64,000 nucleotides of DNA. Origin: Trueperaceae bacterium (lineage in GTDB: Bacteria; Deinococcota; Deinococci; Deinococcales; Trueperaceae). The position numbers were made by a program, and so were the translations under genes. Below, one piece after another: positions 1 through 64,000 of the stretch. The stretch lies in NCBI GenBank assembly GCA_011389865.1, contig JAABTL010000005.1:62001-126000 (forward strand), in the 5' to 3' direction. The first letter of the stretch is position 1; each line of letters starts with the position of its first letter. The notes beneath the pieces were generated by a model. It was given only the letters and a program-made list of their open reading frames with translations, had not been told where the DNA came from and did not search any database.

Positions 1-363
1 GTCACCGAGGCCTGGCAGCTCGTGGTGCTGTACGGCATCACCGGCGCCACGATCGGCGGGGTGCTGCCGTCGATCTCGGCGCTGCTGGCCCAGCTGACCG
101 ACCGCGGCGAGGCCGGCAGCGCCTACGGCATCGACAACGCCATCGTCGCCGCCGCCCGCGGCGTGTCGCCCGTGATCGGCGCCGCGGTCGTCGGCCTGCT
201 GGTGAGCGGACGCGAACCCGTCGGCCTCGACTACGCGGTCGTCTTCACCGTCGCCGCCGTGCTGTTCGCGGTCACGGCCGCCATCGCCGCCTGGCGCATC
301 CCGCGGGTGCCGCGGGAGCCTCGCGTGCCGCCGCCGACCGCCGACGCAGCGGCCGCGGGGTAA
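1..363 (+). CDS. MFS transporter, C-terminal fragment (5' end outside window)
   Basis: Open frame from base 1 to the TAA at 361; hydrophobic helices and MFS-like 'LTDRGEAGSAYGIDNAIVAAARGVSPVIGAAV'. Confidence 0.7.
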   Translation, partial: VTEAWQLVVLYGITGATIGGVLPSISALLAQLTDRGEAGSAYGIDNAIVAAARGVSPVIGAAVVGLLVSGREPVGLDYAVVFTVAAVLFAVTAAIAAWRIPRVPREPRVPPPTADAAAAG

Positions 364-371
364 CCTGGGGG

Positions 372-455
372 CGTCACCAGGGGTGCCCCCGACGAGGGGG
401 CTGAGACACACCCTCGGAACCTGAACCCGGTCGTGCGGGCGGAGGGAGCGTGACG
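372..455 (+). promoter_or_regulatory. TPP (thiamine pyrophosphate) riboswitch aptamer
   Basis: Conserved pieces CACCAGGGGTGCC...GGGGGCTGAGACACACCCTCGGAACCTGAACCCGGTCGTGCGGGCGGAGGGAG; P1 pairing CGTCAC(372-377)/GTGACG(450-455); directly upstream of thiB. Confidence 0.93.
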
Positions 456-506
456 CGGAGGCCGCCTCCGTCCCTCCCCGCCGACGCGGGCGGAAGGACG
501 GAACCC

Positions 507-1562
507 ATGCGCCCTCGCCCACGCATCGCCCTGATCACCCTCGCCCTCGCCGCCTTGGTCGTGGCCCCCGTCGGCCTCGCCCAGCGGGTCGTCCTGATGA
601 CCCACGACAGCTTCGCCGTCTCCCGCGACGTCCTCGACGCGTTCACCGCCGAGACCGGGATCGAGGTGGAGCTGCTCGCGGCGGGCGACGCCGGCGCCGC
701 GCTCAACCGCGCCGCCCTGACCCGGGCGCGGCCGCTCGCCGACGTCCTGTTCGGCGTCGACGAGGGACTGCTCGCGCGCGCCCGCGCGGCCGAGGTGTTC
801 GAGCCCTACCGCTCGCCGGCCCTCGACACGGTCGACCCCGCCTACCGCCTCGCCGACGACCACCTCGTCACGCCGATCGACGTCGGCTTCGTCGGCTTCA
901 ACCTCGACCCCGCCTGGTTCGCGGCGAACGGGGTGCCCCGGCCGACGTCGCTGGCCGACCTCGCGGACCCCGCCTACGCGCGCCTGACCGTGGTGACCGA
1001 CCCCGCCACCTCCAGCCCCGGCCTCGCGCTGCTGCTCGGCACGATCGGCGCCTGGGGCGAGGAGGACGCCTTCGCCTGGTGGGCCGCGCTGCGCGACGGC
1101 GGCGTCGCCGTGCGCTCCGGCTGGAGCGACGCGTACTACGGCGACTTCACCCGCTACGGTGGCGACCGCCCGATCGTCCTCTCCTACGCCTCCAGTCCCG
1201 CCGCCGAGGTGATGTTCTCCGAGTCTCCCGTCGACCCGGATGCCCCACCGACCGTCAACCTCGTGTGCGAAGCGTGCAGCGTCCGCCAAGTGGAGACCGC
1301 CGGCATCCTCGCCGGCACCCCGCGGCGCGCGGAGGCCGAGCGGCTGATCGACTTCCTGCTGTCCGCGACCTTCCAGGCCGACGTCCCCGGCACCATGTTC
1401 GTCTACCCCGTCCGCAGCGGGGTCCCGCTGCCCGACGCCTTCGATCTCTACGCCCGCGTGCCCGCGCCCGAGGAGCTCATGCCCCTGCCAGAGCGGCTCG
1501 ACGGCGCGACGGTCGACGGTTGGATCGCGCGCTGGACGCGGGTGGTGCTGAGGACGGATTAG
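507..1562 (+). CDS. thiB: Thiamine ABC transporter substrate-binding protein
   Basis: Signal peptide, ThiB-like 'THDSFAVSRDVLDAFTAETGIEVELLAAGDAGAALN'; downstream of TPP riboswitch; ATG 507 with AAGGACGG upstream. Confidence 0.9.
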   Translation: MRPRPRIALITLALAALVVAPVGLAQRVVLMTHDSFAVSRDVLDAFTAETGIEVELLAAGDAGAALNRAALTRARPLADVLFGVDEGLLARARAAEVFEPYRSPALDTVDPAYRLADDHLVTPIDVGFVGFNLDPAWFAANGVPRPTSLADLADPAYARLTVVTDPATSSPGLALLLGTIGAWGEEDAFAWWAALRDGGVAVRSGWSDAYYGDFTRYGGDRPIVLSYASSPAAEVMFSESPVDPDAPPTVNLVCEACSVRQVETAGILAGTPRRAEAERLIDFLLSATFQADVPGTMFVYPVRSGVPLPDAFDLYARVPAPEELMPLPERLDGATVDGWIARWTRVVLRTD

Positions 1563-1575
1563 GCCCCGTTGGCAC

Positions 1576-1600
1576 GCCGGTGCGCCCCTTGCGCACCGGC
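1576..1600 (+). terminator. Stem-loop 14 nt after the thiB stop
   Basis: Perfect 10-bp stem GCCGGTGCGC-CCCTT-GCGCACCGGC; no clear U-tract. Confidence 0.55.
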
Positions 1601-1710
1601 CGAGCCGCGAGTAACCTACCGGCGACTTCACCTTGGCGCCGGTGGGCACGTCGCGATGCCCGCGGTCCACCGGGCGTGGCCGTTGCCACGGCCATCCGCG
1701 GAGATGACCC

Positions 1711-2277
1711 ATGCATCCCGAAGACGAGATCCGAGACCTTCTGCGGCGGTTTCAGGACGGTTACACACAGCGCGACGCGAGCCAGTTGGATCCGTTCATG
1801 GCCCTGTTCCTGACCGATGCCGAGGTCATCGGGACCAACGGCATCGAACCGGGGGTGGAGGAGTGGTACCTGGGGCGGGACGCCGCCCGCGCCCTGGTGG
1901 CTGGCGATTGGAAGAGCTGGGGTGACGTGCGCGTGAACCTGCCCGGTGCATCGATCCGCGTCCGCGGTGACGTGGGCTGGATCGCGGCAGCCGCGACCGT
2001 CTCACAGACGATTGGGACCGAGACCTACGCCAACTTCCTTGCCTACGTCAAAGAGTTCGTCGACGACGTCGATCTCCCCGCCGAGGAGAAGCTGCACTAC
2101 ATCCTGCGCGGCGGAGCGAACATCGTCTACGAGCTGCGGCGCGGCGAACGGTTCGTCTGGCCGCTGCGCCTGACGGCCGTCGTCGTCCGTCAAGCCGACG
2201 GCTGGAAGTTCGGCCAGCTTCACTTCTCGTTCCCCACGATCTTCTTCCCCGACGTCCGGGTGATGGCCGACGGCTAG
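1711..2277 (+). CDS. SnoaL/NTF2-like domain protein
   Basis: 'EDEIRDLLRRFQDGYTQRDASQLDPFMALFLTDAEVIGTNGIEPG' typical of SnoaL-like/DUF4440 proteins. Confidence 0.75.
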   Translation: MHPEDEIRDLLRRFQDGYTQRDASQLDPFMALFLTDAEVIGTNGIEPGVEEWYLGRDAARALVAGDWKSWGDVRVNLPGASIRVRGDVGWIAAAATVSQTIGTETYANFLAYVKEFVDDVDLPAEEKLHYILRGGANIVYELRRGERFVWPLRLTAVVVRQADGWKFGQLHFSFPTIFFPDVRVMADG

Positions 2278-5200
2278 GGCGCCGGGCGCTCGGCCGGCTC
2301 GACCAGCGAGCGCAGGGCCTCGACGAACCAGCCCGCCACGTCTGCCGGCGAGCGGTCGTAGAACGCCGCCCAGGCGGCCGCGGTGTCCGCGTCGTAGCGC
2401 TCGCGGCCGGCCTCCCCCACCCGTGCCAGCCAGGCGCGGCGCACCGCGTGGCCCACCAGCACGTCGACCACCAGGTCGCCGTCGAGGCGCACGCCGGGAT
2501 CGTGGGCGACCACGTCGGCCATCGTCGCCAGCGCCTCGACGCTGAGGTGCCGGTACTCGGGCGCCGGGATGCGGTGCAGCAGGTGCTCGACGCGCAGCGC
2601 GAAGTTCTTCTCGCCGGCCGTGGTGGCCGCCCGGACCGCGGCGGCGTCGATGCGGTGGCGCCTGTCGAGCTTGTCGCCGATCACCAGGCCCCGCGCGTGG
2701 CCCAAGAGCGTCCACACCCGCGCGTAGAAGCCCGTCGGCACGCGGTTGAGCGCGCCCTCGCGCTGCCGCCAGCGCCACCAACCGCCGGGCGGCGGCGCGT
2801 CGGCCGCTCCCGACACCGCGGGCGGCTGCCAGCGGATGGCGCCTCCGGTGAGCGTCAGGCGCTCGCGGGCGCGCAGGCGCGAGGTGAGGTCGTCGCCGCG
2901 CGCGAGCACGCCGTCGAGCCTCGCCGCGACCTCCGCGGGCGAGAGGTTGACGAGCCGCTCGTGCCCCTCGTCGGGCGTCAGGTCGGACTCCGCCGCCAGC
3001 TGTGCCGCCAACAGCGCCACGAGCGCACCCACGCGCAGCGTCAGCACGCCGCGGAAGCGCTCGGGGGCGCCGCGCGCGAGGTCCGCCAGCGCCACCACGA
3101 TCTCCTGCGTCAGCGAGCGGTCGCGCAGGTCGCCGCTGCCGAAGGTGCGCAGGCGCTCGCGCAGCTCCGCCACCGGCACCGGGCGCGTCAGGACGGATCC
3201 CTCGCTGTACCCCTTGGCCAGCACGACCCGCTTCTGGGCCACCAGCAACTCGTCGAGCGCGTCGACGAACGCGGGGTCGAGGCGGTCGCGGACGCCGGCC
3301 ACCGTGCGCATGACGCCCCAGGCGCCGCGCTCGGCCGCCGCCGCGTCGACCTCGTCGAGCAACTCGCCGACGCGCGCGGACCGGCCCTCGGCCAGCGGCA
3401 CCAGGGCGTCGATGCCGTCACGCCGAGCGAGTTCGGCGAGCGCGGCGGCCTGCTGCTCGAGGCCGTCGCTGCCCACGACGCGCGCGACCAGCTCCGATCG
3501 GCCCTCGCGCTCGATCGCCAGCGCGGCGTCCGGCGCGAGCGGGGCCTCGTCCTCGCCGCGCCGCAGGCGCAGGTCGCCAGACGGGCGCGTCAGCGGCACG
3601 GCGGCGTCGTCGACCCAGTCGCCGAGGTCGTCGATGCGTTCGCTGGCGGCGGTCGGCAGCAGCGTCGCGAGCCGATCGAGGCGGACCGGAACGCCGTCCA
3701 CGCGACGGGCGCGGAGGTCGGCAACCAGGGTCAGCAACGCCTCGTGCCCCGACCCGAGGTGCTCGGGCCGCAGCAGGACGGCCAGCGTCGGCCGTCCGGA
3801 CCCGCGGGCGTGTCGGTGCAGGTAGGCGATCTCCGCCCGGATGCGCTGGGCCAGCCACGCGGGGTCGTGCGCGCCGAGCGACGAGCGCGGGTCGGTGGCC
3901 ACCGGCAGGAACAGGTAGGGATCGCCGCGCAGCCGGTACACGCGGGCGGTGGCCAGCGCCCCGGGCCGGCGCGCAGGGCGCCCCGACAGGCCCAGCGTGG
4001 GGCAGGCACCGACGCGTGCCCAGGCGGCCATCAGGCCATCGGCGCGCCGCACCCGCACCGGCGCGACCTGCGCCAGCGTCTGGCTGGGCGCCCCGAGGTC
4101 GGCGAAGGCTCCGCGGACGTCGTCGTCGGTGGCGAGCAGCGCGACCTGCACCACCGGACCGCGCGGTCGCTGCACGCCGAGGTGGCGGCCGAGCGGATCG
4201 AGGTCCGACGGATCGATCAGGCCCTCGTCGAGCATCTCCGCCAGCCACGCTAGGCTCTGGGCCCACAGGAGCGGCACGTTGTCGTTCGGGAGCCGTGGCC
4301 GCGAGCCGGGGGCGACCCGCTCGGCCTCGATCTCGTCGGCGGGGAGCGTGTAGAGCTCCGGCAACAGCGGCAGGCCGTCGCGCTCGACCGCGAGCTCGGC
4401 GAGGCGCGCACGATGCGCCGCCATCGCCGGCGCGTCGCCGCGGAAGGCGGCGTCGAGCGCCAGGTAGGCCTCGAACAGCGGCCACTCGGCCTCGATGCCC
4501 TCGAAGCGCGCGAGCTCCTCGGGTTCATAGTGCAGCCGCGTCGGATCCTCGAGCGGGGTCTGGTGGCCGTCGCGCAGGAAGCGCTTGAGGCCGTGCCGGC
4601 CGCGCAGGCGGTCCACCACCTCGCGCCGGGTCCGCTCGGCGAGCGCCGGCGCGTCGACGGCGAAGGCCGGGTAGCCGACGGCGGCCAGCAGGGCGGCGTC
4701 GACCTCCTTGGAGGCCGACTCGCGCGGCAGCATCGCCTCGAGCACCAGCCGCGCGCGGGCGACGTCGTCGGGCGCCACGTGCAGCGTCGAGCGCTGCCCG
4801 CCCGCCGCGCCGTAGAGGTCGAACCCGTCGAGCGCCTCCAGCGCGGCCTTGGCCAGCGCCACCGAGCTGGCGTTGAGTTCGACGCGGCCCTGGTTCGCCT
4901 TGTCGCCGCGCTCCCAGATCCCGAAGTCGGGGCTGCGGTAGGCGTTGCCGACGTAGTGCACGAGGTTCTGTACGAAACGCACCTCGACCTCGCTCTGCAC
5001 GATCGGCAGGCCCGAGGCCGTCACCTGGGCCAACTGCAGCAGGAAGAGCGCCGTGGCGTCGACCTGCAGGTGGCCCCACGCGGCATCGCCCACCACCGGC
5101 ATGCCGGTCGCCGTCGCGTACTTCGCGTGCAGCGCGTTGCGGGGGTCTTGGTTGGCCTTGAAGGCCTCGACCTTGTCGGCCTGCCGCATCATCGCGCCGA

Positions 5201-5459
5201 GCAGGCCGCGGAAGCCGCGGACCACCGCGTGCTCGAGCTCGTAGCGGCGGTCGGCGTGGGCGTCGACGCGGCGGTACGCCAGCGCCAGCCCCCAGGGCGC
5301 CAGCAGTCCGTAGACGACGTCGCGCACCCAGGCGTCGGTGTAGTCGCCGTGGGCGTTGACCGCGGTGCTGGCCGGCAGCAGGCCGGTCACCGGATGCTGG
5401 CGGGCGAGGATGACGCGGCGGATCTGCTGGTGGAGGCGGTCGAGGGGATCGGGGGTCAC
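2274..5459 (-). CDS. Phosphorylase kinase regulatory subunit alpha/beta-like protein (GH15-like N-terminal domain)
   Basis: Strong resemblance to PHKA/PHKB: 'NPVTGLLPAS', 'DAWVRDVVYGLLAPWGLALAYR', 'VVGDAAWGHLQVDATALFLLQLAQVTASGLPI', 'FGIWERGDKANQGRVELNASSVALAKAALEALDGFDL', C-terminal 'EGALNRVPTGFYARVW', 'LLHRIPAPEYRHLSVEALATMADV'. Start taken as GTG 5459. Confidence 0.9.
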   Translation of the reverse strand: MTPDPLDRLHQQIRRVILARQHPVTGLLPASTAVNAHGDYTDAWVRDVVYGLLAPWGLALAYRRVDAHADRRYELEHAVVRGFRGLLGAMMRQADKVEAFKANQDPRNALHAKYATATGMPVVGDAAWGHLQVDATALFLLQLAQVTASGLPIVQSEVEVRFVQNLVHYVGNAYRSPDFGIWERGDKANQGRVELNASSVALAKAALEALDGFDLYGAAGGQRSTLHVAPDDVARARLVLEAMLPRESASKEVDAALLAAVGYPAFAVDAPALAERTRREVVDRLRGRHGLKRFLRDGHQTPLEDPTRLHYEPEELARFEGIEAEWPLFEAYLALDAAFRGDAPAMAAHRARLAELAVERDGLPLLPELYTLPADEIEAERVAPGSRPRLPNDNVPLLWAQSLAWLAEMLDEGLIDPSDLDPLGRHLGVQRPRGPVVQVALLATDDDVRGAFADLGAPSQTLAQVAPVRVRRADGLMAAWARVGACPTLGLSGRPARRPGALATARVYRLRGDPYLFLPVATDPRSSLGAHDPAWLAQRIRAEIAYLHRHARGSGRPTLAVLLRPEHLGSGHEALLTLVADLRARRVDGVPVRLDRLATLLPTAASERIDDLGDWVDDAAVPLTRPSGDLRLRRGEDEAPLAPDAALAIEREGRSELVARVVGSDGLEQQAAALAELARRDGIDALVPLAEGRSARVGELLDEVDAAAAERGAWGVMRTVAGVRDRLDPAFVDALDELLVAQKRVVLAKGYSEGSVLTRPVPVAELRERLRTFGSGDLRDRSLTQEIVVALADLARGAPERFRGVLTLRVGALVALLAAQLAAESDLTPDEGHERLVNLSPAEVAARLDGVLARGDDLTSRLRARERLTLTGGAIRWQPPAVSGAADAPPPGGWWRWRQREGALNRVPTGFYARVWTLLGHARGLVIGDKLDRRHRIDAAAVRAATTAGEKNFALRVEHLLHRIPAPEYRHLSVEALATMADVVAHDPGVRLDGDLVVDVLVGHAVRRAWLARVGEAGRERYDADTAAAWAAFYDRSPADVAGWFVEALRSLVEPAERPAP

Positions 5460-5505
5460 GGGCGGGCGCGATGGTAGCACGCGCCCGCCCGAGCCCCGCT
5501 TCCGG

Positions 5506-7404
5506 TCAGTTCAGGACGGCGTCGCCGGCCGCCACGCGGTCAGCGACCGCCGCGGCGTCGCCGACCTCGCCAGGGCCGCTGGCCACCTCGTGGCGGCCGT
5601 GGTCGTCGCCCCACAACGCCGCCATCTGCGGCGAGCGCAGCAGCACCTCGTCGAGCGTGCCGCGGGCGACGATGCGGCCGCCGTCCATGAGCAGCACCTG
5701 GTCGGCGCGCTCCAGGGCCGCCCGGCGGTGCGACACCACCAGGCAGGTGGCGTCGGCGCGCTCCTCGAACAGCCGCCGCCACAGCTCGCGCTCGGTCTCG
5801 ACGTCGAGCGCGCTGGAGAGGTCGTCGAACACCAGCAGGTCGGCGTCGCGCAGGAACATGCGGGCCGCCGCCGAGCGCTGCACCTGGCCGCCCGAGAGCT
5901 TGACGCCGCGGGTGCCGACCTCGGTGTCGAGGCCGCGATCGAGGTGCGCCAGGTCGTGCTCGAGCACCGCGAGGCGCACGGCCGTGGGCAGCACCGCGTC
6001 GCCGTCGCGGCGCCCCTGCACGACGTTCTCGCGCAGCGTGTCGGAGAAGAGCCGCGGCACCTGCCCGGTGTAGGCCGAGCGCGGCGGGACGAACCAGCTC
6101 GCCGGGTCCGCGACGACCTCGCCGTTCCAGCGGACGGTGCCCGACTCGATCGGCAGCAGGCCGATGACGGCCTTGACCAGCGTCGACTTGCCGGAGCCGA
6201 CCGCCCCCGTGACGACCGTGAAGCCGCCCCGGCGCAGCGTGAAGGAGGCGTCGTGCACGGCCGTGGCGCCGTCCGCGTGGCGCACGGACAGGTGCTCCAC
6301 GCGCAACTCCCGCAGCGGCGAGCGCGGCGGGCGCGGGTCCGTGAACGGCGGCACCTCGCCCTCGAGGTGGAGGTCGGCGTTCGCGACGACGACCTCGGGG
6401 CCCGCGCCGGCCAGCAGCCCGTCGAGGCGCTCGAAGGCGACGCCCGTGCGCTTGTGCTGCACCATCATCGCGCCGAGGAAGGAGACGGTGCCGGTCAGGC
6501 GCGGCAGGAAAGTGACGAAGAGGGCGAAGTCGCCCACCGTGAAGGTGCCGCGCTGCATCGCGCCGGCGCCGACGAGCAGGATGACGCCGGTGGCCAGGTG
6601 GACCATGTTGTCGTTGACGTTCTTGAAGACCTCGGCCAGCAGCGCGTCGCGCACGGCGGCCTTGCGGCGCACGTCGCCGAGGCGCGCGAAGGCGTGCACC
6701 ATGCTCGCCTCGCGGCCCGCGCCCTGCACCGACTGCACGGCCTGGAAGGTCTCGCCCACGAAGTCCGTCACGCGGCCGGTCGCCTCGCGCAGCGCGCGCC
6801 GCACCCGGCGGATGGTCGGCCGCAGGACGTTGGTGAGCACCAGCGTCAACAGCAGGGGGAGGAGGATCAGGCCCGTCATCGTCGGGTCGATGCGGAACAT
6901 GATGGCCAGCGCCACGACGCCGAAGATCGCCAGTCCCCAGAAGTCGATCCAGATCTCGATGTACTGCGCGATGTCGTCGACGTCGTCGCGGAAGCGGCTG
7001 ATCGCCTCGGAGGGCGAGTCGGGCAGGCGCCGCACGCCGGGGGCCGTCAGCAGGTAGGCGAGCAGGTTGCGGCGCATGGTGAGCACCAGCTGCGCCCAGT
7101 AGCTGGCGAAGACCCACACGCCGGCGCCGAGGATGCCGATGCGCGCCACGTCGACCGAGAGGGCCAGCGCGAGGAAGGTCCAGGGGCTGGTGCTGGCGGC
7201 GGCGCCGGCGCCGAGCGCGTCGAAGATGCCCTTGAACAGCACGCCGGCGAAGACCGGCAGGGCGTGCACGAAGGACCAGACGACGACGTTGACGAGCATG
7301 AGGCGCGGCCGCGACGAGGCGAGGCGCCAGGCGAGCGCCAGCGTGCCGGGGGGCGCGGCGCGGGCGCGCCGCGCCATCGAATCCGGGGGAACGGTGGTGG
7401 TCAT
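5506..7404 (-). CDS. Heterodimeric ABC exporter subunit (TMD-NBD), Walker B ends in Asp-Asp
   Basis: Walker A GAVGSGKST, signature LSGGQ, Walker B LLVFDD, H-loop VVSHR; overlaps the upstream partner stop. Confidence 0.9.
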   Translation of the reverse strand: MTTTVPPDSMARRARAAPPGTLALAWRLASSRPRLMLVNVVVWSFVHALPVFAGVLFKGIFDALGAGAAASTSPWTFLALALSVDVARIGILGAGVWVFASYWAQLVLTMRRNLLAYLLTAPGVRRLPDSPSEAISRFRDDVDDIAQYIEIWIDFWGLAIFGVVALAIMFRIDPTMTGLILLPLLLTLVLTNVLRPTIRRVRRALREATGRVTDFVGETFQAVQSVQGAGREASMVHAFARLGDVRRKAAVRDALLAEVFKNVNDNMVHLATGVILLVGAGAMQRGTFTVGDFALFVTFLPRLTGTVSFLGAMMVQHKRTGVAFERLDGLLAGAGPEVVVANADLHLEGEVPPFTDPRPPRSPLRELRVEHLSVRHADGATAVHDASFTLRRGGFTVVTGAVGSGKSTLVKAVIGLLPIESGTVRWNGEVVADPASWFVPPRSAYTGQVPRLFSDTLRENVVQGRRDGDAVLPTAVRLAVLEHDLAHLDRGLDTEVGTRGVKLSGGQVQRSAAARMFLRDADLLVFDDLSSALDVETERELWRRLFEERADATCLVVSHRRAALERADQVLLMDGGRIVARGTLDEVLLRSPQMAALWGDDHGRHEVASGPGEVGDAAAVADRVAAGDAVLN

Positions 7405-9248
7405 GCGAGCTCCTCGAGCAGTTCTTCGTCGCCGTCGGCGAGCCCGAGGGCGACGCGCCGCAGGCGGGCGTAGCGGGAGTGGGGGTCGGCGGCGAGCACG
7501 GCACGCGGGCCGTGCTCGATCAAGCGCGCGTCGCTCATGATGGCGACCGCGTCGACGCGCTCGACGGTCTCGAGGCGGTGCGCGATGATCACCGCGGTGC
7601 GGCCGCGCAGCAGCCGCTCGAGCGCGCGTTCGAGGCGCTGCTCGGTGACGGGGTCGAGGCGGCTGGACGGCTCGTCGAGCACCACCAGGCCGGGGTCGGC
7701 GAGGAAGACGCGCGCGAGGGCGAGGAGCTGGGCCTCGCCCGCCGAGAGGCTGGCGCCGCCGGCGCGGACGGGCGTGTCGAGGCCCTGCGGCAGGCCGTCG
7801 AACCAGGCGCCCAGGCCGACCTCGTGCAGCGCGCCGATCAGGCGCTCGTCGGGGACGGTGTCGTCGAAGAAGGAGAGGTTGTCGCGCACGGAGGCCTGGA
7901 ACAGCTGGACCTCCTGCGTGACGAGCCCGACGCGCCGCCGCAACTCGGGGAGCGGCACCTCGCGCGCGTCGACGCCGCCGAGCCGCACGCTCCCCTCGAG
8001 CGGGTCGTAGAAGCGGAAGAGCAGCCGCGTGAGGGTCGTCTTGCCGCTGCCGGTGCGCCCGAGCAGGCCGAGGTGGTGGCCGGCGGGCACGACCAGGTCG
8101 ATGCCCTGCAGGTTTGGGTCGGCGTCGGGCTCCGCGTCGTGGTAGCGGAACGTCACGCCCTCGAACCTCACGTCGAGCGGCCCGTCAGGCAGCCGGCGCG
8201 CGTGCTCGCCGTCGACGACGGTCAGGCGGGATCGCTCGCGCAGCAGCTCGTCGACGCGGCCGACGCTGGCGCCCGCGCGCTGCAGCAGCTGCATCTGCTG
8301 GGTGATCTGCTCGATGGGCGACTGCAGCATGATGAGGTACTGGAAGACCATGTAGGCGGTGCCGAGGGTGATCGCACCGGCCATGACCAGTTGGATGCTG
8401 GAGCCGATGGTGACCAGCATGCCGAGCACGAACAGGCCGTAGCTCGAGAGCCAGACGACCGAGCGGGCCATCCAGGCGCGCCGCACGTCGTGGAAGAAGG
8501 TGCGCATCGCGTGGATGAAGCGGTGCAGCGCGTGGGCCCCGCCGCCGTTGGCGCGCACGTCCTGGATGCCGGTCAGGCGCTCCTCCACGAAGCCGAAGAC
8601 CTGGGCCGCGGCCTCGCGCTCGCGGGTCGTCGCGGGCACCGCGACCTCGCGCAGGGCCACCATCACCGCGACCTCGAGCAGCGTGAACACCGTCAGGGCC
8701 AGGCCGATCCACGCGTTCTCGAGCCACAGGACGACGAGGATGCCGGCGAGCAGCAGCAGGCCACCGATGACGCGCACCGCGAACTGGGCGAAGAAATCGC
8801 TGAGCGCGGTGACGTCGCCGTCGATGCGCTCGATCATCTCGCCGGAGGTGCGGGCCGAGTGGAAGGTCATGTCGAGCGCCAGGCAGTGCTCGAGCAGGTC
8901 GCGGCGCAGCAGGTTGGTGGCGGTCCAGCCGACCGCGGCGCCGAGCACGGTCGCCGCGCCGCCGAGCAGTTGGGTCCCCAACGCGACGGCGAGGAACACG
9001 CCGGCGAGGCCGACCAGGGCGGCGCCCGCGCCCTCGGCCAGCGTGCCGGCGGCCACGCCGGTGGCGGTGTCGATGAAGCGCCGCAGGACCTGCGGCACCA
9101 GCAGCTGTAGGCCGATGCCGACGAGCAGCAGCACGGCGAGGACGGCGGCGGCGCCGGCCTGGGGGGCGAGGTAGCGGCCGAGGAGCGCGCCGTAGCGGCG
9201 CAGGCTGGCGGTGGCCGGGATCGTGGATGTGGGGGTCGTGGCGGTCAT
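7401..9248 (-). CDS. Heterodimeric ABC exporter subunit (TMD-NBD), degenerate signature LSAGE
   Basis: Walker A GRTGSGKTT, LSAGEAQ, Walker B LVVLDEPSS; ATG 9248 (MTATTPTSTIPA) preceded by GAGAGG. Confidence 0.9.
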   Translation of the reverse strand: MTATTPTSTIPATASLRRYGALLGRYLAPQAGAAAVLAVLLLVGIGLQLLVPQVLRRFIDTATGVAAGTLAEGAGAALVGLAGVFLAVALGTQLLGGAATVLGAAVGWTATNLLRRDLLEHCLALDMTFHSARTSGEMIERIDGDVTALSDFFAQFAVRVIGGLLLLAGILVVLWLENAWIGLALTVFTLLEVAVMVALREVAVPATTREREAAAQVFGFVEERLTGIQDVRANGGGAHALHRFIHAMRTFFHDVRRAWMARSVVWLSSYGLFVLGMLVTIGSSIQLVMAGAITLGTAYMVFQYLIMLQSPIEQITQQMQLLQRAGASVGRVDELLRERSRLTVVDGEHARRLPDGPLDVRFEGVTFRYHDAEPDADPNLQGIDLVVPAGHHLGLLGRTGSGKTTLTRLLFRFYDPLEGSVRLGGVDAREVPLPELRRRVGLVTQEVQLFQASVRDNLSFFDDTVPDERLIGALHEVGLGAWFDGLPQGLDTPVRAGGASLSAGEAQLLALARVFLADPGLVVLDEPSSRLDPVTEQRLERALERLLRGRTAVIIAHRLETVERVDAVAIMSDARLIEHGPRAVLAADPHSRYARLRRVALGLADGDEELLEELA

Positions 9249-9318
9249 GCTGGGCCTCTCGACGGTGGGGACAGGGTGGTGGGGGTGGGGGTCGTCGCGG
9301 GTCGGGGCCACAAGCGAA

Positions 9319-9349
9319 CGACCGTGGGGCTCGGGGGCGCCCACGGTCG
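9319..9349 (-). terminator. Strong stem-loop between leader ORF and ABC exporter (possible attenuator)
   Basis: Perfect 10-bp stem CGACCGTGGG/CCCACGGTCG, 11-nt loop; followed on the minus strand by TTCGCTTGTGG. Confidence 0.5.
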
Positions 9350-9378
9350 GAGGTGCGGGGGGTCGTCGCGATCGGCGA

Positions 9379-9471
9379 CTAGCCGGCAGTCCTCTCCCAG
9401 GGCGCATACGCGACCGGCCCGAAGGCGCGGGCGGCGGCGTTGCCAAGGGTGGTGAGGCGGTATGCGTCCAT
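9379..9471 (-). CDS. Putative 30-aa leader peptide MDAYRLTTLGNAAARAFGPVAYAPWERTAG
   Basis: Small ORF starting a few nt downstream of a -35/-10 pair and preceding a stem-loop and the exporter operon. Confidence 0.4.
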   Translation of the reverse strand: MDAYRLTTLGNAAARAFGPVAYAPWERTAG

Positions 9472-9480
9472 GCGGTCCAC

Positions 9481-9509
9481 AATGTAGGGCTCCCGGGCGC
9501 CCGTGTCAA
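9481..9509 (-). promoter_or_regulatory. Sigma70-type promoter TTGACA-N17-TACATT
   Basis: Minus strand: TTGACA (9509-9504), 17-nt spacer, TACATT (9486-9481). Confidence 0.75.
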
Positions 9510-9570
9510 GGGGCCTTCTCGACGCCCGCACCGGTGGGCTCCGCGCGGTCCGTGGCGGTACCCTGGAACC

Positions 9571-11148
9571 GTGCGCCCTCCCCCCTTCGCCCACGCGCTC
9601 GGGGCGCTCGCCGCCGCGGCGCTGGCGCTCGGCGTGTTGGCGCCGCTCGCGGCGCTCGTCGGCCGCACCTGGGACCCGGCCGCGGCGCGGACCCTCGCCG
9701 ACCCGCAGCTGTGGGGGCTGGTCGGCCGCACCACGCTGCAGGCGGCCGCCTCGACGGTGGCGGCACTGCTGCTGGGCGCGCCGGCTGCATGGGCCCTGAG
9801 CCGCCCCGAGCTGCCGCTCCGACGCCTGTGGCGCGCCCTGTTCGTCGTCCCCTTCGTGCTGCCCTCGCTGGTGGCGGCGACCGCGGTGCTCGCCTGGGTC
9901 GGGCCGCGCGGCCTGCTGGGCGTCGACCTGCGCGACAGCTGGTGGATCGTCATCCTGGCGCACGCCTTCTACAACGTCGGCATCGTGGCGCGCATCGTCG
10001 GCGGCCACCTGGAGGGCGCCGCGCCGCGGTTGCTCGAGGCGGCGGCCGCACTCGGCGCGTCGCCCTGGCGGCGGGCCTGGCGCGTCACGCTGCCGACGGC
10101 CGCGCCGGCGATCGTCGCGGCGGCGGCGCTGGTGTTCCTCTTCTGCTTCACGAGCTTCGGCGTCATCCTGGTGCTCGCGCCCGCGCCCGAGTTCGCCACC
10201 CTGGAGGTGGAGGTGTACCGGCGGGTCGCCCGCACCTTCGACCTCGGCGGCGCCAGCGCGCTGGCGCTGCTGCAGCTGGCGCTGGTGCTGGCCCTGGCGC
10301 AGCCGTACCTGCGGGCACAGGCGCGCATGGCGCGCGGTGTCGTCCGCGCGGCACCCTCTGCGCGAGCCAGCGTCCGCTGGCCGGCACTGGCGGCGGTCGC
10401 GCCGGCCGGCCTGCTGGTCGCCTTGCCACTCGCCGCGCTGTTCGCGCTCGCGGCGGCGCCGCCCGGGGGCGCCAGCCTGGTCGGCGCCATCCGCTCGCTC
10501 TCGACGCCGTCGCGCATCGTCGGGCTCACCGACGCCCCCACCGCCCTGGCCAACTCGCTGCGCTTCGGCGTGGTCGCCACGCTGCTCGCGCTGCTGCTCG
10601 GCGGCGCCATCGCGTTCGCGGTCGAGCGCGGCGGCTGGCGTTGGCTCGACGCCTTCGGACTGCTGCCGTGGGCCGTCAGCGCGGTGACGCTGGGGCTGGG
10701 GCTGCTGCTGGTCGCGCCGGGCCTGGCGGCCGGCGCCTGGGGGGTGCCCCTGGCACACGCCCTGCTGGCCACGCCGCTGGTGGCGCGGGTCGGCGTGTCG
10801 GCGCTGGCCGGGGTGCCGACGGGGTGGCGCGAGGCCGCGGCCACGCTCGGGGCGTCGCCGTGGCGGGTCGCCCGGCGCCTCGACCTGCCGCTCACGCGAG
10901 CGGCGTGGGCGAGCGCGGCGGCCTTCGCCTTCGCCGCGTCGTTGGGCGAGTTCGGCGCCGCGCTGCTGCTGCGGCGCCCTGAGACGACCACGCTGCCGGT
11001 GGCGATCGCCGAGCGGCTCGGGCGGCCGGGGGCGGGGAGCTACGCGGAGGCGCTGGCCTTGGCGGCGCTGCTCGCCGTGCTGGTGGGCGCGAGCGTCGCG
11101 CTGATCGACCGCGCGGGCGGCCGGCGGCGCGGCGCGGAGCCGTTCTGA
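9571..11148 (+). CDS. thiP: Thiamine ABC transporter permease
   Basis: Two fused BPD permease domains, ThiP-like; followed by thiQ; GTG 9571 preceded by TACCCT-N6. Confidence 0.85.
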   Translation: MRPPPFAHALGALAAAALALGVLAPLAALVGRTWDPAAARTLADPQLWGLVGRTTLQAAASTVAALLLGAPAAWALSRPELPLRRLWRALFVVPFVLPSLVAATAVLAWVGPRGLLGVDLRDSWWIVILAHAFYNVGIVARIVGGHLEGAAPRLLEAAAALGASPWRRAWRVTLPTAAPAIVAAAALVFLFCFTSFGVILVLAPAPEFATLEVEVYRRVARTFDLGGASALALLQLALVLALAQPYLRAQARMARGVVRAAPSARASVRWPALAAVAPAGLLVALPLAALFALAAAPPGGASLVGAIRSLSTPSRIVGLTDAPTALANSLRFGVVATLLALLLGGAIAFAVERGGWRWLDAFGLLPWAVSAVTLGLGLLLVAPGLAAGAWGVPLAHALLATPLVARVGVSALAGVPTGWREAAATLGASPWRVARRLDLPLTRAAWASAAAFAFAASLGEFGAALLLRRPETTTLPVAIAERLGRPGAGSYAEALALAALLAVLVGASVALIDRAGGRRRGAEPF

Positions 11149-11176
11149 GTAGGCCGCTGGCCCAGGCGCACGGCGT

Positions 11177-11230
11177 GCCCCCGGATCCAAGGGCGCCGGG
11201 CGGGCCCCCGGACCCAAGGGCGCCGGGTGG
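11177..11230. repeat. Tandem 27-bp intergenic repeat, 2 copies
   Basis: GCCCCCGGATCCAAGGGCGCCGGGCGG followed by GCCCCCGGACCCAAGGGCGCCGGGTGG (2 mismatches); each can fold with CCCGG/CCGGG. Confidence 0.85.
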
Positions 11231-11249
11231 GCGCGGTACGCTCGCGCCG

Positions 11250-12278
11250 ATGCCCACGGACGGCCCCGCCCTGGAGATCGCGGGCCTCGGCGTGCGTTAC
11301 GGCGCCACGGTCGCGCTCGCCGACGTCGACCTGCGGGTCGGCGGGGGCGAGGTCGTCGCGCTGGTCGGCCCCTCGGGCTGCGGCAAGAGCTCGCTGTTGC
11401 GCGCGGTGGCCGGCCTGGTGCCGGCCGCCGGCGACGTACGCGCCGCGGGCCGCGCGCTGCACGACCTGCCGGCGCACCGGCGCGCCGTCGGCGTCGTGTT
11501 CCAGGATCACGCGCTCTTCCCCCATCTCGACGTCGCCGGCAACGTCGCCTTCGGGCTGGTCGAGGCACGCGCGGCCCCAGCTGCACGCCGCGAACGCACG
11601 CACGCCTGGTTGCAGCGCGTCGGCCTCGCCGACCGCGCCGGCGACGACGTCGACCGCCTCTCCGGTGGCGAGCGGCAGCGCATCGCGCTGGCGCGCACGC
11701 TGGCGCCGCAGCCGCCACTGGTGCTGCTCGACGAACCCTTCGCCAGCCTCGACCCCGGCCTGCGCACGCGCCTGTCGCTGGAGGTCGCGAGCTGGCTGCG
11801 CGAGCTCGGCACCGCCGCGTTGTTCGTGACCCACGACCTCGACGAGGCGCTGGCGATCGCCGACCGGATCGCCGTGCTGCGCGCCGGTCGGCTGGTGCAG
11901 GTCGCCGCGCCGCACGAGCTGATGGCCTGCCCGACCGACCCCTGGACCGCGCGCTTCGTCGGGCACGAGAACGTGTGGGAGGGCGCCGACGCCGCGCGGC
12001 TGCCGGGGGCGCCGGGGGCCGCGCTGCTGCTCGCCGAGCGGGCGCGCTGGCTGCCGGGCCCCGACGCCGAGGTAGGCGGTACCCCCGCCACCTGCGTCGC
12101 CGCCTCCCCCATCCGCGACGGCTGGCGCCTCGAGCTCGACGTGCCCGCCTGGGGCGCGCGGGTCGTCTGGAACGCCCGGCCGCGCGAGCTCCCCGGCGGT
12201 GACGCGCCTGGAGCGGGCACCGCCGGGATCCTCGCGGCCCCCGACGAGGCCTGGCTCCACTGGGAGGGACGCGGGTGA
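11250..12278 (+). CDS. thiQ: Thiamine ABC transporter ATP-binding protein
   Basis: Walker A GPSGCGKSS, LSGGERQRIALART, Walker B VLLDEPFASLD; TACGCT-N7-ATG. Confidence 0.88.
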   Translation: MPTDGPALEIAGLGVRYGATVALADVDLRVGGGEVVALVGPSGCGKSSLLRAVAGLVPAAGDVRAAGRALHDLPAHRRAVGVVFQDHALFPHLDVAGNVAFGLVEARAAPAARRERTHAWLQRVGLADRAGDDVDRLSGGERQRIALARTLAPQPPLVLLDEPFASLDPGLRTRLSLEVASWLRELGTAALFVTHDLDEALAIADRIAVLRAGRLVQVAAPHELMACPTDPWTARFVGHENVWEGADAARLPGAPGAALLLAERARWLPGPDAEVGGTPATCVAASPIRDGWRLELDVPAWGARVVWNARPRELPGGDAPGAGTAGILAAPDEAWLHWEGRG

Positions 12279-12919
12279 GCGCGCCGCGACGTGCGCTGGT
12301 GCTGGTCGGCGGCGCCGTACACGCCGACGACGACCTGCGGGCCGCGCTCGCCGGCGCCGACCTGGTGATCGCCGCCGACGGCGGCCTGCGCCACGCCGCG
12401 GCGCTCGGCCTGACCCCCGACCTGCTGGTCGGCGACCTGGACTCGCTGGACCCCGAGATGCTCTCCGCGCACCCGGGTCTGGACGTCGAGCGCCACCCTG
12501 CCGACAAGGACGCCCTCGATCTCGAGCTCGCGCTCGACGCCGCCGTGGCGCGCGACGCGGGGCGGATCACGGTCGTCGGCGGGCTGAGCGGCCGCCTCGA
12601 CCAGACGCTGGCCACCGTCCTGGTGGTGCAGGCGCGCCACGCGGCCGGCAGCACGCTCGAGGTGCTCGACGGGCGGCGCACCGTGTGGCCGCTGCGTCCG
12701 GGCGAGGCGCGCGAGCTGCCGCTGCGCGAGGGTGAGCGCTTCAGCCTGCTGGCGCTCGACCGCGAGGCGCGTGTCAGCGTCGCCGGCGCGCGCTACCCGC
12801 TGGAGGACGCCGCACTGGCACGCGCGCTCGGCCTGGGCGTGTCGAACGTCGCGCTCGGGCCGGTGCGCGTGGTGGCGCACGCGGGCGCGGTGGTGGCGGT
12901 GGCGCCGGGGCCCGACTGA
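12275..12919 (+). CDS. thiN: Thiamine pyrophosphokinase
   Basis: 'DLVIAADGGLRHAAALGLTPDLLVGDLDSLDPE', 'HPADKDALDLELALDAA', 'GGLSGRLDQTLA' typical of thiamine pyrophosphokinase. Confidence 0.92.
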   Translation: MSAPRRALVLVGGAVHADDDLRAALAGADLVIAADGGLRHAAALGLTPDLLVGDLDSLDPEMLSAHPGLDVERHPADKDALDLELALDAAVARDAGRITVVGGLSGRLDQTLATVLVVQARHAAGSTLEVLDGRRTVWPLRPGEARELPLREGERFSLLALDREARVSVAGARYPLEDAALARALGLGVSNVALGPVRVVAHAGAVVAVAPGPD

Positions 12920-12996
12920 CGCGTCGCCGACCACGTTCCCGGCGAACCTGGCGGGGTCGCGCCAGCGCCGTGACCGGTGCCGTGCAGCACAAGAAC

Positions 12997-13025
12997 TTGA
13001 CGCCGCGCGAGCGGGCGGGCATACT
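12997..13025 (+). promoter_or_regulatory. Promoter TTGACG-N17-CATACT upstream of lacI-family gene
   Basis: Hexamers 12997-13002 and 13020-13025 with 17-bp spacing. Confidence 0.7.
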
Positions 13026-13039
13026 ACGAGACAACGAGG

Positions 13040-13053
13040 TGTAAACGTTTCCA
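13040..13053 (+). promoter_or_regulatory. LacI-family operator-like palindrome TGTAAACGTTTCCA
   Basis: CG-centred near-palindrome about 15 bp after the -10, upstream of a lacI-family gene. Confidence 0.7.
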
Positions 13054-13084
13054 GTCCGGCGGTCGATGGTGGCCGCACTTCCTT

Positions 13085-13134
13085 GACCGCACGCGGTCCA
13101 GCGACCGCACGCGGTCCCGCACCGCACGCGGTGC
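13085..13134 (+). repeat. Three tandem short hairpins (GACCGC-AC-GCGGTC x2, GCACCGC-AC-GCGGTGC)
   Basis: Direct reading; third unit carries a compensatory pair change; lies in the 5' UTR of the lacI-family gene. Confidence 0.85.
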
Positions 13135-13158
13135 CACGAGCGCCCCGGGAGGCCACGC

Positions 13159-14229
13159 GTGACGCGCCCGCGCCCGACCATCCACGACGTCGCCAGGGAG
13201 GCAGGCGCCTCCATCGCGACCGTGTCGCGTGCCCTCAACGGCGGCGTGGTCAGCGCGGCGGCGCGCGAGCGCATCGAGGCGGCCATCGGGCGCCTCGGCT
13301 ACCGGCGCAACGACGTCGCCCGCGGTCTCGTCACGGGCCGCAGCGGCCTCGTCGGCGTCGTCCTCCCCGACCTGATCGGCCCGCTGTACGCCCACATGGC
13401 GCGCGGCATCGAGGACGTCCTCGACGAGCACGGCATGCACGCCATGTTGGTGACCGACCACCTCGAGCCCGACGCCGAGCGCCGCGCGATCGAGCTGCTG
13501 CGCGCGCGGCAGGTCGACGGCCTGGTCCTCATCGGCTCGCGTTTGCAGCCAGCCGATCTCCGTGCGGCGGCCGGCAGCGTGCCGATCGCGCACGTGCAAC
13601 GCGACGGCCCCGACGACGAGGCGCCGCAGGTGCGGCTCGACGACGCCGCCGGCGTGCGCGCCGCCGTCGAGCACCTCGCCGCCGCGGGCCACCGCCGCAT
13701 CGCCCACCTCGCCGGCACCCGCCGCGACGGCATCGAGCGGCGCGAGGCCTTCGTCGCCGCGATGGCCGAGGCCGGCCTCGAGCCGGGGCCGATCGTCGAC
13801 GGCGGCTTCACCGAGGAGGGGGGCGAGGCGGCCGCCGCGGTCGTCCTCGACGATCCCGACGTCACCGCCGTGTTCTGCGCCAGCGACCGCATGGCCGTCG
13901 GGCTGCTCCACGCCGCCCAGAGGCGCGGCATCACCGTCCCAGACGACCTCAGCGTCGTCGGCTTCGACGACCTCACCTGGGCGCGCTACCTGTGCCCGCC
14001 GCTCACCACCGTCCGCCAACCGGGGCGCGAGATGGGCCGCGCCGCCGCGCGCCTGGTGCTCGACGGCCCGTTCGACGCCGCCGTGCCGGTCCTGCGGATC
14101 GCGCCGACGCTGGTCGTGCGCGCGTCGACCGCCGCGCCCCGTTCCCACGGCCCCGCCGCCCCATCACAACGGCGGCACGAGCCCGCCACCGAGGAGGTGA
14201 TCGCCCCGGAGATCCCGCCGCCGCCTTGA
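13159..14229 (+). CDS. LacI-family transcriptional regulator
   Basis: HTH 'TIHDVAREAGASIATVSRALNGG', periplasmic-binding fold. Confidence 0.95.
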   Translation: MTRPRPTIHDVAREAGASIATVSRALNGGVVSAAARERIEAAIGRLGYRRNDVARGLVTGRSGLVGVVLPDLIGPLYAHMARGIEDVLDEHGMHAMLVTDHLEPDAERRAIELLRARQVDGLVLIGSRLQPADLRAAAGSVPIAHVQRDGPDDEAPQVRLDDAAGVRAAVEHLAAAGHRRIAHLAGTRRDGIERREAFVAAMAEAGLEPGPIVDGGFTEEGGEAAAAVVLDDPDVTAVFCASDRMAVGLLHAAQRRGITVPDDLSVVGFDDLTWARYLCPPLTTVRQPGREMGRAAARLVLDGPFDAAVPVLRIAPTLVVRASTAAPRSHGPAAPSQRRHEPATEEVIAPEIPPPP

Positions 14230-14269
14230 CCGACGCACCCAACGAACCCGCTCTACCAAGGAGTCCCGC

Positions 14270-15601
14270 ATGCGACGTACCCTCAGCCTGATCGTGGCGC
14301 TGCTCGTGCTCACCGTGGCCAGCGCCCAATCCCTCACCTTCTGGACGACGGAGGAGCAGCCCGAACGCATGGCGGTCCAGGAGCAGATCGCCGCCGACTT
14401 CGAGGCCGCCACCGGCATCTCGGTCGACGTCGTACCCGTCACCGAGAGCCAGCTCTCCGAGCGCATGACCGCCGCCTTCGCCGCGGGCGACCTCCCCGAC
14501 GTCGTCTTCCACCCGGTGAACTACTCGCTGGGCTGGGCCGAGGCCGGCATCCTCGACACCGCCGCCGCCACCGAGGTCATCGACGACCTCGGACGCGCGA
14601 CCTTCGGCTCGGGCGCCCTCGACCTCGTGGCCTTCGGCGACGAGACCGCCGCGGTCCCGATGGATGGCTGGACGCAGCTGCTGCTCTACCGCGCCGACCT
14701 GTTCGAAGAGCAGGGCCTCGAGCCGCCGACGAGCTACGAGGCCATCCGTGCCGCCATCGACGCGCTGCACGACCCGCCCAACATGTACGGCTTCGTCGCC
14801 GCGACCGACCCGAGCCAGGACTACTTCATGCAGGTCTTCGAGCACTTCGCCCTGGCCAACGGCGTGGAGCTGGTCGACGAGGCCGGTGACATCACGCTCG
14901 ACACGCCGGCGATGCGCGAGACCTTGGACTTCTACCAGGCCCTCGCCGACGCCAGCCCGCCCGGCAACCTCTACTGGCTGCAGTCGCGCGAACTCTACCA
15001 GGACGGCAGCGCCGCGATGATCGTGTGGTCGCCCTTCATCCTGACCTCGCTGGTCGGCCTGCGCGACGCGGTGCCGGTCACGGTCGACGCCGATCAGTAC
15101 AGCGGCTGGCTGGCGGAGAACACCGGCTTCGTGACCAACATCGCCGGCCCGAGCAACCCCGATGGCGCCGGCTGGGCGCAGATCAGCTACGCGGGGATCA
15201 CGGTGGACGCCGACATCGACGCCGCCCAGGAGTTCGTGAAGTACCTCGTCTCCGACGGCTACCTCGACTGGCTGTCGATGGCCGCGCACGCCAAGTTCCC
15301 GGTCCGCCGCGGCACCATGGAGCAACCCAACCTCTACACCGAGGGTTGGTCGCAGCTCGAGATCGGCGTCGATCGCTTCCAGCCGATGACCGACTTCTTC
15401 TCTGCCGACGTCATCGACGCCATGGTCGAGGGCCTCGAGACCGGCAGCCGCTGGGGCTTCGCCAAGGGCGAGGGCGCGCTCGTCGGGCGCCTCTACGGCA
15501 CCCGCATCATGAGCGAGATCGTCCGCGACTTCCTCGACGGCGCTCGCACCGTCGACGAGACCGCCGAAACGCTGCAGCAGCGGGTCAACGCGCTGCGCTG
15601 A
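14270..15601 (+). CDS. Sugar ABC transporter substrate-binding protein (family 1)
   Basis: Signal peptide; 'LTFWTTEEQPERMAVQEQIAADFEAATGISVDVVPV'. Confidence 0.92.
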   Translation: MRRTLSLIVALLVLTVASAQSLTFWTTEEQPERMAVQEQIAADFEAATGISVDVVPVTESQLSERMTAAFAAGDLPDVVFHPVNYSLGWAEAGILDTAAATEVIDDLGRATFGSGALDLVAFGDETAAVPMDGWTQLLLYRADLFEEQGLEPPTSYEAIRAAIDALHDPPNMYGFVAATDPSQDYFMQVFEHFALANGVELVDEAGDITLDTPAMRETLDFYQALADASPPGNLYWLQSRELYQDGSAAMIVWSPFILTSLVGLRDAVPVTVDADQYSGWLAENTGFVTNIAGPSNPDGAGWAQISYAGITVDADIDAAQEFVKYLVSDGYLDWLSMAAHAKFPVRRGTMEQPNLYTEGWSQLEIGVDRFQPMTDFFSADVIDAMVEGLETGSRWGFAKGEGALVGRLYGTRIMSEIVRDFLDGARTVDETAETLQQRVNALR

Positions 15602-15615
15602 GCCGACGTTCGGCT

Positions 15616-15645
15616 GGTGGGGTCGGTGCTTGCGCCGGCCCCACC
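15616..15645 (+). terminator. Stem-loop between SBP and permease genes
   Basis: 11-bp stem GGTGGGGTCGG/CCGGCCCCACC (one T-G pair), loop TGCTTGCG. Confidence 0.55.
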
Positions 15646-15720
15646 ACCCCCACCGGTTCCCGCTGGCCAGAAGACCTGCCCCGCCCAGAACGCCCTATCT
15701 TGCACCCGAGGAGGACCCGC

Positions 15721-16989
15721 ATGGCGGTGCGACGCTCGACCCTGGCCGCCCGTGAGGCGCGGCTCGCCTACTGGATGCTGGCGCCGACCTTCGCCGTCAT
15801 CCTGCTCATCGTCCTCGTCCCGGTTCTGCTCACCGTATGGCTCAGCTTCAAGCCCGTCACCCTCGCGGACCTGCGCGCGCCCGCGCCGGTCGCCAACGAA
15901 CGCGTCCTGGAGCAGCCGCAGCAGCCCGGCGAGGAGCTGGTGCTGCGGCTGACGATGCGCAACGGCAGCCAGCGCGTGGCGCTCCGGGCCGTGACGTGGG
16001 AGAAGACGCTGCCCGCCGGCCTGGCGCTGGCCACGGACGACCCGCGCTGCACGCAGGCCGGCGGCGTCGTGCGCTGCGCCTTCGGCACCTGGGAGCCCGG
16101 CTACCGCGAGACGCTCGAGCTCGCCTTCCGGGCCGACGCCGCCTACCTCGATGCGGGCGCCCCCGAGATTCGCGAGGCGCCGACCGACATGCGCGCGCGC
16201 GCCGAGAACGTGCTGACCAGCCTCGTCTTCACGCTCGACAACTACCGCCGCATCCTCACCGGCACGGAGTTCTGGCCGACGCTGCGGATCACGCTCGGCT
16301 ACACCATCTTCAGCTCGATCGGCTCGATCCTGCTCGGCCTCTTCGCGGCCATGCTGCTCAACAGTCAGTTCCGCGGGCAGGGGCTGCTGCGCGGGCTCTT
16401 CCTCTTCCCCTACGTCGCCCCGGTCATCGCGGTCGCGTTCGTGTGGGCGTTCTTCCTCGACCCCTTCAGCGGCACGGTCAACGCGGTCGGCCAGCGTTGG
16501 GACCTGCTCGCCGGGCCCGTCAACTTCCTGGGGCAGCGGGCGATCGACATCAGCGTGCTGGGCTTCACCTTCGCCTTCCCGCTGGCCCTGACCACGGTCA
16601 TCGTGTTCAGTTCCTGGAACTACTTCCCGTTCGCGTTCCTGTTCATCCTGGCGCGCTTGCAGGCCGTGCCGATGGACATGTACGAGGCCGCCGACGTGGA
16701 CGGCGCCGGGCCCTTCGCCAAGTTCTGGTACATCACGCTGCCCAACCTCGCCGGCATCCTGGCGGTCCTGTTCCTGCTGCGCTTCATGTTCCTGATCAAC
16801 AAGTTCGAGGACATCTTCCTGCTGACCGGCGGCGCCGCGGGGACCAAGAACCTGCCCGTGCTCGTCTACGACGAGGCCTTCGCCCGCGCCGACATCGGCT
16901 CCGGCTCGGCGGTGGCGATGATCCTGTTCGTGGTGCTGCTCGCGTTCATGTTCCTCTACTACCGCTTCGCGCCGGAGAGCGAGCGATGA
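15721..16989 (+). CDS. Sugar ABC transporter permease (MalF-like) with DUF11-like extracytoplasmic insertion
   Basis: BPD motif 'EAADVDGAGPFAKFWYITLPNL'; about 110-aa hydrophilic insert after TM1. Confidence 0.9.
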   Translation: MAVRRSTLAAREARLAYWMLAPTFAVILLIVLVPVLLTVWLSFKPVTLADLRAPAPVANERVLEQPQQPGEELVLRLTMRNGSQRVALRAVTWEKTLPAGLALATDDPRCTQAGGVVRCAFGTWEPGYRETLELAFRADAAYLDAGAPEIREAPTDMRARAENVLTSLVFTLDNYRRILTGTEFWPTLRITLGYTIFSSIGSILLGLFAAMLLNSQFRGQGLLRGLFLFPYVAPVIAVAFVWAFFLDPFSGTVNAVGQRWDLLAGPVNFLGQRAIDISVLGFTFAFPLALTTVIVFSSWNYFPFAFLFILARLQAVPMDMYEAADVDGAGPFAKFWYITLPNLAGILAVLFLLRFMFLINKFEDIFLLTGGAAGTKNLPVLVYDEAFARADIGSGSAVAMILFVVLLAFMFLYYRFAPESER

Positions 16990-18245
16990 GCGCCGTCGCC
17001 GCCCGCCCGCGCCCCGCCCGCTCACCCGGCGGCGTGTTGCTCGCCGCCCTGGTGGGCGCGCCCACCGTCGCCCTCGTCGTCGCCGCCTGGGCGCTCGTCG
17101 CCACGCTCGTCGGCGGGCTCGTGACCACGCTCCCCATCGGCCCGGCGCTGCTCCTCGGCCTGCTGCTGGGCGCGGCCGTCGGCCTGATCCGCGGCCGCGC
17201 GGGCACCGCGCCGGGGGCGGCCGTCGGCGCCGGCGTGGTCCTCGGGCTCGCCTGGCTGCTGGCGACCGGCTTCCGGCCGCTCGGGCTCGAGGAGGTACGG
17301 CCCCTGTGGGGGATCGCCCTGGCGCTGCTGTCGCTGGGCCTCGCGGGCCACCTGGTGCGCTACGCGCTGCGCGACATCGACCTCGGCCGTCTCTACCGCG
17401 ACACCGTGGAGCGGGTGCTGGTGCGCCTGCTGCGCGGCGCCGGCTTCGCCTTCTTCCTGTTGATCATCCTCTTCCCCTTCTGGTACATGCTGGCGGCGAG
17501 CCTCAAGGACCGCTCCGAGATCCTGCGCGATCCGGCCAGCCTGTCGATCGAGTTCGGGCGTGGCGTGGCCGAGTTGCTGCGCGGCTACACCGAGGTCCTG
17601 TTCACCTTCGACTTCCTCAACTTCATCGGCAACAGCGCCCTGGTCGCCTTCGTCACGATGGTCGTGACGCTGATCATGGCGGTGCTGGGCGCCTACGCCG
17701 TCACCCGCCTGGCGTTCCCGGGCCGCACCGTGCTGTCGCGCGCCATCCTGCTGATCTACATGTTCCCGGCGATCGTGCTGGTCATCCCGCTCTACGCCGT
17801 CTTCACCCAGCTCGGCCTGCGCAACACGCTGCCGGGGCTGCTGATCGTCTACCCGGCGACGACCATCCCGGTCGCGCTCTACATGCTGCGCAGTTACTTC
17901 CTGACGCTGCCCAAGGACCTCGAGGAGGCGGGCCTGATCGACGGCTGCACCCGCGCGCAGGTGATCTGGCGCATCACGCTACCGCTGGCGATGCCGGCGA
18001 TCGCGTCCGTGGGCCTCTACGTCTTCATGATCGCCTGGAACGAGTTCCTGTTCGCCTTCATGTTCCTCGACGACCCCGGGATCTTCACGCTGCCGCGCGG
18101 GATGGTCATGCTCAACAGCCAGGAGGTGCCGCGGCAGTACCTCATGGCCGGCGCGATGATCATCACGCTGCCGATCATGATCCTGTTCTTCTGGTTCGAG
18201 AAGTACCTCGTCGGCGGCCTGACCGCCGGCGGCGTCAAGGGCTGA
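16986..18245 (+). CDS. Sugar ABC transporter permease (MalG-like) with N-terminal membrane extension
   Basis: 'EEAGLIDGCTRAQVIWRITLPLAMPAI'; overlaps upstream stop. Confidence 0.9.
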   Translation: MSAVAARPRPARSPGGVLLAALVGAPTVALVVAAWALVATLVGGLVTTLPIGPALLLGLLLGAAVGLIRGRAGTAPGAAVGAGVVLGLAWLLATGFRPLGLEEVRPLWGIALALLSLGLAGHLVRYALRDIDLGRLYRDTVERVLVRLLRGAGFAFFLLIILFPFWYMLAASLKDRSEILRDPASLSIEFGRGVAELLRGYTEVLFTFDFLNFIGNSALVAFVTMVVTLIMAVLGAYAVTRLAFPGRTVLSRAILLIYMFPAIVLVIPLYAVFTQLGLRNTLPGLLIVYPATTIPVALYMLRSYFLTLPKDLEEAGLIDGCTRAQVIWRITLPLAMPAIASVGLYVFMIAWNEFLFAFMFLDDPGIFTLPRGMVMLNSQEVPRQYLMAGAMIITLPIMILFFWFEKYLVGGLTAGGVKG

Positions 18246-18253
18246 GGTCGGCC

Positions 18254-19495
18254 GTGAAGGCGCTGATCGTCGCCACCCGCCTCGCCGGTACCGACGGTGT
18301 CAGCCTCGAGTCCGACAAGCTCGCCGACGCCCTGCGCGCGCGCGGCTTCGACGTGGTCGAGGCCGCCGGCGAGCTCGACGGCCCCGGCCACCTCGTCCCG
18401 GAGATGCACTTCGCCGACCCCGCGGCGCAGGCGCTCGGTCGGCGCTGCTTCGAGGACGAGCGCGACGATCCGACCCTCGAGGCGGACGTCCGGGCCCGGG
18501 CCGCGGAGATCGCCGGGCCTCTGCGGGCCGTGTTCGACGTAGAGCGCCCCGACCTGCTGGTCGTGCAGAACGCCTGGGCGATCCCCATGCAGCTCCCCCT
18601 CGCCGTGGCGCTGGCGGAGGTCGCGGCCGAGCGGGCCCTCCCGACCCTGTCGCACGAGCACGACTACTGGTGGGAGCGCGAGCGCTTCGCGCGCCCGAAA
18701 CTGCGGTCGCTGCTCGACACCGTCTTCCCCTTCCACGCGGCCCACGTCGTCCACCTGGCGATCCACACGGACGCCGTCGCCGACCTGCGCGCCCGCCGCG
18801 GGATCGACGCGCGCTGGCTGCCCAACGTCATGGACTTCGACCGGCCCTTCGCCGAACTCGACGCCTTCAACGCCGACTTCCGCGAGGCGATCGACCTCGC
18901 CGGCGACCGGCGCCTCTTCCTGCAGCCGACGCGGGTCGTGCCGCGCAAGGGCATCGAACTCGCCATCGACCTGCTGCACGGCCTGAGCGACCCGCGCGAC
19001 GCCCTGGTGATCACCCACCATGCCGGCGACGAGGGCCTGGACTACCTCCGCGGCCTGGAGCGGCGCGCGGCCGACCTCGGCGTCGACCTGCGCTACGTCG
19101 CCGACCGGGTGGGCGAGACGCGCGCGGAGACGGCGGCCGGCAAGCGCTACGCCCTCGCCGACGCCTACCCCCACGCGGACCTCGTCACCTACCCGAGCCT
19201 CTACGAGGGCTTCGGCAACGCCCTGCTCGAGGCGGTGGCCGCCCGGCGGCCCGTCCTCGTCAACCGTTACCCGGTCTACGCCCGCGACATCGCGCCCGCC
19301 GGCTTCCGCTTCGTCGAGATCGACGGCGACGTGACCGACGCCGCGGTGGCCGAGGTCGCCGCCCTGCTCGCGGATCCCGAGCGCGTCGCCCGCGACGCCG
19401 CGCACAACCACGCCATCGCCCGGGCGCGCTTCGGGCTGGATACGCTCGATGGCGTGCTCGCCGCCGCGCTCGCCGACCTGGGGGTGACCCCATGA
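18254..19495 (+). CDS. Glycosyltransferase (GT4-like)
   Basis: C-terminal 'DLVTYPSLYEGFGNALLEAVAARRPVLVNRYPVY' GT-B motif. Confidence 0.85.
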   Translation: MKALIVATRLAGTDGVSLESDKLADALRARGFDVVEAAGELDGPGHLVPEMHFADPAAQALGRRCFEDERDDPTLEADVRARAAEIAGPLRAVFDVERPDLLVVQNAWAIPMQLPLAVALAEVAAERALPTLSHEHDYWWERERFARPKLRSLLDTVFPFHAAHVVHLAIHTDAVADLRARRGIDARWLPNVMDFDRPFAELDAFNADFREAIDLAGDRRLFLQPTRVVPRKGIELAIDLLHGLSDPRDALVITHHAGDEGLDYLRGLERRAADLGVDLRYVADRVGETRAETAAGKRYALADAYPHADLVTYPSLYEGFGNALLEAVAARRPVLVNRYPVYARDIAPAGFRFVEIDGDVTDAAVAEVAALLADPERVARDAAHNHAIARARFGLDTLDGVLAAALADLGVTP

Positions 19496-21246
19496 CGCCA
19501 ACCCTGCCCGACGCCCCCCGCAGCCGCGCCGCGGCCGACCGCGTGCGCGGCCACCTGCTCGCCCTCTACGGCGCCGAGGCGGCCGACGAATGGACCCCGA
19601 GGCTGCTCGAGCGCATGGCGGCGACCGAACGCCGGCTCCCCGGCGCACCGACGCCCCCGAGGGAGCGGCTCGGCCCCGACGCCTCGGTCCTCATCACCTA
19701 CGCCGATCAGGTGCGCTCGCCCGGCGAGCCGGCGCTGCGCACCCTGCGCCGCCTGCTCGACGGGCCCCTGGCCGGCACGACCTCGGCGGTGCACCTGCTC
19801 CCCTTCTACCCCGCGACCTCTGACGACGGCTTCTCGGTGGCCGACTACCTGGCCGTCGACCCGGCGAACGGCGACTGGGGCGACGTCGCCGCGCTGGCGA
19901 CGGGCCGCGACCTCATGTTCGACGCCGTGATCAACCACACCTCGGCCGCCCACCCGTGGTTCCGCGGCTTCCTCGCGGGCGACCCGCGGTTCCGGGACTG
20001 GTACGTGACCGCCGACCCCGGCGACGACCTCTCGGCCACCGTGCGGCCACGAACGACGCCATTGCTGACGCCGTTCGCCGCGCATGACGGTGTTCGCCAT
20101 GTATGGACCACCTTCAGCGCCGACCAGGTCGACCTGGACTACCGCCGGCCCGAGGTGCTGTCGGCGGTGCTCGACGTCCTGCTGAGCTACGTCGAGCGCG
20201 GCGCCCGCCTCCTGCGGCTCGACGCGATCACCTACCTGTGGAAGGAGCCCGGCACCTCCTGCGTGCACCTGCCGCAGACGCACGAGGTCATCAAGCTGAT
20301 CCGCACCGCCCTGGAGGCCTGCACGCCCGGCGTGGTCATCGTCTCCGAGACCAACGTGCCGCACGCGGAGAACGTGTCGTACTTCGGCGACGGGCACGAC
20401 GAGGCGCAGATGGTCTACAACTTCGCGCTACCGCCGCTGACGCTGCACGCGATCGCCAGCGGCGACGCGCGCGTCCTGCGCGACTGGGCCCGCGGCCTCG
20501 AGAACCCGAGCGAGGAGGCGACCTACTTCAACTTCCTCGCCTCCCACGACGGCATCGGCGTGCGCCCGGTGGAGGGGATCCTGGCGCGCTCCGAGGTCGC
20601 TGCGCTGGCCAAGCGCGTCCGCGCGCGCGGCGGCCTCGTGAGCGTGAAGAGCGACGTCGGCGGCGGCGAGAGCCCCTACGAGCTCAACGTCAGCCTGTTC
20701 GACGCCCTGGCCGATCCAGGCGCGCCCGAGGCCGACGGCGTCCGTCGCCTGCTGGTCGCCCACGCGCTCATGCTGGCGCTGCCGGGCGTCCCCGGCGTCT
20801 ACGTCCACTCGCTACTCGGCTCGCGCAACGACGCCGAGGCGTTGGCCGCCACCGGCCGGGCACGGTCGATCAACCGGGGCCGCTTCCAGCTCGCCGCACT
20901 CGAGGCAGAACTGGCGGACCCGAGGCACCGCCGACGCCAGGTGCTGGACGGCATGCGCCGGCTGCTGCGCGCCCGCGGCGACCACCCGGCCTTCCACCCG
21001 CAGGCGCCGGCGCGCTGGCCCGACGCGCCGGCGGCGGTGGCCGCCGTGGTGAGGGGCACGCCGGGCGCCGAGGTCCTCGCGCTCCAGAACCTGGACGCGA
21101 CCGGTGTGGCCGTCGACGGCGCCACCCTGCTCGGGCGCCGCTGGCCCGCCGGGGCCCGCGACCTCCTCACGGGCGAACGCGCCCCGACCGGCGACATCGC
21201 GCTCGGCGCCCACGGGGTCCGCTGGATCGACACGCCCGGCGCTTGA
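19492..21246 (+). CDS. GH13_18-like sugar phosphorylase (sucrose / glucosylglycerate phosphorylase family)
   Basis: 'LPFYPATSDDGFSVADYLAVDPANGDW', 'MFDAVINHTSAAHPWF', 'LLRLDAITYLWKEPGTSCVHLPQTHEVIKLIR', 'NFLASHDGIGVRP'. Confidence 0.85.
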   Translation: MTPTLPDAPRSRAAADRVRGHLLALYGAEAADEWTPRLLERMAATERRLPGAPTPPRERLGPDASVLITYADQVRSPGEPALRTLRRLLDGPLAGTTSAVHLLPFYPATSDDGFSVADYLAVDPANGDWGDVAALATGRDLMFDAVINHTSAAHPWFRGFLAGDPRFRDWYVTADPGDDLSATVRPRTTPLLTPFAAHDGVRHVWTTFSADQVDLDYRRPEVLSAVLDVLLSYVERGARLLRLDAITYLWKEPGTSCVHLPQTHEVIKLIRTALEACTPGVVIVSETNVPHAENVSYFGDGHDEAQMVYNFALPPLTLHAIASGDARVLRDWARGLENPSEEATYFNFLASHDGIGVRPVEGILARSEVAALAKRVRARGGLVSVKSDVGGGESPYELNVSLFDALADPGAPEADGVRRLLVAHALMLALPGVPGVYVHSLLGSRNDAEALAATGRARSINRGRFQLAALEAELADPRHRRRQVLDGMRRLLRARGDHPAFHPQAPARWPDAPAAVAAVVRGTPGAEVLALQNLDATGVAVDGATLLGRRWPAGARDLLTGERAPTGDIALGAHGVRWIDTPGA

Positions 21247-21256
21247 GGCGCCGGGC

Positions 21257-21344
21257 GCACGGCGCCGTGCCCCCGGCCGTCTGGACGCCGCCACGCCCGC
21301 GACGGCTCGACTCCGTCGCGCCCGCGACGGCTTGACTCCATCGC
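21257..21344. repeat. Palindrome GCACGGCGCCGTGC plus two related hairpins (GCGACGG-CTCGACT-CCGTCGC; GCGACGG-CTTGACT-CCATCGC)
   Basis: Direct reading of intergenic sequence upstream of the aspS leader. Confidence 0.8.
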
Positions 21345-21360
21345 GCCCGCGGTGTAGCGT
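21332..21360 (+). promoter_or_regulatory. Promoter TTGACT-N17-TAGCGT
   Basis: 21332-21337 and 21355-21360, 17-bp spacer; ATG of leader ORF begins 8 bp after the -10. Confidence 0.7.
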
Positions 21361-21367
21361 CCCGCTC

Positions 21368-21430
21368 ATGACCCCGTCCACCACCCGCCGTCAGGACGAC
21401 AATCGCGACGCGAGGGCGCTCGGGGCGTAA
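21368..21430 (+). CDS. Putative leader peptide MTPSTTRRQDDNRDARALGA
   Basis: Leaderless position relative to promoter; Asp/Asn-rich core; followed by intrinsic terminator and aspartyl-tRNA synthetase. Confidence 0.6.
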   Translation: MTPSTTRRQDDNRDARALGA

Positions 21431-21450
21431 CACGTCGACGTGGACCCACG

Positions 21451-21486
21451 CGACCCCCCGAGGCCCCCCTCGGGGGGTCGTTCTTT
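21451..21486 (+). terminator. Intrinsic terminator / attenuator upstream of aspS
   Basis: CGACCCCCCGAGG-CCCC-CCTCGGGGGGTCG followed by TTCTTT. Confidence 0.9.
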
Positions 21487-21521
21487 GGGGAGGCCGCGGG
21501 ATCGCGCGACCAGGAGGCAGC

Positions 21522-22865
<1,344 letters not shown>

Positions 22866-23035
22866 GCCCGGGTGTAACATCGGGTGACCAGGCTGCGAGC
22901 GGCCCACGCCGCGGGGCGTCCGATCATCGGGATCGCGCCCTATCCCGGGCACGATGTGGACGACGCCGTCCGCGCGCCCGCTTCCGTCTCGCGGCGAGCC
23001 GTTCTCGTCGCGGGCCATGGCCACCGGAGGTCAGC

Positions 23036-23629
23036 ATGGGACTGGAAGCCTACCGCCGCAAGCGGGACTTCTCCCGGACCGCCGAGCCAAGGGGAGACGA
23101 CGTGTCCTCACCCAGCGATGAACCGCGTTTCGTCATCCAGGAGCACGATGCCTCGACCCACCACTACGATCTGCGGCTGGAGGTCGCGGGCGTGCTCAAG
23201 TCCTGGGCGATCCCGAAGGGGCCGTCGACCGACACCCGCGAGAAGCGCCTCGCGCTGCCCACCGAGGACCATCCCCTGGAGTACGCGGACTTCGAAGGCG
23301 TCATCCCCGAGGGCGAGTATGGCGCGGGGACCGTCCTGCTGTGGGATGCCGGCAGCTACCGGAACCTGAAGGAGGACGACGACGGGAAGAGCGTCCCCGT
23401 GGAGGACCAGCTCTCCGATGGGCACGCGACGGTGTGGCTCGAGGGAGAGAAGCTGCGCGGCGGCTATGCCCTCACGCGGGTGGCCACGGGCGAGGACGAG
23501 CGCTGGCTCTTCGTGAAGATGGACGACGAGGAGGCCGATGCGCGGAGGAACCCGGTGAGCACCGAGCCCGAATCCGTCAAGACGGGCCGCACGCTGGAGG
23601 AGGTCGCCGAGGAGGAGAGCGACGGATGA
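23036..23629 (+). CDS. LigD 3'-phosphoesterase (PE) domain protein, stand-alone
   Basis: '[73 protein letters not shown]'. Confidence 0.93.
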
Positions 23630-24660
23630 TGGGCCTCCTCGACACCCTCTCCGAGGACGAACGCGCCCGGATCCGCAACGCCGAACTCCCCGACTGGACC
23701 ACACCCATGCTGGCCACCCTCACCCATGACCCGTTCTCCCATCCCGACTGGATCTACGAGCGGAAGCTGGACGGGGTCCGGCTCCTGGTCTTCCGGCGGG
23801 GCGGGAAGGTGCGTCTCATGACGCGGAACCGGAAGGAGCGGAGCAGCACCTGGCCCGACGTCGTGCGGGTTCTCGAGTCCCGCGACGGACCGGATCTCCT
23901 GGCCGACGGGGAGATGGTCGCCTTCGAACGGGGCGTCACCAGCTTCTCGCGACTGCAGGAGCGGATGCAGATCCGCGACGAGGACGAGGCGCGCGAGAAG
24001 GCGAAGGAGGTGCGCGCGTACCTCTACCTCTTCGATCTCCTGCACCTCGACGACCACGACCTGACGGCGCTTCCGCTCCGGGCCCGGAAGGGGCTCCTGC
24101 GCAAGGCGCTGGCGTGGCGCGATCCCGTGCGCTACACGCCCCACAGGAACGAGACCGGGGTCGCCTTCCTGCGCGAGGCGTGCGACAAGGGCTGGGAAGG
24201 GCTCATCGCCAAGCGGGCGGCAGGCGGTTACGTGCACGGCCGCTCGCGGAGCTGGCTCAAGTTCAAGTGCGTGAACCGCCAGGAGTTCGTGGTGGGCGGA
24301 TGGACCGATCCCCAGGGGGAACGCATCGGGCTGGGGGCCCTCCTGGTGGGCTACCACGAGGACGATGAGCTGCGCTACGCCGGCAAGGTGGGCACCGGGT
24401 ACGACGACGAGACGCTGAAGCGGTTGAGCGCCCGCCTCGAGGGGCTGGAGCGCAGGACCTCCCCCTTCGTGGAGGGCGAGGAGCTCTCCCGGGAGGGCAT
24501 CCACTGGGTGAGACCGGAGCTCGTCTGCGAGGTGGGCTTCACGGAGTGGACGCAGGACGACAAGCTCCGCCACCCCCGGTACCTGGGCCTGCGGGACGAC
24601 AAGGAGCCGGCGGAGGTCGTTCGAGAGCGGGCGCGGGCGCGGCCGGAGGGGGCGAGATGA
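23626..24660 (+). CDS. ATP-dependent DNA ligase (LigD ligase-domain type), stand-alone
   Basis: Nucleotidyltransferase motif YERKLDGVR; '[42 protein letters not shown]'. Confidence 0.93.
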
Positions 24661-25583
24661 AGGTCGGGCGCAGGCTCATCGAGGTCTCGAACCGCGACAA
24701 GGTGTTCTTCCCGAAGGGCGGGCTGACCAAGGGCGAGCTGGTGGACTACTACCGGCGGGCGGCGGAGCTCCTCCTCCCCCACGTTCGCGATCGGCTGGTC
24801 TCCATGCACCGCTTCCCGGACGGGATCGACGGGCCGGGCTTCTACCACAAGGACGTGCCGGACCACTTCCCCGAGTGGATCCACAGCGAACGGGTGGAGA
24901 AGGAGGACGGCCACCTGCGGCAGCTCGTCATCGACGATGCCGCGACCCTGGTCTACATCGCGGACCAGGGCTGCATCACCCCCCACGTGTGGCTGAGTCG
25001 CGTCGACCGCCGCGACCATCCGGACCGGATGATCTTCGACCTCGATCCCCCGGGAGACGACTTCGAGGCCAGCTTCGACGCGGTCCGCTGGACGGCCCGA
25101 CGACTCCGCGAGCTGCTCGAGGAGCTGGGGCTCGTCCCCTTCGTCATGACGTCCGGCTCGAAGGGGCTTCACCTGCACGTGCCCCTCGACCGGAAGACCG
25201 ACTTCGACGGCGTGCGTGGGTTCACCATGGGCGCCGCCGACCTGCTCGTCGCCCGCCACCCCGAGCGTGTGACCCGGGAGCACCGCAAGGCCAAGCGGGG
25301 GGACCGGGTCTACCTGGACGTCATGCGCAACGCCTACGCCCAGACGACCGTGGCCCCCTATGCCGTCCGCGCCCGGGAAGGGGCGCCCGTCGCCACCCCC
25401 CTGGCGTGGGACGAGCTCGACCGCCCCGGCCTGCACCCCCGGCGGTACGGGATCGGGAACCTCTTCCGACGCATGTCCCAGAAGGAGGACCCCTGGAAGG
25501 ACATGGATCGCCATGCCAGGGGACTGGACGAGCCGGCACGTGACCTGAAGCGTCTCCGGGAAGACGCGGGGTCGCCGGGATGA
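24657..25583 (+). CDS. LigD polymerase/primase domain protein, stand-alone
   Basis: 'SNRDKVFFPKGGLTKGELVDYYRRAAELLLPHVRDR', 'IFDLDPPGDDF', 'TSGSKGLHLHVPL', 'DVMRNAYAQTTVAPYAVRAREGAPVATPL'. Confidence 0.93.
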   Translation: MKVGRRLIEVSNRDKVFFPKGGLTKGELVDYYRRAAELLLPHVRDRLVSMHRFPDGIDGPGFYHKDVPDHFPEWIHSERVEKEDGHLRQLVIDDAATLVYIADQGCITPHVWLSRVDRRDHPDRMIFDLDPPGDDFEASFDAVRWTARRLRELLEELGLVPFVMTSGSKGLHLHVPLDRKTDFDGVRGFTMGAADLLVARHPERVTREHRKAKRGDRVYLDVMRNAYAQTTVAPYAVRAREGAPVATPLAWDELDRPGLHPRRYGIGNLFRRMSQKEDPWKDMDRHARGLDEPARDLKRLREDAGSPG

Positions 25584-26308
25584 AACTGGTCTTCCTAGGG
25601 ACGCGGGGCAAGATCGAGGCACGTAGACCGCGCCACCGCAGGCACAGTTCGCTGCTGGTCTCCTACCGCCGCCGGAGGGTGATGATCGACGCCGGCGAGG
25701 ACTGGCTGGGTCGATGGGACGACGTCGCTCCCCACCGGATCGTGTTGACCCATGCGCATCCGGACCATGCCTGGGGGCTGCAGGCCGGCACCCCGTGTCC
25801 GGTCCATGCGCCGCCCCCGGTGTGGGACGCCATCGACGCGTACCCCATCGCCCCCGAGGACCGCCACCTGCTACGCCCCCGGGAGCCCGTCGAGATCGAA
25901 GGGATGGTCTTCGAAGCCTTCCCGGTAGCACACTCCGTGCGGGCGCCGGCCGTGGGCTACCGGATCACCGCGGGCAGGGCGCGCGTCTTCTACGTGCCGG
26001 ACGTGGTCCACATCCACGAGCGGGAGGCGGCGCTCCGCGGGGTCGACCTCTACATCGGAGACGGCGCCGCGCTGGATCGCGCGCTCGTTCGGAGACAGGC
26101 CGATGCGCTCATCGGTCACGCCGCCGTAGCGACCCAACTCACCTGGTGCGAGAAGGAGGGGGTTCCCGAGGCCATCATCACGCACTGCGGGTCGCCAATC
26201 GTGGAGGGTGACGAGCGGACGCTGGGCGCCAGGCTCCGGAGATGGGGCCGAGAACGGGGTGTGGTGGCGCGCTTCGCCTACGATGGACTGGAGCGGGTTC
26301 TCCGCTGA
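25580..26308 (+). CDS. MBL-fold metallo-hydrolase
   Basis: HxHxDH motif 'LTHAHPDHAWGLQ'; overlaps upstream gene. Confidence 0.85.
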   Translation: MKLVFLGTRGKIEARRPRHRRHSSLLVSYRRRRVMIDAGEDWLGRWDDVAPHRIVLTHAHPDHAWGLQAGTPCPVHAPPPVWDAIDAYPIAPEDRHLLRPREPVEIEGMVFEAFPVAHSVRAPAVGYRITAGRARVFYVPDVVHIHEREAALRGVDLYIGDGAALDRALVRRQADALIGHAAVATQLTWCEKEGVPEAIITHCGSPIVEGDERTLGARLRRWGRERGVVARFAYDGLERVLR

Positions 26309-26377
26309 GCGCGGACCTCAGGCGCGTGGCCGAGGGCGGGGGTCCTGGCCGTCGCCGCACACGAACGGAGGTCGAAG

Positions 26378-27259
26378 ATGGGCATCATCCGGGTGGGCGT
26401 CTCCGGGTGGGACCACGATGCTTGGAGCGGCGACTTCTACCCGGAGGATCTGCCACGAGACCAGCGTCTCTCCTTCCTGGCCGAGCGTTTCGACACGGTG
26501 GAGGTCAACGGCTCCTTCTACAGCCTGCTGACGCCGAAGAGCTACCGGGCGTGGTACGCGGCCACCCCGGCGGGCTTCGTCGTGTCGGTGAAGGGAAGCC
26601 GCTTCATCACGCACAACAAACGGCTCAACGAGGTCGAGGGGGCATTGGCCAACTTCCTGGCTTCGGGGCCCCTCGCGCTGGACGACAAGCTGGGCCCCAT
26701 CCTCTGGCAACTCCCTTCGCGGCAGCCCTTCGATGCCGACCGCCTGCGGGAGTTCGCCGCGCTCCTCCCCGCGGACACGGCGTCGGCGGCGGCGTTGGCC
26801 CGGCGGCATGACGACCGCGTCTCCGAAGCGCACCTGGAGACGGACGGCAACCACCGGCTGCGCCACGTCCTCGAGGCCAGGCATCCGAGCTTCTTCTGCG
26901 AGGAGGCGGTCCGGATCCTGCGCGATGCTGGGGTGGCGCTCGCCGTGAGCCACGCGGGGGACTGGCCCCTGCGCGAGGAGGTCACCAGCGGTTGGATGTA
27001 CCTCCGCCTCCACGGGGCCCCGAAGACCTACGAGAGCGGCTACGGCAAGGACGAGCTGGCAGCGTGGTGCCGTCGGGTCGACGCCTGGCACCGGGGCGAG
27101 GAGCCGCCGGAGCCGGAGCGGATCACCGGCCGCCGGCCCCCTCGCCGGCAGGAGCGGGACGTCTACGTCTACTTCGACAACGATGCCGGGGGCCATGCCC
27201 CTGGGAACGCCGCCTCGCTCAGGCGGATGCTGGAACGGGGCTGCGAGACCGGCGGCTGA
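26378..27259 (+). CDS. DUF72 domain protein
   Basis: 'VGVSGWDHDAWSGDFYPEDLPRDQRLSFLAERFDTVEVNGSFYSLLTPKSYRAWYAATPAGFVVSVKGSRFITH'. Confidence 0.9.
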   Translation: MGIIRVGVSGWDHDAWSGDFYPEDLPRDQRLSFLAERFDTVEVNGSFYSLLTPKSYRAWYAATPAGFVVSVKGSRFITHNKRLNEVEGALANFLASGPLALDDKLGPILWQLPSRQPFDADRLREFAALLPADTASAAALARRHDDRVSEAHLETDGNHRLRHVLEARHPSFFCEEAVRILRDAGVALAVSHAGDWPLREEVTSGWMYLRLHGAPKTYESGYGKDELAAWCRRVDAWHRGEEPPEPERITGRRPPRRQERDVYVYFDNDAGGHAPGNAASLRRMLERGCETGG

Positions 27260-27283
27260 CGGACGGGTCGCGCCCGCCGGGGC

Positions 27284-27901
27284 TCACGTGCCGGCGGCCG
27301 CCTGGGTGAACAGCGGCGTGCTGCGCGCCCCGCGCAGCACCACGTGGCAGGCGCGGCAGCGCGGCTCGTACGCCTCGGCGGCCCCGACGAGGATGACGGG
27401 GTCGTCCTCGTGCGCCGGGTGGCCCCCGATGAGGCGCTGGGTGCGCGTGGCGGCCTTGCCGCAGCGACAGATGGCGGTCAGCTTCTCGACGATCTCGGCC
27501 TCCGCCAACAGCGCGGGCATGGGACCGAAGGGCACGCCGCGGAAATCGAGATCGAGGCCGGCCACGATCACGCGTCTGCCGCGGTCGGCGAGCTCGACCA
27601 CCAGTTCGACCAGGCCGTCGCCGAAGAACTGCGCCTCGTCGATCGCCACCACCCGGGTGACGGGGTCGATGCGGACCCGCAGGTCCTCGGGGTCGGCGAC
27701 CGCCTCGGCGCGGAGGGTACGCCCAGCGTGCGACGCCACCGCGACCGCGTCGTAGCGATCGTCGATCAACGGCTTGAACACCTGTACCGGTTGCCGCGCG
27801 ATCATCGCGCGGGTGACGCGCCGGATGAGTTCCTCCGACTTGCCGCTGAACATCGGTCCCGCGACGACCTCGATCCAACCTCCACCGAACTCGAATGGCA
27901 T
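27284..27901 (-). CDS. tdk: Thymidine kinase
   Basis: '[18 protein letters not shown]', '[10 protein letters not shown]', zinc-binding Cys motifs; TAGCAT-N6-ATG. Confidence 0.96.
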
Positions 27902-27990
27902 GGCGACATGCTACCCAGGTCGGACCGCCCCATGCGCGAACCCGCGCCGCGAGGCGGCGACGGCCGCCCTCCCCCCGCGCGGACGCGCGT

Positions 27991-29943
27991 TCACAACGGC
28001 CACACCCACAGCAGCATCGGCACCCCCACGGCCACCACGAGCAGCTCCAGCGGGAGCCCGAGGCGCCAGAAGTCGCCGAAGCGGAACCCGCCCGGCCCGA
28101 GGATCAGCGTGTTGTTCTGGTGACCGATCGGCGTCAGGAAGGCGCACGAACCCCCGACCGCCACCGCCATCAGGAACGTGTCGGGGTTGGCGCCGAGCTG
28201 GGCGGCCGCGCCGATGGCGATCGGGCACATCACCGCGGCGGTCGCAGCGTTGTTCATGAAGTCCGACAGCGTCATGGTGACGACGAGCAGCAACGCCACG
28301 GTCAGCACCGGGCGACCCTGCGCGACGCCCTCGAGCAGGAGACCGGCGAGCAGGTCGGCGGTGCCGGTGGTCGCCATGGCGCCGGCCACCGGCAGCAGGG
28401 CGGCCAGCAGCACGACCACCGGCCAGTCGATCGCCCGGTAGACGTCGCGCGGTGGCACCACCCGCAGCAGCATGAACGCCACCACGCCGGCGGCGAAGGC
28501 GATCGCGGCCGGGACCAGTCCCAGGGCCGCCACGCCGACGGCGAGCAGCATGCCGACGCCGGCCAGCCACGCGCGCCGCGCGTCGGGGACGAGGATCTCC
28601 CGCTCGGCCAGGGGCGCCGCACCGAACTCGAGGGCGAACCCCGCGAGCGCCTGACGCGTCCCCTGCAGCAGCAGGACGTCGCCGGCGCGCAACCGCGCCG
28701 CGCGCAGCCGGCGGATCGAGCGCTGGCCCTGGCGCGAGATCGCCAGCAGGTTGATGCCGTGGCGGGTGCGGAGCTGCAGGTCGGTGGCGGAGCGCCCGAT
28801 CGACAGCGCCTGCGGCATGACCACGAACTCCTGGAGGGCGACGTCACGGTCGTCGCCCTCGTCGTCGCCTTCGCCGCCCTCGTCGTCGCCTTCCTCACCC
28901 TCGTCGTCGCCTTCGCCGCCCCCACGTTCGTCCTCTCCCGCCCGCTCGGCCGCGACCTCGCCCTCGTCCTCGCCGCCCTCCTCGCCGCCCTCCTCGCCGC
29001 GCTTCTCGCCTTCGCCGCCCTCCTCGCCCTGGCCGTCCTCCTCGTCGTCCGCTTCCTCCGCCTCCTCGAGCCGCAGCCCGAGGGTCGACAGGACCGAGCC
29101 CAGCGCCTCCGGCTCGGCCTCGAGCACCAGGACGTCGCCCTCGCGTACCACCCTGCCCGGGTTCGGGGGGGTGAGACGCGTGTCGTCCCTGACGAGGCCC
29201 ACCACCTGGGCATCGTCCTCGTCGATCTCGTCGTCGACCTCCCCCAGGCGCATGCCCACCACGCGGCTGTCGGCGCCGACCCGCACCTCGGTGAGATAGC
29301 GCCCGGTGTCGAACGCCTCATCGATGGCGCCGCGCCGCACCGGCACCAGCCGCCAGCCGACGACCCCGATGAACGCGAGGCCCGCGAGGGCCACGGCCGC
29401 GCCCACGGGCGTGAAGTCGAACATGCCGAAACCGCTGACGCCGGTCTCCGCGCGGAAGCCTGCGACGATCAGGTTCGGCGGCGTGCCGATCAGCGTGGTC
29501 ATGCCACCGAGGATGGTGCCGAAGGAGAGCGGCATGAGCACCCGGCCCGGCGGCAATCCGTGCTTGCGGGCGAGGTGGACGGCCACCGGCATGAGCAGCG
29601 CCAACGCCCCGACGTTGTTCATGAAGGCGGACATCACGGCGCCCAGGCCGGTGAGCGTGGCGGCGCCGAGCAGCGGGCCGGTCGTGCTCGGCATCAGCCG
29701 CCGCGTGAGCGCGTCCACGGCGCCACTCGCGCGCAGGCCATGGCTCATCACCAGTACGCAGGCGACGGTCACGACGGCGGGGTGGCCGAACCCCGCGAAC
29801 GCGTCCGCAGCGGGGACCAAGCCGGCCGCCACGCAGGCGAGCAGCGCGAGCAGGGCCACCACGTCGTGGCGCCAGCGCCCCCACAGGAACAGGGCGACGG
29901 TGGCGGCCAGGACGGCGAGCAGGACCACCTGGTCCTGCGTCAC
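27991..29943 (-). CDS. SLC13-family permease with two RCK_C/TrkA-C domains and acidic linker
   Basis: 'AFMNNVGALALLMPVA', 'LIGTPPNLIVAGFR', 'TPIGHQNNTLILGPGGFRFGDFWRLGLPLEL'. Confidence 0.9.
   Translation of the reverse strand: MTQDQVVLLAVLAATVALFLWGRWRHDVVALLALLACVAAGLVPAADAFAGFGHPAVVTVACVLVMSHGLRASGAVDALTRRLMPSTTGPLLGAATLTGLGAVMSAFMNNVGALALLMPVAVHLARKHGLPPGRVLMPLSFGTILGGMTTLIGTPPNLIVAGFRAETGVSGFGMFDFTPVGAAVALAGLAFIGVVGWRLVPVRRGAIDEAFDTGRYLTEVRVGADSRVVGMRLGEVDDEIDEDDAQVVGLVRDDTRLTPPNPGRVVREGDVLVLEAEPEALGSVLSTLGLRLEEAEEADDEEDGQGEEGGEGEKRGEEGGEEGGEDEGEVAAERAGEDERGGGEGDDEGEEGDDEGGEGDDEGDDRDVALQEFVVMPQALSIGRSATDLQLRTRHGINLLAISRQGQRSIRRLRAARLRAGDVLLLQGTRQALAGFALEFGAAPLAEREILVPDARRAWLAGVGMLLAVGVAALGLVPAAIAFAAGVVAFMLLRVVPPRDVYRAIDWPVVVLLAALLPVAGAMATTGTADLLAGLLLEGVAQGRPVLTVALLLVVTMTLSDFMNNAATAAVMCPIAIGAAAQLGANPDTFLMAVAVGGSCAFLTPIGHQNNTLILGPGGFRFGDFWRLGLPLELLVVAVGVPMLLWVWPL
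28838..29075 (-). repeat. Low-complexity E/G/D-rich coding repeat inside the SLC13 permease
   Basis: Iterated CTCGTCGTCGCCTTCGCCGCC-type units; product EEADDEEDGQGEEGGEGEKRGEEGGEEGGEDEG...GDDEGDDRD. Confidence 0.85.
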
Positions 29944-30132
29944 GGTTCCAGGGCCGGCGGTGCGGACCGCCGCTCCAGAGGGCTGCCGTTCATCACCCCA
30001 TCATGGCAGCACGGGCGCCGCCGCGGCCCGGATCCGGCGCCCTGCCCCACGACGACGCGGCGCGTGGCAACCACGGCCGGGGTGCGCGCGCCCGCGACCC
30101 GGTCGCCACGGGGCCGCTGATAGGCTGACGGC

Positions 30133-30753
30133 GTGAGCCACCGAATGCACGGCACCACCATCGTCGCCGTCCACCGCGACGGCGTGACCGCCCTGGCGGG
30201 CGACGGCCAGGTCACCCTGGGCGATACCATCGTCAAGCGCGGCGCCGTCAAGGTCCGCACGCTGGCGGACGGCGTCGCCATCGCCGGCTTCGCCGGCGCC
30301 GTCTCCGACGCCTTCACCCTGATCGAGAAGTTCGAGGGGTACCTGGAGACCCACAAGGGCCACCTGCTGCGCGCCGCCATCGAGACCGTCAAGGAGTGGC
30401 GCACCGACCGCATGCTGCGCCACCTGGAGGCGATGCTGATCGTCGCCGACGAGGAGCAGATCCTGACCCTGTCGGGCTCCGGCGACGTCGTGCGCCCCGA
30501 CGACCCGGTCGCCGCGGTCGGCTCGGGCGGCCCCTACGCCCAGGCGGCCGCGCTGGCGCTGCTGCGGCACAGCGAACTCGACGCCCCCACGATCGCCCGC
30601 ACGGCGCTGCTGATCGCCGCCGAGATCGACCTCTACACCAGCGGCACGGCCACCGTCCTGACGCTGGGCGGCCCCGATGACACGGCCGACGGCGACGAGA
30701 CCGACGGCGCGGCGAACGACGCCTCGAGCGACGGCGCGGAGGCGAACCCATGA
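30133..30753 (+). CDS. hslV: HslV peptidase subunit of HslUV protease
   Basis: 'GTTIVAVHRDGVTALAGDGQVTLGDTIVKRGAVKVR'; TAGGCT-N6-GTG at 30133, alternative ATG 30145. Confidence 0.94.
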   Translation: MSHRMHGTTIVAVHRDGVTALAGDGQVTLGDTIVKRGAVKVRTLADGVAIAGFAGAVSDAFTLIEKFEGYLETHKGHLLRAAIETVKEWRTDRMLRHLEAMLIVADEEQILTLSGSGDVVRPDDPVAAVGSGGPYAQAAALALLRHSELDAPTIARTALLIAAEIDLYTSGTATVLTLGGPDDTADGDETDGAANDASSDGAEANP

Positions 30754-32057
30754 GCGACGCCCAGGGCCTGGCCGCGTTCGACATGACCCCGCTCGAGGTG
30801 GTCGAGGCTCTCGATCGCCACATCATCGGCCAGCACAAGGCCAAGCGCGCCGTCGCCGTCGCGCTGCGCAACCACCTGCGCCGGCGGCGACTGCCCGAGG
30901 CGCTGCAGGCCGAGGTCAGCCCCAAGAACATCCTGATGATCGGCGCCACCGGCGTCGGCAAGACCGAGATCGCGCGCCGCCTCGCGAAGCTGGCGCGCGC
31001 GCCCTTCCTCAAGGTGGAGGCCACGAAGTTCACCGAGGTCGGCTACGTCGGTCGCGACGTCGACTCGATCGTGCGCGACCTCGTGGCCGCGGCCGTCACG
31101 ATGGTCGAGGAGGAGCGCAAGGCCGGCGTCGCGGAGCAGGCCAAGCGCGCGGCCGAGGTGCGGCTGCTCGAGGCGCTGCTGCCCGGCGGCAGCGACGAGG
31201 GCCGCGCGTCGATGCGGACGCTGCTCGAGGGTGGCAAGCTCGAGGAACGGATGGTCGAGATCGAGGTCGAGGAGGCGACGGCCTCGCCGATGATGGGCCT
31301 GCCCGGCATGGAGCAGATGGGCCAGCAGCTGCAGGACGCGTTCTCGCAGTTCATGCCCAAGCGGCGCGCACGACGCAAGCTGAGCGTGCGCGAGGCGCGC
31401 CGCGTCCTCGCTGCCGAGGAGGCCGACCGGCTGATCGACCACGACGAGGTGCAGCGCGAGGCGGTGTGGCGCGCAGAGAACGCGGGCATCGTCTTCCTCG
31501 ACGAGCTCGACAAGATCGCCGGCGGCGGCCACGCGCAGGGACCCGACGTGTCGGGTGAGGGCGTGCAGCGCGACCTGCTGCCGATCGTCGAGGGCACGAC
31601 CGTCCAGACCCGCTGGGGGCCGGTGTCGACCGACCACGTCCTGTTCATCGCCGCCGGCGCCTTCTCGGTCGCCAAGCCATCCGACCTGATCCCCGAACTG
31701 CAGGGCCGCTTCCCCGTGCGCGTCGAGCTCGAGGACCTGACGGCGGTCGACCTGCAGCGCATCCTGACCCAGCCCGAACACGCGCTGACGAAGCAGTACC
31801 AGGCGCTCCTGGCGGTCGACGGGACGCGGATCGAGTTCACCGAGGGGGGCGTCGAGGCGCTCGCGCGCGCCGCCGAGCGCGTCAATCGCGAGATCGAGGA
31901 CATCGGTGCCCGCCGGCTACACACGGTCCTCGAGACGGTGCTCGAAGACGTCGCGTTCGGGACGGGCCTCGGTGCGGTGCGCATCGACGAGGTCTACGTG
32001 GAGCGCAAGCTCGGCGACCTGGTGGAGGACGAGGACCTCAGCCGCTACGTGCTCTAG
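30750..32057 (+). CDS. hslU: HslU ATPase subunit of HslUV protease
   Basis: 'LDRHIIGQHKAKRAVAVALRNHLRRRRL', Walker A GATGVGKTE, 'VEATKFTEVGYVGRDVDSIVRDL'. Confidence 0.96.
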   Translation: MSDAQGLAAFDMTPLEVVEALDRHIIGQHKAKRAVAVALRNHLRRRRLPEALQAEVSPKNILMIGATGVGKTEIARRLAKLARAPFLKVEATKFTEVGYVGRDVDSIVRDLVAAAVTMVEEERKAGVAEQAKRAAEVRLLEALLPGGSDEGRASMRTLLEGGKLEERMVEIEVEEATASPMMGLPGMEQMGQQLQDAFSQFMPKRRARRKLSVREARRVLAAEEADRLIDHDEVQREAVWRAENAGIVFLDELDKIAGGGHAQGPDVSGEGVQRDLLPIVEGTTVQTRWGPVSTDHVLFIAAGAFSVAKPSDLIPELQGRFPVRVELEDLTAVDLQRILTQPEHALTKQYQALLAVDGTRIEFTEGGVEALARAAERVNREIEDIGARRLHTVLETVLEDVAFGTGLGAVRIDEVYVERKLGDLVEDEDLSRYVL

Positions 32058-32151
32058 GGAGCGCGTGCTCTAGGGAGCACGCGTGCTCTACGGAGCACGT
32101 GCTCTACGGAGCACGCATGCTCTGGGCAGCATGCGCGATCCGAGGATCGCG
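32049..32151 (+). repeat. Array of six consecutive mini-hairpins at the 3' end of hslU
   Basis: Stems about 6 bp, loops about 4 nt: GTGCTC-TAGG-GAGCGC; GTGCTC-TAGG-GAGCAC; GTGCTC-TACG-GAGCAC x2; GCATGCT-CTGGGC-AGCATGC; CGCGATC-CGAG-GATCGCG. Confidence 0.9.
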
Positions 32152-32210
32152 TGCCCTGACGTGCGCCCCGCCGACGCCCGGCTGCCACCCCGGCGCGCTA
32201 CCCTGGCCGC

Positions 32211-33686
32211 ATGGCCACGCCCGAGCTCCTCAACCTCGTCGGCGGCGAATGGCGCCGCCCAGAGGGCGCCGATCGCGCCCCCGTCACCAACCCCGCCACC
32301 GCGGAGACGCTCGCGTGGGTGCCCCTGTCACCCGCGGGCGAGGTCGACCTGACGGTGCGCGCCGCCGCCGCGGCCTTCCCCGCCTGGCGCGACACCCCGG
32401 TCGGCGACCGCGTCCAGTCGCTCTTCCGCCTCAAGGCGCTCATGGAGCGCGACATCGTGGAGTTGTCGCGCACGATCACCCTCGAGTGTGGCAAGACCTA
32501 CGCCGAGTCCGAGGGTGAGCTGCGCCGCGGCATCGAGAACGTCGAGGTCGCCAGCGGCATGCCCAGCCTGATGCAGGGCTACAACAACGAGGACGTCGCC
32601 CGCGGCATCGACGAGCACCTCTTCCGCCAACCGCTCGGCGTCGTCGCCGGGATCACCCCGTTCAACTTCCCCGGCATGATCCCGCTGTGGTTCATGCCCT
32701 ACGCGTTGGGGGCCGGCAACTGCTTCGTCCTCAAGCCCTCCGAGCGCGTCCCGATGACGACCCAGCACCTCATGCGGCTGTGCCAGGAGGCCGGCTTCCC
32801 CGACGGCGTCGTCAGCCTGGTCAACGGCGGCAAGGAGACCGTCGACGCGCTGCTCGACCACCCGCAGGTGCGCGCCGTCTCCTTCGTCGGCAGCACGCCG
32901 GTCGCGAAGTACATCTACGCCCGCGCCACCGCCAACGGCAAGCGCGCGCAGTGCCAGGGCGGCGCCAAGAACCCGGCCATCGTCCTCCCCGACGCCGACA
33001 TGGACATGAGCACCCGCATCCTGGCCGACAGCGCCTTCGGCTGCGCCGGCCAGCGCTGCCTGGCGACCTCGGTGGTCATCACCGTCGGCGAGGCACGCGA
33101 GGCGTTCAGCGAGCGGATCGTCGACGACGCCCACACCCGCCGCGTCGGCTTCGGCCTCGACGACGGCGTGCAGATGGGCCCCGTGATCAGCGAAGCGAGC
33201 CGCGAGCGCATCCACGGCCTGGTGGACGCCGGCGTGCGCGAGGGGGGACGCCTGCTGGCCGACGGCCGCGGCGCCACCGTCGACGGCTTCGCCGACGGCT
33301 ACTTCCTGCACCCGACCGTCGTGGCCGACGTCGACCCCCACGGCGATTTCGCGCACACCGAGATCTTCGGGCCGGTGCTGACGCTGCTCCACGCCGACAC
33401 GCTCGACGACGCCATCGCCCTCGCCAACGCCCGCGCCTTCGGCAACCAGGCCTGCCTGTTCACCACCTCGGGCGCCGCCGCCCGCGCCTTCCGCCATCAG
33501 GTGAAGGCCGGCAACGTCGGCATCAACCTCGGCGTCGCGGCGCCGATGGCCTACTTCCCCTTCAGCGGCTGGGGCGACTCCTTCTTCGGCGACCTGCACG
33601 GGCAGGGCCGCCACGCCGTCGAGTTCTTCACCGAGACCAAGGTCGTCATCGAGCGCTGGCCCAGCGCCTGGTCGCGGCGGTTCTGA
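32211..33686 (+). CDS. mmsA: CoA-acylating methylmalonate-semialdehyde dehydrogenase
   Basis: 'GITPFNFPGMIPLWFMPYALGAGNCFVLKPSERVPMT', 'FGCAGQRCLATSVVI'; TACCCT-N6-ATG. Confidence 0.93.
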   Translation: MATPELLNLVGGEWRRPEGADRAPVTNPATAETLAWVPLSPAGEVDLTVRAAAAAFPAWRDTPVGDRVQSLFRLKALMERDIVELSRTITLECGKTYAESEGELRRGIENVEVASGMPSLMQGYNNEDVARGIDEHLFRQPLGVVAGITPFNFPGMIPLWFMPYALGAGNCFVLKPSERVPMTTQHLMRLCQEAGFPDGVVSLVNGGKETVDALLDHPQVRAVSFVGSTPVAKYIYARATANGKRAQCQGGAKNPAIVLPDADMDMSTRILADSAFGCAGQRCLATSVVITVGEAREAFSERIVDDAHTRRVGFGLDDGVQMGPVISEASRERIHGLVDAGVREGGRLLADGRGATVDGFADGYFLHPTVVADVDPHGDFAHTEIFGPVLTLLHADTLDDAIALANARAFGNQACLFTTSGAAARAFRHQVKAGNVGINLGVAAPMAYFPFSGWGDSFFGDLHGQGRHAVEFFTETKVVIERWPSAWSRRF

Positions 33687-33688
33687 CG

Positions 33689-34057
33689 CTAGCGGGGGTG
33701 AGGCGGCACGACGGGCCGGGTGACGGGCGCGCGGTGCTCAGGTAGCTCGCGCAGTTCGTCCTGCGTCATGCCGAGGATGACGCGGGTCCCGTCGTCCTCG
33801 TCGCGAACGGCCAGGCGGTGCGCGGCGACGGCCACGGCGCGCGACCCGATGCCCAGGTAGCCGCCCACCTCCATCACCACCGACTCGATCTTGCCATCGT
33901 CGCCGACGACCACGTCGTTGACCGTGCCGATCTCCTGGCCCTCGCGGTCGTGGACGGTCGCTCCGCGCAACGCTTCCTCGGTCACGGAATCGGGAATCTC
34001 GCCTGCCTGGGGCGTGGCACGCACGCCCATCACGTCCGACTCGTTGGCGCCCTTCAT
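33689..34057 (-). CDS. PRC-barrel domain protein
   Basis: 'LRGATVHDREGQEIGTVNDVVVGDDGKIESVVMEVGGYLGIGSRAVAVAAHRLAV'. Confidence 0.85.
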   Translation of the reverse strand: MKGANESDVMGVRATPQAGEIPDSVTEEALRGATVHDREGQEIGTVNDVVVGDDGKIESVVMEVGGYLGIGSRAVAVAAHRLAVRDEDDGTRVILGMTQDELRELPEHRAPVTRPVVPPHPR

Positions 34058-34227
34058 GCGATCTCCCTCCCGACGCGACACGGACCGGCGCGGGTCGCAC
34101 CCACGCCGTACCTCGACGCGTCACGCTTCAGGTTAACAGCCGCCCATGCTCCATCTTGTCTTCTCCCAGACGCATTCTTACCCGTTCCATCCGAGCATGT
34201 GACCATGCGGGCACGAAGGTATCCCGG

Positions 34228-34881
34228 TCAACTCGGCGCGGGATCGCCGGGGGGACGCGGGGCCCATCCGGCGGCGACCGCCCGCGCCGTCCGGGCCAGG
34301 CGGCGGGCCTCCCGCAATGGGGTCGGTGTTCGCGTGGCACCCGCGAACCCGCGAACCACCGCCAACGCGGTGGCGGGATCCGTGCGCCACGCGGCGTGCA
34401 CGATGACGGGCCTCGCGCCCACCCGGGTCCACACGCGGTACGCGACGACCTGGCCATCCAGGGTCAAGGGTTGCGGCTCCGCAGACCCTCCGGGCGCGGG
34501 GGCGACCGCGGCCAGTGGCCGGTCCGTCACCCCGACGGTCGCCAGGTCCAGCACCGCGCCGAGGTGCAGCGCGAGGCCGGCCCGGCGTGGATGATCGCGG
34601 CCGGTCGCGTCGACCAGCAGCACGTCCGGTCGCACCGGCAGGCCCGCGACCGCCCGCTCGAGGAGCGCTCCGGCGCGCAGCGCCAGCAGGCCCGGGGCGT
34701 AGCTGGCCGCGGTCGTCCCGGCGACCACGTGCGCGGCGACGCGCCGGCCGCCCTCGAAGGTCGCGGCCGCCGCCCACGCCGGCTCGGCGCCGGCCGCGAG
34801 CGCGTCGGCGTCTTCCGCGAAGCACACGAAGCAAGCGCCCACGCGCGCCGCGAGGACGGCCCGGCACGGCGGGGGCGCCAT
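34228..34881 (-). CDS. Endonuclease V family protein with atypical catalytic residues
   Basis: 'YAPGLLALRAGALLERAVAGLPVRPDVLLVDATGRDHPRRAGLALHLGAVLDLATVGVT' resembles Nfi; start uncertain. Confidence 0.75.
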   Translation of the reverse strand: MAPPPCRAVLAARVGACFVCFAEDADALAAGAEPAWAAAATFEGGRRVAAHVVAGTTAASYAPGLLALRAGALLERAVAGLPVRPDVLLVDATGRDHPRRAGLALHLGAVLDLATVGVTDRPLAAVAPAPGGSAEPQPLTLDGQVVAYRVWTRVGARPVIVHAAWRTDPATALAVVRGFAGATRTPTPLREARRLARTARAVAAGWAPRPPGDPAPS

Positions 34882-34960
34882 CGCCGCCAGCCGCCGCTGC
34901 AGCGCGGCGAGGCCGGCGGCATCGGTGGGCCACGGCGTTCCCGCGGGCGGCCGCCAGTCG

Positions 34961-36100
34961 TCAGTCGTCGGCGTCGATCCCGTGGCGTGCGAACAGCAGC
35001 GACCGCACCCGCCGCAGCATGGCGTCGATCTCGATGTCGACCCCGCTGCGGCGGCCGGCGTCCGAGAGCAGCGTGCGATCGCGCAGGCCGCCGGTCCACT
35101 CGGTCGTCTCGAGCAACACGCCGCCCATGCCGAAGCTCATCGCGTCGTGGTGCTCCTGGTCGCCGCACAGGACGCTCCAGGCGAGGGCCCAGCCGCGCAC
35201 GGTGTTCTCGACGTGGTAACCGCCGCCGCCGGTCGCCAGGATCGGCTTGCCCAACCCGCGCACGTGCTCGAGCACGTCGGCGTAGGCGTTGTTGCTCAGG
35301 TGCAGGTGCGCGAGCGGGTCGCCCGCCAGCGCGTCCATGCCGATCTCGACGACGATGACGTCCGGGTCGAAGGCACGCATGAGCGGCAGCGCCCCCTCCT
35401 CGAAGACCTTCACCCACGCGGCGTCGTAGGTGCCGACCGGCAGCGGGAAGTTGGCGGCGTACCCGCGTCCCTCGCCGTGGCCGATCTCCTCCTCGAAGCC
35501 CGTGCCCGGGAAGAGCGTCTTGCCGCTCTCGTGCAGCGACACCGTCATGACGTCGCTGCGATCGTAGAAGGCGTCCTGGACGCCGTCACAGTGATGGGCG
35601 TCGACGTCGAGGAACAGCACCCGCTTGCCGGCACGCGCCAGCGTCTCGCAGGCCAGCACGACGTCGTTGACGTAGCAGAAGCCGGAGGCCCGCGTCGGGT
35701 GCGCGTGGTGGAAGCCCCCGGACGGGTTGAAGGCCAGGTCGACCTCGCCGGCCAGGATGAGTTCCGCCGCCGTCACCGAGCCGCCCGCGGCCAGGCTGAC
35801 GTAGTCCAGCATCCCCGGGAAGATGGGGCAGTCGGGTGTCCCCAGGCCCATCGACAGCGCCTGCAGATCGTGTTCGCCCATCCCGCCACGGTGGAGCGCG
35901 TCGAGGTAGCCAGGGTCGTGGAAGCTCTCGAGCTCCGCTCGCGAGAGCTTGCGCGGCGCCACCAGCGTGCGGTCGCCGCCGTGCATCAGGCCCATGTTCT
36001 CGACCGTGCGGTAGGTCAGGCCCGCGCGCCGCGTGTCGAACGGGCAGGCGGGCGGGTACCCGCCCTCGTCGAGTTCGTCGGTGAAGATGAACGCCTTCAT
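34961..36100 (-). CDS. acuC: Acetoin utilization / histone-deacetylase-family deacetylase
   Basis: 'GGFHHAHPTRASGFCYVNDVVLA', 'RVLFLDVDAHHCDGVQDAFYDRSDVMTVSLHE', 'TGGGGYH'. Confidence 0.93.
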   Translation of the reverse strand: MKAFIFTDELDEGGYPPACPFDTRRAGLTYRTVENMGLMHGGDRTLVAPRKLSRAELESFHDPGYLDALHRGGMGEHDLQALSMGLGTPDCPIFPGMLDYVSLAAGGSVTAAELILAGEVDLAFNPSGGFHHAHPTRASGFCYVNDVVLACETLARAGKRVLFLDVDAHHCDGVQDAFYDRSDVMTVSLHESGKTLFPGTGFEEEIGHGEGRGYAANFPLPVGTYDAAWVKVFEEGALPLMRAFDPDVIVVEIGMDALAGDPLAHLHLSNNAYADVLEHVRGLGKPILATGGGGYHVENTVRGWALAWSVLCGDQEHHDAMSFGMGGVLLETTEWTGGLRDRTLLSDAGRRSGVDIEIDAMLRRVRSLLFARHGIDADD

Positions 36101-36389
36101 GCGCGCCGCCGCCTTCCTTGCCCGCCGCGCGCCTCGCGCGCGGCCACGATGCCCTTGGATCCGCCGCAGCCCGCGGCTCGCCAGCCCGTCGACCGCGCCT
36201 CGACCAGGCGCGATCACGTCAGGATACCGTGTGCAACCGGCGTGCCGGTCGCGCCCCCGGCCCCGCGGGCGCCGGCCCCGCCCAGGGCTTACCGGGGCAC
36301 GGGCGCGACGTCCGCGGACCCGCGCCCCGGCCGCCTTCGGGTACGATGGCTCCGCCGCCCCCGCCGGGGCGGCATGGAGGCTCCACCCC

Positions 36390-38489
36390 ATGCTCAGCTC
36401 CCTGCTCTACCCCGCATCCGTCGCCGTCTTCGGCGCGTCCCGTACCCCGGGCAAGGTCGGCTACGAGGTCGTCGCCAACCTCAAGAAGGGCGGCTTCGGC
36501 GGCGCGATCGTGCCCGTCAACCCCACCGCGGACGAGATCCTCGGCCTGCCGTGCTTCCCCAACCTCAAGGCGTATGGCAAGCCCGTCGAGCTCGGCGTGG
36601 TCGCCGTGCCCACCAAGATGGTTCGCTCCGCCGTGGAGGACGCCATCCACGGGGGCGCCAAGGCGATCGTCGTCATCACCGCCGGCTTCAAGGAGGTCGA
36701 CGAAGAGGGCGCCGAGATGGAGCGCGAGATCGAGCGCCTGTGCACCGCGCGCGGCGTCAAGCTCGTCGGCCCCAACTGCCTCGGCGTGATCAACACCGAC
36801 CACGCGATGAACGCCTCCTTCGCCAGCCACATGCCGAAGGCGGGGGGCATCTCGGTGATCTCGCAGTCGGGCGCCCTGCTCACGGCGATCCTCGACCTCG
36901 CGGCGTCGCGCCACCTCGGCCTCGGCAAGCTCATCAGCATGGGCAACAAGGCGCAGCTGGACGAGACCGACTTCCTGACGGCGCTGGCGACGGACGAGCA
37001 GACCAAGGTCATCGTCGGCTACCTGGAGAGCATCGCCTCGGGCGACGACTTCATCCGTGCCGCCCAGCAGGCGACCAACCGCAAGCCGGTCATCGTGTTC
37101 AAGGCGGGCACGACCACGGCGGGCGTCAAGGCCGCGTCGTCGCACACGGGCAGCCTCGCGGGCGCCGACGTCGCCTACGGCGCGGCGTTCGTGCGCTCCG
37201 GGGTCATCCGCGCGGACACCTTCGAGTCGATGTTCGACTACGCGACCGCGTTCGCGATGCAACCGCTGCCCAAGGGCGACCGGGTCGCGATCATCACCAA
37301 CGCCGGCGGCCCCGGCATCATGGCGGCGGACGCCGTCGAGAACGCCGGGATGAAGGTCAGCCCCTTGGGCGGCGGGGCGGCCACCGCGCTGGCCTCCAAG
37401 CTGCCGGCTGCGGCCAGCGTCGGCAACCCGATCGACGTGCTGGGCGACGCCGACCCCGAGCGCTACGTCATGGCCGTCGACGCCGCACAGGACGACCCCG
37501 ACATCGACGCGATCATCGTGATCCTCACCCCGCAGGCGATGACCCGCCCCGCCGAGACGGCCCGCGCGGTCGCGGCCGCCTCCCGCGGCGAGAAGCCCGT
37601 CCTGGCCTCCTTCATGGGCGGGGCCGACGTCATGCCCGGCCGCGACGAGCTGGCCGCCGCCAACCTGCCCGACTACACCTCCCCCGAGCGGGCCGTCGCG
37701 GCCCTGCGGGCCATGGTCGACTACGCCACCTGGCTCGATCGACCGCCGCGGGTCATCACCCGCTTCGGCGTCAACCGGCGCCGCGTCGAACGCATCATCC
37801 GCCGCCACCTCAAGGTGGGTCAGCTGCAGGTGGGCGAGGCGCAGGCGAAGGCGATCCTGGACGCCTACGACTTCAACGTGCCGCCCGGCCAGCTGGCGAT
37901 GACGGTCGAGGAGGCCGTCGACGTCGCCGAGCGGATCGGCTACCCGGTCGCGATGAAGATCGCCTCCCCCGACGTCATCCACAAGTCGGACCTCGGGGGC
38001 GTCAAGCTGAACCTCGGTTCGCCCGACGCCGTGCGCGACGCGTTCGACCTGATGATGATGCGCATCCCGCAGCGCGTGCCGACGGCGCGCATCGAGGGCG
38101 TGTACCTGGAGTCGATGGTCGGCCGTGGCCGCGAGATCATCCTGGGCATGACGCGCGACCCGCAGTTCGGCCCGATGCTGATGTTCGGCCTCGGCGGCAT
38201 CTTCGTGGAGGTCATGAAGGACGTGACCTTCCACATCGCGCCGATCACCAAGGAGGAGTCGCTGCAGATGCTGCGCTCGACCAAGTCGTTCGCCCTGCTC
38301 AAGGGCGTCCGCGGGCAGGCGTCGGTCGACCTCGACGCCATCGCCGATGCCCTGCAGCGCATCAGCCAGCTCGTCACGGACTTCCCGCAGATCGTCGAGA
38401 TGGACATCAACCCCTTCATCGTGGGCACGGTGGGCAGCGAGTCGATCGCCGCCGACGCCCGCATCACGCTCCAGGAACCCGAGGCTTGA
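36390..38489 (+). CDS. ADP-forming acetate/acyl-CoA synthetase (fused alpha-beta)
   Basis: 'YPASVAVFGASRTPGKVGYEVVANL', 'VGPNCLGVIN', ATP-grasp 'GYPVAMKIASPDVIHKSDLGGVKLNL'. Confidence 0.93.
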   Translation: MLSSLLYPASVAVFGASRTPGKVGYEVVANLKKGGFGGAIVPVNPTADEILGLPCFPNLKAYGKPVELGVVAVPTKMVRSAVEDAIHGGAKAIVVITAGFKEVDEEGAEMEREIERLCTARGVKLVGPNCLGVINTDHAMNASFASHMPKAGGISVISQSGALLTAILDLAASRHLGLGKLISMGNKAQLDETDFLTALATDEQTKVIVGYLESIASGDDFIRAAQQATNRKPVIVFKAGTTTAGVKAASSHTGSLAGADVAYGAAFVRSGVIRADTFESMFDYATAFAMQPLPKGDRVAIITNAGGPGIMAADAVENAGMKVSPLGGGAATALASKLPAAASVGNPIDVLGDADPERYVMAVDAAQDDPDIDAIIVILTPQAMTRPAETARAVAAASRGEKPVLASFMGGADVMPGRDELAAANLPDYTSPERAVAALRAMVDYATWLDRPPRVITRFGVNRRRVERIIRRHLKVGQLQVGEAQAKAILDAYDFNVPPGQLAMTVEEAVDVAERIGYPVAMKIASPDVIHKSDLGGVKLNLGSPDAVRDAFDLMMMRIPQRVPTARIEGVYLESMVGRGREIILGMTRDPQFGPMLMFGLGGIFVEVMKDVTFHIAPITKEESLQMLRSTKSFALLKGVRGQASVDLDAIADALQRISQLVTDFPQIVEMDINPFIVGTVGSESIAADARITLQEPEA

Positions 38490-38492
38490 GGC

Positions 38493-40373
38493 ATGGCAGC
38501 GATGCGTCTGAACTGGGTCGACCCCGATTGGCAGGAGACCTACGCGGAGCAGATCGAGACGCCGGAGAAGGCGGTCCGCCGCATCCGACCCGGCGATCGC
38601 GTGTTCGTCGGCACCGGCTGCGGACAGCCGCTGCGGCTGGTGCGCGCCCTCGTCGGGCGGGCCGACGAGCTGGCCGACGTGGAGATCGTCCACCTGTTGA
38701 CCTTCGGTGACGCCCCCTACGCCACCAAGGAGATGTCGTCGACCTTCCGCATCAACAGCTTCTTCATCGGCGAGAACGTCCGCGACCTCATCCAGCAGGG
38801 CATCGGGGCGTACACGCCGATCTTTCTCTCCGACGTGCCACGCCTGTTCAGCAGCGGCCGCCTGCCGCTCGACGCGGCGCTCATCCACGTCACCCCGCCG
38901 GACGCCAACGGCTACTGCAGCCTCGGCATCTCGGTCGACATCGTCAAGTCGGCGGCCGAGAACGCCTCGCTGGTGATCGCGCAGGTCAACCCGCGCATGC
39001 CGCGCACGCTCGGCAACGCGCGCATCCACGTACACGACATCGACGTGCTCGTGCCGGTCGAGGAGGAACTCGTCGAGTACGCGACCCCGCCGCTGAACGA
39101 GACCACCGACCGCATCGGCAGGATCGTCGCCAGCCTGGTGGACGACGGCTCGACCGTCGAGTTCGGCATCGGCAAGATCCCGCAGGCCATCGTGGCGCAC
39201 CTCAAGGACAAGCGCGACCTCGGCATCCACACCGAGATGGTCAGCGACTCGGTGATCGAGCTCATCGAGTCGGGCGTGGTGACCGGGCGCCGCAAGTCGG
39301 TCGACCGCGGCAAGGTCGTCACCACCTTCTGCGTCGGCTCACGCAAGCTGTACGACTTCGTCGACAACAACGAGGCCTTCGCCTTCCACCCCACCGAGTA
39401 CGTCAACGACCCCTTCGTCATCGGCCGGCAGAACCGTCCGGTGGCGATCAACACCGCGCTCGAGGTCGACCTCACGGGTCAGGTCGGGGCCGACTCGCTC
39501 GCCGGCGCCTTCTACTCGGGCATCGGCGGCCAGGTCGACTTCAACCGCGGCGCCGCGCACGCCGACGACGGCAAGGCGATCATCGCCCTCCCCTCGACCG
39601 CCAAGGGCGGCGAGGTGTCGCGCATCGTGACGCGCCTCTCGGCCGGCGCCGGCGTCGTGACCACGCGCGGCGACGTGCACTACGTGGTGACCGAGTACGG
39701 CGTGGCCTACCTCCACGGGAAGAGCGTGGAAGAGCGCGCCATCGCCCTCATCGCGATCGCCCACCCCGATTTCCGCGCGCGCCTGCTGAAGGAGGCGGTC
39801 GACGCACGCTTCCTCCACCCCGAGTTCGCGCGCGTCGAGGGCAAGCTCGTCGTCGGCCCCACCGAGCTGCGGACGACGCGTTTGCTCGGCGATGGCACGC
39901 AGGTCACCTTCCGGCCGATCCACCCGACCGACGAGCCCCGCATCACCGACCTGTTCTACGCGCTGTCGCAGGAGACGATCTACTACCGGTACATGTCGCG
40001 CTCCAAGACGGTGCCGCGCTCCGAGATCCAGGACTTCGTGTTCATCGACCACCGCAGCGAGCTCGCCATCGTCTGCACGGTGCCGGAGGCGCACGGCGAG
40101 GACATCATCGCCGTCGGCCGCTACTACCTCGACGAGAAGACGAACATGGCCGAGGTGGCGTTCGTGGTGCGCGACGACTGGCAGAACAAGGGCATCGGCA
40201 CGGAGCTGCTGCGCTACCTGACGCAGATCGCCATCCGCAACGGCATCCGCGGCTTCACGGCCGAGGTCCTGCGCGCCAACCGCGCCATGCAGCGGGTCTT
40301 CCACAAGGTCGACCACCAGGTGACCAGCCACCCGCAGGACGACGTCTACAGCTTCGTCATCGAGTTCCAGTGA
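38493..40373 (+). CDS. Acetyl-CoA hydrolase/transferase fused to C-terminal GNAT domain
   Basis: CoA-transferase '[12 protein letters not shown]...[19 protein letters not shown]'; GNAT '[49 protein letters not shown]'. Confidence 0.9.
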
Positions 40374-40451
40374 ACGGTTGGGGCCGCGCTCCGGCGAACG
40401 TCCGGGGCCCCTCCGGCGTGGCCGGGCGGGTCCCTACGGCCCATCGCCGGG

Positions 40452-40832
40452 TCAGGACGACTCGGGCATGCCGGACGAGTGGTGTTCCACGATCCACCAG
40501 CGCCCGTCCACCCGCCGGTACACGAAGGTGAAGCGGGCGTGGGCCTCGCGCTCTGCGCCGGCGCCGAAGGCGAAGGCGTAGATCCCCGAGTGCACCGCGA
40601 CGTCGCCGTAGGCGCGCGCGTGCCCCTCGACGACGCTCGCCCTGGGGCGCCGCTGGAGGAAGTGGGCGAAGTAGTCGCGGCGCCCCTCCTCCGTGGTGCG
40701 GACCCTGTCCGAGAAGGTCGGCAACAGCACCGCGTCGGGCGCGTAGAGCGCGACCACCTCGTCGGCGTCGCCGGTCCGTAGCGCGGCGTCCCAGGCGGCG
40801 AAGAGGTCGCGGATGTCGTCCTGGTCGGACAT
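40452..40832 (-). CDS. SgcJ/EcaC-type SnoaL-like protein
   Basis: '[37 protein letters not shown]...[17 protein letters not shown]'. Confidence 0.82.
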
Positions 40833-40889
40833 GGGGTCGTCGTCTCCTGGGTGGGGGGCGGCCCGAGCGGCCGCCCCCCATGCCGATGC

Positions 40890-43130
<2,241 letters not shown>

Positions 43131-43143
43131 GGGCGAGGCTCCT

Positions 43144-44985
43144 TCAGTCGAGCATGTAGGCGATGTCGTCCCATGGGTGCCGGTACAGGCCCTGCTTGAG
43201 ACGCTTCTGGTCGAGGTGGTGGCCGATGAGGCCGATCGTCCGGCCGAGCACGAACAGCCCGTTGAGCGCGCCGAGGGCGACGTACTGGTCCGCCTCCTCG
43301 CGCGGCATCTCCGAGCGGAGCATGTCGGCGAAGGCGATTCCGATGGCGCCGTCGACGTTGAGGATCAGGTTGTTGCGCTTGGCCGTGGTGATCTTCTCCA
43401 CCTCCAGAGCGTACGTCAGGAGCGCGGACGACCCGAAGTGCTCGAGCGCGTACGCCTTGATGATGCTGACGCGCAGGTCCGGATTGTGCACGCTCTTGAC
43501 CCGGTGGCCGATGCCCTGGATGTTGACGCCCTTGCGCTTCATCTCGTCGACGAACTGCTGCGGCGTGAGGCCGCGGTCGTAGGCGTCGGAGAACATCTGG
43601 GCCGCGCCGTCCACCGCGCCGCCGAAGCGCGGGCCGATGGTGAGCATGCCGCTGACGATCGACGACACCAGGTCCTTGCCGGCGCGGGTGGCGACGATCG
43701 TGTTGTGGGCGCCGGACACGGCCGGGCCGTGGTCGGCGGTCACCATCAGCGCCATCTCGATGAACTTGGTGGCGTAGGCGGGCAGCAGGCGCTTGAACCA
43801 CAGCACGCTCAGGACGCCGCCGACGCCGAGCTCGCGCTCGAAGACCTGCGTGATCGGCAGGTCGCCGTACATCAGCTCCTCGCCGCGGTCGTCGGAGATC
43901 GTGCTGATGAAGCTGGCCGGCTTGCGGATGACGCCTTCCTTGACGGCCTTGGCGTAGTCGAGCGGGATCGACGGCGCCTCGGGCTCGGGCGCGGGCGTGA
44001 TGACGCCGTCGGCCACCAGCCGCTGGTAGGTCTCGCGGATCTTGTCGCCGTAGTCGTCGTAGGAGTCGGGCACGATCGCGCCGGCGGCGCGCAGGGCGGC
44101 GTTCTTGGCGTCGGCGCTCTCGCGGTCGCCGCTGACCTTGGCGCCGGCGTGGCCGAACTGCACCTCGGTCTTGAAGGCCTTGGCGCAGGTGCCCGTCACC
44201 CACATGACCAACGGCTTGGTGATGCGCCCCTGCTCGAGGGCCTCGACGACGTCGTACTCGCCGGCGCCCCCGAGCTCGCCGAGGCAGACGAGCAGCTTCA
44301 CCTCGGGGATCTGCTCGAAGCGCAGCAGGTGGTCGAGCAGCGTCGAGCCGGCGAAGGCGTCGCCCCCGATGGCGATGCCCTCGTAGAGCCCATCGGTGTT
44401 CATCGCGATCGTGTAGTAGGCCTCGTTGCTCAGGCCGCCGGACTTGGAGACGAAGCCGACGGAACCGGGGCGATGCAGCTTCGACTCGACGATGTTCTCG
44501 ATCGTCCCGCCGGTGTTGCCGATCTTGAAGCAGCCGGCCTTGATGCCGCCGACGGTGGCGGGGCCGATGATCGTCTTGCCGAGCTCGCGCGCCTTGGCGG
44601 CCATCAGCTTCGAGCGGCGCTCGGGCACGCCCTCGGCGATGACGACCACGGTGCGGATCTGGGGCAGGTCGAGCGCCTCCATCGTCGACGCGGCGGCCGA
44701 GCGGAACGACGCGAAGTTGATCATGACGTCGACGCCCGGGTGCTGCTGCGCCGCGCGCTCGAGCTGGCGGTAGACGGGGATGAGCACCTCGCGGCGGCCG
44801 AAGAACACCTTGGCGAAGCCGTCGCTGCCCGTCGGGTTGACGATCGCGGCGACCGAGGGCGTGCTGCGCCCCGACACGTAGTCGAAGTCGAGCATGCGCT
44901 GCGTGGCGACCGTCTGGTTGTTGTAGATGAACGCCTGGGTCGTGGCGTCGAACAGTTCGTACGGGTTCTCCTTCACCAGCGCCAT
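43144..44985 (-). CDS. aclA: ATP-citrate lyase large subunit (CoA-binding/ligase plus citrate-synthase-like domain)
   Basis: Resembles C-terminal part of ACLY: '[23 protein letters not shown]', '[29 protein letters not shown]', '[26 protein letters not shown]', '[31 protein letters not shown]'. Confidence 0.93.
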
Positions 44986-44988
44986 CGC

Positions 44989-46299
44989 TTACCCCGCCTT
45001 CAACGCGATCGAGACGATCTTGGTCATGTGGGTCTCGGGGCCGTACACCTCGATCGGCACCCCGAGCTCCTCGCCGAGCTGGCGCATCATCCGCAGACCC
45101 TCCCGGTAGTTCGGGCCGCCGCGGCGCACGTAGACGCGCACGCCGTACTCCTGGAGGCGCGCCTGGTACTCGCGCAGCGCGCGGATGATGCCCTTGAAGG
45201 TCTTGGCGACGTCGGTGAAGTTGGCGATCCCGCCGCCGATCAGCAGGACCTTGCCGTCCGGGTGCTGGCTGCGGGTCATGAGGTCGAGGATCGTCCTGGC
45301 ATAGAGGTAGGTGAACTCCTCGCTGGGGTCGCCGGAGTACTCGCCGTAGTTGGCCATCTCGTCCATGAAGCCGAGGTCGGTGATCGTGTCGGCGAAGATC
45401 ACCGAGGCGCCGCCGCCGGCGACCATCGTCCACACGCGCCCCTCGGGGTTGAGGACCGTCAGCTTGAGCGAGGCGCCGGTCTTGGCGTCGAGCGCCTCGA
45501 TGTACGCCTCCTCGGGGCTGGGCTCGCGGCCGAACGGGGTCGGGAACTCGAGGTCGCCCCACTTGCTGGCGCTCTCGAAGTCCGCGGTGCTGTCGAGCTT
45601 GGCGGCGAGGTCGAGCGGGGTCACCTTGCCGCCGGCGACGACGAGCGGGTTGATCTCGAGGTAGGCGAAGTTCATGTCGACGTAGAGCTTGAAGAGCGCC
45701 TCGATGAAGCCGGCGGTGCACGCGCGCTTGCCCTGCGGCGTGTCGACGAGCAGCGCCCGCGCGATGTGGGCGCGGGTCGGGGTCTCGCCGATGGGGACTT
45801 GCATGCGGGCGGCCTTGGCGTCGACGTCGCCGACGTCGACGCCGCCCTGGTGGCAGTAGAGGATCTCGTCCCCGTCGCGGTTCGACACGATGGCGAGGTA
45901 GCACTCGTCGGCGGGGTCGTGGGTCTTGTGGGGCTCGACCAGGAAGTGGCGCAGGTAGCCGGTCGTGCCCGCGTCGAGCGGGCGTCCGGCGTCGTCGAAG
46001 CGACCATGGATGGTGACGGGCCCGCGCGTCTTCTCGTCGATCCAGGCGATCGCCTGGTCGACGGTCGCCCCCGTGAGGATGAGGCCGTTCTTGCCGCGCC
46101 GCTTGATCAGTTGGTCGGGCTTGACGACCAGCGGTACCTGCGACAGCCACGGGTGCTCGGCGCGCAGGGCGGCGAGCTCGCCGCCCGAGCTCACGCTGAG
46201 GAAGCGGTCCTCCAACTCACACATGGCATCCCCGTAGTCGTACAGCCGGGTCGCCAGTATGTGCATCCCGTCGGCTTCTCGGATCGCTTTCTGTGCCAT
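44989..46299 (-). CDS. aclB: ATP-citrate lyase small subunit (ATP-grasp plus citrate-binding)
   Basis: 'LVVKPDQLIKRRGKNGLI', 'GGVDVGDVDAKAARMQV', 'YLEINPLVV', 'KLTVLNPEGRVWTMVAGGGASVIFADTITDLG', 'VRRGGPNYREGLRMM'. Confidence 0.93.
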   Translation of the reverse strand: MAQKAIREADGMHILATRLYDYGDAMCELEDRFLSVSSGGELAALRAEHPWLSQVPLVVKPDQLIKRRGKNGLILTGATVDQAIAWIDEKTRGPVTIHGRFDDAGRPLDAGTTGYLRHFLVEPHKTHDPADECYLAIVSNRDGDEILYCHQGGVDVGDVDAKAARMQVPIGETPTRAHIARALLVDTPQGKRACTAGFIEALFKLYVDMNFAYLEINPLVVAGGKVTPLDLAAKLDSTADFESASKWGDLEFPTPFGREPSPEEAYIEALDAKTGASLKLTVLNPEGRVWTMVAGGGASVIFADTITDLGFMDEMANYGEYSGDPSEEFTYLYARTILDLMTRSQHPDGKVLLIGGGIANFTDVAKTFKGIIRALREYQARLQEYGVRVYVRRGGPNYREGLRMMRQLGEELGVPIEVYGPETHMTKIVSIALKAG

Positions 46300-46419
46300 C
46301 CCATGGACCTCCTTCGGCCCGGTCGGGCCGCCCTACTCATCGTTTGCACACCTGGAGTCAGGATAAGGGGTCGCCGTCGGGACATCCTTCACGGGAGCGT
46401 CTGGGGCGCGCCCGCGGCG

Positions 46420-47544
46420 TCAGTCGATCACCAGCAGGTCGCGGAAGCCCGTCGTCAGCGGCTCACCGCCGTCCGGCCGCACGACCACGACGTCCTCGAC
46501 GCGTGCCGAGAAGGTGTCGAAGCGCGTGATGCTCGGCTCGACCGTGAACAGCATGCCCTCCCGCAGCGGCGTGTCGTCACCCGCCGTCAGGAACGGCGGC
46601 TCGTGGACGTCGAGGCCGATGGCGTGACCGAGGCGGTGGCGGAACGCCTCGCCGTGGCCCGCCTCCGCGATCACCGCGCGCGCCGCCCGGTCGGCGTCGG
46701 CCGCCGTCGCGCGCCCGGCGCGCAGCGCGGCGATGCCGGCCGCCTGGGACGCCATCACCAGGCCGAACGCCTCCAGGTAGCTCGCTTCGGGCTCGCCGAA
46801 GAACACGGTGCGTCCGAAGTCGTAGCAGTAGCCATCGAGGATCGCACCGAAGTCGAACAGGATCGACACCGGCGGCGTCAGCTCACGCCTCCAGGTGACC
46901 TCGCGCTGGCCGAAGAGCAGCGGGTGGTGCGGCCCGGAGGTGTAGAGCGAGGTCGTGAACGAGGGCCCCAGCGAGCCGTGGCGGCGCAGCTGGTGGTCGA
47001 CCTCGGTGACGACGTCGAGCTCGGTCATCCCGTGCTCGAGCCGCGCCAGGACGTCGGCGAAGGCCGCCTCGGTGACCTGGCCGGCCCGACGCATGACCTC
47101 GATCTCCTCGCCGGACTTGACGACCCGCAGCGGGCGTAGGAGGTCGGAGGCCGACAGGAAGGACGCGTCGGGCAGCAGCGCCTGCAGGGCGCTGACGGTC
47201 GAGCCGTGGGTGGCGTCGCCGATCGCGATGCGCGGTCGCTGCGGCAGCCCGAACGCCTGCAGGAAGCCGCGCACCATCGCCGCGGGGTCGTCGTGGTCCT
47301 GCAGCACGTGCAGTTGGACGTCGTCCGTGCCCGCGACGCCGCCGAACTCCGCCGTCATGCGCGGCAGGGCCAGCAGAGGCATCCCGCTGGGCGGGAACCA
47401 GCCGCCCTCGAGCCAGGCGCCCGGGTGCAGCACCGACCCGAAGTTGGGGATGTCGCGCGGCACGCCCGTGAGGTACTGCAGGTCGGCCGAGCGGGGGAAG
47501 AACGCCAGGTCCGCCGCCCCCGCCAAGCGCTCCTGGAAGGCCAT
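46420..47544 (-). CDS. M24-family Xaa-Pro peptidase
   Basis: 'HRLGHAIGLDVHEPPFLTAGDDTPLREGMLFTVEPSI'; ATG 47544, alternative upstream starts possible. Confidence 0.88.
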   Translation of the reverse strand: MAFQERLAGAADLAFFPRSADLQYLTGVPRDIPNFGSVLHPGAWLEGGWFPPSGMPLLALPRMTAEFGGVAGTDDVQLHVLQDHDDPAAMVRGFLQAFGLPQRPRIAIGDATHGSTVSALQALLPDASFLSASDLLRPLRVVKSGEEIEVMRRAGQVTEAAFADVLARLEHGMTELDVVTEVDHQLRRHGSLGPSFTTSLYTSGPHHPLLFGQREVTWRRELTPPVSILFDFGAILDGYCYDFGRTVFFGEPEASYLEAFGLVMASQAAGIAALRAGRATAADADRAARAVIAEAGHGEAFRHRLGHAIGLDVHEPPFLTAGDDTPLREGMLFTVEPSITRFDTFSARVEDVVVVRPDGGEPLTTGFRDLLVID

Positions 47545-47669
47545 CCGTCGCTGCTCGTACGTCAAGGGAACCCACCACCGTTTCGTGCTATCTTCACTGC
47601 TGCACGCGTAAGTATACGTTCGCCGTGCCCGTCCCCGCTCGCCGACGCCAGGACCCGAGGAGAACCGAG

Positions 47670-49262
47670 ATGAACCTGAAGCCCGCCGCATCCACGCGCG
47701 CCATCGGGGCGCTGTTCCTGGGGGCCGTCCTCGTGCTGGCCCTCGTGGGCACGAGCCACGCCCAGGAGACCATCGTCATCGGCCACGCGGAGATCACCGA
47801 GGCCTACGATCCCGCGCACGCCTTCAACCCGACCAGCGGCATGGTCAACCGCATCGCGTACGACACCCTGGTCACCTTCCCCGACGCCGACGCCAGCGCG
47901 ATCGAGCCGCTGCTCGCGACCTCGTGGACGATCTCCGACGACGGCCTGACCTACACCTTCACGCTGCGCGAGGGCGTCACCTTCGTCGACGGCAGCCCCC
48001 TGACCGCCGAGGACGTGGTGTTCTCGTTCGAGCGCCTGAAGAACGTCCAGGCCCAGCCGTCGTTCCTGGCCGACCCGATCGCCTCGCTCGAGGCCATCGA
48101 TGCCGGCACCGTGGCCATCACGCTGACCGCCGTGCGGCCCTCGTTCCTCGCCGAGCTCGCCAACACGGCCTTCTCCGTGACCCACGCCGCCACCGTCCGC
48201 GCGAACGGCGGCACCGACGCCGCGGACGCCGCCGAGAGCGACGCGGCCCAGGCGTACCTCAACCAGACCTCCGCCGGTACCGGCCCCTACGTCCTGGAGA
48301 GCTGGTCGCCGCAGGACCGGACCGTCCTGGTCCGCAACCCCGACTACTGGGGCGAGGCCCCCTTCTTCGATCGCGTCATCATCGTCAACATCCCCGAGGC
48401 GGCCACCCAGCGCGTGGCGCTGGTGGCCGGCAACGTCGACCTGGCGACGGACCTCACCCCCGACCAGGTGGTCGCGCTCGAGGGTGAAGACGACATCGGC
48501 ATCTACCTCGGCCCCGGCCGCTGGACCCACTTCCTGCTCATGAACCGCGACCCCGAGGTCGGCGGCCCGATGGCCGACCCGCTCGTCGCGCAGGCCGTGC
48601 GGCTCGCGCTCGACTACCAGGGCTACCGCGACCTGTGGGCCGGCAGCGTCACGCCGGGCAGCAACATGTGGGTCGGCCTGGCCGGCGCCTACGGCCAGGA
48701 TCAGGCGCTGGAACGCGACCTCGACCGCGCCCGCGCCCTGATGGCCGAGGCCGGCTACGCCGACGGCTTCGAGGTCACCATGCACTACGCGGACCTCACC
48801 TGGGCCGGCGTCAGCCTCAGCACCAACGCGCAGAAGATCCAGGCGGACCTCGCCGACATCGGCATCACCGTGCGCCTGCTGCCCAGCGAGGTGCAGGTGG
48901 CGCTCGAGGGCTACCGCAACGGCACCCAGGGCTTCGGCTACTGGTTCTGGGGCCCCGACAAGCTCGACCCCGTCGACTTCCTCGAGTTCCTGCCCGGCGG
49001 TAAGGTCGCCGGTGAGCGCGCCCGCTGGATGCCGGAGATGATCGACGAGGCGACCCGCGCCCTGATCGCGCGGGCCGGCGTGGAGACCGACGCCGACGAG
49101 CGGATGGCGATCTTCTCGCAGCTGCAGGACTACGCCCAGCAGGACAGCGCCTTCGCGCCGTTCAGCGTGCCGGCCGTCCAGACGGCCTTCCGCGCCGACA
49201 TCGAGGGCTACGTCTGGCACCCTCAGTGGGGCCTCGACATCGCCCTGCTGAGCAGGAAGTAA
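47670..49262 (+). CDS. Peptide/nickel ABC transporter substrate-binding protein (family 5)
   Basis: Signal peptide; 'LATSWTISDDGLTYTFTLREGVTFVDGSPLTAEDVVFSFERL'. Confidence 0.94.
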   Translation: MNLKPAASTRAIGALFLGAVLVLALVGTSHAQETIVIGHAEITEAYDPAHAFNPTSGMVNRIAYDTLVTFPDADASAIEPLLATSWTISDDGLTYTFTLREGVTFVDGSPLTAEDVVFSFERLKNVQAQPSFLADPIASLEAIDAGTVAITLTAVRPSFLAELANTAFSVTHAATVRANGGTDAADAAESDAAQAYLNQTSAGTGPYVLESWSPQDRTVLVRNPDYWGEAPFFDRVIIVNIPEAATQRVALVAGNVDLATDLTPDQVVALEGEDDIGIYLGPGRWTHFLLMNRDPEVGGPMADPLVAQAVRLALDYQGYRDLWAGSVTPGSNMWVGLAGAYGQDQALERDLDRARALMAEAGYADGFEVTMHYADLTWAGVSLSTNAQKIQADLADIGITVRLLPSEVQVALEGYRNGTQGFGYWFWGPDKLDPVDFLEFLPGGKVAGERARWMPEMIDEATRALIARAGVETDADERMAIFSQLQDYAQQDSAFAPFSVPAVQTAFRADIEGYVWHPQWGLDIALLSRK

Positions 49263-49283
49263 GGCCCCGAAGATTAGCGACCG

Positions 49284-49312
49284 GGGGGCGGGCCACGGGC
49301 CCGCTCCCCCCT
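49284..49312 (+). terminator. Stem-loop between SBP and permease genes
   Basis: GGGGGGCGGGCC-ACG-GGCCCG-(CT)-CCCCCC, 12 bp with 2-nt bulge. Confidence 0.6.
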
Positions 49313-49337
49313 CCCGCGTCCCCACGACGGATCCCCG

Positions 49338-50357
49338 ATGCCCCTGTACCAGTACATCGTCCGGCGCGTCCTCTTCGCCATCCCGCTGGTGCTCGGGATC
49401 ACCGTCGTCGCCTTCCTGATCGCCAACGCCATCCCGGCGGACCCGATCAACGCCAACCTGCCGCAGAGCGCGCTCAACAACGAGCGGCTGGTCGCGGCGT
49501 TCCGTGAGAAGTGGGGGCTGGACCAGCCCCTCCACGTCCAGTACCTCACCTACCTCGGGAACCTGCTGCAGGGCGACATGGGCGTCTCCATCCGCACGAA
49601 CCAGCCCGTGCTCGACGACATCCGGCAGTTCCTCCCGGCCACCGTCGAGCTCGCCACCACCTCGATCCTCGTGGGGCTGCTGCTGGGCGTGAGCTTCGGC
49701 ATCGTGTCCGCGGTGTGGCGCAACTCGCCGGTCGACTACCTGGTGCGCGTCCTCGCGCTGATCGGCGTCAGCTTCCCCGTCTTCCTGCTGGCACTCATCG
49801 GCCTCTCGGTGCTGCACGCGCAGCTCGGCTGGACCGCCGGACCGGGTCGGCTCGGCTTCCTGGTGAGCCGGCCGCCGCACGTGACCGGGCTCTACACCGT
49901 CGACGCGCTGCTGGCGGGCCAGTGGGCCACCCTGCGTGACGCCCTGTGGCACCTGGTGCTCCCGAGCCTGGTGCTCGGCATGTACGTCTCCGGCATCATC
50001 GCGCGCATCACGCGCTCGTCGCTGCTCGAGGTCCTGAGCAGCGACTACATCCGCACCGCGCGGGCGAAGGGCCAGCGCGAGGCCTTCGTCATCCTGCGCC
50101 ACGGGCTCTCGAACGCCCTCATCCCCGTCGTCACGCTGCTCGGCGTGCTCTACGGCAACCTGCTCGCCGGCGCGGTGCTGACCGAGGCGATCTTCGCCTG
50201 GCCCGGCATCGGGCGCTACGCCTACCGGGCGTCGACCTCGCAGGACTTCCCCGCCATCATGGGCGTGAGCATGCTCATCGCCTTCATCTACGTGGTGGCG
50301 AACTTCATCGTCGACTTCCTGTACTTCTTCATCGACCCCAGGATCCGGTACGCGTGA
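49338..50357 (+). CDS. ABC transporter permease (DppB-like)
   Basis: 'YIVRRVLFAIPLVLGITVVAFL', 'DYIRTARAKGQREAFVILRHGLSNALIPVVTLLG'. Confidence 0.95.
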   Translation: MPLYQYIVRRVLFAIPLVLGITVVAFLIANAIPADPINANLPQSALNNERLVAAFREKWGLDQPLHVQYLTYLGNLLQGDMGVSIRTNQPVLDDIRQFLPATVELATTSILVGLLLGVSFGIVSAVWRNSPVDYLVRVLALIGVSFPVFLLALIGLSVLHAQLGWTAGPGRLGFLVSRPPHVTGLYTVDALLAGQWATLRDALWHLVLPSLVLGMYVSGIIARITRSSLLEVLSSDYIRTARAKGQREAFVILRHGLSNALIPVVTLLGVLYGNLLAGAVLTEAIFAWPGIGRYAYRASTSQDFPAIMGVSMLIAFIYVVANFIVDFLYFFIDPRIRYA

Positions 50358-51226
50358 TCGCGCCCGTCGCCACGCCCCAGGTCGTCTCCAACTCCGGCGC
50401 GCGTCGGCGCCTGCGGCAGCTCCGACGGCAGCCCGCGGTGATCGCCGGGCTCGTGGTCATCGTCGCCTGGTTCGCGCTCGCGGCGCTCGCGCCGGTGCTG
50501 GCGCCCTACGAGCCGCTCGAGCAGAACATCCTGCAGCGCCTGCAGCCGCCGAACGAGACCTACCTCCTCGGCACCGACGAGCTGGGCCGCGACGTGCTCA
50601 GCCGCGTGCTCCACGGGGGCCGCATCACCATCCCCGCGGGCCTCGCCGTCGTGGTCATCAACAGCATCATCGGCTGGCTGGTCGGCGCGGTGGCCGGCTT
50701 CGCGGGGCGCGTCTGGGACGAGGTCATGATGCGCGTGACCGAGCTGTTCATGGCGTTCCCGACGATCATCCTGGCGATGGCCGTCACCGCCGCGTTGGGG
50801 CCGGAGATCCGCAACGCCGTCCTGGCGCTCATCATCGTCCGCTGGACGAACTACGCGCGCCTGACCCGCGGGCTGATCATCGAGGCGAAGACGCACGAGT
50901 ACGTCGACGCCGCCCGCGCCCTGGGCGCCAAGAACCCGTACCTGCTGTTCAAGACGTTGCTGCCGAACACGATCGCGCCCGTCGTCGTCTACGGCTCGCT
51001 CGACATCGGCAACGCCATCCTGCTCTTCGCCGGCCTCAGCTTCCTGGGCCTCGGGCCCGAGCCCTCCTCCCCCGAGTGGGGGCGGATGATCTCGATCGGC
51101 ATCAACTTCTTCGACCAGTGGTGGATGTGGCTGTTCCCCGGCCTGGCCATCGCCAGCCTCGTCATGGCCTTCAACTTCATCGGCGACGGCCTGCGCGACA
51201 TGCTCGACCCGCGGACGCGGGTGTAG
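50354..51226 (+). CDS. ABC transporter permease (DppC-like)
   Basis: 'YLLGTDELGRDVLSRVLHGGRITI', 'EYVDAARALGAKNPYLLFKTLLPNTIAPV'. Confidence 0.95.
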   Translation: MIAPVATPQVVSNSGARRRLRQLRRQPAVIAGLVVIVAWFALAALAPVLAPYEPLEQNILQRLQPPNETYLLGTDELGRDVLSRVLHGGRITIPAGLAVVVINSIIGWLVGAVAGFAGRVWDEVMMRVTELFMAFPTIILAMAVTAALGPEIRNAVLALIIVRWTNYARLTRGLIIEAKTHEYVDAARALGAKNPYLLFKTLLPNTIAPVVVYGSLDIGNAILLFAGLSFLGLGPEPSSPEWGRMISIGINFFDQWWMWLFPGLAIASLVMAFNFIGDGLRDMLDPRTRV

Positions 51227-51280
51227 CCGCCCAACCGGCGCCGTCTGCCGGCCCGTCGCGGCCGAACTCGCTCGCCCCGC

Positions 51281-52252
51281 CTACCGCCCGAAGTGCGCCT
51301 CCAGGAACCCGAGCACCCGCGCCGCGTACGCGGCATCCTCCAGCGGCCGCAGGAAGCCGTCGTCCTCGACCATCAGGTGGAGGTCGCCGTCGCGGACCCA
51401 CGTCTCGACCTGCGGCGGCGCGGCAGCGACCAGGCGCTCGAAGCTGGCGAAGGGCACCTGCGTGTCGCCGCGCGAGTGCATCAGCAGCGCGGGCCGGTCG
51501 CCCAGGCGGGCGATCTGGGTCGTCGGGACCACGTGCCGCAGGTCGAAGCCGTACTTCAGCCCGGTATAGAGCCGCACGAACGCGCGCTGCAGCGTCGCGA
51601 CCGGTTCGGGGACCCCCATGTTGTCGACGAACACGTCCGCCCACGACGAGAAGGCGGACAGGCTGACGACGGCGGCGATGTCGGGCGTGAGGCCGGCGGC
51701 ATTGATCGCCGTCGCGCCGCCGAGCGACAGGCCGTAGGCGACGATCGGCGCCTCCCGGTAGTCGGGATGCGCGCGGAGGAAGGCGACGGCCGCCTGCACG
51801 TCGCGGGGCTCCTCGAAGCCGAGCGCGATGCGCGTGCCGCCGCTCTCGCCATGCGCCCGCATCTCGACCAGCAGCGACGCGTAGCCCTGGGCCCGCAGCA
51901 TCGCGGCGTGACCGAAGAACGCGGTGACCGACGGGCGGTGCGTTCCGGAGAGGAAGACGACCACCGCCTTCGGGGCCTCGACGGGGACGAGGTCGGCGAC
52001 GAGATCGATGCCGTCGGACGTCGTCAGCGTCACCCGCTCCGAGGCCATCGCGTGGTCGCCGGCGGTCCAGACGCGGTCGAACGCGACGTGGCCGTCGACC
52101 ATCGGGTTCGTGATCAGCGGTGGGATCACCGCCAGCACACCGAGGAACACGACCAGGGCGGCGAGCAGGCCGCCGGCGATCCAGGCGATGCGGCGCCTGC
52201 GCCGCCGATCGGGTCGTGTGCGCTCCGCGTTCGCGTCCATGTTCCGCTCCAT
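51281..52252 (-). CDS. Membrane-anchored alpha/beta hydrolase
   Basis: N-terminal TM; nucleophile elbow 'AYGLSLGGATAIN', 'RPALLMHSRGDTQVPF'. Confidence 0.85.
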   Translation of the reverse strand: MERNMDANAERTRPDRRRRRRIAWIAGGLLAALVVFLGVLAVIPPLITNPMVDGHVAFDRVWTAGDHAMASERVTLTTSDGIDLVADLVPVEAPKAVVVFLSGTHRPSVTAFFGHAAMLRAQGYASLLVEMRAHGESGGTRIALGFEEPRDVQAAVAFLRAHPDYREAPIVAYGLSLGGATAINAAGLTPDIAAVVSLSAFSSWADVFVDNMGVPEPVATLQRAFVRLYTGLKYGFDLRHVVPTTQIARLGDRPALLMHSRGDTQVPFASFERLVAAAPPQVETWVRDGDLHLMVEDDGFLRPLEDAAYAARVLGFLEAHFGR

Positions 52253-52401
52253 CCCGACCCAGGCGTCGGGTGGCCGTGGTCTCCCCCACACTAGTCCCTG
52301 GGGGGCGGGCGCCGTCTGCCGGCCATCGCGTCGTCGCGAACAGCGCCCCCTCGACCCCGTGACGCGCAACAATGGGGCTCGGAAGAACGGAGGTCTCGAC
52401 C

Positions 52402-53547
52402 ATGCGATTTGGCATCCTCACCGGCGGGGGCGACGTCCCCGGCCTGAACCCTTGCATCAAAGCGGTCGTCTACCGGCTCACCGAGGCCGGGCACGAGGTC
52501 ACCGGCATCCGGCGCGGCTGGGGCGGCCTGACCGCCACCGACCCGGACGACACCGAGAGCGTGATGATGCACCTCATGCCCCTCACCCGTGGCAACGTGC
52601 GCACGGTGGACCGCTCCGGCGGCACCTTCCTGCACTCCTCGCGCACCAACCCGTCGAAGGTCAAGGGGGACAAGGTCCCCGCGTTCCTCGCCGACCAGTA
52701 CCCCGGAGAGGGGCCGCACGACCTCACGCCCCACGTGATCCGCGTCCTCGAGAGCCAGGGCATCGAGGCCCTCATCCCCATCGGCGGCGACGACACGCTC
52801 TCGTACGGCCTACACCTGCACAACGCGGGCTTCCCCGTCATCGCCATCCCCAAGACCATGGACAACGACGTCTACGGCACCGATTACGCGTTGGGCTTCT
52901 CCACCGCCGTGACCCGAGGCGTCCAGTTCATCCACAACCTGCGCACCTCCGCCGGCTCGCACGAGCGGATCGCCGTCGTCGAGTTGTTCGGCCGCTACAG
53001 CGGCGACACCTCGCTGATCACCGCCTACCTCTCCGGCGTGGACCGCGCGATCATCTCCGAGGTCCCCTTCGACGTCGACAGGCTCGCGCAGTTGCTCCTG
53101 GAGGACAAGGCCAGCAACCCCTCGAGCTACTCCATGGTGACGATCTCCGAGGGCGCCCGGCTGGCCGACGGCGACATGGTGCTGCGCGGCGAGGCCGACG
53201 CCTACGGGCACCGCAAGCTGGGCGGCATCGGCGCGCTCACGGCCGAACTGATCAAGGAGCGGACCGGGCAGGACATGATCTACCAGCAGGTGGGCTACCT
53301 CATGCGCTCGGGGGCGCCGGACTCGCTCGACCTGATGGTCGCCACCAACTACGGGGTGATGGCCGCCGACCTCGGCATCGAGGGCCAGTCGGGAAGGATG
53401 GTCGCGCTGCAGGGCGGGAAGTACACCCACGTGCCCATCTCGATCACCGGCGAGGGCCTCAAGCGCGTCGACGTCGACGAGCTCTACGACGTCGAGACCT
53501 ACCGGCCGAAGGTGCGCGCGATGCTCGGGAAGCCGATGTTCCTGTAG
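52402..53547 (+). CDS. 6-phosphofructokinase family, probably PPi-dependent
   Basis: '[21 protein letters not shown]', '[16 protein letters not shown]', '[19 protein letters not shown]'. Confidence 0.9.
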
Positions 53548-53560
53548 GCGGGAGACGGCC

Positions 53561-54742
53561 TCAGCGCGCGGACGGCGTGCCGAACAGTTCCCGGAACGTC
53601 GCGAACAGTTCGCCCTTCGCCTCGAAACCGATCCCTGGCACCTCGGGTAGGCCGACGAAGCTCCCCTCCACCGGGTTGGCGTCGGCGAAGCCGCCGAACG
53701 GCCGGAAGACGTGGGGGTACGACTCGTTGCCGCCCAGGCCCAGCCCCGCGGCGATGCTGAGCGCGAACTGGTGGCCGCCGTGGGGAATGCAGCGGCGTGG
53801 CGACCAGCCGAGCTCACGCAGCGCGTCGAGCGTCCGCAGGTACTCCACCAGGCCGTAGGAGAGAACCGGGTCCATCTGCAGGACGTCGCGGTCGGGCCGC
53901 ATGCCGCCGTAGCGCAGCAAGTTGCGGGCGTCCTGCATGGAGAAGAGGTTCTCGCCGGTGGCCATGGGGCCCTCGTAGTGCCGGGCGAGCTCGGCCTGCA
54001 GCGCGTAGTCGAGCGGATCGCCTGCCTCCTCGTACCAGCGCAGTCCGTAGGGCTCGAGGGCACGGGCGTAGGCGATGGCCGTCTCGAGATCGAAGCGGCC
54101 GTTCGCGTCCACGGCCAGGCGCTCGCCAGATCCGACGACCTCGAGCACCGCCTCGATGCGGTCCAAGTCGGCGGCCAGGTCGGCGCCGCCGATCTTCATC
54201 TTCACGACGTCGTAGCCGAGGGCCAGGTAGCTCCGCATCTCGTCTTGGAGTTCCTGGGTGCCCTTGCCCGGGTAGTAGTAACCCCCCGCCGCGTAGACGA
54301 AGACCTTCTCGTCCACCTCGCCGCCGCGGTAGCGCTCGGCCAGTAGCCGGTGGAGGGGCTTCTCCTCGATCTTGGCGACCGCGTCCCAGACGGCCATATC
54401 GATCACGCCCACCGCCACCGAGCGCTCGCCGTGCCCGCCCGGCTTCTCGTTGCGCATGAGGTGGTCCCAGATCCGCGCTGGATCGAGGTTGTCGCCGGCA
54501 TCGTTCAGCAGGGCGGCAGGATCGGCCTCCAGGACCCGGGGGATGAAGCGCTCGCGCAGGAGGGCGCCCTGCGCGTAGCGTCCGTTGGAGTTGAACCCGT
54601 AGCCCACGACCGGCTCGCCATTCTTCAGCACGTCGGTCCGAACCGCGACGACCGACACCGTCATCTTGCTGAAGTCGACGTAGGCGTTCCGGATGTCTGA
54701 CGCGATCGACGCGGTGCGCTCCTGGATGTCGACGATGCGCAC
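53561..54742 (-). CDS. Enolase-superfamily dehydratase, D(-)-tartrate dehydratase-like
   Basis: 'VVKMKIGGADLAADLDRIEAVLEVVGSGERLAVDANGRFDLETAIAYARAL'; adjacent to tartrate dehydrogenase. Confidence 0.82.
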   Translation of the reverse strand: MRIVDIQERTASIASDIRNAYVDFSKMTVSVVAVRTDVLKNGEPVVGYGFNSNGRYAQGALLRERFIPRVLEADPAALLNDAGDNLDPARIWDHLMRNEKPGGHGERSVAVGVIDMAVWDAVAKIEEKPLHRLLAERYRGGEVDEKVFVYAAGGYYYPGKGTQELQDEMRSYLALGYDVVKMKIGGADLAADLDRIEAVLEVVGSGERLAVDANGRFDLETAIAYARALEPYGLRWYEEAGDPLDYALQAELARHYEGPMATGENLFSMQDARNLLRYGGMRPDRDVLQMDPVLSYGLVEYLRTLDALRELGWSPRRCIPHGGHQFALSIAAGLGLGGNESYPHVFRPFGGFADANPVEGSFVGLPEVPGIGFEAKGELFATFRELFGTPSAR

Positions 54743-54744
54743 GG

Positions 54745-55806
54745 CTACCCGACCAGCTGCGCGACGACGGCGTCGGTGACATCGGAGGTACGGGCGTTGC
54801 CACCCAGGTCGGGGGTCAGCACGTCACCGCTCGCCGTGACCTCCTCGATCGCCCGCATGACCGCGGCGGCGGCGGCGGGCTGCTGGAGGTGGTCGAGCAT
54901 CATGCTGGCGGACCAGAGCGTGGCGATCGGGTTGGCGATGCCCTTACCGGCGATGTCGGGCGCGGAACCGTGCACCGGTTCGAACATCGAGGGGTACTCG
55001 CGCTCTGGGTTGATGTTGGCCGAGGGAGCGATCCCGATGCCGCCGGCGACCGCGGGCCCGAGGTCGGAGAGGATGTCGCCGAACAGGTTGCTCCCTACGA
55101 CCACGTCGAACCAGTCGGGGTGCTGCACGAAGTGGGCGGTGAGGATGTCGATGTGGAACTTGTCGCTGCGGACGTCCGGGTACGCCTCCGCCATGAGCGC
55201 GAAGCGCTCGTCCCAGTACGGCATGGTGTGGATGATGCCGTTCGACTTGGTGGCCGAGGTCAGGTGCCGCTTCGGCCGACTGCGCGCGAGCTCGAAGGCG
55301 AAGCGCATGACGCGGTCGAGACCGTGCCGGGTGAACACCGTCTGCTGCACCGCCAGCTCCATCTCGGTGCCCTGGTAGAGCCGCCCGCCGATCTCGGAGT
55401 ACTCGCCCTCGACGTTCTCGCGGACGATGTAGAAGTCGATGTCGTCGGCGCTGCGGCCGGCCAGCGGCGAGGTCACGCCTTTCAGGAGGCGCGCCGGGCG
55501 CAGGTTGACGTACTGCTGGAAGCGGCGCCGGATCGGGATGAGGAGCCCCCACAGCGAGACGTGGTCGGGGACGCCCGGGTAGCCGACGGCGCCGAGGAAG
55601 ATGGCGTCGTGCCCTCTGAGCCGCTCGAGGCCGTCCTCGGGCATCATGCGGCCCGTCTTCGTGTAGTACTCGCAGCCCCAGGGGACCGTGTCCCACGAGA
55701 ACTGGATGTCGAACCTGGTGCCGACGGCCTCCAGGACACGGATGCCGGACGCGATGACCTCCGGTCCGATGCCGTCGCCCGGGATGACCGCGATGTCGTA
55801 CCGCAT
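54745..55806 (-). CDS. Tartrate dehydrogenase/decarboxylase family (isopropylmalate-DH fold)
   Basis: 'IAVIPGDGIGPEVIASGIRVLEAV', 'SDKFHIDILTAHFVQHPDWFDVVVGSNLFGDILSDLGPAVAGGIGIAPSANINPE'. Confidence 0.9.
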   Translation of the reverse strand: MRYDIAVIPGDGIGPEVIASGIRVLEAVGTRFDIQFSWDTVPWGCEYYTKTGRMMPEDGLERLRGHDAIFLGAVGYPGVPDHVSLWGLLIPIRRRFQQYVNLRPARLLKGVTSPLAGRSADDIDFYIVRENVEGEYSEIGGRLYQGTEMELAVQQTVFTRHGLDRVMRFAFELARSRPKRHLTSATKSNGIIHTMPYWDERFALMAEAYPDVRSDKFHIDILTAHFVQHPDWFDVVVGSNLFGDILSDLGPAVAGGIGIAPSANINPEREYPSMFEPVHGSAPDIAGKGIANPIATLWSASMMLDHLQQPAAAAAVMRAIEEVTASGDVLTPDLGGNARTSDVTDAVVAQLVG

Positions 55807-55832
55807 GGTTGCCTCCTGCGGGGGTCGAGGCG

Positions 55833-56279
55833 TCAAGGCGCGAACGGGCCGGCCGGCAGGCGCACGGCGAGCAGGTTCGCGAAGACGAACTGAAGGACGG
55901 CGACCTCGACCGCCACGATGACGACCCAGACGCCGACGTTCCTGAGGGTCACGCGCCGGCTGGCGGCCGCGATGTAGACCGTCAGGAGGGCGAAGAAGAC
56001 GAGGCTCGAGAGGTAGAAGCCGGCCCAGCGCATGGACCAGATCCACAGGCCGAGGGCGACCGCCGTCAGCGCCATGCGCGTGCGGTTCCCGTCGGCGAAG
56101 ATCGGCTGGACGGTGGGACGGACCCACGACTTGATCAGCAGCGCCAGGGACAGGAGCCCGAGCACCACGATGACGGTGTTGGGGAACATGGCGGCGAGCG
56201 GCGACCAGGTGCCGCGGCCGAACCAGAAGCCGAGCGTCAGGGCCAGGCCGAGCACGCCGCCGATGGCGTCCGTGTTCAT
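55833..56279 (-). CDS. tctB: Tripartite tricarboxylate transporter small membrane subunit TctB
   Basis: Four-TM protein directly upstream of tctA; ATG overlaps tctA region layout typical of TTT. Confidence 0.85.
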   Translation of the reverse strand: MNTDAIGGVLGLALTLGFWFGRGTWSPLAAMFPNTVIVVLGLLSLALLIKSWVRPTVQPIFADGNRTRMALTAVALGLWIWSMRWAGFYLSSLVFFALLTVYIAAASRRVTLRNVGVWVVIVAVEVAVLQFVFANLLAVRLPAGPFAP

Positions 56280-57793
56280 GCCGACCGCCCGACCTTCGCC
56301 GCCCGACGACGGCGCCAGTCGCTGACCAGCGGCCATACGATCGCCAGGACGCAAAGCGCGATGAGCGCCTGTGACAGCGGGCTCTCCACCAGCTTCAGGT
56401 AGGGGATCGCGTACGACGACCCCATGAGCCGCGACTGCACGAACCCGGTCTCCGCGATCGGACCGAGGATGAGGCCCAGCGCGATCGGCGCGGGGTGGAA
56501 GCCGACCTCCTTGAGCGCGAAACCGAGCAGCCCGAGCGCGAGCATGATCATGACGTCGGTCATGCTGTTGCGCAGGGCGAAGGAGCCGAGGATCGCCATG
56601 GAGGCGACGGTCGGCACGAGGAACGACGGCGGAACCCGCACGACGGCCTGGTAGATCAGCCGCCCGCCGAAGAGCCCGATGGGCAGCATGACGATGGCCG
56701 AAACACCCATCGACAGGATGAAGCCGTAGGTGAGCGCGCCCTGCGTCGTGAACAGCTCGGCGCCGGGCCGCAGCCCGTGCATGAGCATCGCGCCGAGGAT
56801 GAGGGCATCGGGCGGCGCGCCGGGGATCCCGAGCGTCAGCAGGGGCACCATGCTCCCCGCCACCGTGACGTTGTTGCTCGACTCCGACGCGACCAGACCC
56901 TCCAAGGAGCCCTTGCCGTATTCCTCGGGATGCTTCGACCAGCGCTTCGCCTCGTTGTAGGCGATCAGGCCCGCGATGTTGCCGCCCGCGCCGGGAATCA
57001 CCGACACGATCTCCCCGACGATCACCGAGCGCAACAGGTTGCCCGGCATCGACAGGACCTTCTTGGTGGTACTGAGGAGGAGCCCGCGCGCCGTCCCCAG
57101 CTTCGACTTGGCGAGGGCGCCGACGCCGGTGCCGGCCATCACGAGCAGCTCCGGGATGACGAAGAGGCCGATCAGGGCGACGATCAGTTCCACGCCGCCC
57201 TGCAGCGCCGGGAAGCCGTAGGTGAAGCGCGACTCGCCGCCGATCGGCGACACGCCGATGATGCTGATGAGCACACCGAGCGCCCCGCCCATGAGACCCT
57301 TGAGCAACGACCCGCTCGAGAGGCCGCCGATGAGGGTGAGGCCGAGGACGGCGACCCAGAAGTACTCGGGCGGTCCGAAGCGGAGCGAGAAGGCGGCGAG
57401 CGGCGGCGCCAGCAGGAGCAGCGCGAACACACCGAACAGGCCGCCCACCACCGAGGCGATCGTCGCCGCGGTGATCGCCTCCTCGGCGCGGCCCGCCTTG
57501 GCCATCGGGTAGCCCTCGAAGGTGGTGGCGACCGACGATGGCGTGCCGGGGGCGTTGATGAGGATCGCCGCGAAGGAGCCGCCGTAGATGGCGCCCATGT
57601 AGACGGAGCCGAGGGCGATGAGGCCCGGCAGCGCATCCATCGTGAAGGTGAACGGCAAGAGAACCGCCAGCGCCATCGTGGCCGACAGGCCCGGCATGGC
57701 ACCGACGAAGAGACCCACGGTCGTGCCCACCAGCACGAGCATGAGGTGATAGGGGGTGAACAGCTGCTGCAGCGCAGCAGCTAGAACGTCCAT
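56276..57793 (-). CDS. tctA: Tripartite tricarboxylate transporter large membrane subunit TctA
   Basis: 'FVGAMPGLSATMALAVLLPFTFTMDALPGLIALGSVYMGAIYGGSFAAILINAPGTPSSVATTFEGYPMAKAG'. Confidence 0.96.
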   Translation of the reverse strand: MDVLAAALQQLFTPYHLMLVLVGTTVGLFVGAMPGLSATMALAVLLPFTFTMDALPGLIALGSVYMGAIYGGSFAAILINAPGTPSSVATTFEGYPMAKAGRAEEAITAATIASVVGGLFGVFALLLLAPPLAAFSLRFGPPEYFWVAVLGLTLIGGLSSGSLLKGLMGGALGVLISIIGVSPIGGESRFTYGFPALQGGVELIVALIGLFVIPELLVMAGTGVGALAKSKLGTARGLLLSTTKKVLSMPGNLLRSVIVGEIVSVIPGAGGNIAGLIAYNEAKRWSKHPEEYGKGSLEGLVASESSNNVTVAGSMVPLLTLGIPGAPPDALILGAMLMHGLRPGAELFTTQGALTYGFILSMGVSAIVMLPIGLFGGRLIYQAVVRVPPSFLVPTVASMAILGSFALRNSMTDVMIMLALGLLGFALKEVGFHPAPIALGLILGPIAETGFVQSRLMGSSYAIPYLKLVESPLSQALIALCVLAIVWPLVSDWRRRRAAKVGRSA

Positions 57794-57828
57794 GGCACGG
57801 TCCTCGTCACAGGGCGTCCATTCTGAGC

Positions 57829-57865
57829 GGTGGAGGGCTCACCCGACTGCGGTGGGCCCTCCACC
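57829..57865 (-). terminator. Stem-loop between tctC and tctA
   Basis: 9-bp stem GGTGGAGGG/CCCTCCACC with inner CACC/GGTG. Confidence 0.55.
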
Positions 57866-57893
57866 GGCCTCGGCGGTCAGGAGGTCGGAGGCG

Positions 57894-58829
57894 CTACTGG
57901 AGCGTCTCCAGGATGGCGGCGTACTCCTCGGTGACCTCGCGCACGAGCTCGAGGGCTTCGTCGCCGCTGACGTAGATGATCGCGAAGCCCATCTCTTCTT
58001 GCTCCTCGGCGATCCGGCGGGTGGCCTCCTCGAATGCCTCCGTCAGCGCCTCGACGATCTCGGCCGGCGTTCCGGGGGGCGCCGCGACGCCGCGGTGCGC
58101 GCCGCTCACGATCTCGATGCCCTGCTCGACGAAGGTCGGCGCGTCGGGGAGGAACGAGAGGCGCTCCGCCGACGCGATCGCCAGCGTCCGGACCTGATCG
58201 CTCTGCAGGACGGCCATCGGGGAGTAGCTCATGAGCGCCGAGACGTGCCCGCCAAGCAGCGCGGGCACGGTGGGCCCCGTGCCCGTGAAGGGGACGTAGG
58301 TCAGGTCGATGCCGGCGAGCTGCTCGAGCTGGAGCGTGGCGATGTGGTTCGCCGTGTTGCTGCCGCTCCCGCCGATGGTGACCGAGCCGGGGTTCTCCTT
58401 GGCGTACGCGATCAGCTCATCGAGCGTCTGGAAAGGGCTGTCGTCGCGGACCAGGAGGGCGTTGGGCGTGAACTGGAACCAGGTGATGAACTCGAAGTTC
58501 TCGGTCTCGTAGCCGGTGTCGGTCCGCTCCATGGGCTGGGTCGCGATGTGGGGCAGGTTGACGCCGATGACCGAGTAGCCGTCGGGCCGCATCGAGCGCT
58601 GGGACTCGCTCCAGGCCACGGCGCCGCCGCCGCCGGCGCGGTTGGTGATCGTCACGTTGACGCCGAGGATCTCCTCGAGGTGGGGTTGCTGCAGCCGGGC
58701 CGTGATGTCCGACTCGCCGCCGGCGTTGAAGGAGATCACGTAGTCGATCGTCCGCTCGGGGAACTGGGCGAATGCCACGCCCATGAGCGCAACGAGCACG
58801 ATGGCCAGCGTTCTCTGAAGTAACGTCAT
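57894..58829 (-). CDS. tctC: Tripartite tricarboxylate transporter substrate-binding protein TctC/Bug family
   Basis: 'FPERTIDYVISFNAGGESDITARLQQPHLEEILGVNVTITNRAGGGGAVAWSE'. Confidence 0.94.
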   Translation of the reverse strand: MTLLQRTLAIVLVALMGVAFAQFPERTIDYVISFNAGGESDITARLQQPHLEEILGVNVTITNRAGGGGAVAWSESQRSMRPDGYSVIGVNLPHIATQPMERTDTGYETENFEFITWFQFTPNALLVRDDSPFQTLDELIAYAKENPGSVTIGGSGSNTANHIATLQLEQLAGIDLTYVPFTGTGPTVPALLGGHVSALMSYSPMAVLQSDQVRTLAIASAERLSFLPDAPTFVEQGIEIVSGAHRGVAAPPGTPAEIVEALTEAFEEATRRIAEEQEEMGFAIIYVSGDEALELVREVTEEYAAILETLQ

Positions 58830-58842
58830 GCGGACTCCCCTT

Positions 58843-59640
58843 CTATCGGCTTGTGCGCGCCGCCGAGTTCGTGCTCGTCATACGCGCAAAGGATCCGTGG
58901 CCGTCCTCGCGTTGGCTGTGACCATCACCCCCCTTCAGGAGTCGGTCGACGTCGCGGAGGGCGCTCTCGAGCGCCGCCACCATCACGGCGCGCGCCCTGG
59001 CAGGTTCACGGCTCTCGATCGCCGCCAGGATGTGCGCGTGCCCGCGGTGGGCCACCGCGGGCCGCCCCGGGAGGCGGTGCAGCACCCGCCGGAGATCCGT
59101 GTCGGTGTCGATGATGGCATCGAGCATCTCGCACAGGAAGGCGTTCCCCGCCGCCTCAGCGATCGCGCGGTGGAAGTCGATGTCGAGACCGATGGCCGCG
59201 CCGATCTGCCCGCGCGCGATCACCTGGTCGGCGCTCTCGAGGATGGCGCGAAGCCGGGCGAGATGCGCCGGCCGGGCGTTTCCGCTCGCCAAGGCGGCGA
59301 TCTCGGGCTCCAGGACCAGGCGCGCGCCGTAGAAGTCGCGCACCAGCGTCCGGTTCTCCTTGAACCACGCGATGGGATCCACGTTCGAGAGCTGCGCGGC
59401 CACGTCGAGGACGAAGCTCCCGCTGCCGTGGCGGATCTCGAGGAACCCCTTCGCGGCGAGGGCGCGAAGCGCCTCACGCAGAACGGGCCGGCTGACCCCC
59501 AGCTCCAAGCAGAGTTGGCGCTCGGACGGGAGCCGCTGTCCCGGCAAGAACCTGCCCTCGCGGATCGTCGAGCCGAGCCGCTTGGCGACCTCGCGAGCGA
59601 GACGGGGCCGCTCGATGTCCTGCAACGCGCGGGGTGTCAC
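58843..59640 (-). CDS. GntR/FadR-family (FCD) transcriptional regulator
   Basis: 'REGRFLPGQRLPSERQLCLELGVSRPVLREALRALAAKGFLEIRHGSGSFV'; FCD C-terminus; GTG 59640. Confidence 0.93.
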   Translation of the reverse strand: MTPRALQDIERPRLAREVAKRLGSTIREGRFLPGQRLPSERQLCLELGVSRPVLREALRALAAKGFLEIRHGSGSFVLDVAAQLSNVDPIAWFKENRTLVRDFYGARLVLEPEIAALASGNARPAHLARLRAILESADQVIARGQIGAAIGLDIDFHRAIAEAAGNAFLCEMLDAIIDTDTDLRRVLHRLPGRPAVAHRGHAHILAAIESREPARARAVMVAALESALRDVDRLLKGGDGHSQREDGHGSFARMTSTNSAARTSR

Positions 59641-59786
59641 AGAAGCCTCCCTGAAGAGTCGGAACGGCGGCGTGCCCGGCGATCGCTGAATTGGTTCGAG
59701 AAGTTTACCACTTGCGGCGGCTCGGCGCAATCGCGCCGCATGGCGCAGGTCACGGCACCGCGCGACCCAGCGACCTATGGTGGGAC

Positions 59787-61154
59787 ATGATCAGTCGCCT
59801 GAAGGCCGCATGGGAGGACCTGAACTCGAGCTACTGGTTCGTGCCGGCCACCCTCGGTCTCGGCGCGTTCCTGCTGTCGCTGGTCACCCTCGCGATCGAC
59901 CGCCGCCTGTCGCAGGCCTGGCTCCAGCGTCTCGACCTGGACGTGTTGCCGGTGATCCAGAGCGAGGGGGCGCGCTCGGTGCTCACGACGGTCGCGTCCT
60001 CGATGATCACCGTGGCCGGCGTCGTGTTCTCGCTGACGCTGCTCGTCCTGACCCAGGCGTCGAGCCAGTTCGGGCCACGCTTGCTCAACAACTACATGCG
60101 CGACCGTACCAATCAGTTCGTCCTCGGCATCTTCGTCGCGACCTTCGTGTACGCCCTGTTGGTCTTGCGGGTGGTGACCGGCGGCGACGGCGAGGTCGGC
60201 ATCGACCCGTTCGTACCGAACCTCTCGGTGATGGTCGCCCTGGTGCTGACCTTCTTCACGGTCGCCATCCTGGTCTACTTCTTCCACCACACCGCCCAGA
60301 GCATCCGTGTCACCCACGTCCTGGGCGAGCTAGACGCCGCCTTGCGGCGGCGGCTGGAGGCGCTCGCCGAGCGCGAACCGGACGACGACGGCGACCGCGA
60401 GGACCCGGAGGCGATCGCGTCGGCGATCCCCCTCGGCTTCCGCGACGACCTCGGCGTGATCGCCGCGCGCCGCGGCGGCTACCTGCAGTCCGTGGACGCC
60501 GACGCGCTGGTGGCCAGCGCCGGCGAGGAGGAAGCCGTGGTCCGGATCATCCCGATCGTCGGCGCGTTCGTGATGCGTGGCGCACCGCTCGCGGAGGTGC
60601 ACCCTGCCACGGCCGCCGACGGACTCGACGAGGCCGTCCACCTGGCCGTCTCGATCGGCCCCGACCGGAGCCTGACGCAGGACCTCGCCTTCTACTTCGA
60701 CGAGTTCCTCGAGATCGCGCTGCGCGCGCTGTCACCGAGCATGAACGACCCGTTCACGGCCCGCTCGTGCATCGACCGGATCGGCCAGGGCCTCCTGCTG
60801 CTCGACCGGCGCCGCCCGCCAAGGCAGATGCACGTCGACGATGACGGTGTGGTGCGGGCCTTCGTGCCGTTGCAGGGCTCGGGCTCGCTCACCCGCCACG
60901 TGCTGTCCGAGCTGCGGCGCGCCAGCGACGGCAACCTGTTCGTGACCCAGCATCTGCTCGAGACGCTCGTGGCCCTGCGCCGGGCCATGCGCGGCACCGC
61001 CATGCGGATCGCCATCGACGACGAGCTGGCGGCGATCGTGCCGACCGCCGCGGGCAACGTCGCGGAGCGCGATCACGCGAGCCTGCGCGCGATGGTGGCG
61101 CACGCCGAGGCGACGGATGCCCGCGACGACGCCTCGGCGGCGCCGAACCCCTAG
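59787..61154 (+). CDS. DUF2254 membrane protein
   Basis: 'SYWFVPATLGLGAFLLSLVTLAIDR', 'QASSQFGPRLLNNYMRDRTNQFVLGIFVATFVYALLVL'; TATGGT-N5-ATG. Confidence 0.9.
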   Translation: MISRLKAAWEDLNSSYWFVPATLGLGAFLLSLVTLAIDRRLSQAWLQRLDLDVLPVIQSEGARSVLTTVASSMITVAGVVFSLTLLVLTQASSQFGPRLLNNYMRDRTNQFVLGIFVATFVYALLVLRVVTGGDGEVGIDPFVPNLSVMVALVLTFFTVAILVYFFHHTAQSIRVTHVLGELDAALRRRLEALAEREPDDDGDREDPEAIASAIPLGFRDDLGVIAARRGGYLQSVDADALVASAGEEEAVVRIIPIVGAFVMRGAPLAEVHPATAADGLDEAVHLAVSIGPDRSLTQDLAFYFDEFLEIALRALSPSMNDPFTARSCIDRIGQGLLLLDRRRPPRQMHVDDDGVVRAFVPLQGSGSLTRHVLSELRRASDGNLFVTQHLLETLVALRRAMRGTAMRIAIDDELAAIVPTAAGNVAERDHASLRAMVAHAEATDARDDASAAPNP

Positions 61155-61615
61155 CCGGCCGGCCCGGGGTCCGAGCGTGGGTCGCCCAGCCAGCGGCTGT
61201 AGAACAACTCGGGATCGCCCGGATCGAGGTCGTCGACCATGCCGCTGCGCCGGTACCCGAGCCCCTCGAGCAGGCGCTGCATCGGCAGGTTGGAGCGGTT
61301 GGTCGAGGTGAAGATCCGGGGCGTGCGGCACGCCCTTTCGGCCTGCCGCATCAACGCCCGCCCGATGCCCTGACGTCTGCGTTCGGGGTGCACCGTGAGC
61401 ATCGCGACGAAACCGCGCTCGAAGAAGCCGTGGTCCAGCACGACGCAGCCGACGACGACGCCCAACTCGAGGGCGACGAAGGTCTGCCCCGCCGCCACGC
61501 GCTCGGCGATGAACCTTCGCCGCCCCTCGTCGGTCGCCGCGACCGGGTCGACGGCCTCGATGGCGGCAACGTCGGCGCGATCGGCGGGGCGAATCCTCAC
61601 GCGAGCCTTAGGCAT
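61151..61615 (-). CDS. GNAT acetyltransferase
   Basis: 'FVAMLTVHPERRRQGIGRALMRQAERAC'; TAGCAT-N7-ATG (61615). Confidence 0.88.
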   Translation of the reverse strand: MPKARVRIRPADRADVAAIEAVDPVAATDEGRRRFIAERVAAGQTFVALELGVVVGCVVLDHGFFERGFVAMLTVHPERRRQGIGRALMRQAERACRTPRIFTSTNRSNLPMQRLLEGLGYRRSGMVDDLDPGDPELFYSRWLGDPRSDPGPAG

Positions 61616-61648
61616 CGCCGCCATGCTACGCGCCTTCGCACCCGGCCC

Positions 61649-63958
61649 TCATTCGCCCACGTACCACCGCACCTCGTCGATCATCGCCTCGCCCGCGCCG
61701 CCGCCGACCTCGATGGCGAGGCCCCACAGTTCGCTGCCCTCGAAGGCGCCGTCGGGCGCACCCTCGGGCTGCGACACGGACCGCTCGAACGCCGAGAACG
61801 GCAGCCGCACGCGCGTCCAGCCCTCGGCGTCGTCGACGAAGCTGGCCTCGAAGCGGGCGGAGGTGTCGGGCGCCTGGTAGACGCGCACGTAGTCGATGAC
61901 CATCTCCTGCGGGAAGGTGGTCGTGCCGTCCGGGTAGCCGGGCCAGTGCCCGCCGACCGCGACGTTGAGGATGAGGAAGTGCGGGTGGTCGAACACCCAG
62001 CGCGCGCCCGGCGAAAGGTCTGCGGGGGTCACCGTCGAGTACTCGATGCCGTCGACCGACCAGGTGATGCCCGCCGGCGACCAGTCGATGGCGTAGACAT
62101 GGAAGTCGTCGGCGAACGCCTCGCCGCCCGGCAGCGTCGTGCCACGGCCGATCGCGTTGCCACCCGAGTAGCCGGGCCCGTGGATCGTGCCGTGCACGCG
62201 CTCGGGCTCGCGGCCGACGTTCTCCATGATGTCGATCTCGCCCGACTCGGGCCAGCCGACCTCGGCGATGTCGTTGCCCAGCATCCAGAAGGCCGGCCAC
62301 AGGCCCTGACCGGTGGGGATCCTCAGCCGCGCCTCGATGCGCCCGTAGGTCACCTCGACGGCGCCGGCGGTGATGATGCGGGCCGACGTGTACTCGCAGG
62401 GTGCGTCGTAGTAGCACGGCGGCGCGTCGCCGCCCGACTCCAGCGCCCGGATGACCAGGTTCCCCTCGCCGTCGAGGGCGAGGTTGGCGGGGTCGTCGGT
62501 GTAGGCCTGCCGCTCGGCATTGCCCCAGCCGGGGATGCCGTTGGCGGTGCCGTCGCCGATCTCGGGCGTCCACACGCTCGGGTCGGGGAGCGTGCCGGCC
62601 GGGCCGTCGAACTCGTCGGACCAGGCGAGCTCCCAGGGGCGCGTGTCGTCGCGCCCGTCGAGGACCTCGACGCGCACGTCGCGGCCGCTGCCGTCGCCGT
62701 GGAACCAGAACTCGAGGCCGTCGGCGTGGGTCGCATCGCGCGCCAGGGGGAAGTCGGCGCGGACCTCGCCCGACCCCTCCCAGGCGAAGGACAGCGCGCC
62801 CTCGAAGCTCGCCGGCTGCCCGGGGCGCGCGTCGGCGGCGGTCGAGAGCAGCTCGACGGCGCGCGCGGTGGTGCCCTCGCCGGCCGCGAAGCCGTCGGCG
62901 CCGTCACCGAACTCGGCGATCAGGTCGGGGTCGAAGGGATCGGCGTCCTGGATCTCGATCACGGCGCGCCGCTGGAAACCGAGGGCACCACCGCGGGGAC
63001 CGTCGAGCACCGCCAGCGCGCGCTCGTCGCCCTCGTGGCGGCCGTCGGGGAGCGTCCGGAAGGTGACCGTGGCCTCGGTGACGCCGGGCGGGAACACCAC
63101 CAGCTCGTTGGCGGGGACCAGGTCGCGGAACGCCGTGGCCTCGTCCGCCTGGACGAAGACGCGCACCGAGACCGCCTCGTCGCTCGCCTCGGAGAGCACG
63201 ACCGTGAGCTCGCCCTCGGCGCCCTCGTCGACCCTCGTGAGGGCCTCGGCGAACTCGATCGCCACCACGCCCTCGGTGACGACGCCGGAGTCGCCGTACG
63301 CCTCTACCCGGGCCACGTGGCTCGTGCCCTCGCCGGGCGGGAACCCGAGCGCCCAACCCGAGGCCTCGTTCAGGCCGAGGCCGTCGTTGGGGGCGCCGCC
63401 GGGCTGGAAGTCGCTGCGCCGCGCGAACGACGAGAAGGGGATCTCGATGAGGCGCCACTCGGTGGTGTCGTCGACGAAGCGGTGGAACCAGCGCTCGGCG
63501 CTGTCGCCGGTCAAGCTAGGGTTGCGGTTGTCGAAGAGGTCGACCTGGACCGTGCCGCCGCGCCCGTCGCCGGCGTACCAGAAGCGCAGGCCGACATACC
63601 CAGAGAGGTCCACCGGGATCCAGCGCGTCATCGCGTCGTCGGCGAAGGCCTGGGTGAAGCCGCCCCACGAGGCGATGCGGTGGTCGACGCGCAGGACGTG
63701 CTCGACACCCTCCTGCTCGGGTAGCGCCAGGGGGTCGCCGGGCTCGATGGCGACGGCCGAGAGCGCCAGCGCGCCGCCACCGTCCTGCCAGGTGCTGAAG
63801 CCGATGGGGTTTTCGAAGGCGTCGCGGGCGGCCGGGACGCCGCCCTCGAAGTCGACGAGGCGCAGGGCGGGCTCTTCCTGGGCCACCGCCAGCGCGACGA
63901 GCGCACCGAGCGCGATCGCCGCGACGGTGGCCAGAACTCTCGGGATGCGGATGGTCAT
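61649..63958 (-). CDS. Secreted GH16 glycoside hydrolase with CBM-like and Calx-beta-like domains
   Basis: Signal peptide; GH16 catalytic motif 'SGEIDIMENVG'; repeated beta-sandwich segments flank the catalytic domain. Confidence 0.88.
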   Translation of the reverse strand: MTIRIPRVLATVAAIALGALVALAVAQEEPALRLVDFEGGVPAARDAFENPIGFSTWQDGGGALALSAVAIEPGDPLALPEQEGVEHVLRVDHRIASWGGFTQAFADDAMTRWIPVDLSGYVGLRFWYAGDGRGGTVQVDLFDNRNPSLTGDSAERWFHRFVDDTTEWRLIEIPFSSFARRSDFQPGGAPNDGLGLNEASGWALGFPPGEGTSHVARVEAYGDSGVVTEGVVAIEFAEALTRVDEGAEGELTVVLSEASDEAVSVRVFVQADEATAFRDLVPANELVVFPPGVTEATVTFRTLPDGRHEGDERALAVLDGPRGGALGFQRRAVIEIQDADPFDPDLIAEFGDGADGFAAGEGTTARAVELLSTAADARPGQPASFEGALSFAWEGSGEVRADFPLARDATHADGLEFWFHGDGSGRDVRVEVLDGRDDTRPWELAWSDEFDGPAGTLPDPSVWTPEIGDGTANGIPGWGNAERQAYTDDPANLALDGEGNLVIRALESGGDAPPCYYDAPCEYTSARIITAGAVEVTYGRIEARLRIPTGQGLWPAFWMLGNDIAEVGWPESGEIDIMENVGREPERVHGTIHGPGYSGGNAIGRGTTLPGGEAFADDFHVYAIDWSPAGITWSVDGIEYSTVTPADLSPGARWVFDHPHFLILNVAVGGHWPGYPDGTTTFPQEMVIDYVRVYQAPDTSARFEASFVDDAEGWTRVRLPFSAFERSVSQPEGAPDGAFEGSELWGLAIEVGGGAGEAMIDEVRWYVGE

Positions 63959-64000
63959 GGTCGGCTCCCTTCGGGATGGTTCGGACGTTCGGTCGAGGCG

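Follow-up and report, generated by a model that had tools for sequence, protein, structure and literature searches.

What a protein resembling the alpha and beta subunits of phosphorylase kinase (PhK) does in a Trueperaceae bacterium is the question raised by a gene in the window, by which we mean the whole 64,000-nucleotide stretch of DNA that was analysed. The gene occupies positions 2274..5480 on the minus strand as an uninterrupted reading frame, from a GTG start to a TAG stop, and encodes 1068 amino acids comprising a GH15-like domain followed by domains D2-D5 with a KPBB_C domain. The original prediction had given the gene as 2274-5459; the frame itself was upheld but its upper boundary was not, as 5459 falls seven codons inside the frame. 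Profile searches with phmmer and Pfam, an alignment of 45 relatives ranging from 94% to 33% identity and a G+C content by codon position of 0.82/0.51/0.96, a pattern typical of a high-GC gene, exclude a chance frame and identify the ORF as coding. The genome carries one copy, on contig C53, and no N-terminal secretion signal was evident when the protein sequence was judged by eye.

Comparison with all PDB chains using phmmer retrieved human PhK alpha (E 1.7e-194; stretches 13-610, 663-860 and 898-1000) and human PhK beta (E 1.2e-152; stretches 11-855 and 901-1013), with no other match of note. A profile built from 46 bacterial members gave E-values of 0 and 1.1e-273 against human alpha and beta, respectively. 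Pfam identified GH15 (PF00723) at residues 16-818 (E 1.1e-61) and KPBB_C (PF19292) at residues 831-1064 (E 2.1e-77), both far above cut-off; the latter, converted from residue numbers to 2286..2990 on the minus strand, is the counterpart of the human C-terminal domains. NCBIfam held no fitting model, its sole match being a weak partial trehalase (E 4e-4) far below cut-off. An AlphaFold2 model based on the 46-sequence alignment (pLDDT 84.4, pTM 0.87) was compared with the PDB by Foldseek, which ranked human alpha and beta first and aligned the predicted structure over its full length at TM 0.80-0.85 (8jfk/8z5r chains). The next hit was the catalytic domain of a GH15 enzyme with a query TM of only 0.24, and this drop after the full-length match indicated that D2-D5, which are absent from ordinary glucoamylases, are present here. 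The claim of a full-length homologue of both subunits, three motifs of which had been quoted and were all found in the protein, was thus borne out, and the match extended beyond the GH15 domain in the profile search and in the predicted structure alike. A generic glucoamylase without relationship to PhK was ruled out by the KPBB_C match together with the full-length fold, and neither of the two outcomes named beforehand as refuting the prediction was borne out.

Set against its closest known counterparts, the window protein shares with human alpha its domains, full-length homology (TM 0.80-0.82), both catalytic glutamates and 45% identity over D1-D2, although it is approximately 155 residues shorter than the 1223-residue human chain. 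The model likewise matches the predicted fold to human beta over the full length (PDB 8jfk, 8jfl; TM 0.80-0.85). GH15 glucoamylases such as that of A. niger (PDB 6frv) share the family and the fold of the N-terminal domain but lack D2-D5/KPBB_C (whole-model TM 0.24, identity 14%). Cyanobacterial GH15-KPBB_C proteins, one of them in Synechococcus elongatus, correspond in length, domains and active site at 46-50% identity, whilst having other gene neighbours and exceeding the window protein in their similarity to human alpha (identity over D1-D2 of up to 55%).

Inspection of the GH15 catalytic positions found both glutamates intact. By alignment, Glu190 (codon 4909..4911, minus strand) is the counterpart of Glu185 in human alpha, and Glu375 (codon 4354..4356, minus strand) that of Glu371, which is replaced by lysine in human beta; both sets of coordinates were derived from residue numbers. 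Glu185 and Glu371 have been named as catalytic in human alpha, and beta is described as being without some catalytic residues (PMC10978961). In an alignment of 70 bacterial homologues, Glu190 was kept in 68 of the 68 sequences covering the position and Glu375 in 70 of 70. Residues R53, D54, W189, W333, W406 and Q408 were equally invariant in the homologues covering them (68-70 sequences), and these we take, from knowledge of the family rather than from structural superposition, to line the GH15 substrate site. Human alpha has equivalents of all these residues, whereas human beta carries Q, F and K in place of the Arg53, Trp333 and Glu375 that the window protein retains. The invariance of the glutamates and the surrounding residues across bacterial homologues indicates strong purifying selection on the active site. 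Conserved residues do not in themselves prove hydrolysis, as human PhK has the same two glutamates and is nevertheless inert on maltose, isomaltose and glycogen, both as the holoenzyme and as alpha-gamma-delta (PMC10978961).

The gene context of relatives in other bacteria provided a second line of evidence. Pfam and NCBIfam served to assign the neighbouring families at representative loci, and the others were assigned by BLAST or visual inspection. In Pseudomonadota and Campylobacterota, the PhK-like gene adjoined, or was one gene removed from, glucose or glycogen genes on the same strand in 18 of 27 loci. These 18 fall into five arrangements, which are the safer count because loci from related species are not independent. 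Sulfurimonas (L024, L030) displayed the order alpha-glucan phosphorylase, PhK-like gene and glucokinase (4 bp gap), with phosphoglucomutase downstream; in L024, GH57 and a nucleotidyl transferase/phosphomutase gene were divergent upstream. Methanotroph-type loci (L023, L026, L033) carried the PhK-like gene followed by glucokinase at a spacing of -13 to +15 bp. A third arrangement, found in gammaproteobacterial loci (L110, L112, L114, L119), comprised glucokinase, eda and the PhK-like gene. In L114 these came after zwf, pgl and edd, an order that by eye recurred in L119 and in part in L110; GH77 followed by a MalK-type ABC gene lay downstream in L119, and GH77 was also present in L112. The remaining arrangements were glgB, glgX, malQ and PhK-like gene (L101), and PhK-like gene, glgB and glgX (L103, L104, L111, L113, L115, L117, L118, L120). 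Glucokinase was therefore adjacent or one gene away in three lineages, namely Sulfurimonas, methanotrophs and the gammaproteobacterial loci. The same probes found glucan-gene neighbours in none of 43 other loci, which belonged to Trueperaceae, Cyanobacteria and one member of Abditibacteriota. Separately, all four Entner-Doudoroff loci encoded a similar protein of 412-464 aa downstream (L110:5527-6807, L112:3183-4418, L114:11366-12646, L119:3054-4445), with the motif QIASPSHY/QIANPGNY..DLRYPWS or DLSLPWS.

The original prediction had left three functions open: a glycogen-sensing scaffold, an active GH15-type hydrolase and the partner of an unlinked kinase. On account of the catalytic residues and the gene context in other bacteria, the hydrolase is favoured over the kinase partner. 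Judged from its sequence, the window protein is, on balance, probably a stand-alone, cytoplasmic and enzymatic member of the PhK alpha/beta family, of the glucose-releasing GH15 alpha-glucosidase/glucoamylase type, and a cytoplasmic enzyme of this kind appears preferable to a kinase scaffold. Such an enzyme would cleave an alpha-glucan or maltodextrin, or perhaps another alpha-glucoside, in an exo-acting manner to yield free glucose, which glucokinase would then phosphorylate; D2-D5 may serve in glucan binding, oligomer assembly or control of the active site. Architecture and residues are established for the protein, and operon links for its relatives; the activity, its product and its substrate are inferred, and the function may carry over to Trueperaceae. 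Physiology lends some support, in that the methanotroph Methylotuvimicrobium alcaliphilum passes free glucose from its glycogen to glucokinase and glucose dehydrogenase, although other enzymes are credited there (PMC8062543).

A non-hydrolytic glucan sensor or scaffold is the alternative that survives best, although we consider it appreciably less probable. Here the GH15 domain would bind glucan ends or oligosaccharides without cutting them and D2-D5 would signal to a partner enzyme such as a glycogen phosphorylase, branching enzyme or glucokinase. That human alpha keeps an intact-looking site in which activity has gone undetected leaves room for such a role, and the authors of the human structure considered that the GH15-like domains likely bind acarbose, which enhances the kinase (PMC10978961). 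Linkage to glgP, glgB, glgX and glk would suit a regulator equally well, and conservation across the family extends to the large additional domains D2-D5. Against this, binding alone would not require both glutamates to persist without exception in approximately 70 sequences from several phyla, and beta demonstrates how readily catalytic glutamates are lost once activity is unneeded.

In the window itself, the PhK-like gene follows an ABC exporter gene pair, as had been predicted. The pair lies directly upstream on the same minus strand at 5506..9185 (the first gene at 5506-7404, the second extending to about 9185), separated by a gap of 25 bp, and a shared transcript is possible. As many as nine Trueperaceae loci share families that cover the exporter region. 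This arrangement would suit a function in export, whereby the PhK-like protein acts with the adjacent exporter, for example by trimming or making an exported glucoside. We regard that as improbable, given that neither the more distant Trueperaceae loci (L019, L029, L085, L089) nor other phyla share the exporter families, and that the NCBIfam matches fall below cut-off, so that the exporter substrate cannot be read from them. On the other side, a SnoaL-like ORF on the plus strand (1711-2277; 188 aa; PF13474, E 5e-10) converges on the PhK-like gene with a stop codon overlap of 4 bp, and beyond it lies a solute-binding-protein gene (450-1562, plus strand; PF13343). A family that resembles the latter gene in sequence was found beside the PhK-like gene, on the opposite strand, in 15 Trueperaceae loci including distant ones. 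The window's own neighbours thus carry little information on function. No PF02685 glucokinase was found in the genome; ROK-family proteins are present, some of which may be glucokinases.

Features specific to the PhK holoenzyme were absent. In human PhK, cysteine 1220 of alpha and cysteine 1090 of beta carry farnesyl groups, and the gamma kinase domain is contacted by Lys588 and Tyr593 of alpha. The C-terminus of the window protein reads VEPAERPAP, with no CaaX prenylation motif. At the positions of Lys588 and Tyr593, the two gamma-kinase contacts compared, it carries D and R, so the contact residues are not conserved; bacterial homologues are acidic (E/D) in their majority at 588 and mixed at 593. 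The window protein further differs from human alpha in having no known linked kinase or calmodulin-type partner. The observation that neither phosphorylase nor kinase is linked to the gene held at the level of the genome, where the sole phosphorylase match lies on contig C11 and the four listed of five Ser/Thr kinase matches lie on C29, C44 (two) and C22, with the window on C53. Trueperaceae that lack the PhK-like gene nearly all encode a phosphorylase and a Ser/Thr kinase, as do those that have it, and co-occurrence is uninformative because both are nearly universal. The existence of these genes elsewhere in the genome would permit a genuine PhK-like system, in which the protein regulates a Ser/Thr kinase encoded at another locus and that kinase in turn phosphorylates glycogen phosphorylase. 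This is the least credible explanation, opposed by that near-universality, by a phosphorylase whose match falls mainly within positions 220-579 of the Pfam model, in contrast to a full-length animal-type enzyme, by the missing contact residues and prenylation site, and by the lack of a linked kinase in the loci examined by eye.

The PhK-like gene is no rarity of this genome, being common in Cyanobacteria and caught by the Pfam KPBB_C model. A scan using one genome per GTDB species returned 38 relatives from Trueperaceae, Cyanobacteria, Methylococcaceae and relatives, Sulfurimonas, Cellvibrionaceae/Alteromonadaceae and Abditibacteriota. Probing with KPBB_C identified 16 of 112 Deinococcota genomes, all of them among the 39 Trueperaceae genomes searched, 71 of 294 cyanobacterial genomes over cut-off and 8 of 399 Pseudomonadota; for one order within that phylum the count was 14 of 196. 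Distribution was patchy in Pseudomonadota, Campylobacterota and Abditibacteriota; amongst 14 control genomes the family was present only in Synechococcus elongatus, and a plasmid search yielded no match to plasmid-borne copies. Some copies (L003, L034) were split over two or three frames, through sequencing error or decay. The cyanobacterial genome G318 contained two KPBB_C genes of unequal divergence (L082 and L053; E 6e-112 and 4e-93), representing an independent bacterial duplication or transfer. The window's genome also displayed a second, weak GH15 match at a contig end (L098, G000:C64:7-318; E 8e-8), probably a cut-off ordinary GH15 gene.

The relationship between the bacterial and human proteins bears on the origin of PhK. 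Over D1-D2, identity to human alpha was 55% for one cyanobacterial homologue (compared over 596 positions) and 43% for human beta. That alpha is nearer to the cyanobacterial protein than to its own partner subunit hints that both PhK subunits derive from a common ancestor that was a bacterial-type enzyme. Eukaryotic alpha and beta probably arose when the gene for such a protein was duplicated, with alpha keeping the site and beta losing the catalytic base. The phylogeny, in which human was the only eukaryote sampled, placed human alpha among cyanobacterial-type members of the family with support of 85/92; human alpha and beta formed long branches, and the alternative of a cyanobacterial-type clade that excludes the human sequence survived an AU test (p 0.39). 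A single Trueperaceae clade was neither supported nor rejected (p 0.43). Transfer of a PhK-type gene from bacteria to eukaryotes would be an attractive explanation. A recent transfer from an animal to the window's genome was unsupported, because close orthologues occur across Trueperaceae and the gene is positioned among bacterial sequences.

We tentatively propose, as a scenario that may well prove wrong, that animal PhK subunits represent a recruited, glucose-releasing GH15 enzyme of cyanobacterial type, coupled to glucokinase and still active in bacteria, that eukaryotes acquired and duplicated and that changed from a glucan hydrolase into a glucan-linked kinase regulator. If this is true, the bacterial proteins would reveal what purpose the intact but unexplained active site in human alpha serves, a glucoamylase-like site whose role, according to the 2024 structure paper (PMC10978961), needs further study. 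Bacterial relatives are tractable proteins, free of kinase and calmodulin, in which the domain's activity and ligand could be measured, and offer a route to how a metabolic enzyme turned into a kinase regulator. The existence of bacterial members is already database knowledge, since Pfam recognizes the GH15 and KPBB_C pair automatically. Our search of the open-access literature, outside which lay the 2003 GH15-like-domain and 2010 acarbose-binding papers, returned nothing linking PhK alpha/beta with bacterial homologues. What is described here is a kinase-free, single-protein and probably catalytic form of the PhK alpha/beta family. Within the tree, three sequences from cyanobacterial genomes of 2.4-3.7 Mb (L073, L074, L075) formed a strongly diverged clade that has kept the catalytic glutamates on its long branch (1.2 changes per column).
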